This document shows positions 1-41,950 of a stretch of 41,950 nucleotides of DNA, piece after piece (positions within the stretch are counted from its first letter, which is position 1; each line of letters begins with the position of its first letter). The DNA comes from Lachnospiraceae bacterium (GTDB taxonomy: Bacteria > Bacillota > Clostridia > Lachnospirales > Lachnospiraceae): contig JAFXJR010000110.1 of the NCBI GenBank assembly GCA_017532145.1, positions 1 through 41,950 on the forward strand. The letters run 5' to 3'. A program made the position numbers and the translations under genes. A model generated the notes under the pieces. It worked only from the letters and a program-made list of their open reading frames with translations. It made no database searches and was not told where the DNA came from.

Positions 1-12
1 CTTAATTACAAG

Positions 13-43
13 GGTCGTATTGATTAAAGTAATCAATACGACC
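13..43 (+). terminator. Perfect 14-bp hairpin, probable terminator of an upstream gene
   Basis: GGTCGTATTGATTA pairs with TAATCAATACGACC across a 3-nt AAG loop. The tail (GCATATTTTAGG) has only a short T run, so it is a weak intrinsic terminator for a gene left of the window, or simply an inverted repeat. No gene is visible from 1 to 261. Confidence 0.55.
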
Positions 44-165
44 GCATATTTTAGGCTTTATGTCAAGTGTTATTTTGATTTAAAAAATTAAGTTACACCT
101 TATATGATTTAATATCTATCAGGGTTATCTAAATGACATTGGGTGTGAAAAGTAACAAACAATTA

Positions 166-179
166 CCAAAACGATAACA
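166..179 (+). promoter_or_regulatory. Candidate cre (CcpA) site
   Basis: CCAAAACGATAACA fits the catabolite-responsive consensus TGWNANCGNTNWCA at every fixed position except the first two (CC for TG). It lies about 20-30 bp upstream of a possible -35 box and about 85 bp upstream of the HPr-like start codon. The match is degenerate and low-complexity, so it is only a candidate. Confidence 0.25.
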
Positions 180-195
180 ACGAATAAATTTCTAC

Positions 196-224
196 TGTAC
201 AAATAGTAAGATTTTTAGTACAAT
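196..224 (+). promoter_or_regulatory. Possible sigma-A promoter for the HPr-like gene
   Basis: TGTACA (196-201), a 17-bp spacer and TACAAT (219-224) resemble -35/-10 boxes with optimal spacing. The start codon is 37 bp downstream of the -10 box. The -35 box matches only 4 of 6 positions. Confidence 0.4.
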
Positions 225-261
225 AGAAGCATCAAATAAAGAGGGAGAGGTTATCCAACAG

Positions 262-501
262 ATGAAAAGCATTAAAATCCGATTACAGTCTATTCACGCG
301 GTAAAGAATTTCGTCAATATTATGGAGCAGTTTACCGGCTATTTTGATTTGGCTTCAGGCAGGTATCTGGTAGATGCCAAGTCTGTAATGGGAATATTTA
401 GTATGGACTTAACTCAGGTTCTGGAATTAAGGATTTTAGAAACCAGTGCTACAGAGGAAGAAATTATGGCGGCTCTGGATCAGTTTATCGTTAAGGATTA
501 A
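262..501 (+). CDS. HPr-family phosphocarrier-like protein
   Basis: The 79-residue product has the length and outline of HPr, the phosphohistidine carrier of the sugar phosphotransferase system. The active-site region reads SIHAVKNFV, so the phosphorylated histidine is kept (His12 here, His15 in canonical HPr). The following Arg-Pro of the usual H-x-R-P motif is replaced by Val-Lys. The regulatory-serine region is recognisable as AKSVMGIF. The start is preceded by GAGGGAGAGG about 11 bases upstream. It stands alone, with no ptsI or sugar permease nearby, so it may be a divergent paralogue with a regulatory role. The family call is firm; activity as a true PTS carrier is uncertain because the conserved Arg is missing. 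Confidence 0.75.
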   Translation: MKSIKIRLQSIHAVKNFVNIMEQFTGYFDLASGRYLVDAKSVMGIFSMDLTQVLELRILETSATEEEIMAALDQFIVKD

Positions 502-581
502 TAGTTTGTACACTTGCTGTGCCGACCATAGGAAAACATAGTGGTAGCATCGTAACTGTGAGGGTATTGAACAGTTATAAT
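500..581. repeat. Dispersed repeat R1, shortened copy (R1a)
   Basis: This stretch shares CACTTGCTGTGC..GACCATAGGAAAACATAGT and the right end GTAACTGTGAGGGTATTGAACAGTTAT with copies at 19438-19571 and 30034-30161. It lacks the left end and the central AAAAAT..ATTTTT hairpin of the long copies. It sits between the HPr-like gene and tRNA-Gly. A TATAAT at 576-581 in its right end is correctly placed to be the -10 box for the tRNA, although no good -35 box is visible. Confidence 0.7.
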
Positions 582-606
582 ATTTCGAAGAATAGTTTGA
601 AATTGT

Positions 607-677
607 GCAGATATAGTTCATCGGTAGAACGTCGGCTTCCCAAGCCGAAGAGGCGGGTTCGATTCCCGTTATCTGCT
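607..677 (+). tRNA. tRNA-Gly (anticodon CCC)
   Basis: A full cloverleaf can be drawn. The acceptor stem is GCAGATA/TATCTGC with discriminator T, the anticodon stem TCGGC/GCCGA encloses loop TTCCCAA, and the T arm is GCGGG-TTCGATT-CCCGT. The 71-nt length is typical of tRNA-Gly. CCA is not encoded. A Rho-independent terminator follows at once. Confidence 0.95.
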
Positions 678-682
678 TATTA

Positions 683-707
683 AAAGCCCGGTTTTACCGG
701 GTTTTTA
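683..707 (+). terminator. Rho-independent terminator after tRNA-Gly
   Basis: CCCGG-TTTTA-CCGGG hairpin followed by a run of five Ts, 6 bases after the tRNA. Confidence 0.85.
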
Positions 708-810
708 ATTTATACGGACAGATATAGGAAAAAACTTTTTACGGTTTCTCAATAAGAAGCCGTATTTTACTACAGGCAAAAAATTTGTTTTGATGGAAAG
801 GAAGAACAGG

Positions 811-1557
811 ATGGACAATAGAGAGAGATTAAATAAATATTTAGCAGCTTGTGGAATCTGTTCACGCAGGGAAGCTGACCGATTGATTGAAGAAGGAAGG
901 GTTATGGTGGATGGAATCAAAGCGTCCATGGGGATGCAGGTTGGTGGCTGGGAAGAGATTACTGTCAATGGAAAGGTGGTAGCCGGAAAGGAAAGAAAGG
1001 TAGTATTGGCTTACTATAAGCCCGCAGGAGTCATCTGCACAGAGAGGGACAGACATGCCGAAAGAAAGATTAGTGATGAATTAAAGTATTCAGTGCGTCT
1101 TACTTATGCCGGACGACTGGATAAGGACTCAGAGGGGCTGTTGATGATGACGAATGACGGAAATCTGATTGATGCCATGATGCGTGGGGCAAATATGCAT
1201 GAAAAAGAGTATGTGGTAAAACTCAACAAGGAAGTGACCAGGGAATTGGTAGAAGCATTGGCAAAAGGTGTCTATCTGGAGGAACTGGGAATCACCACCA
1301 GGCCCTGTCAGGTAAGAAAGACAGGAAAATTTACTCTGCGTATTATTTTAACACAGGGAGTAAATCGACAGATACGACGAATGGTGGAAACCTTTGGCTA
1401 TCGAGTGAGAGGATTAAAAAGAGAAAGGATTATGAATATTCACTTGGGAAATTTAAGACCGGGAGAATATCAGGTAGTTCATGGAGAGGCATTGTGTCGG
1501 CTTTACCAGGCATGTGGAATAGAGGCAGAAGCCAGAGGAAGCAGGCCTAAGAAATAA
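811..1557 (+). CDS. rluF: 23S rRNA pseudouridine synthase, RluF type
   Basis: This enzyme isomerises a uridine of 23S rRNA (U2604 in E. coli RluF) to pseudouridine. The N-terminus is an S4 RNA-binding domain (RLNKYLAACGICSRREADRLI, about residues 6-60). The RsuA/RluB/E/F catalytic motif GRLDKDSEGL follows, with the nucleophilic Asp at residue 104. The block EKEYVVKL..GVNRQIRRM..GY then matches RluF more closely than RsuA or RluB by eye. The chosen ATG at 811 is preceded by AAAGGAAG with 6-base spacing. A TTG at 790 and an ATG at 793 lie in frame upstream but lack a site of their own. The product has 248 residues, near family length. ligA follows 21 bp downstream, so the two are probably co-transcribed. 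Confidence 0.88.
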   Translation: MDNRERLNKYLAACGICSRREADRLIEEGRVMVDGIKASMGMQVGGWEEITVNGKVVAGKERKVVLAYYKPAGVICTERDRHAERKISDELKYSVRLTYAGRLDKDSEGLLMMTNDGNLIDAMMRGANMHEKEYVVKLNKEVTRELVEALAKGVYLEELGITTRPCQVRKTGKFTLRIILTQGVNRQIRRMVETFGYRVRGLKRERIMNIHLGNLRPGEYQVVHGEALCRLYQACGIEAEARGSRPKK

Positions 1558-1578
1558 AAACAGGGGAGGATATATGCA

Positions 1579-3582
1579 ATGAGTCATGTGAGGAAAGAGG
1601 AAGAAAAAATAGAGAGACTGAAGGAACTGACACAGCTTTTGGAAAGAGCCTCTAAGGTTTACTATGCAGAGGATAGAGAAATCATCAGTAATCGGGAATA
1701 CGACAGACTTTATGATGAGCTGTTGGCTTTAGAGGAGGAGACCGGGATTGTCCTGACAGGAAGCCCTACCAGACAGGTAGGATACGCAGCTGTGGAGGAG
1801 CTGCCAAAGGAACGCCATGAAAAAGCCATGCTGTCTCTGGATAAGACGAAGGAGAGAGAAGAATTAAAGGATTGGCTGGGAGACAATGAAGGACTTCTTT
1901 CCTGGAAGCTGGATGGGCTGACCGTGGTATTGACCTATCGAAACGGTGTACTGGAAAAGGCTGTCACCAGAGGAAACGGAGAAGTAGGAGAGGTGGTAAC
2001 TAACAATGCAAAAACCTTTCTGAATCTGCCACTGACTATTCCCTATCAGGGAGAGCTGGTACTCAGGGGAGAAGCTGTCATTACCTATTCTGATTTTGAA
2101 AAAATTAATGCACAGATTGAAGAGGTAGAGGCCAAATATAAGAATCCCAGAAATCTTTGCAGTGGATCTGTACGTCAGCTAAACAGTGAAATTACAGCGA
2201 AAAGAAGGGTTAGATTTTTTGCCTTTTCTCTGGTAAGGGCAGAGGGAGAGGTGTTTGAAAACTCAAGGGAAAAACAGCTTATTTTTTTGAAAATGCAGGG
2301 ATTTGAAGTGGTAGATTATCAAAGAGTAGGAGGAGATACGCTAATAGATGCCATAGAAAAATTTGCGCAGGATATCAGGGATTTTGATATTCCCTCCGAT
2401 GGTCTGGTGCTGATTTTTGATGATATAGCCTATGGACAGTTGTTAGGAAGTACTTCCAAATTTCCCAGAGATTCTATTGCTTTTAAATGGCAGGATGAAA
2501 GCAAAGAAACCATATTAAAAGAGATTGAGTGGAGTCCCAGTCGTACAGGTTTAATTAATCCGGTAGCCATTTTTGAGCCGGTGGAGCTGGAGGGAACGAC
2601 TGTCAGTCGGGCTTCTGTTCATAATATCAGTATTTTAAAAGGCTTAAAGCTGGGTATCGGTGACAGGATTACCGTTTACAAGGCTAATATGATTATTCCT
2701 CAAATTGCTGAAAATCTAACAGGCAGTGACAGTGTGGAAATTCCGGAGCATTGTCCGGTATGTGGAGGAAAAACTTGCCTGAGTCAGATAAATGAAGTAC
2801 AGTCTTTGTACTGCACCAATCCGGGCTGTGAGGCAAAAAAAATCAAGGCACTTACACTGTTTGCCAGCAGGGATGCAATGAATATAGAAGGTCTTTCAGA
2901 AGCTACTTTAGAAAAGTTTGTTTCTAAAGGCTATATTCGGGAATATGCGGATATTTTCCATTTGGAGCATTTTAAAGAGGAAATTATAGGAATGGAGGGC
3001 TTTGGTGAAAAATCCTATCAAAAGCTGTCAGACAGTATTGAAGCAGCCAGAAAAACTACCCTTCCCCGATTGATTTACAGCCTGGGTATTGCTAATATTG
3101 GTCTGGCTAATGCAAAGATGATTTGCAGGCAGTATCAGGGAGATTTGGAAAAGATGATGGCAGCGGATATTGAGGAGCTGAGCCAGATTGATGGAGTGGG
3201 AGAAGTGATTGCCACTGCCTTTCAGGAATATTTTCAGGATAAGATGAATAAAGAACGTCTGGAAAGGCTGTTGCAGGAGGTAGAATGGGAGAAGGAGCAG
3301 CAGGAAGGGAGCAGTCAGCTGTCAGGAATGAGCTTTGTGGTAACAGGAAGCTTAACCCATTATGCCAACCGAAACGTCTTAAAGGAAGAAATTGAAAAAA
3401 GAGGGGGTAAGGTAACAGGAAGTGTTACCTCCAAAACCAAGTGCCTGATTAATAATGAAATAGAATCTGCTTCTTCCAAAAATAAGAAGGCTAAGGAATT
3501 GCAGGTGCCGATTTTGACAGAGGAGCAGTTTATAGAGCAGTATTTAGGAGGAGACAGCAATGCCGATAAAGACAAGAAATGA
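1579..3582 (+). CDS. ligA: NAD+-dependent DNA ligase LigA
   Basis: LigA seals nicks in replication and repair using NAD+. All expected parts are present in 667 residues. The adenylated lysine is in WKLDGLT (Lys110). The adenylation domain is followed by an OB fold and a four-Cys zinc finger (CPVCGG...YCTNPGC). Helix-hairpin-helix repeats follow ([18 protein letters not shown]), and a C-terminal BRCT domain starts near [14 protein letters not shown]. The ATG at 1579 follows GGGGAGGA; an ATG at 1574 is out of frame. The last 23 bases overlap the start of metA, whose ribosome binding site lies inside ligA, which indicates translational coupling. Confidence 0.97.
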
Positions 3583-4464
3583 TTTGCCCGCAAAGGGAAT
3601 TTTAGAAAATGAAAACATCTTCGTTATGGATGAAAGGAGGGCAATCCATCAGGATATCCGTCCTTTACAGATTTGTATTCTGAATCTGATGCCGGTGAAG
3701 CAGGATACGGAGCTGCAGCTTCTGCGAGCTTTGTCTAATACACCACTGCAAGTAGATGTAACCTTTATGAAAATGAACAGCCATCGGTCTTTAAATACAC
3801 CTATCAATCATCTGAATAAGTTCTATCAGACCTTTGATGAATTAAAAGGAAAACGTTTTGACGGGCTGATGATTACGGGGGCTCCGGTAGAGCAGATTCC
3901 TTTTCCCAGGTAGATTATTGGGAGGAATTATGCGAGATTATGGAGTGGTCAAAAAAGAGCGTTACCTCTACCCTGCATATTTGCTGGGGGGCTCAGGCAG
4001 GTCTTTACTACCATTTTGGTTTGGATAAGGAGCTGCTTCCTCAAAAGCTTTTTGGTGTGTTTGAGCATCGGGTGATGAACCGTAAGATTCCTCTGGTGAG
4101 AGGGTTTGACGACTATTTCCTGATTCCCCACAGCCGCCATACTACAGTATCTACGGAAGCTATTCATGCTTGCAGCCAACTGACAGTGCTGGCAGAGTCA
4201 GAGGAAGCTGGTGTATTACTTTGTATGGCGGGAGACGGCAGACAGATTTTTATTATGGGACATCCGGAGTATGATAGGATGACTCTGCATAATGAGTATA
4301 TGCGGGATAGGGAAAAGGGACTGGAGATAGAGGTGCCGAAAAATTATTATCCCCAGGATAATCCTCAGGAGCGACCACGGCTACAGTGGCGTTCCCATAG
4401 TAATAATCTGTATACAAACTGGCTGAATTATTATGTGTATCAGGTGACTACTTATGAATTATAG
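3560..4464 (+). pseudogene. metA: Homoserine O-acetyltransferase MetA, with a frameshift
   Basis: MetA acylates homoserine in the first step of methionine synthesis. The first 115 codons are normal and end ..[11 protein letters not shown]. The frame then reaches TAG at 3911. The next part of the family sequence ([14 protein letters not shown]) continues in another frame from about 3910 to 4464, so one base appears lost within TTTTCCCAGG (about 3902-3910). The second part keeps the nucleophile Cys in HICWGAQAG and the His/Glu pair in GHPEYD. Residue 111 is Glu, which in this family marks acetyl-CoA rather than succinyl-CoA use. AGGAGGAG precedes the ATG. Two readings are possible: a real loss of function, or a sequencing or assembly error, since the rest is well conserved. 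Confidence 0.9.
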
Positions 4465-4544
4465 ATAGATTTGGAATAAGATGTGTTTTATGTTGGTAAC
4501 CACTTTGTGGTGATAAAACGGTTGGGTACGAGACGATAAATAAA

Positions 4545-4796
4545 ATGGAAGAAATAATTGCTCAAATGAAGAGGTTATCTTTGTCTATTACAGAAGAAAC
4601 TTATTATGCCGGGGTACAGAATGGATACGAATTATTGATAGAATTACATGATTTAGGTGCAGAAAAGGAAAGTATATATTAGGTGTTGCTTGAATACCAT
4701 ACTTGTTTGGAAGATAGCCTTTCTCGTGATTACATTGCCGATATCTTGGACTATATCGTTGGTTGGTGTTCTCCGCAATATTGGATATGGAATTAG
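4545..4796 (+). pseudogene. Small hypothetical protein interrupted by an in-frame TAG
   Basis: An ATG at 4545 opens a frame that reads MEEIIAQMKRLSLSITEET.. and stops at TAG (4680-4682) after 45 codons. The same frame then continues as protein-like sequence (VLLEYHTCLEDSLSRDYIAD..) to a second TAG at 4794. A single CAG-to-TAG change would explain this, giving an intact 83-residue acidic protein. It lies 19 bp upstream of another small gene, so the two look like a pair. The style (short, acidic, tandem with another orphan) resembles immunity proteins of polymorphic toxin systems, but I do not recognise a named family. Confidence 0.55.
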
Positions 4797-4815
4797 GATT
4801 TTGGGAGGAGAAACC

Positions 4816-5145
4816 ATGTATTGCAAAATATATATTCATAGTGAATCGAAAGAGAGGGTACTTTCCTGTCTTGAGGATGAATTTGGAGTATATATTCAAA
4901 GCTTAAATGACTATTATTTTGAACAGTTTGAAATACATTTGTACAAAAATAAAGAGGAAAATATCAATCGTATTCATCTGTATCCTGATGGATTTCTCTA
5001 TTACGAATTAATTGCGGATGTGGAAATCAGAGAAAGGCATATTGAGATTACCAATCAAATACTACGATGCTTATGGAAAAATAATCTGCCATCAGTGGCT
5101 GCATGTGATTATGAGAAGGAGTTGATGGAATATGGTATGAAATGA
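4816..5145 (+). CDS. Hypothetical protein, immunity-like
   Basis: This 109-residue protein has no signal peptide or membrane segment. It starts MYCKIYIHSESKERVL and contains many aromatic and acidic residues. I chose the ATG at 4816 because TTGGGAGGAG lies 6-8 bases upstream. A longer frame from 4657 would overlap the preceding small gene and has no such site. I do not recognise the family. Its size, composition and tandem position next to another small gene fit an immunity protein of a contact-dependent toxin system, but no toxin gene is present in the window. Confidence 0.65.
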   Translation: MYCKIYIHSESKERVLSCLEDEFGVYIQSLNDYYFEQFEIHLYKNKEENINRIHLYPDGFLYYELIADVEIRERHIEITNQILRCLWKNNLPSVAACDYEKELMEYGMK

Positions 5146-5358
5146 TAAATAGTTCGAGATAAGGCGTTTATGGAAAAATATACTATAAATAGTAGAGCTT
5201 AGATAGAAATTGTAGTAAAATACAGTCATTAAGAAACAGGCAGATGGGAAAATAGCAGGTATAATAAAGCTACAAATGAAAGGGAAATGAGGTTTGAGGG
5301 AAGAAGAAGGTTTCTTAAGAATATAGCTATAATTAAGCAAATTTGAAAATGCATAAAA

Positions 5359-6520
5359 CTACACCGCTAATTTCATGAATGCCTCAAAATCATTGCTTAC
5401 TTTTGTACATTGAAACAGATATCGGTATTTCTCTTCCTGAATCATGTTACAGATTTCATGGTATCCGCTTTCAAAAGAACAGGGTTTTCTAGTTCTCCTG
5501 ACGCAGATATAGTGCGCCAGCGACATGAGCAGCCAGTATCTCTAAATTCCTTTTGCAGAACGTATCTGGTAACTGTCCAGTGCCAGTTTATCCTTGCCTT
5601 ACCTGAAAAATACTTCAACCAGCCATCTGCATACATAGTACGAAAGAATTTCATTTGTTGTCAGGGATACATCCGTCCGGAGAAAAGCCCGTAATGCTTT
5701 CGGATTTCCCCATGCTTTTTCGGGATAGCTTAAGAAAACCACAGCATGTTCAATACCGTTAAGTTTTCCTTCATACCAGTACACATAGTACTTCTGTTTT
5801 TTCACTGTCACCCAGCGAAAACCGGAACGTGATACCGATAAAAGTGCGGCAAACTCACAGAGTTTTTTCTGATTCCGAATGGGAAAAGCAGGCGGTTTGT
5901 TTTTAAGGCACCAATGGGATGAAATCCTTTTGCAGCAAAAGCATGGATGATTTTTTCAGAAACATACCAGCAGTCACAAAGGAAATAGGACATGATCGGG
6001 GGAACCGGCAGTTCCTCCGCAATGTTCTGCACAAAAGTATAATTCAGCACAATGCCGTTACAGGAAAGCAGGGCAGCAACTGCCTGGTGTCCGTCATCCT
6101 GTTTTCCTTTTAAATAGGACTGGTGAAAATACGCATCTTCGATTGAATGCAAATTCTGTGACGAAGGCTTTGTTTGGGAAGTGATGGTATCATCCACCAT
6201 GCCGAAAACAGGTTTTCCGAACGTAGTGCTTCTGAATAAATCATCTCAATGATACAGGATTTTAAGCTATCTTCCAGCAGTGTGTTATCCCATTTTCCGG
6301 AGTGAAGAAAATGAGTAACCGTAGTTCGGTGACAGGCACTGTTTTTGGAAAAGTCCGTAGTTTTTCCATGATATCCTGAGACGAAAATACTAATCAGAAT
6401 GTCTATGAAATGGCTGATCATGCAGTTTGAATAACATTTGCATAAGTTTAATTGTTTTAACTGCTTGTATATGAATGAAGAATGGTGTATAGTATTTGCG
6501 GGAGACACCTTCTTTCGCAA
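5359..6520 (-). pseudogene. Decayed IS701/IS4-like DDE transposase
   Basis: Fragments in three frames together spell a nearly full transposase. In order they are: an N-terminal part (LKQLNLCKCYSN..SHFIDILISIFVSGYHGKTTD), the first Asp in MVDDTITSQTKPSSQ, the second in FLCDCWYVSEK, then SYYVCRWLVEVFFR with the catalytic Glu region, and a C-terminus ending at a TAG at 5359-5361. Damage includes a frameshift near 6200, another near 5811-5860, an apparent internal deletion in front of VQNIAEELPV, a stop directly after VEVFFR (about 5600) and another after RSAKGI. The only N-terminal start is a TTG at 6520. No clear terminal inverted repeats or target duplication were found. The element is certainly inactive. 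Confidence 0.85.
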
Positions 6521-6590
6521 TTCCTAAATCTATTCCTAGTCCATCATTAGATGGGAGAGTAGTAAAATCTTTATATTCGATACCTCCCCC
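6480..6590 (-). pseudogene. Probable fragment of an IS605-type TnpB (RuvC-I region)
   Basis: Reading the minus strand one base out of phase with the ATG at 6592 gives YKDFTTLPSNDGLGIDLGIA followed by KEGVSRKYYTPFF. The part LPSNDGLGIDLGI resembles the RuvC-I motif (GIDLGI with the catalytic Asp) of TnpB nucleases. The sequence then merges into the IS701-like transposase remnant. No other part of tnpB is recognisable, so this is a scrap cut by later insertion. The call rests on one short motif. Confidence 0.4.
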
Positions 6591-6653
6591 ATTTTATCAC
6601 CTCAATTGCTGTATTTTTAGTAAAAGATACAATATCATTGAAATTATTTTAAT
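6588..6653. repeat. Direct repeat flanking the rpn gene, downstream copy
   Basis: This stretch and 7476-7547 share CCTCAATTGCTGT, TTTTAGTAAAAG/TTTTCAGTAAAAG and AATATCATT in the same order, roughly 75-80 percent identical by eye. The copy overlaps the last codons and stop of the rpn gene. On the minus strand it again leads into an ATG preceded by GAGGTGATAAA. Confidence 0.75.
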
Positions 6654-7483
6654 GTAGTAATTTCGGCTTCTAGTTCTTTCAGTTCATCTATAGATAAAGA
6701 GGGTATACACTCCGCGATATCTTCCAAAGACATTTTTCCTTTTTTAATTAATTGTATTGCTGTTTTTCTTACTGTATCATCTTTGATCTCTTTTGCATAA
6801 GCCTTCAAAATCTGCTCATCATCAAATAACGTCATCATTATATCCACAACCTCCTGTTCCTTACGCTCCAGATACTCTTTCAGTACATTTCTGTTTTTAC
6901 AGATACGGATGGTCTCTATAACTGCCTGTTTCGTTGCTCCATACTGTATTCTCTGTTCATTATATACTTTGGAGAAGATAATATACTGTCCCACAATAGT
7001 ACTTTCATTCTCCTGATACAAAACCTTTACTTCTGCATTCACAGAAATTTTTTCTCCCCCGAAAAATTCTTCTGACAAAGATATGGTATCGGGTATTTTC
7101 TTCCTGTCTCCGGTGTAGATCATATATAGCTCTGGTTTTGGCATATTCACTTTTTTGCTTCCATATAAATTTTGATTGGTACGTTTGAAATACTCATGGT
7201 AGGTTTGCACTAAATACAGCAAGGCACGAATGATAATATTCAACGTCCAGGTAGACTGACTTTCTACCAAGACCATTAAACGGTTGCCCACAGAAAAGCC
7301 TAAATCATTATAATCCCCATCAATTAATACACGCTTAATCGTAATATCTGCAATTTCATCTTCCGTCACGGTGTTATCTTCAGGATGTAATGCCTGATAT
7401 AATTGAAGCAGATATTTTTTGTCTTGAAATAAATTAGTGAATACACTGTCTTTTATTTTACGCTTTGGTATGCTTTCCTCCAT
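6644..7483 (-). CDS. Rpn family recombination-promoting nuclease/putative transposase
   Basis: The 279-residue protein starts MEESIPKRKIKDSVFTNLF, the usual opening of Rpn/PD-(D/E)XK proteins. The nuclease core is visible: an Asp in YNDLGFSVGN, then a strand with Glu-x-Gln in LMVLVESQSTW. The C-terminus is a charged helical region (about residues 205-279) that includes SLEDIAECIPSLSIDEL. In E. coli the related RpnA-E proteins raise RecA-independent recombination. The ATG at 7483 follows GAGGTAAT. The gene is flanked by about 65-bp direct repeats, consistent with one unit of a former tandem duplication. It lies among insertion-sequence debris, so horizontal acquisition is likely. Confidence 0.85.
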   Translation of the reverse strand: MEESIPKRKIKDSVFTNLFQDKKYLLQLYQALHPEDNTVTEDEIADITIKRVLIDGDYNDLGFSVGNRLMVLVESQSTWTLNIIIRALLYLVQTYHEYFKRTNQNLYGSKKVNMPKPELYMIYTGDRKKIPDTISLSEEFFGGEKISVNAEVKVLYQENESTIVGQYIIFSKVYNEQRIQYGATKQAVIETIRICKNRNVLKEYLERKEQEVVDIMMTLFDDEQILKAYAKEIKDDTVRKTAIQLIKKGKMSLEDIAECIPSLSIDELKELEAEITTLK

Positions 7484-7547
7484 TTTATTACCTCAATTGC
7501 TGTGTTTTCAGTAAAAGCTATAATATCATTTCTTGCCATATTTTAAT
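7476..7547. repeat. Direct repeat flanking the rpn gene, upstream copy
   Basis: Partner of 6588-6653. It contains the rpn start codon and its 5' untranslated region on the minus strand. The pair suggests a tandem duplication of rpn genes in which the second copy was lost or overwritten by transposon sequence. Confidence 0.75.
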
Positions 7548-8169
7548 TATACAGAAAAATCCTTATGTTTACAATAGCATTAGTACCTTCATCAGTGCAG
7601 ATAAAATTTCCTTGTTGCAAGTGATTGCTTTTTCCAAGGCGACTTTCATGTGGCTTCATTTCGGGGAAGATAGTCTGTAAAATATTCATGTGTTTGTTGT
7701 AGATTAGCTATTTGGTAACATTGATAAAATCGTTAAACAGTGATATGCTAATAATAGCTAAACTAAGCTTGTAACTGCCCAATCGTTGTAACGGATTTCT
7801 CCTCCGACCTTTCAATCCCGATAGGTATGGCTACCTAAAGTGGCGTTACATCATCGGGTGGTTGACGACATCCTTTACAGCAAAGATTTACTCTGCTGTA
7901 ACTGTATTCGGGACTAAACTTCCCATGCAATACAGTATATGTTTTTTATTATGTTTAAGATTTTATATTACATACGATTGGATGTAAAAACCTCATAGCT
8001 TAGCTTTTCAATGTACATAAGAGTGCCTTCATAACGATAGTTCCCAACGGTTTTCTCTTTGCCTCAGTATAGTATAGGAACATCTTTAAAACAACCACGA
8101 ATTGACAAGGCTTCTCCCACCGCCCAAGGGTAGTCGTTTCCGCCTACACTAAACGAAAGGATTTGATTG
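7484..8169. other. Intergenic stretch with IS605-like debris and a structured RNA candidate
   Basis: No intact gene is seen here. Positions 7780-7940 form the pseudoknotted structure listed separately. From about 8175 down to about 7975 the minus strand reads as protein-like fragments (SVGGNDYPWAVGEAL.., stop, GKEKTVGNYRYEGTLMYIEK..). This suggests a short decayed gene with an in-frame TGA that I cannot assign. Together with the TnpB scrap and the hairpin at 8385 this looks like the remains of an IS200/IS605 element. Confidence 0.45.
7780..7940. ncRNA. Candidate structured RNA with pseudoknot (omega-RNA-like?)
   Basis: Nested and crossing pairings fill about 150 nt. TAGGTA/TACCTA (7822-7837) is a tight hairpin. 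CCCGAT (7817-7822) pairs with ATCGGG (7853-7858). TGTAACG (7787-7793) pairs with CGTTACA (7844-7850), crossing the previous helix as an H-type pseudoknot. TTACAGCA/TGCTGTAA (7875-7901) is a perfect 8-bp hairpin. CTGTATT/AATACAG (7902-7935) encloses GGGA/TCCC. Omega RNAs of TnpB or IscB transposons contain such pseudoknots, and IS605-type debris lies on both sides, but I cannot match the sequence to a known family. The strand is undecided; minus would agree with the TnpB scrap. Confidence 0.5.
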
Positions 8170-8376
8170 ATGAAACGAAAATATAGCCAAGAAGAAGTTA
8201 ACGAAAAAATGATAGGCAAAATATATATTAATAAAGACGACACTAATATTTTTGTAAGAGGAAAAGGTATAGGTTCTTGGACAATGAATTATGGTAATAA
8301 ATGGGCATGGGTAATTACATTTGCAGAACTAATAGTTGTTTTTGTATTTTTATACTTAATTGGAATATATAAATAA
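8170..8376 (+). CDS. DUF5808 domain membrane protein
   Basis: This 68-residue protein contains the DUF5808 signature: a short Lys/Gly lead (MIGKIYINKDDTNIFV), then GIGSWTMNYGNKWAW. A single hydrophobic helix follows (VITFAELIVVFVFLYLIGIY). The start is the ATG at 8170 behind AAAGG; a TTG at 8167 is also in frame. DUF5808 proteins are small membrane proteins of unknown function in Firmicutes, often found with membrane or transport genes. Here it sits between the pseudoknotted RNA candidate and an IS605-type end hairpin and may have been carried with them. Confidence 0.75.
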   Translation: MKRKYSQEEVNEKMIGKIYINKDDTNIFVRGKGIGSWTMNYGNKWAWVITFAELIVVFVFLYLIGIYK

Positions 8377-8384
8377 ATTCCAAT

Positions 8385-8417
8385 TTGACACTCCCCATAG
8401 CTAAAGCAAGGGGGTTT
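8385..8417. mobile_element. IS200/IS605-type end hairpin (solo)
   Basis: TTGACACTCCCC-ATAGCTAAAGCAA-GGGGGTTT has the form of the imperfect-palindrome ends of IS200/IS605 elements. A related copy lies at 20743-20778. No transposase is adjacent, so it is a relic or a non-autonomous element end. Confidence 0.45.
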
Positions 8418-8546
8418 ACGACACATTAGATAATTTTTGTGGTTGCAGTGGGCAGTGTTGCATGGGAAGAATATATCCCAAATCGAAAAAACAGAGTAAA
8501 GACAAATGGATAAACCATGATTTAGAAGGAAAGGGTGTATATATCT

Positions 8547-8909
8547 ATGATGGCAGAAAATATACTTGGCTTTATTATCTACCTGCTGGTAGCCCTATTG
8601 ATGATGGGGATAGGTATTTCCCAATTAAGGAGTAAAAATCCGGTTGGATTTTATTCAGGAGAAAAGCCACCTGCACCGGAGGAACTTAAGGATGTAGCAG
8701 CCTGGAACAAAAAGCATGGAATGATGTGGCTGCTGTATGGACTGATTATTCTTCTTTCCTATGGAATAGGGAGGGCAGTAGGCGACAGTATCTGGTGTAT
8801 CTTTCCTATGTGTGGAGGTGTTATTCTTCCGGTGGTGGTGATGATTTGGTACCATCATAGATTAATAAGACGATACAAAAGGAAATCGTTTTCCCAAAAA
8901 GAAGGGTAA
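8547..8909 (+). CDS. Small membrane protein with three predicted helices
   Basis: The 120-residue product has helices near residues 5-25, 60-80 and 84-103, joined by a conserved-looking loop (RSKNPVGFYSGEKPPAPEEL then WNKKHGMMWLLYG). A basic tail ends the protein. The loop-plus-helix pattern is seen in small uncharacterised Clostridia membrane proteins, loosely like SdpI-type immunity proteins, but I cannot name a family. The ATGs at 8547 and 8550 follow AAGGAAAGGG; a GTG at 8535 overlaps that site and is rejected. It begins the same-strand run of accessory genes that extends to 13,165. Confidence 0.75.
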   Translation: MMAENILGFIIYLLVALLMMGIGISQLRSKNPVGFYSGEKPPAPEELKDVAAWNKKHGMMWLLYGLIILLSYGIGRAVGDSIWCIFPMCGGVILPVVVMIWYHHRLIRRYKRKSFSQKEG

Positions 8910-8959
8910 TGAAGCAATGAAGCAGGAAAAAGGCAAGAATAAATCCTATAAGGAACGTA

Positions 8960-9358
8960 ATGAAATGCGATTATCATAAATTTCCTACTATTCAGATAAA
9001 ATATATGCGGATAAGGTTGCGTGGTAAGCTGGAACAATCAGAATTGATACCTGCCAATGGGAAAGATTGGAATACATATATAGACAGTATTGACCACCTG
9101 ATACCCGAAAAGGCTTCTTGTGTATGTTATTACCTGATAGTGGATGGTGGCTGGGTATATCAAGGTAGTATCAAAGAGATAAAAAAGATATTGTATGAAT
9201 ATCCGCAGTGGATGGAGGATTTTTATCTGTTTCCCATGGATTATCGCTGGCTGCTAATTCATTGTGAGGACGGAGCATGTATGTGCAGAGTGTGGAAGTC
9301 CACAGACTCTCCTTCAACTCTTGCAGACGATAAGAGCAGTTCTCCAAAGATAAGATAA
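8960..9358 (+). CDS. Hypothetical protein, immunity-like
   Basis: This 132-residue soluble protein is rich in Trp, Tyr and acidic residues (PANGKDWNTYIDSID.., then PQWMEDFYLFPMDYRWLLIH). No family is recognised. The C-terminal 20 residues become Ser/Lys-rich and look like run-on sequence. The start is the ATG at 8960 with AAGGA five bases upstream. The next gene begins 13 bp downstream. Size, composition and tight packing among other orphans suggest an immunity protein, but this is inference only. Confidence 0.65.
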   Translation: MKCDYHKFPTIQIKYMRIRLRGKLEQSELIPANGKDWNTYIDSIDHLIPEKASCVCYYLIVDGGWVYQGSIKEIKKILYEYPQWMEDFYLFPMDYRWLLIHCEDGACMCRVWKSTDSPSTLADDKSSSPKIR

Positions 9359-9371
9359 GGAAGAGAGGAAA

Positions 9372-9824
9372 ATGATGAATGGAAGAAAACAACAGTATCT
9401 CCCAATAACAGCTGAACAGTTGATAGAAGAACAGATAGGGCAGGATGATAGATATCGGTTTTACCGTCCGCTTATCCCCCTTCAGATTTTTCATTGCCTG
9501 ATTCCGGTAGAAGACATGGAGAACTGCACCATCGGTATTTCTGTAAACTATGAGTTGCCGCAGATGCTTTCGGTTATCAATAATTATCTGGAGTGGATAA
9601 CAACTTGCGAGAAGCAGCTGGTTTCCTATGTTCAGGAACGATTAAAGGAGGAACTTACCAAGGACTGGTTTCAGAGGATAGAGGTATGGAGTGCTTCCTT
9701 TATTTTTAACACCTTGGATGACTATGGTGCAACGATAGCATTTAGTGAAAGTATTTTTGAGGATCATATTCTGGAGATAGATTTTGAAAAGGACAGGATT
9801 GTGGCTGACAGATTGAATGGTTGA
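9372..9824 (+). CDS. Hypothetical protein, immunity-like
   Basis: The 150-residue product is acidic and lacks a signal or membrane segment. Its C-terminal half (WFQRIEVWSASFIFNTLDDYGATIAF.., then DHILEIDFEKDRI) has the alternating strand pattern typical of small alpha/beta immunity folds and ends in a DFEKDRIVADRL motif. I cannot name the family. AGAGGA precedes the double ATG at 9372/9375. It is packed between two other accessory genes on the same strand. Confidence 0.65.
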   Translation: MMNGRKQQYLPITAEQLIEEQIGQDDRYRFYRPLIPLQIFHCLIPVEDMENCTIGISVNYELPQMLSVINNYLEWITTCEKQLVSYVQERLKEELTKDWFQRIEVWSASFIFNTLDDYGATIAFSESIFEDHILEIDFEKDRIVADRLNG

Positions 9825-9865
9825 AAAGATAGCAGGATAAAAAAGACAACGTGGAGGAAAGCTTT

Positions 9866-10941
9866 ATGGCTGATATGTTCGATTATCTTCAATGGAGGGG
9901 AGATATTCTATTTTCTCAAATATCCTTAAATCCGGTGGATGCCCTGATTTTTTCCACTCTCTCTTATGTACAGCTGGATGGTATTGCGCCAGAGGTCATA
10001 GAGAAACGAATAACGTTGGAAGAGGCAGTAAAAGTTTTTCTCAAAAAGCCTGAGCCTGAGACCAGGGTTCGGGTAAGGCAGGATATTGAACTTTTACAGG
10101 CGGTAGCACAGTCTCACCGATTTAGAAATATTCAGCTTTGTTTTTATCGAAGTATTCTGGTGGCAGAGGAGGAGACTCAGTTTGCTGCTTTGACCTATCT
10201 GCTGGAGGATGGAACGGCAGTTCTGGTTTTTCGGGGAACAGATCGAACTCTGATAGGATGGAAAGAAGATTTTAATATGAGTTTTTATGAAAGTGTTCCG
10301 GCACAGAGGGAAGCACTAAGGTATGTGGAGGAGTTTGCAAAAGCCAGTAACCAGCCATTGTATATTACAGGGCATTCCAAGGGAGGAAACCTGGCTGTAT
10401 ATGCAGCGGCAAAAAGTGGGGAAAGGATACAGAAAAGGATTTTGGCTGTATATAATCAGGATGGTCCCGGTTTTACTGAACATATGTTGGAAATCCGGGA
10501 TATCAGGCAATAGTACCTAAGATTCATACCTATATTCCTCAGTCTTCTGTGGTGGGAATGCTTTTAGAGCATGAGGAATCCTATACGGTGATTAAAAGCA
10601 GTCAGATTGGTGTTATGCAGCACAATCCATATTCCTGGGAGATACTGGGGACAGATTTCATTCATATAGAGGAAGTATCTGAGGAATCCCGGCGACTTGA
10701 CAAGGCACTAAAAAGTTGGTTGTCTGGAATGAGTCTGGAGGAAAGAAGTGATTTAACCGATACTATTTATGAACTGTTCACTTCTGTAGGAGTCAGCCAG
10801 ACGATAGATTTGGTGCAGCCCAAAAATGTCCGCAGCTATGTAAAAGCATTGGCCAATGACGAAAAAAAGCGTCAGTTGATTGCGGGAAAGATGGTGACTT
10901 TGCTCCGAGCGATGAAGGATGCACAGCATGATAAAGAATAA
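9866..10941 (+). pseudogene. DUF2974 / Mbeg1-like alpha/beta-hydrolase, with a frameshift
   Basis: The frame from ATG 9866 reads ADMFDYLQWRGDILFSQISLNPVDALIFSTLSYV, the typical opening of DUF2974 (Mbeg1-like) proteins. VLVFRGTDRTLIGWKEDF and the lipase elbow GHSKGG, with the nucleophilic Ser, follow. After QDGPGFTEHMLE the frame stops at 10511, but the family sequence continues in another frame (PGYQAIVPKIHTYIPQSSVV..) to 10941. One base appears missing within GGAAATCCGGG (about 10489-10499). Members occur near toxin and secretion genes in Firmicutes; their substrate is unknown. If the deletion is a sequence error, the gene is intact at about 358 residues. Confidence 0.85.
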
Positions 10942-10987
10942 GGGGAGAGCAGATTAGGAAAAAGTAAAAGGAATAGAGGCAGGCAAG

Positions 10988-11788
10988 ATGATGGCAGGCA
11001 AAAGCAAGGGGATAACAGAGACAGAAAAGATGATAACAGGGATAAGTAAGGCAGCAAATCGGAGGAAGATATCGTCTCTAAGGCGTATTTATCTGATACG
11101 TCTACTGGGACGCTGCTGCCTCTTTCTTTTTTGTGTATTTTTATATAGATATCATCCGGAGGAGTTGGTTATCTTACAGGAAAAACAATTCTTTCAACGA
11201 TTTTCCATTCTGCATCTTATCTGGGGTATTTGGGTAATCGATATGGTTCATCAGATAATACCGGCAGGAAAGCAGCTTTCTCTGGGCTCTCAAAAGCTGT
11301 TTGGACAATATTTTAAGTCTACAGAAAAAAAGTGGGATAGTCAGCAGCTTAGACAATATATAAAAGAAGCTACTAAATTGGCCTACAGGGTATTTGTGAT
11401 TTGGGCAGTACTGATTGTAGTTATTGGTATACTCTATGATAGAAAAATATTGGATGATTCTTTATTGTTTATGATTAGCGTGGCTTTCTATGTTTGTGAC
11501 CTGATTTGTGTGTTGATTTGGTGTCCTTTTCGTCTGATCATGAAAAACCGCTGCTGTACCACCTGCCGAATCTTTAATTGGGATCATTTAATGATGTTTA
11601 CACCTATGTTGTTTGTTAAGGGCTTTTACTCTTACAGTCTGCTGTTTTTTGCTTTTGCAGTTTGGATAATATGGGAGCTGGCTGTTATTCGGTATCCGGA
11701 GCGGTTTTGGGAGCATTCCAACGAAGCTTTGAAATGTTCCCGATGTACAGATAAGGTCTGTACTCAATATTGTCAGAAACCCAGATAA
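10988..11788 (+). CDS. Uncharacterised polytopic membrane protein with Cys-rich segments
   Basis: The 266-residue protein has about five or six hydrophobic helices (near residues 39-52, 73-92, 133-151, 156-177, 195-210 and 213-232). It carries two cysteine clusters: CCTTCRIFNWDHLMMFTP between helices, and CSRCTDKVCTQYC at the C-terminus. The Cys-x2-Cys spacings could bind metal. No family is recognised. The start is uncertain: ATG 10988 has only a weak GAGGCAGG site. It lies 46 bp after the DUF2974 gene and 33 bp before the next gene, so it is probably in the same transcript. Confidence 0.7.
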   Translation: MMAGKSKGITETEKMITGISKAANRRKISSLRRIYLIRLLGRCCLFLFCVFLYRYHPEELVILQEKQFFQRFSILHLIWGIWVIDMVHQIIPAGKQLSLGSQKLFGQYFKSTEKKWDSQQLRQYIKEATKLAYRVFVIWAVLIVVIGILYDRKILDDSLLFMISVAFYVCDLICVLIWCPFRLIMKNRCCTTCRIFNWDHLMMFTPMLFVKGFYSYSLLFFAFAVWIIWELAVIRYPERFWEHSNEALKCSRCTDKVCTQYCQKPR

Positions 11789-11824
11789 AAGAAGATATCG
11801 GTTTTACCAGATAGGAGGAATGTG

Positions 11825-12598
11825 ATGTTTGTTCGGGCACGGGATAAAGAAAGTGGAACATATTATAAATCTATGGTCTATGGATTAATCAATACGGGGT
11901 ATTATGAGCAGGCGATTTTGTTTCACCCTAACCGCAATACTTTTGAACTAATAGACTATTTTGATAAGGGAACAGTTAATGGAGAACAACAGAATTTCCT
12001 TCCTGTTCCACTCTACGAATGGATTAACCAGGAAAGAGTTAACTGGGTTACTTATAAAGAAACTGATTTATATCCCTTAAAGCAGTATAGCAGAGAGTAT
12101 GCTTTTGAAGTTGGGATAACCTTATATCAGGGCTATCAGGAGATAGTTGAAAATTTTGAATTGATGTGGAAGCTGCTCTGCAAAAAGAGGGTTTCTTTCC
12201 AGGAAGCAGGAATCTGTTTAAGGACGAATGAAGATGCTGGTGAGTGGACCTATATCAGAACCCAGAATGATGCCGATGAGTTGATGAAGTTATTTGCGGG
12301 CTTTCATGATGCCACTTTGGGTAAGCTGGTTTATGAAGAAGACTATGAGAAAAAGCAGTTAAATGTAATTTTTGACAACTCGGGCTGGTATGGTGTTATC
12401 GAACTTTGTTTTGAAGGACTGATTAGGATGAATTTAGTTGGTTTCCCCGAAAATTGCAGTCGGGAAATCTATGAAGCAGTTTTACTTATTCAAGATGAAA
12501 GTGTCTTTTGGGCAGACAGTTTTTTAGAGAAAGAATCTATGGATTATCAGGGAACCTGGATAAAAGCATTAAATGTAAAATGGAAAAAGAAGAAGTAA
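11825..12598 (+). CDS. Hypothetical protein, possible two-part immunity-like protein
   Basis: The product has 257 residues and is soluble. The N-terminal half (FVRARDKESGTYYKSMVYGL..) contains LFHPNRNTFELIDYFDKG. The C-terminal part (about residues 150-250) contains FHDATLGKLVYEEDYEKKQL, IFDNSGWYGVIELCFEGLIR and IQDESVFWAD, a pattern I associate with small immunity-type domains in Clostridia, but I cannot name a family. ATG 11825 has AGGAGGAA upstream; a GTG at 11822 is adjacent. It belongs to the accessory run. Confidence 0.7.
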   Translation: MFVRARDKESGTYYKSMVYGLINTGYYEQAILFHPNRNTFELIDYFDKGTVNGEQQNFLPVPLYEWINQERVNWVTYKETDLYPLKQYSREYAFEVGITLYQGYQEIVENFELMWKLLCKKRVSFQEAGICLRTNEDAGEWTYIRTQNDADELMKLFAGFHDATLGKLVYEEDYEKKQLNVIFDNSGWYGVIELCFEGLIRMNLVGFPENCSREIYEAVLLIQDESVFWADSFLEKESMDYQGTWIKALNVKWKKKK

Positions 12599-12616
12599 CA
12601 GAGGAGGTTATTCCCC

Positions 12617-13165
12617 ATGAGGAAGGTAGATATTGATGAACTGACGTTTGCAAATAAAAACTTTTGGCATAGTTTTTTTCTGAGCAGTTACCCTAATGCC
12701 TATAATGAACAAGAGGATAACCATCTGTTAGATTTAGCAGAGGAGATAGCTATTGAGGAGGATTTAGAATACTGGAATCAATTGACTGGCTGGTATGGGG
12801 GAATGTTAGATGAAAGGGATGGATATATAGATAAGCCTTCCTATCTGGAGATTGATATGGGGGCAAATAACGATTTACGGATAGAATTTCATCCCGGAGA
12901 CATCCTCTATTTTATCAATGGAGAAGAAATCGGGAATACGGGGCCGCATTGGAAGCTGAATGTCTTACCTTTTGATAAGATAAAGTCAGTACTTGAAACA
13001 GAAAAGGGAGAGATTTTATTCTGGCTATTGCTTCCCCTGGCGAAAATAGAAGAGGAAGAAATGGAGAATACCTGCCATTTTCTTACCATTAAAATAAAAG
13101 AAATATTTGAGGAAGAGATGGGGGAGATGATAGTCAGACTAATCATTTATCAGTTTTTGGAATAG
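12617..13165 (+). CDS. Acidic hypothetical protein, immunity-like
   Basis: The 182-residue product is strongly acidic. It has a conserved-looking core (NQLTGWYGGMLDERDGYID.., then LRIEFHPGDILYFINGEEIG and GPHWKLNVLPFDKI). There is no signal peptide or membrane helix. I do not recognise the family. The start follows AGGAGG with 10-base spacing, 18 bp after the previous gene. It is the last gene of the accessory run; a repeat (R2) follows. Confidence 0.7.
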   Translation: MRKVDIDELTFANKNFWHSFFLSSYPNAYNEQEDNHLLDLAEEIAIEEDLEYWNQLTGWYGGMLDERDGYIDKPSYLEIDMGANNDLRIEFHPGDILYFINGEEIGNTGPHWKLNVLPFDKIKSVLETEKGEILFWLLLPLAKIEEEEMENTCHFLTIKIKEIFEEEMGEMIVRLIIYQFLE

Positions 13166-13246
13166 AATCCGGGAATCAGTGAAAAAGAGTAATGGAAAAG
13201 GTAGTTACTTTTCACCCCCATGCTACCCACTCTACTGTATGGTATG

Positions 13247-13366
13247 GCGAGAATGCATAAATTCAGCTCATACATCGTTTGTCTCACCACAGGTGACTTG
13301 ATATACAGTCGATATCCGTTACCCTTTACAGGTCAGCTGGCTGACGTGTAAAGGGCAACAAAAGGT
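13247..13366. repeat. Dispersed palindromic repeat R2, copy a
   Basis: It shares AAATTCAGCT.AT.CATCG, TCCGTTACC.TTTACA, GGTCAGCTGGCTGA and GTGT.AA.GG.AACAAA with 21001-21112. It forms a long hairpin, GTTACCCTTTACA with TGTAAAGGGCAAC (one mismatch), capped by GTCAG-CTGG-CTGAC. A second hairpin is TCACC-ACA-GGTGA. It occupies most of the 318-bp gap 13166-13483; nothing else is seen there. Confidence 0.8.
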
Positions 13367-13483
13367 AATCTGAGAACAGAAGCAGTTAATGCGGATAATT
13401 GACAGTCGATACAATCCATAGTAGAATAACCAAAAGTGAAGGTGATACACCACAAGGATACGTTAGAAAAAGGATACACCAGA

Positions 13484-14389
13484 ATGGACAACAATATTTT
13501 ATCAGGAATGAATGAAAGATATATAAATTTAAGTCAGGAACACAAAAGAATTGTTGACTATATTGCTACCCACTATGAGCAGGCTATGCTGATTACACCT
13601 GCACAGTTGGGGGAAATAATAGGAGTCAGTGAGACTATTGTGGTTCATTTTGCTTCCGGTATCAGCTACGGAGGGTATCCGAAATTTCTGACAGATTGGG
13701 CAAAAAGCAAATTGAATACCATGCAGAAAACCAGCATAAACTATGGGAAAAGTGGTCGGTCGGATCTTTTGGCTTCTGTATTAGCATTGGATATGGAAAG
13801 GCTGCAGGATACGATGGAGCATCTGGATAGAAAATCGTTTGAAATGGCAGTAGATGTGCTTTTGGCAGCAGAGACAGTCTATGTGGTTGGTCTGCGTAGC
13901 TGTGGTTTGCTGGCAGAATTTTTACATTTTTATCTGAATATGGTAAGACGAAATATTATTCTGGTGAGAACCACCAGTGCCAGTGAGCTGTTTGAACAGA
14001 TGATTCATATTAACGAAAAGGATGTGCTGGTAGGAATCAGTTTTCCCCGCTATTCTATGAGAACCTTAAAAGCGATGGAGTTTGCCAACGACAGAAATGC
14101 TAAGGTGATAGCCATTACAGACAGTGTGCATTCTCCCATGAATCTCTATTCCTCCTGTAATCTGTGTGTAAGAACTCACAAGGTATCTATTATTAACTCT
14201 CTGGTGGCACCTTTAAGTCTGATTAATGCACTGGTGGTTGCTATCTGTCAAAAACAGCCATTGGAGGTTAAGACCAGTATGGAACGGCTGGAGGAAGTAT
14301 GGGAGAGTTATCAGGTGTATCTCAATGATGAAATAGATATTATGGATGAAGAGCCTTCCGCTCTGGCTTCCGATACAAGGAAAATTTAA
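13484..14389 (+). CDS. RpiR-family transcriptional regulator (HTH + SIS)
   Basis: The 301-residue product has an N-terminal RpiR helix-turn-helix (about residues 10-80, with PAQLGEIIGVSETIVVHFA) and a C-terminal SIS sugar-phosphate-binding domain (about 110-240, with VYVVGLRSCGLLAEFL.. and DVLVGISFPRYS). Such proteins sense phosphosugars and control carbohydrate genes. The recognition helix has VVHF where VVRF is common. The ATG at 13484 has AAAAAGGA about 10 bases upstream; a GTG at 13436 is in frame but less likely. No sugar operon is adjacent, so its targets cannot be inferred. The FAD protein follows 62 bp downstream. Confidence 0.85.
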   Translation: MDNNILSGMNERYINLSQEHKRIVDYIATHYEQAMLITPAQLGEIIGVSETIVVHFASGISYGGYPKFLTDWAKSKLNTMQKTSINYGKSGRSDLLASVLALDMERLQDTMEHLDRKSFEMAVDVLLAAETVYVVGLRSCGLLAEFLHFYLNMVRRNIILVRTTSASELFEQMIHINEKDVLVGISFPRYSMRTLKAMEFANDRNAKVIAITDSVHSPMNLYSSCNLCVRTHKVSIINSLVAPLSLINALVVAICQKQPLEVKTSMERLEEVWESYQVYLNDEIDIMDEEPSALASDTRKI

Positions 14390-14451
14390 TGTAAAAAACG
14401 TTTGTTCATCAAGACAGGTTTCCCCCTGTAACAAACAAAAGGAATTGATAG

Positions 14452-15729
14452 ATGAAAAGAGTCATAGTAATTGGCGGCGGAGCAGCAGGGATGATGGCTG
14501 CGGTGGCAGCAGCAAGACAGGGAGTTGAAGTACTTCTTTTGGAAAAAAATGAAAAATTGGGAAAAAAGCTTTTTATTACAGGCAAAGGTCGATGTAATGT
14601 GACTAATGCCTGTGAACTGGAGGATTTATTTGGAAATATTGTAACCAATAGAAAGTTTTTATACAGTGCTTTTTATGGTTTTGATAATCAGGCTGTTATG
14701 GCATTTTTTGAAGAAGCAGGTTGTCCGTTAAAGATAGAACGGGGAGAGCGGGTATTTCCGGTTTCAGACCATTCCTCTGATGTGATTGCTGCCCTAATGA
14801 GGCAGATGAAAAAAGGAGGTGTGAGGCTTCGATTGGATACCAGAGTAAAAGAATTGGTCTGCCATCAGGACAGGGTAACTGGTGTATTGTTGGCAGATGG
14901 CAAATTAGAGGAGGCAGATGCAGTAATTTTGGCATCAGGAGGTCTCTCTTATCCCTTAACCGGGTCTGACGGAGACGGTTATCGGATGGCAGTAAAAGTG
15001 GGACATACTCTGAAAGATATGCTCCCTGCTTTGGTGCCTTTGGCAGTAGAAGGAGACTGGTGTAAAAGACTGCAGGGACTGGCACTTAAACATGTATCAG
15101 TGACACTGGTACAGGGGGGAAAAAAGCCATTTTACCAAGGGTTTGGAGAGATGCTGTTTACCCATTTCGGTGTCAGTGGACCACTGATTTTAAGTGCCAG
15201 CAGCTATTATACAGCCCAAAAGGAGCGGGAGGATATTGTGCTTCATCTGGATTTAAAGCCTGCACTGACAGTACAGCAGCTGGATAAGCGATTGTTAAGA
15301 GATTTTGAAGAAAATAAGAATAAGCAGTTTAAAAATGTGCTGGGAGGATTGTTTCCTGCTAAGCTGATTCCCGTAATGATTGAAAAATCTGGGATTGATG
15401 CGGAAAAGAAGGTACATGAGATTACCAAAGAAGAACGGACGGCATTTGTGCAGTTAATCAAGGATCTGCAGTTGAATATTACAGGAACCAGAAGCTATAG
15501 TGAGGCTGTCATTACCAAGGGAGGTATTACCACAAAAGAGGTAAACCCTTCTACGATGGAATCAAAAAAAGTAGGCGGACTCTATTTTGCCGGTGAAATT
15601 CTGGATTTGGATGCATTGACAGGAGGCTTTAATCTTCAGATTGCATGGTCTACAGGGTGGCTGGCCGGACAGAGTGCTGCAGAAAAACTTGCATCAGAAA
15701 ATGTGGAAGCAAAAAATTCTGCAACATAA
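14452..15729 (+). CDS. NAD(P)/FAD-dependent oxidoreductase, BaiN/HI0933 family
   Basis: The N-terminal Rossmann motif VIVIGGGAAGMMAA binds FAD. The family block KNEKLGKKLFITGKGRCNVTNA follows at once, and the C-terminal FAD-contact motif GLYFAGEILDLDALTGGFNLQ is present. At 425 residues it has normal family length. Members are annotated as aminoacetone oxidase or, for one Clostridium scindens homologue, as a bile-acid reductase (BaiN), but most have no tested substrate, and nothing here supports a bile-acid role. AAAGGAA precedes the ATG. It heads a run with cmk, ispH and rpsA, an arrangement common in Clostridia. Confidence 0.9.
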   Translation: MKRVIVIGGGAAGMMAAVAAARQGVEVLLLEKNEKLGKKLFITGKGRCNVTNACELEDLFGNIVTNRKFLYSAFYGFDNQAVMAFFEEAGCPLKIERGERVFPVSDHSSDVIAALMRQMKKGGVRLRLDTRVKELVCHQDRVTGVLLADGKLEEADAVILASGGLSYPLTGSDGDGYRMAVKVGHTLKDMLPALVPLAVEGDWCKRLQGLALKHVSVTLVQGGKKPFYQGFGEMLFTHFGVSGPLILSASSYYTAQKEREDIVLHLDLKPALTVQQLDKRLLRDFEENKNKQFKNVLGGLFPAKLIPVMIEKSGIDAEKKVHEITKEERTAFVQLIKDLQLNITGTRSYSEAVITKGGITTKEVNPSTMESKKVGGLYFAGEILDLDALTGGFNLQIAWSTGWLAGQSAAEKLASENVEAKNSAT

Positions 15730-15818
15730 AAGGTTGAAGGGAAAATTCAGCCCTATAAGCTGTTGCAACAAAATGTTTGGTCAAGAGGTTTACTGCATGA
15801 GAAAGGAGCAGAAAGAAT

Positions 15819-16478
15819 ATGAGTTACCGTATTGCCATAGATGGACCTGCGGGAGCAGGAAAAAGTACAATAGCAAAAAAAATTGCAAAGGAAAAGGGAT
15901 TTATTTATGTGGATACCGGAGCCATGTACCGGGCTATGGCACTTTATCTTTTAAGAAGTGGTGTAGAGCCGGCTGATGGGGATGAGATTGCTGAAAAATG
16001 TAAAGAAGCAGACATTACTATCCGATATGAAAAAGGAGGACAGGTAGTTTTTTTAAATGGTGAAGATGTAAATGGCTTAATCCGTACAGAGGAGGTTGGC
16101 AATATGGCTTCTGCAAGCAGTGCCATTCCCCAGGTACGTCAGAAGCTGGTAGAACTGCAGCAGCGTCTGGCCAATAGTACGGATGTAGTAATGGATGGTA
16201 GGGATATTGGAACCTGTGTTCTCCCTGATGCTGATGTGAAAGTTTATCTTACGGCTGACAGCAGAGTGAGAGCAAAACGTAGATATGAAGAATTGGTAGC
16301 CAGGGGAGAAAGTTGTAATCTGGACAGGATAGAACAGGATATTATTGAAAGAGACAAACGGGATATGACCAGAGAAATATCACCTCTCAGACAGGCAGCA
16401 GATGCTGTGCTGATTGATTCCTCGCATATGGATATTGATGAAGTAGTGCAGGCAGTGATTGCTTTAACAGAGCAGTAA
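15819..16478 (+). CDS. cmk: Cytidylate kinase
   Basis: Cmk phosphorylates CMP and dCMP. The P-loop is IDGPAGAGKST near the N-terminus, followed by DTGAMYRAMALYL, the GRDIGT motif, and the lid region RAKRRYEEL..RDKRDMTRE. The length of 219 residues is standard. The start follows AAAGGAG about 11 bases upstream. It lies 89 bp after the FAD protein and 43 bp before ispH. Confidence 0.97.
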   Translation: MSYRIAIDGPAGAGKSTIAKKIAKEKGFIYVDTGAMYRAMALYLLRSGVEPADGDEIAEKCKEADITIRYEKGGQVVFLNGEDVNGLIRTEEVGNMASASSAIPQVRQKLVELQQRLANSTDVVMDGRDIGTCVLPDADVKVYLTADSRVRAKRRYEELVARGESCNLDRIEQDIIERDKRDMTREISPLRQAADAVLIDSSHMDIDEVVQAVIALTEQ

Positions 16479-16521
16479 TTTGCCGGTTTATGCCTTTAAA
16501 TGGAAAGGAGGAAATCAGAAA

Positions 16522-17373
16522 ATGGAAGTGATATTAGCAAAAAGTGCCGGATTTTGTTTTGGGGTGGAAAAGGCAGTGGAGACAGTCTATGACCAGCTGG
16601 CACAGGAAAAGCAGATTTATACCTTTGGTCCCATCATCCACAATGAAGAAGTAGTCAGAGATTTGGAATTGCGGGGAGTAAAGGTGGTGGAAGACATAGA
16701 AGACCTGAAGAAGATAGGCTCTGGAACGGTGATTATACGTTCTCATGGTGTATCCAGACAAGTGGTTGAGTTAATCCGGCGGCAGGGTTTGGAGTGTGTG
16801 GATGCCACCTGTCCTTTTGTCAAGCGTATCCATAAAATTGTGGAAAAAGAAAGCAGTTTGGGCAAGCAGATTATTATTGTAGGAAATCCTGGGCATCCTG
16901 AAGTAGAGGGGATTCAGGGGTGGGTCTGTGGTACCGAAGCTGTGGTGGTAGAGTCGGAAGAGGAAGCAGAAAAGCTTGTCTTTAAAGAGGCAGAAATCTG
17001 TATTGTGGCTCAGACGACATTTAACTACAAGAAATTTAAAGATATAGTTGAAATTTTTCTGAAAAAAGGTTACAATAATATCAGTGTTTTAAACACTATA
17101 TGTAATGCGACAGAAGAAAGGCAGACTGAGGCACGGCAGATTGCGTCTCAGGTTGCCAGCATGATAGTAATAGGGGGGACTCACAGCTCCAATACAAGGA
17201 AGCTTTATGAAATCTGTAAGGAGGAATGTGAGAATACTCATTTTATACAGACACTGGATGACTTGCGTTTAGAACTACCTAAAGCTGCTTCACCGGTCGG
17301 TATTACTGCCGGGGCATCGACCCCAAACAATATTATTGAGGAGGTTCAAAATTATGTCAGAATTAACTTTTGA
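16522..17373 (+). CDS. ispH: 4-hydroxy-3-methylbut-2-enyl diphosphate reductase IspH
   Basis: IspH makes IPP and DMAPP in the last step of the MEP isoprenoid pathway, using a [4Fe-4S] cluster. The three cluster cysteines are visible in AGFCFGVEKAV (Cys12), DATCPFVKRIH and LNTICNATEERQ. The GASTPNNIIEEV ending is typical. The product has 283 residues from ATG 16522, which has AAAGGAGG upstream; the frame is open from 16480 but without a site. The 3' end overlaps rpsA by 20 bases, and GAGGAGG inside ispH serves rpsA. In some Clostridia IspH and S1 are fused; here they are coupled but separate. Confidence 0.96.
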   Translation: MEVILAKSAGFCFGVEKAVETVYDQLAQEKQIYTFGPIIHNEEVVRDLELRGVKVVEDIEDLKKIGSGTVIIRSHGVSRQVVELIRRQGLECVDATCPFVKRIHKIVEKESSLGKQIIIVGNPGHPEVEGIQGWVCGTEAVVVESEEEAEKLVFKEAEICIVAQTTFNYKKFKDIVEIFLKKGYNNISVLNTICNATEERQTEARQIASQVASMIVIGGTHSSNTRKLYEICKEECENTHFIQTLDDLRLELPKAASPVGITAGASTPNNIIEEVQNYVRINF

Positions 17374-18508
17374 ACAAATGTTAGATGAATCATTTAAGAC
17401 AATACATGCGGGAGAGGTAGTTGAAGGTACAGTCATCGATGTGAAGCCTGAAGAGCTGATTCTCAACATTGGCTATAAATCCGATGGTATCCTGACCAGA
17501 AACGAATATACCAATGAACCGAATGTAGACCTGACAAAGGTAGCCAAGCCAGGCGACACAATGGAAGTAAAGGTACTGAAAGTAAACGATGGGGAAGGAC
17601 AGGTGCTTCTTACCTATAAGAGACTGGCAGCAGACAGAGGAAACAAAAAGATTGAAGAAGCTTATAACAACAAAGAGGTACTCACAGCCAAGGTGGCTCA
17701 GGTTCTGGATGGTGGATTGAGTGTAGTGGTAGAGGAAGTAAGAATTTTCATTCCTGCCAGTCTGGTATCAGACGTTTATGAAAAGGATTTATCCAAGTAT
17801 GCGGGACAGGAAGTACAATTTGTGATTAGCGAATATAATCCTAAAAGAAGGAGATATATTGGTGACCGCAAGCAGCTGATTATGGCAGAAAAGGCAGAAC
17901 TTCAAAGAAAGCTGTTTGAATCTATCAACGTAGGAGACGTGGTAGAAGGTGTGGTAAAAAATGTAACCGATTTTGGTGCATTTATCGATTTGGGAGGAGC
18001 GGATGGTCTGCTGCATATTTCAGAGATGTCTTGGGGCAGAGTAGAAAATCCGAAGAAGGTATTTAAGGTAGGTGAGCAGTTAAAGGTGCTGATTAAAGAA
18101 ATCAGCGGTACAAAGATTGCACTCAGCCTTAAGTTTGAGGATGCGGACCCATGGAAGGATGCAGCAGAGAAATATGCAGTAGGTAATGTGGTAACAGGAA
18201 AGGTGGCAAGGATGACAGACTTTGGTGCATTTATTGAACTGGAACCTGGTGTGGATGCCCTTCTTCATGTTTCTCAGATTTCCAAAGAGCATATTGAGAA
18301 GCCTTCCGATGTATTAAAGGCAGGAGATGAGATTACTGCAAAGGTAGTAGATTTTAATAATGATGATAAGAAAATCAGTTTAAGTGTAAAGGCTATGTTT
18401 GCACCGGAACCAAAAGAAGAAGCAGTTGCAGAAGCTGATTCTGATGTAGTTTCTGTAGATATTGATGCAGTAATTGCCAATGAACAGGAAGAAGCTGCAG
18501 AAGAATAG
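17354..18508 (+). CDS. rpsA: 30S ribosomal protein S1 (four S1 domains)
   Basis: The 384-residue protein contains four S1 RNA-binding repeats, beginning near GEVVEGTVIDVKPEEL, EVLTAKVAQVLDGG, GDVVEGVVKNVTDFGAFIDL and GNVVTGKVARMTDFGAFIEL. An acidic tail ends in NEQEEAAEE. Short S1 proteins of this kind are normal in Firmicutes and help mRNA binding to the 30S subunit. ATG 17354 is chosen because GAGGAGG lies ten bases upstream. The overlap with ispH suggests coupled translation. Confidence 0.93.
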   Translation: MSELTFEQMLDESFKTIHAGEVVEGTVIDVKPEELILNIGYKSDGILTRNEYTNEPNVDLTKVAKPGDTMEVKVLKVNDGEGQVLLTYKRLAADRGNKKIEEAYNNKEVLTAKVAQVLDGGLSVVVEEVRIFIPASLVSDVYEKDLSKYAGQEVQFVISEYNPKRRRYIGDRKQLIMAEKAELQRKLFESINVGDVVEGVVKNVTDFGAFIDLGGADGLLHISEMSWGRVENPKKVFKVGEQLKVLIKEISGTKIALSLKFEDADPWKDAAEKYAVGNVVTGKVARMTDFGAFIELEPGVDALLHVSQISKEHIEKPSDVLKAGDEITAKVVDFNNDDKKISLSVKAMFAPEPKEEAVAEADSDVVSVDIDAVIANEQEEAAEE

Positions 18509-18562
18509 ATGGGGAAAGTGATTCCTGCATATGCCAAATAAAAATGATGGTAGGTAGTGCCT

Positions 18563-19339
18563 ATGGCTTATGATTATGAATGGTTCAAAACGGCAATATA
18601 TAATCTTACTAAGATAGATTTAAATGCTTATAAAGAGAAGCAAATGAAGCGTCGTATTGATACGCTGATAGCCAAAAATGGTATTGTAGGATACGATAAG
18701 TATGTAGCTTTTATTAAGGAAAACGGAAAGAAGTTTGAAGAATTTGTCAATTATTTGACGATTAATGTATCAGAATTTTACCGAAATCCGGAGCAGTGGA
18801 GGGTATTGGAGAAAGATATTATTCCTGAATTAATCCGAAAATTTGGCAAGAAATTAAAGATATGGAGTGCTGCCTGTTCTACAGGAGATGAGCCCTATTC
18901 ACTGGTTATGGCGCTATCCAGACATATTCCCTTAGACCAGATTAAGGTTTATGCTACAGATTTGGATAAGCAGGTAATCGAAAAGGCAAAACTGGGGTTG
19001 TATAATGAAAAGAGTATTGCTAATGTACCAGATGATTTGAAGAAGAAATTTTTTAAAAAAATAGGACTGTCTTATCAGATTTCTGATGAGATTAAAAAAA
19101 GGGTTGAATTTTCTCAGCACAATCTTTTGAAGGATAGCTATCAAAATGGATGGCATATGATAGTTTGTCGTAATGTACTAATTTACTTTACAGAAAGTGC
19201 AAAGGATGAAGTATTTGTTAAGTTCCAAAAATGTTTGGCATCCAAAGGTGTATTGTTTATCGGTAGTACAGAACAGATTATCAATTATAAGGACATGGGG
19301 TATGAAAGAAAAAATTCATTTTTTTATGAAAAACCCTAA
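18563..19339 (+). CDS. cheR: CheR-type chemotaxis methyltransferase
   Basis: CheR transfers methyl groups from S-adenosylmethionine to glutamates of chemoreceptors. The N-terminal helical domain (YDYEWFKTAIYNLTKIDLNAY..) is followed by the SAM-binding loop WSAACSTGDEPYSL and the motif MIVCRNVLIYF. The product has 258 residues. ATG 18563 has GGTAGG upstream; an in-frame GTG at 18557 is possible. It stands 54 bp after rpsA with no other che genes beside it, although a chemoreceptor is encoded at 33,107-34,783. A strong terminator follows. Confidence 0.92.
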   Translation: MAYDYEWFKTAIYNLTKIDLNAYKEKQMKRRIDTLIAKNGIVGYDKYVAFIKENGKKFEEFVNYLTINVSEFYRNPEQWRVLEKDIIPELIRKFGKKLKIWSAACSTGDEPYSLVMALSRHIPLDQIKVYATDLDKQVIEKAKLGLYNEKSIANVPDDLKKKFFKKIGLSYQISDEIKKRVEFSQHNLLKDSYQNGWHMIVCRNVLIYFTESAKDEVFVKFQKCLASKGVLFIGSTEQIINYKDMGYERKNSFFYEKP

Positions 19340-19350
19340 GAGTAAAATTG

Positions 19351-19393
19351 AAAGTCTGCTTTATCAACGAAGAGGGATAAAGCAGACTTTTTT
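19351..19393 (+). terminator. Rho-independent terminator after cheR
   Basis: AAAGTCTGCTTTATC pairs with GATAAAGCAGACTTT across a 10-nt loop, followed by Ts. It closes the cmk-ispH-rpsA-cheR side. A second hairpin (CTCCGACTT-CTGT-AAGTCGGGG) lies just downstream. Confidence 0.9.
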
Positions 19394-19437
19394 GTGAACT
19401 CCGACTTCTGTAAGTCGGGGAAGTTCCTTGTTGTATC

Positions 19438-19571
19438 GTAACTATTCAGCAGGTCTGCACACTTATTGTGCTAACCGCAGGAAAATGTAGTGATAACAAG
19501 CAAAAATTCTATCATCGTAGGCGATTTTCATGGATTTTTTCCTGGTAACTTTGAGGATACTAAACAGTTAT
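19438..19571. repeat. Dispersed repeat R1, full copy (R1b), overlapping the end of yprB
   Basis: The ends are inverted: GTAACTATTCAG at the left and CTAAACAGTTAT at the right. Inside are GCACA-CTTAT-TGTGC and a hairpin with AAAAAT and ATTTTT arms. The last 44 bp lie within the yprB frame and encode its final residues and stop codon. Confidence 0.85.
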
Positions 19572-20667
19572 GTTGCAGCATCATTTGTAAAACATGGGAG
19601 GCATAGTGAGAAAATAATTGCCTGTCTTTTTTTATATCTTCTGTTAATTCAAAAAATAGTTCCTTACTATGATATTCTCTCTTAAAAAATGGCTCAAAAA
19701 CTACTTCCCACTGGGGCAGATAGGTAGAAAACTTTTTAGTATAGCAGGTAGCTGCCATAGCTTGAGTACGGTGTGATTTATCTACAAAGGAGGCTACAGA
19801 TTTATGAATAGCAGTATCCTCCTCAGGCAGATAATAATAGCTTTTATAGTTGGAATAAAAGTATTTCATTTCTTCTTCAACCATAGGTACTCTTAAGCTC
19901 CCTTCTTCTTCCTGAGCCTGAAAATAACAGTTGTTGGAGGAAAGGGAAAAGGGATGAGGAAGGGGAGTGGGCAGAGTAAGCTTCATCACCAGTTCTTGCT
20001 TCTGTTGTCCATCCAGATCATAATAATAGTTAGCCTGAACCTTCTGAGCAGATAGTCCATCAATAAAAAGGTCATGGTAGGCTAAAATAGGTAAAATCTG
20101 CAGCATACCTGCTATATCTTCCGCATTGTGAAGGGTAAGAGCTTGGAGAGCAAAATCGGTAGGATTTTTTACATAATCATGGTAGACACTAATAAGCTCA
20201 CCGCCACTAAAGCGATCTTCCCGTTGGATGCCCAGAAATTGTTCGATTGTTTTCAGTTTGCAGTTATCTAATGGTAAAAGCGACTTATAGGGAGACACTC
20301 TCCGATAGATATCAATACCTTCAAAGCGATAGAAGGTATAAGGTAAATCATACTGTTTACATTTTTGCACCAGATAGGGAAGGTCAAAATTATTGCCATT
20401 AAAATGTATCAGATGGGTGTAATTCATAGCAAACTGAAAAAAAGCAGATAAAATCTTCCGTTCCTCACGGTAATCATTGGCAAACCACTGCTTCACAAAC
20501 CATTGTCCCTTTTCACAATAGGCTGTCCCAATTAGGTAGAGATAAGAGCTTTTTGCGGTAAAGCCTGTCGTTTCAATATCCAGAAAAAGAATTTTGTCCG
20601 GGTGTGTTATTTTTTCTAGAGGATAGGTATTGGGTGGAGAAGGTATTGTTTGACGTAAGGTTCTCAC
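19528..20667 (-). CDS. YprB-like ribonuclease H-like (DEDD exonuclease fold) protein
   Basis: The exonuclease-fold motifs are DIETTGF (Exo I), HFNGNNFDLPYL (Exo II) and HNAEDIAGML (Exo III), spanning about residues 25-190. This resembles YprB of Bacillus subtilis, whose function is not well known. The C-terminal half (about 190-379) is less conserved and Tyr/Phe-rich. The likely start is GTG at 20667 behind AAAGGA. The gene is alone on its strand. Its last codons, encoding LVSSKLPGKNP, come from repeat R1b, so the natural C-terminus was probably replaced when the repeat inserted. A short R1 remnant lies directly upstream. Confidence 0.85.
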   Translation of the reverse strand: MRTLRQTIPSPPNTYPLEKITHPDKILFLDIETTGFTAKSSYLYLIGTAYCEKGQWFVKQWFANDYREERKILSAFFQFAMNYTHLIHFNGNNFDLPYLVQKCKQYDLPYTFYRFEGIDIYRRVSPYKSLLPLDNCKLKTIEQFLGIQREDRFSGGELISVYHDYVKNPTDFALQALTLHNAEDIAGMLQILPILAYHDLFIDGLSAQKVQANYYYDLDGQQKQELVMKLTLPTPLPHPFSLSSNNCYFQAQEEEGSLRVPMVEEEMKYFYSNYKSYYYLPEEDTAIHKSVASFVDKSHRTQAMAATCYTKKFSTYLPQWEVVFEPFFKREYHSKELFFELTEDIKKDRQLFSHYASHVLQMMLQHNCLVSSKLPGKNP

Positions 20668-20685
20668 AATCTGTATGATCCTTTC

Positions 20686-20718
20686 GTAACTGTTCAGTAT
20701 TACTTTCTAAATAGTTAC
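20686..20718. repeat. Minimal R1: the two inverted ends only (R1d)
   Basis: GTAACTGTTCAG and CTAAATAGTTAC are separated by 9 bases, matching the terminal inverted repeats of R1b and R1c without the interior. It lies about 20 bp upstream of the yprB start. Confidence 0.6.
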
Positions 20719-20742
20719 ATCCTTTCTATAGTTATCGTTTCC

Positions 20743-20778
20743 TGACACTCTCCATATTAAGATCAGGGGATTCTTGCT
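20743..20778. mobile_element. IS200/IS605-type end hairpin (solo)
   Basis: TGACACTCTCC..ATCAGGGGATTCTTGC resembles the 8385-8417 hairpin and the ends of IS605-family elements. No transposase is nearby. Confidence 0.4.
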
Positions 20779-20807
20779 TCTGCACTTACAAAATATTTAG
20801 TCGAGTC

Positions 20808-20902
20808 AAAGAAGTCTCCCACTTCAAGTACGCTAAGTACTAAGCAGTGAATACTACTTCGCAGTGAAAGGGGACTTACTTGCGAATACCCACTTTGACT
20901 GA
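20808..20902. repeat. Dispersed repeat R3, copy a
   Basis: Starts GAGTCAAAGAAGTCTCCCACTTCAAG and ends CTTACTTGCGAATACCCACTTTGACT. The copy at 26343-26421 has the same ends with a shorter middle. CTTCAAGTACGCT.AGT is shared with 21225-21316. Confidence 0.75.
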
Positions 20903-21000
20903 AAAAATTTTACCACAAGGGATAAAAATTGTCCATCTTCAATTACCTGCGAATATCTACCTTGATGAAGTTTGGTTACTTCTGTTGCAGGGCGTGGAAA

Positions 21001-21112
21001 GAACATGTAAATTCAGCTAATGCATCGCCTGCTTCGCCGTAGGCGACTTTATATGCAGGAGATGTCCGTTACCATTTACAGGTCAGCTGGCTGATGTGTG
21101 AATGGTAACAAA
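21001..21112. repeat. Dispersed palindromic repeat R2, copy b
   Basis: Partner of 13247-13366. The main stem here is GTTACCATTTACA with TGTGAATGGTAAC, fully paired with one G-T. The CCC/GGG of copy a is changed to CCA/TGG, a compensatory change. The second hairpin is CGCCT..AGGCG where copy a has TCACC..GGTGA. This suggests selection on structure at the RNA or single-strand DNA level. Confidence 0.8.
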
Positions 21113-21224
21113 TTTTGCGACATATTAGATAATTATAATATATTTTGCAACATTTCAGTGGTATTTTTTGTTGGAAAATAGTATATTTATATTATAACTT
21201 ATTTCAAGTAGTGAAGCAGATGGT

Positions 21225-21316
21225 GAATATCCGCTTTAACCGAATTAAGGAAGTCCACTTCAAGTACGCTGAGTGCAAGGCAGAGTGCAAGGCATATTCT
21301 ATGCAAACACAATAGG
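21225..21316. repeat. Dispersed repeat R3, copy c (rearranged)
   Basis: GAATATCCGCTTTAACCGAATTAAGGAAGT joins an R3 right-end-like segment to an R3 left end, followed by CCACTTCAAGTACGCTGAGTGCAAGG with a short internal duplication (GAGTGCAAGGCA). Confidence 0.6.
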
Positions 21317-21357
21317 TGATAAGTGGTTATTAATTTTAAAAGAAAGAAGGATGGTAC

Positions 21358-22677
21358 ATGGCAAGATTAACATTTTTCGGTGGTATACATCCCTTTGATG
21401 GAAAAGAGATGTCGAAGGACAAGCCGATTAAGGCGGTGCTACCAAAGGGAGATTTGGTTTATCCATTATCTCAGCATATTGGTGTTCCGGCAGTACCTAT
21501 AGTAAAAAAGGGAGACTATGTGCTGACAGGACAGAAAATTGCAGAGGCAGGAGGATTTGTATCTGCCCCAATCCATGCAACGGTTTCCGGTACAGTAAAA
21601 GTGATTGAACCCCGGAGAGTAGTAACAGGAGACCAGGTGATGAGTATCGTGGTGGAAAACGACGGAAAATATGATGAGGTTACTTATTCTTCAGTGGAGT
21701 CCTATGAGCAACTCTCCAGGGAGGAGACGATTGAAAGGATAAAGGAAGCCGGAGTGGTAGGTATGGGAGGTGCAGGCTTCCCTACTTTTATCAAACTTTC
21801 CCCTAAGCAACCGGAGAAGATTGATTATATTATTGCCAATTGTGCAGAATGTGAACCCTATTTGACTTCAGATTATAGAAGGATGCTGGAGGAGCCGGAG
21901 AAGCTGATTGGCGGATTGAAAATTATACTGGGACTTTTTCCAAATGCCAGAGGGATTCTTGCCGTAGAGGACAATAAGCCTGACTGTATTGAGTTATTGC
22001 AGAAGATGACAAAGAATGAAACAAAGATTAGTGTAAAAGCATTAAAGACAAAGTATCCCCAGGGAGCAGAACGACAGATTATTTATGCAGCTACAGGACG
22101 TAGTATTCATTCTGGTATGCTGCCGGCAGATGCAGGCTGTATCGTAGATAATGCAGATACTATTGTAGCTGTCTATCTGGCGGTGATGCAGGGACGACCA
22201 TTAATGAATCGTATCGTTACCGTGACAGGAGAGGCAATTGCTGACCCCAGAAACTTTCTTATTAGAATAGGGACAAATTATCATGAACTGGTTGAGGAGG
22301 CAGGAGGCTTTAAGGAAGAACCGGTAAAGATTGTTTCTGGTGGTCCAATGATGGGATTTGCTCTCTTTGGTTTAGATGTTCCTACCACAAAAACGGCATC
22401 AGCTCTTTTATGCATGACACGGGATGATGTATCGGCAATGGAGCCAACGGCTTGTATTCACTGCGGAAAATGTGTGGATGCCTGTCCCAGCAGACTGCTG
22501 CCATGTACATTATCAGAATTTGCGGAGCATGATAGGGTGGAGGATTTTCTCACCTATTATGGAATGGAATGTATGGAGTGTGGTTGCTGCAGCTTCGTCT
22601 GTCCGGCCAAGCGTCCTCTGGCACAGTCTATCAAATCCATGAGGAAGATACAGCTGGCAAAGAGAAATAAGAAATAG
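21358..22677 (+). CDS. rnfC: Rnf complex subunit C
   Basis: RnfC is the peripheral NADH-site subunit of the Rnf complex, which passes electrons from ferredoxin to NAD+ while exporting ions. The 439 residues show an N-terminal domain (GGIHPFDGKEMSKDKP), an FMN/NADH-binding Rossmann region (VGMGGAGFPTFIKL..NCAECEPYLTSDYR) and two 4Fe-4S motifs (CIHCGKCVDACPS and CMECGCCSFVCPAKRP). It is the first gene of the operon, behind a repeat-rich region. Its start has AAGAAGG upstream, and rnfD follows 12 bp later. Confidence 0.97.
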   Translation: MARLTFFGGIHPFDGKEMSKDKPIKAVLPKGDLVYPLSQHIGVPAVPIVKKGDYVLTGQKIAEAGGFVSAPIHATVSGTVKVIEPRRVVTGDQVMSIVVENDGKYDEVTYSSVESYEQLSREETIERIKEAGVVGMGGAGFPTFIKLSPKQPEKIDYIIANCAECEPYLTSDYRRMLEEPEKLIGGLKIILGLFPNARGILAVEDNKPDCIELLQKMTKNETKISVKALKTKYPQGAERQIIYAATGRSIHSGMLPADAGCIVDNADTIVAVYLAVMQGRPLMNRIVTVTGEAIADPRNFLIRIGTNYHELVEEAGGFKEEPVKIVSGGPMMGFALFGLDVPTTKTASALLCMTRDDVSAMEPTACIHCGKCVDACPSRLLPCTLSEFAEHDRVEDFLTYYGMECMECGCCSFVCPAKRPLAQSIKSMRKIQLAKRNKK

Positions 22678-22689
22678 GAGGTACATAAG

Positions 22690-23628
22690 GTGAGTGATTT
22701 GATGAAGGTATCATCCAATCCCCATGTCAGATCCAGGGTAACAACATCCGGTATTATGCAAATGGTGGTTCTGGCTCTGCTTCCGGCAACGGGCTTTGGA
22801 ATCTATAATTTTGGAATAGATGCACTGATTTTGATAACCGTGACGGTGTCAACTACTGTTTTAACCGAATATACCTATGAAAAATTATTGAAGAAAAAAG
22901 TAACCATAGACGATTTCTCTGCAGTGGTTACCGGACTTTTGCTGGCTCTTAATCTGCCCTCTACAGTGCCTTGGTGGATTGGTGTAATCGGTGGTATTTT
23001 TGCCATTTTAGTAGTAAAGATGTTGTTTGGTGGTCTGGGACAGAATTTTATGAATCCGGCACTGGCTGCCAGATGCTTCCTGCTTATTTCCTTTACTTCC
23101 ATTATGACGAATTTTGAGGCCGATGTATATACAGGTGCAACTCCCCTGGCAGAACTGAGAGCTGGGGAAAAGGTGGATTTAATGAATATGATAGTGGGAA
23201 GGACGGCAGGTACGATTGGTGAGACATCTATGATAGCCATTGCTATCGGTGCCTGTCTGCTGCTTTTGGTAGGAATTATTGATTTGCGTATTCCAGGCAG
23301 TTATATTTTGAGTTTTCTGGTTTTTCTGCTGCTGTTTGGAGGTCATGGTGGAGATGTGAATTATCTGGTGGCTCATCTGACGGGAGGCGGTCTGATGCTG
23401 GGAGTCTTCTTTATGGCTACTGACTATGTTACCAGACCAATTACTAAGAAGGGACAGTATGTATTTGGTATTTTACTGGGGATATTGACAGGAATCTTCC
23501 GTGTATTTGGTCCATCGGCTGAAGGGGTTTCCTATGCGATTATTATTGGTAATCTGATGGTACCTTTGATTGATAATGCCACCCGTCCGAAGGCATTTGG
23601 CATTAAAGGAGGAAAGTCTCATGAATAA
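22690..23628 (+). CDS. rnfD: Rnf complex subunit D (flavinylated membrane subunit)
   Basis: RnfD is an integral membrane subunit with many hydrophobic helices over 312 residues. The covalent-FMN motif is YTGATPLAELRAG, where the Thr of TGAT is the flavinylation site used by ApbE. NFMNPALAARCFL is a family signature. Translation most likely starts at GTG 22690, 8 bases after AGGAGG. The stop codon overlaps the rnfG start by 8 bases (ATGAATAA). Confidence 0.96.
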   Translation: MSDLMKVSSNPHVRSRVTTSGIMQMVVLALLPATGFGIYNFGIDALILITVTVSTTVLTEYTYEKLLKKKVTIDDFSAVVTGLLLALNLPSTVPWWIGVIGGIFAILVVKMLFGGLGQNFMNPALAARCFLLISFTSIMTNFEADVYTGATPLAELRAGEKVDLMNMIVGRTAGTIGETSMIAIAIGACLLLLVGIIDLRIPGSYILSFLVFLLLFGGHGGDVNYLVAHLTGGGLMLGVFFMATDYVTRPITKKGQYVFGILLGILTGIFRVFGPSAEGVSYAIIIGNLMVPLIDNATRPKAFGIKGGKSHE

Positions 23629-24280
23629 AGATATGAAAGGGATGTGGAAGGATACCCTGATTTTATTTGCGATTACATTGATTGCCGGACTTATATTGGG
23701 TGGTGTATATCAGGTTACAAAGGCTCCTATTGCAGCACAGAAGGAAAAGGTAAAGCAGGAAGCCTGCAGGGAGGTTTTTTCAGATGCAGCCTCCTTTAAG
23801 GATGTCGCTTTTCACATGGGAGAAGAAGAATTTCGTACTCCCCGGGATACTGCATGGGTGGAAAATGGCTTTGATGGTGTGGATATTGGAGAGGTAATGC
23901 AGGCAGTGGATGCTGACGGAAGCAGTCTTGGTTATATTATTACAGTAACGGCTCATGAGGGCTATAGCGGAGACATTCAGTTTATGATGGGAGTAAGAGA
24001 GAACGGTATCCTAAATGGAATTTCTTTGTTGTCTATTTCAGAAACTGCCGGACTGGGCATGCGGGCAGAGGAGGTATTAAAGCCTCAGTTTGTCGATAGG
24101 AAAGAAGGTGATTTTGTCTATGTGAAGGGAGGAGCTGGGACAGGATTAGCAGGCAGTACTGGACAGATTGATGTAATTACAGGGGCAACAGTGACAACCA
24201 GTGCCATTTTAGACGGAGTAAATGCAGGACTTTATTATTTCCGAACAGTCCTGATGGAAGGAGGAAACAGCAATGGGTAA
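23621..24280 (+). CDS. rnfG: Rnf complex subunit G (flavinylated)
   Basis: The 219-residue RnfG has one N-terminal membrane helix (TLILFAITLIAGLILGGVY) and an extracytoplasmic FMN-binding domain. The ApbE target motif is DVITGATVTTSAI near the C-terminus. GYSGDIQFMMGV and ISETAGLGM are typical of the family. ATG 23621 has AAAGGAGG upstream within rnfD; the frame is open further 5' but those starts lie inside rnfD. The end overlaps rnfE by 8 bases. Confidence 0.95.
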   Translation: MNKDMKGMWKDTLILFAITLIAGLILGGVYQVTKAPIAAQKEKVKQEACREVFSDAASFKDVAFHMGEEEFRTPRDTAWVENGFDGVDIGEVMQAVDADGSSLGYIITVTAHEGYSGDIQFMMGVRENGILNGISLLSISETAGLGMRAEEVLKPQFVDRKEGDFVYVKGGAGTGLAGSTGQIDVITGATVTTSAILDGVNAGLYYFRTVLMEGGNSNG

Positions 24281-24953
24281 CAATAGCTCAATGGAAAGAC
24301 TCTATAATGGTCTTGTAAAAGAAAATCCTACATTTGTGCTGATGCTGGGTATGTGTCCCACCTTGGCAGTTACCACTTCTGCCGTTAATGGACTGGGGAT
24401 GGGACTGACTACTATGGTTGTACTGGCTTTGAGTAATATGATTATTTCCCTACTGAGGAATCTGATACCAGAAAAGGTAAGAATCCCGGCTTTTATCGTT
24501 ATTATTGCTTCTTTTGTAACGATGGTGGAGCTGTTATTGGAAGGATTTATTCCTTCTTTGTATGATGCACTGGGATTATATATACCACTAATTGTTGTAA
24601 ACTGTATTATTCTGGGCAGGGCAGAAGCCTATGCTTCTAAAAACCCTGTACTTCCCTCCCTTTTTGATGGTATAGGAATGGGACTTGGTTTTTCCTTTGC
24701 TCTCACCTGTATTGGGGCATTACGGGAAATCATTGGTGCGGGAGAAATCTTTGGTTTTCGGATTATGCCTCAGTCCTATGTTCCCTGTACTATCTTTATT
24801 ATGGCTCCCGGTGCCTTTTTCGTCCTTTCTGCTCTGACAGCCATTCAGAACAAAATAAAAATCAATGGAGAAAGAAAGGGAAAAGATATGTCAAAGCTTC
24901 AGTCCGGCTGTGGAGGAGACTGTATAAACTGCGGAGGAAAGGAGGGAGAATAG
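24273..24953 (+). CDS. rnfE: Rnf complex subunit E, with Cys-rich tail
   Basis: RnfE is a six-helix membrane subunit of the NqrD/RnfE family (NPTFVLMLGMCPTLAVTTSAVNGLGMG, YIPLIVVNCIILGRAEAYA). With RnfA it holds an iron-sulfur centre between the two subunits. It has 226 residues; the last 20 or so are an added hydrophilic tail with CGGDCINCGG. Cys-rich tails like this occur in Lachnospiraceae-type RnfE proteins, and their role is unknown to me. rnfA begins one base after the stop. Confidence 0.95.
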   Translation: MGNNSSMERLYNGLVKENPTFVLMLGMCPTLAVTTSAVNGLGMGLTTMVVLALSNMIISLLRNLIPEKVRIPAFIVIIASFVTMVELLLEGFIPSLYDALGLYIPLIVVNCIILGRAEAYASKNPVLPSLFDGIGMGLGFSFALTCIGALREIIGAGEIFGFRIMPQSYVPCTIFIMAPGAFFVLSALTAIQNKIKINGERKGKDMSKLQSGCGGDCINCGGKEGE

Positions 24954-24954
24954 A

Positions 24955-25533
24955 ATGGTAACAGAATTGCTTATCATTTTAATCAGCTCATCTTTGGTAA
25001 ATAATGTGGTACTCAGCCAGTTTCTTGGGCTGTGTCCCTTTCTGGGTGTATCAAAAAAGACGAATACAGCAGCAGGCATGGGGGTGGCAGTTATCTTCGT
25101 TATCACTCTGGCTTCAGCAGTTTCAGGTATTGTCTATCAATTTGTACTGGAGAAGCTGGGGATTACCTATTTGCAGACCATTGTATTTATTTTGGTAATT
25201 GCAGCTCTGGTACAGTTTGTGGAGATGTTTTTAAAAAAATTTATGCCCTCTCTCTATCAGGCATTGGGTGTCTATCTTCCACTGATTACGACCAACTGTG
25301 CCGTATTAGGAGTAGCATTGACCAATGTACAGAAAAAATATGGTATTTTAGAGGGTATCGTTAATGGATTCGCCACTTCGGTGGGATTTACCATAGCTAT
25401 TATTATTCTGGCTGGTATTCGGGAAAGAATGGAATATAATGACATACCAGAGTCCTTCCAGGGAATGCCTATTGTCCTGATTACAGCAGGACTAATGGCG
25501 ATTGCATTCTGTGGATTTTCAGGCTTATTGTAG
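24955..25533 (+). CDS. rnfA: Rnf complex subunit A
   Basis: RnfA is the six-helix partner of RnfE (192 residues). Family signatures are SSSLVNNVVLSQFLGLCPFLGVSKK and ALGVYLPLITTNCAVLGVALTN, each with a conserved Cys in the membrane. The gene begins one base after the rnfE stop and uses GGAGGAAAGGAGGG in rnfE as its ribosome site. rnfB follows 11 bp later. Confidence 0.96.
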   Translation: MVTELLIILISSSLVNNVVLSQFLGLCPFLGVSKKTNTAAGMGVAVIFVITLASAVSGIVYQFVLEKLGITYLQTIVFILVIAALVQFVEMFLKKFMPSLYQALGVYLPLITTNCAVLGVALTNVQKKYGILEGIVNGFATSVGFTIAIIILAGIRERMEYNDIPESFQGMPIVLITAGLMAIAFCGFSGLL

Positions 25534-25544
25534 GAGGTGGCGGA

Positions 25545-26345
25545 ATGAGTTTAGTAGGTGTTTTAACGGCTACAGCCATCGTAGGCGGAGTAGGTATTTT
25601 TGTGGGGTTGTTTCTGGGAGTAGCAGCCATTAAATTTAAAGTAGAAGTAGATGAAAGAGAAGAGGCTGTATTAGGGCTTCTGCCGGGAAACAACTGTGGT
25701 GGATGTGGATTTCCCGGCTGTTCTGGCCTGGCTTCCGCCATTGTTAAGGGAGAGGCTCCAGTAAATAGCTGTCCGGTAGGAGGAGCATCTGTGGGTGAAT
25801 TGATTGCAGAAATCATGGGTATGGAAGCAGAAACTACGGTCAGGCAAGTAGCCTTTGTTCGATGCCAGGGAGACTGTAATAAAACCACGGTAGATTATGA
25901 GTATTACGGAGTAGAGGATTGTCGGATGATTGCCTTTGTCCCAGGGGGAGGACCTAAATCCTGTAATTATGGCTGTATGGGCTTTGGCAGCTGTGTCAAG
26001 GCATGCAGCTTTGGGGCGATTCAGATTGTAGATGGAGTGGCAGTAGTGGATAGAGAGAAATGTATTGCCTGTGGGAAATGTATGGAGGTTTGTCCGAAGG
26101 ATTTGATTACGATGATTCCTTATGATGCAAAGTATGTGGTAGCTTGTCGTTCTAAGGATAAGGGACCTGCCACAATGAAGACCTGTCAGGTAGGCTGTAT
26201 TGGCTGTCAGCTTTGTAAGAAAAGCTGTCCTATTGGTGCAGTAGAGGTGACAGACTTTCTTGCGGTTATTGACCATGAAAAATGTGAGGAATGTGGAATC
26301 TGTGTGGAAAAGTGTCCGAAAAAATCTATTGTACTGCACACTTAA
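25545..26345 (+). CDS. rnfB: Rnf complex subunit B (ferredoxin-binding)
   Basis: RnfB takes electrons from ferredoxin. It has an N-terminal membrane helix (about residues 5-28) and the 4Fe-4S motif NNCGGCGFPGCSGLA. Further ferredoxin-type clusters follow: CMGFGSCVKAC, CIACGKCMEVCP, CIGCQLCKKSCP and CEECGICVEKCP. The product has 266 residues. AGGAGGTGG precedes the ATG. The last codon is followed by TAA, which is already the start of repeat R3d, so the repeat provides the stop. Confidence 0.96.
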   Translation: MSLVGVLTATAIVGGVGIFVGLFLGVAAIKFKVEVDEREEAVLGLLPGNNCGGCGFPGCSGLASAIVKGEAPVNSCPVGGASVGELIAEIMGMEAETTVRQVAFVRCQGDCNKTTVDYEYYGVEDCRMIAFVPGGGPKSCNYGCMGFGSCVKACSFGAIQIVDGVAVVDREKCIACGKCMEVCPKDLITMIPYDAKYVVACRSKDKGPATMKTCQVGCIGCQLCKKSCPIGAVEVTDFLAVIDHEKCEECGICVEKCPKKSIVLHT

Positions 26346-26421
26346 CCGAATCAAGGAAGTTCTCTGCTTCAATACTACTTTGTAATGAAGGGAGCTTACT
26401 TACGAATATCTGCTTTGACTA
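26343..26421. repeat. Dispersed repeat R3, copy d, exactly filling the rnfB-apbE gap
   Basis: TTAACCGAATCAAGGAAGT..CTTCAA at the left and CTTACTTACGAATATCTGCTTTGACTA at the right are the R3 ends. The left edge contains the TAA of rnfB, and the right edge contains the TAG (read on minus) of apbE. Confidence 0.8.
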
Positions 26422-27408
26422 TGGAAGGCTCAGACCACTGGAGGTATGGATGGTGCCGTCAGAGGTAAGGAAGACGGCTTCTACCTCTTCTAAAGATTCA
26501 ATGAATGCCATACCTTCCTCCAGTCCCAGCACAAAGCAGGTGGTGGAGAGGGCATCTCCTTCCACAGAAGAAGGGGAAAGAATGGTGACTGCATACAGGT
26601 TATTCTGAATAGGATAGCCTGTTTTTGTGTCCAGAATATGATGATAAAGCTTCCCTTCCCTTTCAAAATATCTTTCATAGATTCCAGATGAAACCAAAGA
26701 AATATTGTTGGCAGGAAGGGTAAGGGCAGCAGTGCCTGTTGGAGAAAAGGGCTGCTGTATTCCCACTTGAAAGGGAGAACCATCGGGCTTTACCCCAATA
26801 GTAAGTACATTGCCGCCCAGGTTGATAATGGCACTGTCAACATCCTGAGTAAGTAAATATTCCTTGATACGGTCAGCAATAAAACCTTTGGCAATGAAAC
26901 CCAAATCAAGGGCTGCATCAGGGTCTTCTAAAGTAACAGTAGTATCAGAGATTTTGAGTCGGTGGTAGTCTACATGAGACAATGCCTCTGTTAAGCTTTC
27001 TTCGGAGGGCAGGGAAGCTTCCTTTGGCTGAGAGAAGTTCCAAAGGCTACTGACTGGCGCAATGGTAGGATCAATACGTCCATGGGTAAGCTCAGCATAA
27101 TGCAGAGCAGTTTGAAGCAGAAGGATGGTGTCAGTATGGACTTCTACAGGCTTTCCTTTTGCCTGATTGAGCTTCCAGATATCACTGCCTTCCTGGGTTT
27201 TGCTGAATCTGCTTTCATAGACAGCTGCCAGCTGAAAACAATCATCTAAAAGAGATTCTGCAGATAAGGCTTCCTTTTTATAGATAGAAATTTGAATGAC
27301 TGTATCAAAATAGAAGCCGGTACGACTGACAGGAGCAGTTTGCCTTTGGCAGCCGCTGAGAGGAAAGAGAAAGCAGATAAAAAGCAACAGGGAAAAAATG
27401 GATTTCAT
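26419..27408 (-). CDS. apbE: FAD:protein FMN transferase ApbE (lipoprotein)
   Basis: ApbE attaches FMN to Thr of the (S/T)GAT motif of target proteins; both RnfD (TGAT) and RnfG (TGAT) are encoded next door. The 329-residue protein begins with a lipoprotein signal (KSIFSLLLFICFLFPLSGC, Cys20), so it acts outside the membrane. Family motifs include FYFDTVIQISIY, FSKTQEGSDIWKLNQ, DLGFIAKGFIADRI, SAIINLGGNVLTIG and GDALSTTCFVLG. GGAGG precedes the ATG. The gene is convergent with rnfB and ends inside a repeat. Confidence 0.95.
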   Translation of the reverse strand: MKSIFSLLLFICFLFPLSGCQRQTAPVSRTGFYFDTVIQISIYKKEALSAESLLDDCFQLAAVYESRFSKTQEGSDIWKLNQAKGKPVEVHTDTILLLQTALHYAELTHGRIDPTIAPVSSLWNFSQPKEASLPSEESLTEALSHVDYHRLKISDTTVTLEDPDAALDLGFIAKGFIADRIKEYLLTQDVDSAIINLGGNVLTIGVKPDGSPFQVGIQQPFSPTGTAALTLPANNISLVSSGIYERYFEREGKLYHHILDTKTGYPIQNNLYAVTILSPSSVEGDALSTTCFVLGLEEGMAFIESLEEVEAVFLTSDGTIHTSSGLSLP

Positions 27409-27602
27409 GGCAGAGCCTCCTTTTCTGATAAAATAATTGCATCCCGGGGTAATTCGTGTTACATTGATAACAGATAGTTATTCAGCTTTATCGTAAGCCA
27501 TATTTGGTGGAGAGTAAACAATAATTTACTAATATATTACTATCGCTGCTTTGTGAAGATGTGGTGATAAGAAAGTGATGAAAGGAGTAGGAGTAAACGA
27601 CT

Positions 27603-28847
27603 ATGAGATTACCAGGTGAAGATGAGGAAAGAGGTTCCAGGCTATCAATAGGCTATATGGTAATGGGACTGGGATTAAGTCTGCTGTTGATTGTGGGTGT
27701 GGTATTTTATTCTAATCAGGAGCAAAAGACAGGAGGAAAGGATAAGGAGGGAAAGACTTCTTCTGTGATTGCTTTGGAGCATGAAAGCAGTACACAAGAA
27801 GTGGCAGCAGGAGAGAATACTGTCAATATAGAAGGGGAGGAGAATATTGCTTCTGGGCAGGTGGAGTCTGCTGTTGTAGCTTCTAATGGAAAGAAGAGTC
27901 TGGAGGACATAGAGAAGCTTTATCAAGAAAATAAACTGACTGCTGCTGATTTGGATTTTTGGGATATGTATCCGGAGAAGCCAGAAGACAATTTGATTGT
28001 TTCCGAACAGACAGAGGAAACGACTGACGAGGAGGAAGCCAGGTATGAGGAGGCAGCCAGAGAAGAGGCAGAGTCGGATCCTTCCCGGGATGGAAAGCAT
28101 ACTCTTGTTACTTATGCAGATGGTACAGAGGAATGGGTAGAAATTAACTCCTCCTTAAAAAAACATACTTATGATTTTACCAAGCTGACAAAGAAGTCAG
28201 ATAAGCTGGCTTACTATGAGGCAGGTAAGAAAATTTCCTATTTGGGTGTAGATATTTCCAAAGACAATGGAGATGTAGACTTTGGCATACTGAAGGAGGC
28301 AGGTGTGGATTTTGTTATCCTGCGTCTGGGAGTCAGGGGTTATGGCAGTGGAGACCTGCTGCTGGATGAAAAGTTTGAAAAAAATCTGGCAGCAGCCACA
28401 GAAGCAGGTTTAGCTGTTGGTGTTAGTTTTTTCTCTCAGGCCATTACAACTACAGAAGCTGAGGAGGAGGCTGAGTTTGTGATAGAGAAGCTGGGAGAAG
28501 CCAAGATTATGTATCCCATTGTCTATCATATGGAGTATGTTTCTAATGACACCTCCCGTATAGAGTCCTTGACACAGCAGCAAAAAACCAGTATTGCCAA
28601 GGAGTTTCTGGATACTGTGGAACTGGAGGGCTATAAAGCGATGGTCTATGGAACGAAAGAATGGCTGCTTAAGGAGATTGATTTGACTAAGCTAAAGGAT
28701 TATGATATATGGCTGTCTCAGCAGGAGGATATGCCAGATTATCCTTATCATTTCCAGATATGGCAGTATACCTTTGATGGGAATATCAGCGGTATTAATG
28801 GTGATGCCTCCATGCTGATTAGCTTTGCGGATTATTCCGTAAAATAG
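27603..28847 (+). CDS. Membrane-anchored GH25 (lysozyme-like) protein with altered active site
   Basis: The 414-residue protein has one N-terminal helix (about residues 17-36), a long acidic linker (40-200) and a C-terminal GH25 domain (about 212-412). GVDISKDNGDVDF carries the first catalytic-type Asp (Asp217). YPIVYHMEYV occupies the position of the D-x-E catalytic pair, so Asp is replaced by His309 while Glu311 remains. Other family parts are present (GYKAMVYGTKEWL, YDIWLSQQED, FQIWQYT). GH25 enzymes cut the peptidoglycan glycan chain. With the Asp changed it may bind rather than cut, or use another geometry. GGAGTAGGAG precedes the ATG. Confidence 0.85.
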   Translation: MRLPGEDEERGSRLSIGYMVMGLGLSLLLIVGVVFYSNQEQKTGGKDKEGKTSSVIALEHESSTQEVAAGENTVNIEGEENIASGQVESAVVASNGKKSLEDIEKLYQENKLTAADLDFWDMYPEKPEDNLIVSEQTEETTDEEEARYEEAAREEAESDPSRDGKHTLVTYADGTEEWVEINSSLKKHTYDFTKLTKKSDKLAYYEAGKKISYLGVDISKDNGDVDFGILKEAGVDFVILRLGVRGYGSGDLLLDEKFEKNLAAATEAGLAVGVSFFSQAITTTEAEEEAEFVIEKLGEAKIMYPIVYHMEYVSNDTSRIESLTQQQKTSIAKEFLDTVELEGYKAMVYGTKEWLLKEIDLTKLKDYDIWLSQQEDMPDYPYHFQIWQYTFDGNISGINGDASMLISFADYSVK

Positions 28848-28850
28848 GCT

Positions 28851-29657
28851 TTAGGTATTTTGGGGCGTAAGCGTATAGATTTTATCCGCAATAGGTAAAA
28901 GAGAATAGATATGGGCATAGGTAGCAGGAGAAAGTCCTTCAATGTAATTCAGAGGGAAATTGCGGTCTATGCCATTTTTTTTCACAATATCTACAGCCTT
29001 ATTATAGGCAATAGCAGCTTCAGTTTCTTTGGTATACACTCCCACTACATAACTACTACGGATATGGAGGCGTACCTTATAAAGTGGTTGACTGCCATTT
29101 TTTACTGGAGTATGAGTAATTCCATAAAATCGGTTAATGATTTCAATATTTTCATAACGTAAATCCTGAGAGTCTCCATTGAGGAAACGATAATCCCGGT
29201 TCAAAACAGCATAGCTTCTAATCCCATAACGGTTAAGGATATTAAACTGCATCCCATAGTCATTAACAAACAGATGTCCACCCCGACGCATAATTTTTTT
29301 TGTCGAATAATAGAACAGGTCGTCGATATCAAACTTAAGAATATAGGAGGAATCCAGATAATATAAAAAATACTTATTTTTCAGATAAATAGGCATGGAA
29401 AAATAAAGACCATGGTCTCGAAAATTGATAAGAATAACCCATTTTAAAAAGGAGAGAGGAGACTGTGGGCTATATTCTGTCAGGGCAGTTAAACTGTTGA
29501 CCAGCTTTAATCCTTCCTGATAGGCCAGATGTGCTTGTTCAGCCTGATTATAGCTGCCCAGACTAATATGCCTTTCCCGAAAGGTAAGGGAGGCACGATA
29601 ATAGAGGGAGTTATCTTTTTTTCGGGCGGCATAGACACCGGGAAGTTTTTGAGTCAT
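28851..29657 (-). CDS. Protein with two AP2-like DNA-binding domains and an HNH-like centre
   Basis: The 268-residue protein begins with an AP2-type segment (GVYAARKKDNSLYYRASLTF..HISLGSYNQAEQAHLAY, about residues 7-50). A second AP2-like segment follows near 180-245 (YGITHTPVKNG..YKVRLHIRSSYVVGVY..EAAIAYNKAVDIV). Between them, NRYGIRSYAVLNRDYRFLNGDSQDLRYENIEIINR resembles the D-N/R-x-x-N portion of HNH-type homing endonucleases that often carry AP2 domains; metal-binding His residues are not clear. This suggests an ancient homing-nuclease relative reused as a DNA-binding protein. It is preceded by a 5' leader of about 270 nt with a structured RNA related to that of thrC. Confidence 0.6.
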   Translation of the reverse strand: MTQKLPGVYAARKKDNSLYYRASLTFRERHISLGSYNQAEQAHLAYQEGLKLVNSLTALTEYSPQSPLSFLKWVILINFRDHGLYFSMPIYLKNKYFLYYLDSSYILKFDIDDLFYYSTKKIMRRGGHLFVNDYGMQFNILNRYGIRSYAVLNRDYRFLNGDSQDLRYENIEIINRFYGITHTPVKNGSQPLYKVRLHIRSSYVVGVYTKETEAAIAYNKAVDIVKKNGIDRNFPLNYIEGLSPATYAHIYSLLPIADKIYTLTPQNT

Positions 29658-29689
29658 TACAGCATTACCTTTCTTTCTGATTTTAGTCC

Positions 29690-29836
29690 TAATACACCGA
29701 ATATTAATTCACTGTCCTTTTGGCTGGTCTGTACTTTTGATTTTCATAGCACAAATCAAAAAGCCTCAGCGTAGTACCCATAGTGCCACTACGCCGGCAT
29801 TTTTGCTATGCATATGGAAAATCATGCCTTAGCCAA
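29690..29836 (-). ncRNA. Structured leader RNA (copy A) of the AP2-like gene
   Basis: On the minus strand TTGGCT (29836-29831) pairs with AGCCAA (29725-29720) and closes the structure. Inside, GATTTT pairs with AAAATC, CATAGC with GCTATG, and GCGTAGT with ACTACGC. After the closing stem comes the conserved CAGTGAAT.AATATTCGGTG. The same order of motifs and helices, with compensatory changes, is found at 31003-31190 upstream of thrC. I do not recognise a known riboswitch class. Confidence 0.7.
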
Positions 29837-29937
29837 TGGAGCTGAAAGTGATTACCGCCTATAATGAAAACCATTTTATTTTCGCGGCAATGTACAAACT
29901 TTCTGAACATACATTTTCTAACAGTATATTTACCATG

Positions 29938-29966
29938 ATTATACCATCTTGGAAAAAAGAATACAA
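29938..29966 (-). promoter_or_regulatory. Promoter of the AP2-like gene leader
   Basis: On the minus strand TTGTAT (29966-29961), a 17-bp spacer and TATAAT (29943-29938) form a good sigma-A promoter. This implies a leader of about 270 nt before the start at 29657. Confidence 0.7.
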
Positions 29967-30033
29967 TTTTAGAAATATTTTGGACAGCTTCTGTATAAAA
30001 TATTAAAGAAGTATTACATTTGTATGACGGAGA

Positions 30034-30161
30034 GTAATTAGTCAGCAGATCAGCACACTTGCTGTGCTGACCATAGGAAAACGTAGTTGCAATGAGTAAA
30101 AATCACATCGCTATCCGTGATTTATATGAATTTTTGTAACTATGAGGGGACTGAATAGTTA
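30034..30161. repeat. Dispersed repeat R1, full copy (R1c)
   Basis: It has GTAATTAGTCAGCAG at the left and CTGAATAGTTAC at the right as inverted ends. Inside are CAGCACA-CTTGC-TGTGCTG (perfect 7-bp stem), GACCATAGGAAAACGTAGT and AAATCAC..GTGATTT. It lies 48 bp upstream of the SleB-like gene. Confidence 0.85.
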
Positions 30162-30209
30162 CGGCGGAGATTTTATTTCTGGAAAATAGTGAAGTAAAGA
30201 GGATGAAAG

Positions 30210-30836
30210 ATGTATAAGTATAAAAAAAGTATTACCATTCTGCTACTATGTAATATGGTGCTGGCTCTGTGCTGGTTTAATCTGAAGGGGCTGCAGTTTA
30301 ATCGGATTGCTTCCACACCTGCTTTTGAAATTCGTTTTATGGAAGATTGTGCCAGTCTGGATGCAGCTGATTTTGTAGGAATGGTAGTACAAGCCTCCTC
30401 TGGACAAAGAGTAGTGGATTATACTATGCTGGAGAGGGAGCCTGAGCATAAGTTGTCTGAGGAGGATTATGAGATACTTTTGCGGATTGTGGAGGCAGAG
30501 GCAGGCTGTGAAGATATTAAGGGAAAGATGCTGGTAGCCGGTGTAATTATGAATCGGGTAGAAAGCAGTTTGTTTCCTGATACTGTAAAAGAGGTAGTAT
30601 TTCAGAGAGAGAATGGAGTAGCTCAGTTTTCTCCCATCTCAGATGGACGTTACGAAACAGTAAGGGTAAGTGAGGAAACCAGAGAGGCAGTGAAAAGAGT
30701 TTTGTATGGAGAGGATATTACCAGAGGAGCACTCTATTTTGCAGCTAGAAAGTATGCAGATCCGGAAAGGATGAACTGGTTTGATAATAGCTTGACTCTT
30801 CTCTTTTCCTATGGAGGACATGAGTTTTTTTCATAA
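30210..30836 (+). CDS. SleB-type cell wall hydrolase (Hydrolase_2 family)
   Basis: The 208-residue protein has an N-terminal membrane helix or uncleaved signal (ITILLLCNMVLALCWF) and then a SleB-family domain from about residue 88: EDYEILLRIVEAEAG with the catalytic Glu, GKMLVAGVIMNRVES, VAQFSPI and GALYFAARK. SleB is a spore-cortex lytic transglycosylase, but many Clostridia carry several SleB-like proteins for general wall turnover, so the target is uncertain. It sits near the GH25-like protein. The AAAGAGG site precedes the ATG. R1c lies upstream and an inverted repeat downstream. Confidence 0.88.
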   Translation: MYKYKKSITILLLCNMVLALCWFNLKGLQFNRIASTPAFEIRFMEDCASLDAADFVGMVVQASSGQRVVDYTMLEREPEHKLSEEDYEILLRIVEAEAGCEDIKGKMLVAGVIMNRVESSLFPDTVKEVVFQRENGVAQFSPISDGRYETVRVSEETREAVKRVLYGEDITRGALYFAARKYADPERMNWFDNSLTLLFSYGGHEFFS

Positions 30837-30885
30837 GAAAGACAGGAAATTTTTTGGTGTCAAAACGGATATCACATTATCATCA

Positions 30886-30937
30886 CAAGGAGATCCCCCA
30901 CTTAGTACTTGGATAGTTGAAGTGGGGGATCTCCTTG
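30886..30937. repeat. 18-bp perfect inverted repeat (R3-related, copy e)
   Basis: CAAGGAGATCCCCCACTT pairs with AAGTGGGGGATCTCCTTG across a 16-nt loop. There is no T-tract, so it is not a standard terminator. Its right arm followed by ATTCAGTTAAA, read on minus, matches the R3 left end (TTTAACTGAATCAAGGAG..CACTTCAA). Confidence 0.75.
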
Positions 30938-30953
30938 ATTCAGTTAAATTTGC

Positions 30954-30982
30954 TTGTAGTACATAAAAAAATGTGATATAGT
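30954..30982 (+). promoter_or_regulatory. Promoter of the thrC leader
   Basis: TTGTAG (30954-30959), a 17-bp spacer and TATAGT (30977-30982). The predicted leader is about 230 nt long. Confidence 0.6.
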
Positions 30983-31002
30983 GAGTAAGTATAAGCTGTA
31001 CC

Positions 31003-31190
31003 ATAGAGCGAATATGTGGAGGAAGGATAAGCTAGTACATCGAATAATTAATCGCTGCTCTATTGACTGAGACGTGTTTTTCCACGTACATAGCAAAAAT
31101 ACAGGCATAGTAATACTGCAGTGAGGCTTTTCAAGCTGTGCTGGGGAAAGGATAGACCAGTCAAGCGTCAGTGAATAAATATTCGGTGTG
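31003..31190 (+). ncRNA. Structured leader RNA (copy B) of thrC
   Basis: A first helix ATAGAGC/GCTCTAT (31003-31063) abuts the closing stem TTGACTG/CAGTCAA (31063-31069 with 31158-31164). Inside are ACGTG/CACGT, TTTTTCC/GGGGAAA (31077-31083 with 31143-31149) and GGCTT/AAGCT. Motifs shared with copy A are CATAGCAAAAAT, GGC.TAGT, TGAGGCTTTT, AGACCAG.CAA and CAGTGAAT.AATATTCGGTG. There is no T-box TGG-ACC motif and no lysine, TPP or SAM riboswitch core that I can find. A role in sensing and thrC control is possible but unproven. Confidence 0.7.
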
Positions 31191-31219
31191 CTGGTGGCGA
31201 AAGTATGAGAGGTAGTAAA

Positions 31220-32706
31220 ATGGAAGTTTTATATAAGAGTACAAGAGACGATAAAATTCGAGTAACAGCATCAGAAGCAATTTTAAAGGGACTTTCTGAG
31301 GATGGTGGACTGTTTGTGCCTGACCGGATTCCTGCCATGGAGAAAAGCTTGCAGGAGTTGGCAGGGATGGACTATAAAGAAGTGGCCTATGAGGTGATGA
31401 AGCTATATTTCACAGATTTTACTCAGGAGGAATTAAAGGACTGTATTGACAGAGCTTATGATTCTAAATTTGATACGGAGGTAATAGCTCCTCTGGTGGA
31501 GGCAGATGGGGTATACTATTTGGAACTTTTCCATGGAGCTACGATTGCTTTTAAGGATATGGCATTATCCATTCTGCCCCATTTAATGACCACTTCTGCA
31601 AAAAAGAATCAGGTAAAGAATGAAATTGTCATTTTGACAGCTACCTCCGGTGATACAGGAAAGGCTGCTCTGGCCGGGTTTGCAGGAGTAGAGGGAACGA
31701 AGATTATCGTATTTTATCCCAAGAATGGAGTTAGTCCTATTCAGGAAAAGCAGATGATCACACAAAAGGGAGACAATACCTATGTGGTGGGTATCCATGG
31801 CAACTTTGATGATGCTCAGACGGGAGTGAAGCAGATATTTGCGGATAAGGCATTGGCAGAAAAAATGGAGGCAGCAGGTTATCAGTTTTCCTCTGCAAAT
31901 TCTATCAATATCGGACGTTTGGTTCCTCAGATTGTTTATTATGTTTATGCCTGTGCCAACTTGTTGAAAGAGGGAAGGCTTAAAGAGGGAAAGACCATTA
32001 ATGTAGTAGTTCCTACAGGAAATTTTGGAAATATTCTGGCGGCTTTTTATGCAAAAAATATGGGACTGCCCATTGGTAAGCTGATTTGTGCATCGAATGA
32101 AAACAAGGTGCTTTATGATTTTTTCAATACTGGTGTATACGATAAGAACCGAGAATTTGTATTGACCAGTTCTCCTTCCATGGACATTTTGATTTCCAGT
32201 AACCTGGAACGTCTGATTTACCGGATAGCAGGTGACGATGCCGCAAAGAATAGTGAGTTGATGAAGGCCTTAACCGGAGCGGGAAATATGAGATTACGGA
32301 AAAGATGAAGGAAAGCTTGAATGATTTTTATGGAGGCTATGGAACAGAGCAGGAGACAGCAGAGACTATTCGGACACTATATGAAAAGACCGGATATGTA
32401 ATAGATACTCATACTGCTGTAGCAGCCTGTGTCTACCACAAGTATATGAAAGAAACCTCAGATATGGCTTCTACAGTGATTGCTTCTACAGCCAGCCCAT
32501 TTAAGTTTACCAGAAGTGTGATGAAGGCTATTGATACAAAGTATGATAAGATGACGGATTTTGAGTTGGTTGACGAGTTGTCTTCTCTGGCCAATGTGGC
32601 GGTACCTGCTGCGATTGAAGAAATCAGAACGGCATCTGTGTTACATCATCATGTTTGTGATAAAACAGAAATGCAGAAGACGGTAGAGGAGTTCTTAGGC
32701 CTATGA
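31220..32706 (+). pseudogene. thrC: Threonine synthase ThrC, with a frameshift
   Basis: ThrC converts O-phosphohomoserine to threonine with PLP. Residues 1-355 read normally, with the PLP lysine in HGATIAFKDMAL (Lys112) and TATSGDTGKAALAGF. The frame then slips at about 32280-32287 (GCGGGAAATATG). The family sequence resumes as KYEITEKMKESLNDFYGGYG in the other frame and runs to 32706. A single base appears missing. Restored, it is about 495 residues, normal length. ATG 31220 has AGAGGTAG upstream; an in-frame ATG lies at 31205. It has a structured leader. A small membrane protein gene overlaps its stop by 4 bases (ATGA). Confidence 0.92.
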
Positions 32707-33041
32707 ATCTGTTAGATTATCTGATTACTTTTGGAGGAATCTATCTGATTTATGCTGCTGTAATGATGAAAGTAAAGGGAGAGATTATCAAAAGCGTAAT
32801 CAATGTGTTAGTTAGTCCTAATTTGGATTTGGACAGAATCAGAGATAGAGAAGGATTTATCCATTACCTGTGGATTCGTGCTTTAGGAATCGGTATTTTG
32901 GCAGTAGTGATTGGGGGATTTGGAATAGTAGGTCCTAAAATGAAGGCTACTTTTATGTTGGGAATGGTACTGGGATATTTCGTACTATTGGTGTGGCTTG
33001 GACTGGTATCTGCCCAGGCCAGAAAAAAATTTTTGGATTAA
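32703..33041 (+). CDS. Small membrane protein translationally coupled to thrC
   Basis: The 112-residue product has an N-terminal helix (about residues 5-22), a charged middle (SPNLDLDRIRDREGFIHYL) and two helices near 57-75 and 82-102. The ATGA overlap with the thrC stop means coupled translation. I do not recognise the family. A bidirectional-looking terminator follows. If thrC is truly broken, coupling would still work only for ribosomes that reach the second frame. Confidence 0.75.
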   Translation: MNLLDYLITFGGIYLIYAAVMMKVKGEIIKSVINVLVSPNLDLDRIRDREGFIHYLWIRALGIGILAVVIGGFGIVGPKMKATFMLGMVLGYFVLLVWLGLVSAQARKKFLD

Positions 33042-33046
33042 GAATA

Positions 33047-33092
33047 AAAGAGAGTATCCTTCCAGAAGATAATGGAAGAATGCTCTCTTTTT
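33047..33092. terminator. Terminator between convergent genes
   Basis: AAAGAGAGTA.CCTTCCA pairs with TGGAAG.ATGCTCTCTTT, with Ts following on the plus strand. It can serve both the thrC-side transcript and the opposing chemoreceptor gene. Confidence 0.85.
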
Positions 33093-33106
33093 GTGTGCAA
33101 TATTTT

Positions 33107-34783
33107 TTATACCTTAGGCTTTTGTAACTGAAAATTCTGTACCAGACCAGACATAATCTCTGCCTGAGCACTCAATTCTTCGCAGGCTGCTGCATTTTCC
33201 TGAGCAATAGCAGCATTGGTTTGGACAACTGCAGAAATTTCATCAACATCGGCTACAATGTGTGCAACCTCCATTGTCTGATTATCTGACTCCCGGGCAA
33301 TTTTTTTTATCATATCCAGAATAATGGCAGAACTTTTTTCTACCTCATCAAAAGCATAACTGGCACTGTTTGTAATATCTTTGCCCTTTTCAATACAGGC
33401 TAAAGATTTTTCAATAAGTTCCGTAGTATGCTTTACCGCATCAGAGGATTCATTGGCTAGCTTTCCTATTTCATTCGCAACGACAGCAAAGCCTTTGCCA
33501 GCAGCACCAGCACGGGCAGATTCAATTGAAGCATTCAGTGCCAGAAGATTGGTTTCAGAAGCAATGGATTCTATTGTACCAATAATGTTTTTGATGCCTT
33601 CAGACATTTCAGCCAGTTCCTCGATGACAGAAACCAGATATTTCATATGCTGCTGGCTTCTGTCTACAGCAATTTCCGTCTCCCTGCCCAACTGATTTGC
33701 TTCCTGAGTATAGCTGGCATTGTGGTTAATCAATTCTTTCATCTTGCCTATACTCTGAGAAAGAGATTGAATACTGGAGGACTGTTCGGTAGCCCCATGT
33801 GCCAAATCCTCGGCATTGACAGACATTTCTTCAGCACCGGCTCCCACCTGTACAATAGATTCTTTCATCCGGTAGAGGGTAGCATTTAGTTGATTCTGAA
33901 AACTTTCAATGGTAGATTGAATATGATAAAAATCACCGATAAAAGTAATAGGACATTCACAGGTAAAATCACCCTTCGAAAAGTGGGACATCCCAAAATC
34001 GATGGCATTAATATAGTCTTTAATCAGTGATATGGAGGTATCCAGAGAATGTGCCAGTTCTCCTAACTCATTGTTAGTTTGCAGAGAAAAATCAATATTC
34101 AAATTTCCCCCACTGAGTTCATTGCATTTTTTGTTCAAATATTCGATAGGATGGATAATTTCCTGCTCCATAAAACGAAAAATCTTGATTAAAAACATAA
34201 TAATAGCCAATGCAGTCACTGTACAAATAGTAAGAGACATAATTCCATTTAGATTGACTATCCGATCTTTGTCCTGAATTTCAGCGGTTCTGCTTTCACT
34301 GGTAGAATCAATAATGGATATCAGAGAAGTCAGCTTATTAGAAAGTTCATATTTTAACAGATTGACAGCTTCAGTCTGTTCTTCTTTACTCCCTCTGTCC
34401 AAAGCGACAATATCTGCTCCCATCTGGTGAATTTCCTTGTGGAGAGGCTCAGCAGCATGAAAAAATTCCTGAAGCCTTTCGGAACTGCTGAACTCAATAC
34501 TGTAAAGATATTTGCCAAATTCGCACTTGGAGGCATCCAATTCTCCGGTAAATGCAGTATCATAATGGATAGCATCGCTTAAGGATGTTCGCCATTCATA
34601 ATGGGCAGTTTCATAAGCTAACATATCCGTCTGTTCCTGCATCAACTGAAATTGTTGATGGGAAAGAAAATCTCTATAAAGCAGATTAACAAGAAATACG
34701 ACCAGTAGAAGAATGGTTAGTCCGCCTATACAGATAAAGCGGGATTTAAATGAGTGTCTTACCGATTGTGCTGCCTGTTTCAT
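33107..34783 (-). CDS. Methyl-accepting chemotaxis protein with an extracellular CZB-like sensor
   Basis: The 558-residue receptor has TM1 (about 15-36), an external domain (37-185), TM2 (about 186-206), HAMP (207-262) and a signalling region with the conserved tip [35 protein letters not shown]. The external domain carries H61-Y-E-W64, C87-E-F-G90 and H115..H119, which matches the zinc-binding CZB pattern (His, Cys, His, His). CZB domains are usually cytoplasmic; here the order of helices places it outside. AGAGGAGA precedes the ATG. The only other chemotaxis gene in view is cheR at 18,563. Confidence 0.88.
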
Positions 34784-35018
34784 TAGGAAAATCTCCTCTC
34801 TTATATGTATTCCTTCTTATTTGATTAAATTATAAAATATATTTTGATAAAAAACAACAAAAATATAGAAAACCTTGAAGGAATAAAAGATAAAATTTTT
34901 ATCAAAATTTAATGATTATATTTAAAATTTCAGTGTATACTATATATATTTGAAACAGTCTTTGAAAAAAGATTGGACAATATTTTCAAGGATATCTGGC
35001 AGAAGGGGAGGTAAAAAG

Positions 35019-36482
35019 ATGGCAGTAACAGATGGGCTAAGCCCTAAAAAGGTATTCCAATATTTTGAAAAAATATGCAGTATTCCTCATGGTTCCGGCA
35101 ATATAGACAGGATGAGTGATTACCTGACCGACTTTGCTAGGGAAAGAAATTTATTCTGTATACAGGATGAATGGAAAAATGTGGTAATCATCAAGGAAGC
35201 CACACCAGGTTACGGAGAAGAACCTCCGATTATTCTGCAGGGACATATGGATATGGTGGCAGTAAAAAAGCCGGAAGCAAAGATAGATTTGACTCAGGAT
35301 GGATTGGAGCTTGCCATAGATGGAGACTGGCTGTTCGCCAAAGATACCAGTTTAGGCGGAGACGATGGAATAGCCATCGCTTATGCTTTGGCTATTCTGG
35401 ATAGCAAGGAGATTGCTCATCCCCGTCTGGAGGTGATTTTTACAGTAGATGAGGAAGTAGGGATGGAGGGAGCAATCAACCTGGAGGTTTCTATGCTACA
35501 GGGACGGCGAATGCTCAATCTGGACTCTGAGGAAGAGGGGATTCTTTTATCAGGATGTGCAGGTGGGGCAAGGGCGGATTGGTCTTTTTCTGTCCACAGA
35601 CAGCCCATGCAGGGAGAGGTGTATGCGTTGAAGGTAAAAGGTTTGGCAGGCGGTCATTCTGGTATGGAAATCCATAAGGGAAGAGGAAATGCCCTCTATC
35701 TGCTGGGACGTGTGCTGAATGAACTGTGTGAAGCTTTTCCTCTGACGGTAGCAGAACTGCAGGGGGGAGTAGCTGATAATGCTATTCCCAGAGAGGCCAA
35801 AGTACAGATGGTACTTGCCGGTCAGCAGGAGCAGAGACTAAAGCAGCAGGTGGAGAAGATAGAAGCGTTACTGCAGGAGGAATTAAGGAGCAGGGAACCA
35901 GATATGGTGTTGGAGTTGAAGAAGCTTCCAGAGCAAGAGGCTGACTGTCTGTTGCCGGAGGATATGAGAAAATTGGTAAATTTGCTGTTGGTAGCTCCTC
36001 ATGGAGTACAGGCGATGAGTGCAGAGATAGAAGGATTGGTGGAAACTTCCCTGAATTTGGGAGTAGTGAATCTGGAAAGAGAGAGGGTTGAATTTCGATT
36101 TTCAGTCAGAAGTTCTTTGGAGAGTGCAAAGAAAGATTTGCTTCAAAGGTTGGAGAGTCTGGCTGCTTTGGCAGGAGTGTCCTGTCAGGTAAAAGGAGAC
36201 TATCCCGGCTGGGCTTATCGTAAGGATTCTCCCTTCAGGCAGCTGGCAGTGGAGGTATACAGGCAACATTATGGACGGGAGCCTGTGATACAGGCGGTTC
36301 ATGCAGGTTTGGAATGTGGCATATTGGTAGGAAAGCTTCCTGGATTGGACTGTATCTCCATTGGACCAGATATGAAGGATATTCATACTACAGAGGAACG
36401 ACTGAGTATTTCTTCTACAGAAAGGGTATGGAGGTATATATTGGAAATACTAAAAAGAAAAACAGCAGAGAAAAAGGACTGA
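35019..36482 (+). CDS. pepD: Aminoacyl-histidine dipeptidase PepD (M20/M28-type)
   Basis: PepD hydrolyses Xaa-His dipeptides such as carnosine, using two metals. The metal and catalytic motifs are LQGHMDMVA (His76, Asp78), TSLGGDDGIA, DEEVGMEGA and the C-terminal IGPDMKDIHTTEERLSI. The lid domain contains LKVKGLAGGHSGMEIHKGRGNA. It has 487 residues, as usual for the family. ATG 35019 follows AAGGGGAGG; the frame is open upstream to 34950 without a site. An AT-rich leader with TATACT at about 34936 may hold the promoter. Confidence 0.94.
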   Translation: MAVTDGLSPKKVFQYFEKICSIPHGSGNIDRMSDYLTDFARERNLFCIQDEWKNVVIIKEATPGYGEEPPIILQGHMDMVAVKKPEAKIDLTQDGLELAIDGDWLFAKDTSLGGDDGIAIAYALAILDSKEIAHPRLEVIFTVDEEVGMEGAINLEVSMLQGRRMLNLDSEEEGILLSGCAGGARADWSFSVHRQPMQGEVYALKVKGLAGGHSGMEIHKGRGNALYLLGRVLNELCEAFPLTVAELQGGVADNAIPREAKVQMVLAGQQEQRLKQQVEKIEALLQEELRSREPDMVLELKKLPEQEADCLLPEDMRKLVNLLLVAPHGVQAMSAEIEGLVETSLNLGVVNLERERVEFRFSVRSSLESAKKDLLQRLESLAALAGVSCQVKGDYPGWAYRKDSPFRQLAVEVYRQHYGREPVIQAVHAGLECGILVGKLPGLDCISIGPDMKDIHTTEERLSISSTERVWRYILEILKRKTAEKKD

Positions 36483-36511
36483 ATAGTCCTGAGAGGAGTG
36501 AATATATATTC

Positions 36512-37687
36512 ATGGATTTAAATGCAGGTAATATGAAAAAAATAAAGCGATTGATTCTGTTTACGGCAGTAGTCTGTCTGATTGTGATTAAGATTGAGGT
36601 AGTGCTAAAAAGTGGTACGTTTTTACTGGAAATGACAAAGCCTTTTTTGATAGGAGCAGCGATTGCCTTTGTCCTCAATATTCCGATGAGTGCTATTGAG
36701 AAGCGACTATTTGCCAGAAGGCAAAATTTCAGATATGAAGGAATGAAGCGTCCTGTCAGTATTCTGCTTGCTTTAATTGCCATTGTACTAGTGTTTGTAT
36801 TGGGGGTTATGATAGTAGTTCCTCAAATTAGTAAGACAATGGGAGATTTGGGAAATAAGATTCCTCAGTTTCTGGTAAATGCTCAGATGTATCTGGAACA
36901 AACATTTGCTTCTCAGCCCCAGTTGCTTGCTCTGTTGGAAAAGTTTGATCCAAGTAAGATAGACTGGGAATCCATGTTGAATAGTGTAGTGAATTTTATG
37001 CAAAGTGGACTTACCAGTGTCCTTACATCAACAGTAACAGTAGCCTCCGGTATTATTAATGGAGTAATGAATATATTTATTTCCCTAATCTTTTCTCTCT
37101 ATATTCTGGCACAGAAGGAAAAGCTGGGAGAACAGGCAAAACGGCTGCTTCATGCCTATTGTCCAGATAATCTCTATTGCCAGATACTTAAGATTGCTTC
37201 TTTGGCCAACAGAAATTTTGCCAACTTTATTACAGGACAGTGTACTGAGGCAATTATCTTAGGATCTATGTTTGTTATTAGTATGAGTATTTTTGGATTT
37301 CCCTATGCAGTTTTGGTGGGTGTGTTGATTGCCTTTACTGCTTTGATACCTATTGTAGGAGCTTTTATTGGATGTTTTATTGGGGCTTTTCTGATTATGG
37401 TAGATGATCCGATGAAGGCACTCTGGTTTCTGGTATTGTTTATTATTTTGCAGCAGTTGGAGGGAAACCTGATTTATCCGCATGTGGTAGGAAATTCTGT
37501 GGGACTGCCTTCTATCTGGGTGTTAGTCGCTGTGACAATAGGAGGAAGTCTGATGGGTGTGGGAGGAATGCTGATATTTATTCCTCTTGTTTCCACAGTC
37601 TATACTTTGGTTAAGGAGGATGTGAATAAGAAAAACGGCAAAAAAGAAGAGGAAAAAAGAAGAAACCAAAGAGAAAATAAAAATTAA
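36512..37687 (+). CDS. AI-2E family transporter (PerM/YdiK-like)
   Basis: The 391-residue product has about eight hydrophobic helices in the AI-2E family pattern: two near the N-terminus (IKRLILFTAVVCLIVIKIEVV; LIGAAIAFVLNIPMSAIEKR), then PVSILLALIAIVLVFVLGV, a central soluble segment (PQISKTMGDLGNKIPQFL), and C-terminal helices with LEGNLIYPHVVGNSVGLPSIWVL. Family members export various small molecules or ions; AI-2 export is shown only for a few. The start could be ATG 36512 (GAGAGGAG upstream) or 36533. The basic tail is Lys/Glu-rich. Confidence 0.9.
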   Translation: MDLNAGNMKKIKRLILFTAVVCLIVIKIEVVLKSGTFLLEMTKPFLIGAAIAFVLNIPMSAIEKRLFARRQNFRYEGMKRPVSILLALIAIVLVFVLGVMIVVPQISKTMGDLGNKIPQFLVNAQMYLEQTFASQPQLLALLEKFDPSKIDWESMLNSVVNFMQSGLTSVLTSTVTVASGIINGVMNIFISLIFSLYILAQKEKLGEQAKRLLHAYCPDNLYCQILKIASLANRNFANFITGQCTEAIILGSMFVISMSIFGFPYAVLVGVLIAFTALIPIVGAFIGCFIGAFLIMVDDPMKALWFLVLFIILQQLEGNLIYPHVVGNSVGLPSIWVLVAVTIGGSLMGVGGMLIFIPLVSTVYTLVKEDVNKKNGKKEEEKRRNQRENKN

Positions 37688-37696
37688 AAAATATAC

Positions 37697-37725
37697 TTGA
37701 CTTTTGAAAAAAATACCTATATAAT
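37697..37725 (+). promoter_or_regulatory. Strong sigma-A promoter of tRNA-Pro
   Basis: TTGACT (37697-37702), an exact 17-bp spacer and TATAAT (37720-37725), 13 bp before the tRNA. Confidence 0.9.
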
Positions 37726-37738
37726 AATACTTGTGCTT

Positions 37739-37811
37739 CGGGGTGTGGCTCAGGTGGTAGAGCGCTACTTTAGGGAAGTAGAGGCCGCAAGTTCAAGTCT
37801 TGTCACTCCGA
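37739..37811 (+). tRNA. tRNA-Pro (anticodon AGG)
   Basis: The acceptor is CGGGGTG/CACTCCG (one G-T), the anticodon stem CTACT/AGTAG encloses loop TTAGGGA, giving AGG with G37, and the T arm is GCAAG-TTCAAGT-CTTGT. Discriminator A. CCA is not encoded. The CGG start and G37 fit bacterial tRNA-Pro. Confidence 0.93.
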
Positions 37812-37816
37812 TAGAA

Positions 37817-37846
37817 AAATCCGCAATGTTTATTGCGGATTTTTTT
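37817..37846 (+). terminator. Rho-independent terminator after tRNA-Pro
   Basis: AATCCGCAAT-GTTT-ATTGCGGATT followed by T7, directly after the tRNA. Confidence 0.93.
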
Positions 37847-37902
37847 GTATCATGGAATTTATAGGTAACATTGTATTTACTTAAAGGAAAGGGAAGTAGT
37901 CG

Positions 37903-38193
37903 GTGATTGAAAAGAAAAAGTTTCAACTGCTTAACTGTATTAAAAAAGAAGAATATACTGGCAGCATGGAAGGAATGCGGTATATGCTGAAAAAAAAGAA
38001 GGGTGGGGAAGAAGAACAGCTGGAGGTGATTATCTGGCCGGAACCGTTTGGCTATGCCAAGACTTCGGAGCAGGATAAGCAGAGGAAAGTGTTTGGATTG
38101 AATCATGAAGGATTGGGACAGGCAGTAGACTGGCTGAATGAACAGCTGATACAGCAGCAGGAACTATGGGAAAGTGGAAAAAGGAAGGGATAA
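37903..38193 (+). CDS. Conserved-type hypothetical protein
   Basis: This 96-residue basic/acidic soluble protein includes CIKKEEYTGSMEGMRYML, LEVIIWPEPFGYAKT and a C-terminal helix (LGQAVDWLNEQLIQQQELW). The family is not recognised by me, but the codon usage and ribosome site (AAAGGAAAGGGAAG before GTG 37903) look genuine. The HAD phosphatase follows 8 bp after its stop, so the two form an operon. Confidence 0.7.
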   Translation: MIEKKKFQLLNCIKKEEYTGSMEGMRYMLKKKKGGEEEQLEVIIWPEPFGYAKTSEQDKQRKVFGLNHEGLGQAVDWLNEQLIQQQELWESGKRKG

Positions 38194-38201
38194 GCGAAGG
38201 A

Positions 38202-39053
38202 ATGCCGAAAATTAAGTGTATTGCTCTGGATTTGGATGGAACTCTGTTAGATAGTCAGGGCAGACTTTCAAAAGGAAACAGACAGGCTTTGGAAGAAGTG
38301 ATAAAAAAGGGAATCCATGTAATAATTGCCAGTGGAAGAGCTTTTTCTACATTGCCCCAGGAGATAAGAGAATTTCCAGGAATTGAATATGTGATTACCA
38401 GCAATGGAGCTGCCATGTATCATCTTCCTTCCGGCAACTGTCTAAAGCAGGTCTGTCTGGAAGCTACAGATGTAGAAGCTATACTGGAAGCTATTGCACA
38501 GGAACCGGTAGGCTGTGAGGCTTTTATTGAGGGAAAGGCTTATGCAGGGAAGGAATATTTTGATTATCCTCTGACCTTTGGAGGAACGCCCAGAACAGCC
38601 GATTATATCAGAAGCACCAGACATCGGGTGGAGGATATTCGAAAGTTTATTTTTGAAAATAAAAGTAGATTGGACAGTATAGATGTAGTGACAGGGCAGA
38701 AGGAAATAAAGAAACGAATCAGGGAAAAGGTAAAACCAGTGACGAAATCGGTCTATCTTACCGGTGCTTCGCCCTGGTTGCTGGAGATATCCCATAGTCA
38801 GGCAGGGAAGCATCAGGGGCTGCATTTTTTATTAACAGAGCTTGGATTATCGGCAAAAGAGCTGGCAGCTTTTGGAGATGGAGAAAATGATATGGATATG
38901 CTAAGCTATGCCGGTTATGGAATCGCGATGGAAAATGCGGTTTTATCCTGTAAGGAAGTGGCTGATAAGGTAACAAAGTGTCAGGATGAAGATGGTGTAG
39001 CCTATGGATTGAGAGAGATTTTAAAGATAATTTCCAAGAAGATAATTATATAA
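38202..39053 (+). CDS. HAD-superfamily Cof-type phosphatase
   Basis: Motif I is ALDLDGTLLDSQG (nucleophile and acid Asp), motif II is VIIASGRAF and motif IV is AAFGDGENDMDML, enclosing a C2-type cap. The 283 residues match Cof/YkrA-like phosphatases, which dephosphorylate sugar phosphates or cofactors. ATG 38202 is the usual family start; an in-frame ATG at 38166 lies inside the previous gene. AAGGAAGGG in the previous gene serves as the site. Confidence 0.92.
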   Translation: MPKIKCIALDLDGTLLDSQGRLSKGNRQALEEVIKKGIHVIIASGRAFSTLPQEIREFPGIEYVITSNGAAMYHLPSGNCLKQVCLEATDVEAILEAIAQEPVGCEAFIEGKAYAGKEYFDYPLTFGGTPRTADYIRSTRHRVEDIRKFIFENKSRLDSIDVVTGQKEIKKRIREKVKPVTKSVYLTGASPWLLEISHSQAGKHQGLHFLLTELGLSAKELAAFGDGENDMDMLSYAGYGIAMENAVLSCKEVADKVTKCQDEDGVAYGLREILKIISKKIII

Positions 39054-39071
39054 ATGGGAAGGTGCAGAAGA

Positions 39072-39512
39072 ATGAATAGCACAATCAGAGAAATGTTGGA
39101 GAAAGACAGAAAATATGTTGTTGAAATGATGAAAATCTTCTATGCTTCTCCGGCAGTACTGAGTAATGGGTCAGAGGAGATTTTCAAAAAAGATATAGAT
39201 AATTGCATTGGGGAATGTGCATACATTGAAGGATATATTTTTGAAAATACAGAAGATATACAAGGGTACGCTATGGTAGCAAAAAGCTTTTCTACAGAAT
39301 TTGGTAAACCTTGTATATGGATTGAAGATATTTATATTAAAGATAAATACAGGGGATTAGGGATAGCAAGTCTTTTCCTGCATTATATTGAGGAGAAATA
39401 TCCAAATTCCATATTTCGCTTGGAGGTGGAGGCAGAAAACGAAAGAGCAGTCAAGGTATATAAAAAGTGTGGTTATCAAATTTTGCCCTATATGGAAATG
39501 AAAAAGCAGTAA
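39072..39512 (+). CDS. GNAT-family N-acetyltransferase
   Basis: The 146-residue product shows the GNAT core: IWIEDIYIKDKYRGLGIASLFLHYIEE with the acetyl-CoA loop R-G-L-G-I-A, then FRLEVEAENERAVKVYKKCGYQ. ATG 39072 has GGGAAGG upstream; ATG 39054 is in frame. The substrate is unknown. It lies 18 bp after the HAD gene. Confidence 0.9.
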   Translation: MNSTIREMLEKDRKYVVEMMKIFYASPAVLSNGSEEIFKKDIDNCIGECAYIEGYIFENTEDIQGYAMVAKSFSTEFGKPCIWIEDIYIKDKYRGLGIASLFLHYIEEKYPNSIFRLEVEAENERAVKVYKKCGYQILPYMEMKKQ

Positions 39513-39670
39513 AGCAGATATCTGCTATTTAATAGAAAATGGTGTTGAAACATGAAGGTGAAAGACGGTGAAAAAAGAAAGGATAAGAAAAAGAAGATAA
39601 TATAGTAGGAAAAGCTGAGGAGACCGTTTGGTTCTGAATGTAGAAAATGGAAATAGAGAGAGGCAGTAGA

Positions 39671-41056
39671 ATGGATAAGAGGAAAAAAATTTCTCAGACA
39701 AATAGACAAAAAAATAAGGATTATGAGAAGCCAAGAGACACAGATAAAAAATATACCAGTCAGTACACAGGGATGAAAGAGCATAAGAAGATAAATAAAA
39801 TTTCGGATTTAAAGAAGGAGAAGGAATCAAAGTCTGTTAAGGAATGCAGACAGAAACGAACAAGCGATGATAGAATTTATCAGGAGCGAAGAGCCGCTGT
39901 AAAAAAGGGAAGAAAATTCTGCCATGCTTTTGGGGAGTGTGGAGGCTGCCAGATGCTGCATTTACCCTATTCAGAGCAATTATTATTAAAAGAGAAAACG
40001 GTAGTACAGCTTTTAGCACCTTATGTAAAGCTGGAGGGAATCATAGGGATGGAGCAGCCGGAGCATTACCGAAATAAGGTAAACGCTGCATTTACTCATG
40101 ACAGACAGGGAAATCCTCTTTCTGGAGTCTATAAGGAGGGTACCCATTATATTATTCCCATAGAAAAATGTCTGTTGGAGGATGAGAGGGCGGATGAAAT
40201 TATCGGAACTATCCGCCAGTTATTACCTTCCTTTAAGATAAAAACATATGATGAGGATACAGGCTATGGGCTGTTGAGATATGTAATGGTAAGAGTAGCA
40301 CGTGCTACAGGACAGATTATGGTAGTTTTGGTATTGTCTTCTCCGGTTTTACCATCTAAGAATAATTTGGTAAAAGCTCTTTTAAAAAAACAGCCGGATA
40401 TTACAACCATTGTTATCAATGTAAATGATAGAAAAACCAGTATGGTACTGGGAGAAAAAGAACAGGTGATATATGGCAAGGGCTACATTGAGGATGAACT
40501 TTGTGGGTTACGTTTTAAAATTTCTCCCAAATCTTTCTATCAGGTCAACCATATGCAAACGCAAAAGCTATATCAAAAGGCAGTAGAATATGCAGGATTA
40601 ACCGGAAAGGAAACAGTATTGGATGCCTATTGCGGCATAGGAACGATAGGCATGATTGCAGCTGCTCATGCCAAGCAGGTAATTGGTGTGGAATTAAATA
40701 AAGATGCGGTAAGGGATGCTGTAGTTAATGCCAGAAATAATCATATTAAAAATATAGATTTTTATCAGAAGGATGCCGGAGAATTTATGCACCAGCTGGC
40801 AGACCAGGGAAAGAAGATTGACATAGTCTTTATGGATCCGCCCAGAAGTGGAAGTGACGAGGTATTTTTGGAGGCGTTGGTGGCGCTTAGACCTGAACGG
40901 GTGGTATATGTGTCCTGTAATCCGGAGACGTTGGCAAGGGATTTGGGATATTTGAAGAAAAAAGGATATCGCGGAGTGAAAGGAAGTTGTGTGGATATGT
41001 TTCCGTTTGCAGAGCATGTGGAGACGGTAGTTTTGATGTCACGAAAAGAAAAATAA
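39671..41056 (+). CDS. rlmD: 23S rRNA (uracil-C5)-methyltransferase, RlmD/TrmA family
   Basis: This enzyme methylates a uridine of rRNA (U1939 in E. coli RlmD) using S-adenosylmethionine. A Lys-rich N-terminal extension (about 75 residues) replaces the usual TRAM domain. Then come the 4Fe-4S motif CHAFGECGGCQML plus the distal EKC, the SAM motif VLDAYCGIGTIGM, VFMDPPRSGSDE and the catalytic YVSCNPETLARDL. ATG 39671 follows GAGAGAGG. Because the TRAM domain is absent and paralogues exist in Firmicutes (RlmCD), the exact position methylated is uncertain. Confidence 0.85.
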   Translation: MDKRKKISQTNRQKNKDYEKPRDTDKKYTSQYTGMKEHKKINKISDLKKEKESKSVKECRQKRTSDDRIYQERRAAVKKGRKFCHAFGECGGCQMLHLPYSEQLLLKEKTVVQLLAPYVKLEGIIGMEQPEHYRNKVNAAFTHDRQGNPLSGVYKEGTHYIIPIEKCLLEDERADEIIGTIRQLLPSFKIKTYDEDTGYGLLRYVMVRVARATGQIMVVLVLSSPVLPSKNNLVKALLKKQPDITTIVINVNDRKTSMVLGEKEQVIYGKGYIEDELCGLRFKISPKSFYQVNHMQTQKLYQKAVEYAGLTGKETVLDAYCGIGTIGMIAAAHAKQVIGVELNKDAVRDAVVNARNNHIKNIDFYQKDAGEFMHQLADQGKKIDIVFMDPPRSGSDEVFLEALVALRPERVVYVSCNPETLARDLGYLKKKGYRGVKGSCVDMFPFAEHVETVVLMSRKEK

Positions 41057-41180
41057 AAAGTGTAAAAAACGTTTGTTTTACAGGCTTTCAAGCAAGGCGA
41101 TATATTCTGTGTTTGCTAATTGGCAGTCACGAGATGGGGGGGGAATTTATTCTACTAGAATGTACACCACTTTACAACTT

Positions 41181-41950
41181 TTAAAAATAGTACCCCTGTT
41201 GCTGAATCACCAGTTTTAAAGCATTGATTAGCCTGTTTGATTTTATATGGCTTTCGATATTTTTCACGAAATGGGCATAAAATACCTGTTCCCGTATCTG
41301 ACTGCTTAACGCAAATCGGAATTCCTGTACACTTTTATCCTGATATTCTGAAAATGCAGCATCCTGATAAGGCAGTATTTTCATGGCACAATAAGAAATG
41401 TTGATCAAATTTACCAGCATCTCTATTCCGTTTTTGCTCCGCACCATATAACGGCATAGCGACCAGAATGTTTTATGTTCGTCGTCACTCACTTCCATAT
41501 TCCACCGGAATCCATATAAGAACAGTGGAATATACGGCATCCATCTGTATCCAGTCTGATTTAAAGGAGCTTTTTCCTGCCAGGCACAGAACAGGGAAAT
41601 CTGCTCCGGGAAAACTGTGCTGAAGAACAGCCGCCTGGAACTGCCTTTCTTTTCTGTGCAGGTAACAAAAGCAAGTACTTCACGTTCGCCGAACAGATGG
41701 GAAAGGACATGACGCACTCCGGTGTAATCATCACTGTTTTTTTCGTCAGAAAGAGAGAAATCGTCTTCTATGGACAGGCGTTTTCCGTATTTTGCAGGAC
41801 GTCCCCTCTTTCCCGTTTTTTTCGGTGCAAGGTCATAAATGACAGAATCATTTCTTGCGTTGCAGATGATATCAAGGTTTTCCTCTTCATCAACAACACG
41901 CAGCAGATTCTTTTTGGCATACCAGCTGTCACACAGCAGAATGACCTTTC
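41181..41950 (-). CDS. DDE transposase, C-terminal part (runs off the window)
   Basis: The minus-strand frame is open to the window edge. It starts KVILLCDSWYAKKNLLRVVD, with the Asp of a DSWY catalytic motif, continues through KKTGKRGRPAKYGKRLS, and ends with WNMEVSDDEHKTFW and a Cys-free C-terminus. The Glu in WNMEV is the probable third catalytic residue. This is an IS4/IS701-type transposase but of a different subgroup from the broken one at 5,359. At least 256 codons are intact. Its 3' flank (41057-41180) contains a G8 run at 41136-41143; the inverted repeat could not be fixed. Confidence 0.85.
   Translation of the reverse strand, partial: KVILLCDSWYAKKNLLRVVDEEENLDIICNARNDSVIYDLAPKKTGKRGRPAKYGKRLSIEDDFSLSDEKNSDDYTGVRHVLSHLFGEREVLAFVTCTEKKGSSRRLFFSTVFPEQISLFCAWQEKAPLNQTGYRWMPYIPLFLYGFRWNMEVSDDEHKTFWSLCRYMVRSKNGIEMLVNLINISYCAMKILPYQDAAFSEYQDKSVQEFRFALSSQIREQVFYAHFVKNIESHIKSNRLINALKLVIQQQGYYF

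Follow-up and report, generated by a model that had tools for sequence, protein, structure and literature searches.

Two related stretches in a 41,950-nt window (the whole stretch of Lachnospiraceae DNA that was analysed) are, with a probability that we put at about 0.8, two decayed copies of a small mobile hairpin element, which belongs to an undescribed family and needs its fold for its spread. The preliminary description of this DNA had presented them as covarying leader RNAs and had considered either a class of regulators or a shared mobile leader. The latter reading is essentially right: a mobile element happens to lie in the 5' regions of two genes.

Copies in the window and in the host genome

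The homology of the two stretches was confirmed by blastn (E = 8.1e-10 between the copy near thrC and the other copy) and by the alignment of their ordered motifs, and their extents were revised from 31003-31190 and 29836-29690 to 31036-31190 (+) and 29693-29854 (-). The copy in the 5' region of thrC is decayed and full length, and was matched with an E-value of 6e-6 by R2, a structural model built from 24 Lachnospiraceae-type elements from other genomes plus a different copy from the host. It begins with the left terminal inverted repeat (31036-31058, +), ends with the right one (31169-31190, +), and contains a degenerate hairpin tip (GGCATAGTAATACTGCAGTGAGG, 31104-31126, +) recognized from the sequence and the alignment; the target-site repeats flanking it are CTAG (31032-31035) on the left and CTGG (31191-31194) on the right. 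The second copy is located upstream of an ORF on the minus strand (28851-29657). Its left inverted repeat has diverged or been lost, the loop of its hairpin tip (29763-29796, -) is enlarged, and a target-like TTAG, read on the minus strand, adjoins its right end (29689-29692). R2 matched this copy at 29693-29863 (E 6.2e-7). Both copies are more stable than shuffled sequences (z -4.8 and -3.4).

The thrC gene (threonine synthase, 31220-32706, +) is present in two frames, comprising the ORFs 31205-32308 and 32305-32706; the split at 32305-32308 is either a frameshift or an assembly error, and the orthologue at locus L241 is a single 495-aa ORF. Upstream of thrC is a cell wall hydrolase gene (Pfam Hydrolase_2, 30210-30836, +). 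Each copy had previously been assigned its own promoter. The two sites quoted (29938-29966 and 30954-30982) are absent from the six promoter-like sites, whereas a thrC promoter is plausible, because a TATACTT or TATAATG box lies upstream of thrC in all 11 orthologues. The ORF at 28851-29657, labelled AP2-like in the same account, gave no hit to Pfam at 1e-3. Positions 30898-30949, directly upstream of thrC, contain another interspersed repeat, which forms a strong hairpin, and stretches 75-87% identical to it occur at nine places in eight other fetched host loci.

When the minus-strand copy was used as a blastn query against the host genome (2.6 Mb in 134 contigs, 87% complete), 41 rows were returned, which represent 40 distinct and dispersed places. 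The element is ~155 bp long and non-coding, has ~40 copies in the host, and aligns from end to end. R1, a sequence-only model made from 25 copies, gave 112 rows on the host genome at E <= 0.1, a number that includes opposite-strand echoes of the same places. The consensus ends are TACATCGAATAATTAATCACTGA and CAGTTAATTAATATTCGGTGTA, and both terminal inverted repeats were found within a 140-200 bp frame in 24 of the 40 copies. The flanks outside the ends are CTAG, CTTAG, CTAAG or CTGG. Identical 4-5-nt flanks, representing target duplications, were present in 12 of 23 copies compared with 5.1 expected, and when the right flanks were shuffled among copies, 1 of 10,000 permutations reached 12 (the 24th copy, C57_3908, whose end was misplaced by the matcher, was left out). 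Derived copies also exist: by eye, those of ~100 bp resemble deletions between two GCTGAGGC repeats, and those with fused ends resemble deletions at ATTAAT. A Clostridiales-1 RNA (RF01699) is located near one host copy (L042:1834-1998, -).

Empty sites and evidence of insertion

Of 20 other genomes, 18 gave a match to thrC DNA; 12 of the 18 belong to the host's genus, and 11 of the corresponding 12 loci were fetched. The end of the hydrolase gene precedes thrC in nine of the 11 loci. R1 had no match in any of them at E <= 1, and R2 had none upstream of thrC, its single weak match (80 nt, E 0.0011) being downstream of the gene in L243. The closest orthologue (L241, 79% identical) reads gataag-CTGA-gaaagc before the ribosome-binding region, and the window reads gataag-CTAG-element-CTGG-tggcgaaag at that spot; L241 thus keeps a single 4-nt target. 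The empty thrC site was found in genome G008. In another orthologous locus (L247 of genome G005), a core-less inverted repeat of ~66 nt, whose arms contain AAATAACTT, is present between the thrC promoter and the start; it was matched by neither R1 nor R2, and may be the remains, or an independent insertion, of a related element.

A second filled/empty pair was found in the genus of Blautia wexlerae. Locus L155 of this species reads GGTTG-CTAG-element-CTAG-AGTCAACG, and L294, from the same genus, reads GGTTG-CTGT-AGTCACCG, with a single 4-nt target and flanks that match on both sides; this reading of L294 is our own, as the alignment program split the four letters. A further locus, L295, gave no alignment with L155 at the insertion site. 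Two genomes of this genus contain further copies with 97-100% identity, so that the element has moved recently in them. Another dispersed repeat, found in many genomes of the genus, abuts the Blautia insertion site (L155:4315-4394; query 366-445). The element accordingly has several features of a MITE: it is short, non-coding, multi-copy and dispersed, its ends are inverted repeats, its flanks carry target duplications, and orthologous sites without it exist.

Shared tip, covariation and strand bias

R1 also matched 10 of 40 other genomes; the relatives found there are divergent and differ in their ends, but are alike in the middle. Three of them, folded whole, each form one rod (z -9.5 to -14.7). 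A rod with the tip GGCGTAG...CTACGYYGAGG is common to the Lachnospiraceae relatives and to tip-sharing hairpins in Bacteroidales, Desulfobacterota, Nitrospira and Myxococcales. At least 112 stretches with this tip were retrieved by exact matching, compared with approximately one match expected by chance in 257 billion bases (our own calculation, assuming even base composition). The titles of the tip-bearing records name Lachnospiraceae, Blautia, Coprococcus, Eubacterium and Selenomonas, together with Bacteroidales, Phocaeicola, Parabacteroides, Prevotella, Desulfobacteraceae, Geobacter, Geothermobacter, Nitrospira, Myxococcales and an alphaproteobacterium. Among 398 genomes drawn from the host's phylum, which included four other members of the host's family, the strict pattern, which finds two of the host copies, matched in the host only, and a reversed control pattern was unmatched. 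Beside the tip, C-GNA on the left strand faces Y-GAGG on the right in 14 of 17 loci, the right side being fixed by the search pattern (the exceptions are L099, L102 and L113). Of 18 loci of other bacteria, R2 matched 15 at E <= 0.01 (12 over its full length) and left L124, L130 and L171 unmatched; the set had been picked by the tip, so that part of the score was selected. The element may descend from a common ancestor across phyla.

The 2.8-Mb Bacteroidales genome G042 contains 433 matches to one inverted-repeat end, and among the matches listed these ends are often paired 176-178 bp apart. Two queries against 72,556 plasmid records gave no match, and one query against phages matched two uncultured faecal contigs. 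Three short virome contigs (L209, MT837746 and MT838414) begin or end inside the element, and between the two copies on L209 are three large ORFs that we take to be serine recombinase-like. The element had no match in Rfam, either at the gathering score or at permissive E-values, in scans that also covered 10 and 8 loci of relatives. The tip string was absent from the literature searched, which mostly excluded subscription journals, and no account of the element was found there.

For the analysis of covariation between families, elements with identical flanking repeats and ends at least 11/16 alike were collected (44 in total, 27 after removal of near-duplicates); leaving out L205, L111 and L173, 24 of these and one host copy formed the 25-row alignment A4, in which 20 rows had been obtained via the exact tip pattern. 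In A4, 93.8% of the cells are paired (79.2% in shuffled alignments), and two-sided changes occur at 34 of 51 pairs (19.6 when shuffled) and in 179 cells (50.7 when shuffled). None of 500 shuffles reached these values. As A4 was partly chosen by tip and ends, a bias affects helices 1 and 5 but not helix 4, in which 20 of 28 pairs show two-sided changes. In contrast, the 25 host copies, placed on the fold of one copy, give counts slightly above those of shuffles: two-sided changes at 18 of 58 pairs versus 15.9 (reached by 115 of 500 shuffles) and in 41 cells versus 32.9 (10 of 500), and 85.4% paired cells versus 84.3% (3 of 500), the five measures being reached by 3, 115, 10, 172 and 5 of 500 shuffles, respectively. 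Mean column identity is 74% in both alignments. Inserted copies decay nearly one by one, and spreading lines keep the fold. Because covariation is strong between families and near chance in the host, the fold probably serves the movement of the element rather than its resident copies.

These results also bear on the paired changes between the two window copies that had been cited as evidence of covariation, which turn out to be weak evidence. The pair at which TTGGCT and TTGACTG differ is G.U in 17 of the 25 host copies, G-C in seven and A-U in one, so each state seen in the window is one step from G.U. The helix containing it has no pair with a two-sided change in the 25 host copies.

The cells of A4 comprise 1029 Watson-Crick pairs, 157 G.U, 21 A.C and 58 other mismatches, and the host copies contain 213 G.U versus 88 A.C. 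The core-carrying strand folds better than the opposite strand in all 27 Lachnospiraceae-type elements and in all 17 stretches from other bacteria (by title, one is from Selenomonas and 16 are from other phyla). The difference in folding energy and the G.U bias are not independent, because the opposite strand reads each G.U as A.C. Since a double-stranded palindrome would give no G.U bias, a particular single strand, of RNA or DNA, is likely to be the working form. At 6 of the 51 positions, G.U outnumbers every other pair, which leans towards RNA; with DNA energies, one element was also more stable on the core-carrying strand.

Mode of movement, related systems and significance

In the reading that we prefer, master copies would fold, as RNA or single-stranded DNA, and an enzyme supplied in trans would recognize the conserved tip and the internal loops and would insert a new copy at CTAG-like sites. 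The proposal that the stretches are a class of cis-regulatory RNAs, i.e. riboswitch-like leaders that control thrC, the second ORF and additional genes, draws on the position of both window copies just upstream of genes, on their better-than-shuffled folds, and on a slight excess in the host of copies with a codirectional downstream gene (19 of 29). However, only 30 of 75 placements outside the host are followed by a codirectional gene, and the dispersed copies share no neighbour family: 144 of 191 distinct neighbour ORF references were scanned, and the commonest Pfam family occurred four times in these 144 proteins. The element is upstream of none of the 11 thrC orthologues, covariation in the host is near chance, and a comparison of both window stretches with Rfam matched no family. 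A regulatory RNA is therefore not supported, and we consider this proposal highly improbable. Of 30 strong host copies, 29 lie clear of any ORF of at least 90 aa, and 18 of 120 tip matches in other genomes are inside mechanically called ORFs. REPINs are imperfect palindromes whose mobility is attributed to a lone transposase (RAYT) acting in trans, and a REPIN-like element, moved by a Y1 transposase that recognizes a folded single DNA strand, would account for the strand-specific, imperfect hairpin. Among relatives, 9 of the 11 that R1 matches have Y1_Tnp, compared with 15 of the 30 that it does not match; 8 of 10 carriers in other groups also have it. However, this gene is not consistently present, being absent from the draft genomes of the carriers G001, G017 (16 matches), G042 (433 repeat ends) and G051, and exact 4-5-nt target duplications occur here. 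We therefore regard a REPIN-like element as doubtful.

The inverted repeats and the 4-5-nt duplications are also what a MITE of an ordinary DDE-type IS would show, with a partner that was lost or missed and a fold that is a by-product of its long inverted repeats. IS elements usually mobilize MITEs in trans (PMC10969869). A DDE partner, whether or not the fold is needed, is a tentative possibility, and the insertion part of this explanation is common to the one that we prefer. The by-product part leaves the 7:1 bias of G.U over A.C unexplained, as well as the tip and internal loop common to families with different ends. As for the partner, the four draft genomes checked (G000, G005, G017 and G041) yielded no autonomous element with these ends. 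In G000, there were 50 end matches, with one facing pair 0.6-4 kb apart among the matches listed (C57:8179 and 11483), both ends of which belong to core-bearing copies; 20 further ends that were read had no second end at IS distance. In G017, 14 of 14 ends are at R1 matches, and in G041, none of the 54 ends, all accounted for, is in a facing pair at IS distance. Two of the 17 ends in G005 lack both a core and a partner (L288 and L291), and no transposase was seen by eye in their ORFs. A degenerate end pattern had 86 matches in the fetched loci, 81 of them beside a core, and no transposase was present among the 25 listed of 231 neighbour Pfam families. Besides the missing partner, what speaks against our preferred explanation is that a like tip with wholly different ends across phyla is unusual for ordinary MITEs, that codirectional downstream genes are in slight excess in the host, that some tip matches are inside ORFs, and that the covariation counts in the host slightly exceed those of shuffles. 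A more far-reaching possibility is a cross-phylum mobile class with a strand-specific rod, which would move via RNA, in a SINE-like manner, or via single-stranded DNA by a dedicated enzyme, and in which G.U pairs would allow full folding of the RNA yet break the DNA palindrome; we consider this unlikely.

Several described elements are comparable with the decayed hairpin element of the window. The bcr1 repeat of the Bacillus cereus group is likewise short, multi-copy (tens of mostly chromosomal copies) and structurally conserved, with mobile features (PMC6542083, PMC2267715). Compared by description rather than by sequence, bcr1 is reported to occur only in B. cereus s.l. and to be linked to a TTTAT motif, whereas the element described here has CTAG-type targets and a GGCGTAG..CTACG tip and occurs in Lachnospiraceae and other phyla. 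The Chunjie MITE of Geobacter uraniireducens, which has 38 mostly intergenic copies of 178-235 bp with inverted and direct repeats (PMC10969869), is similar in size, copy number, repeats and intergenic sites, again by description and not by sequence. A Geobacter record (L167) holds the tip. For BrickBuilt and MITE239/464/700 of Porphyromonas gingivalis, one filled/empty site pair has been shown, and their inverted repeats match resident IS5-family elements (PMC4596501); in contrast, none of the four genomes checked yielded an IS that matches the present element. We class the latter as an element of the MITE kind, set apart by its conserved one-strand fold, its cross-phylum tip and its missing partner.

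The window copies before thrC and the 28851-29657 ORF are probably fossils, and any effect on those genes would be incidental. Structured 5' regions that contain the element can be mistaken for riboswitches. The contrast between covariation that is strong across families and close to chance in resident copies provides a simple test that distinguishes a fold kept for spreading from a fold kept for the host, and the enzyme that moves the element is a concrete target.
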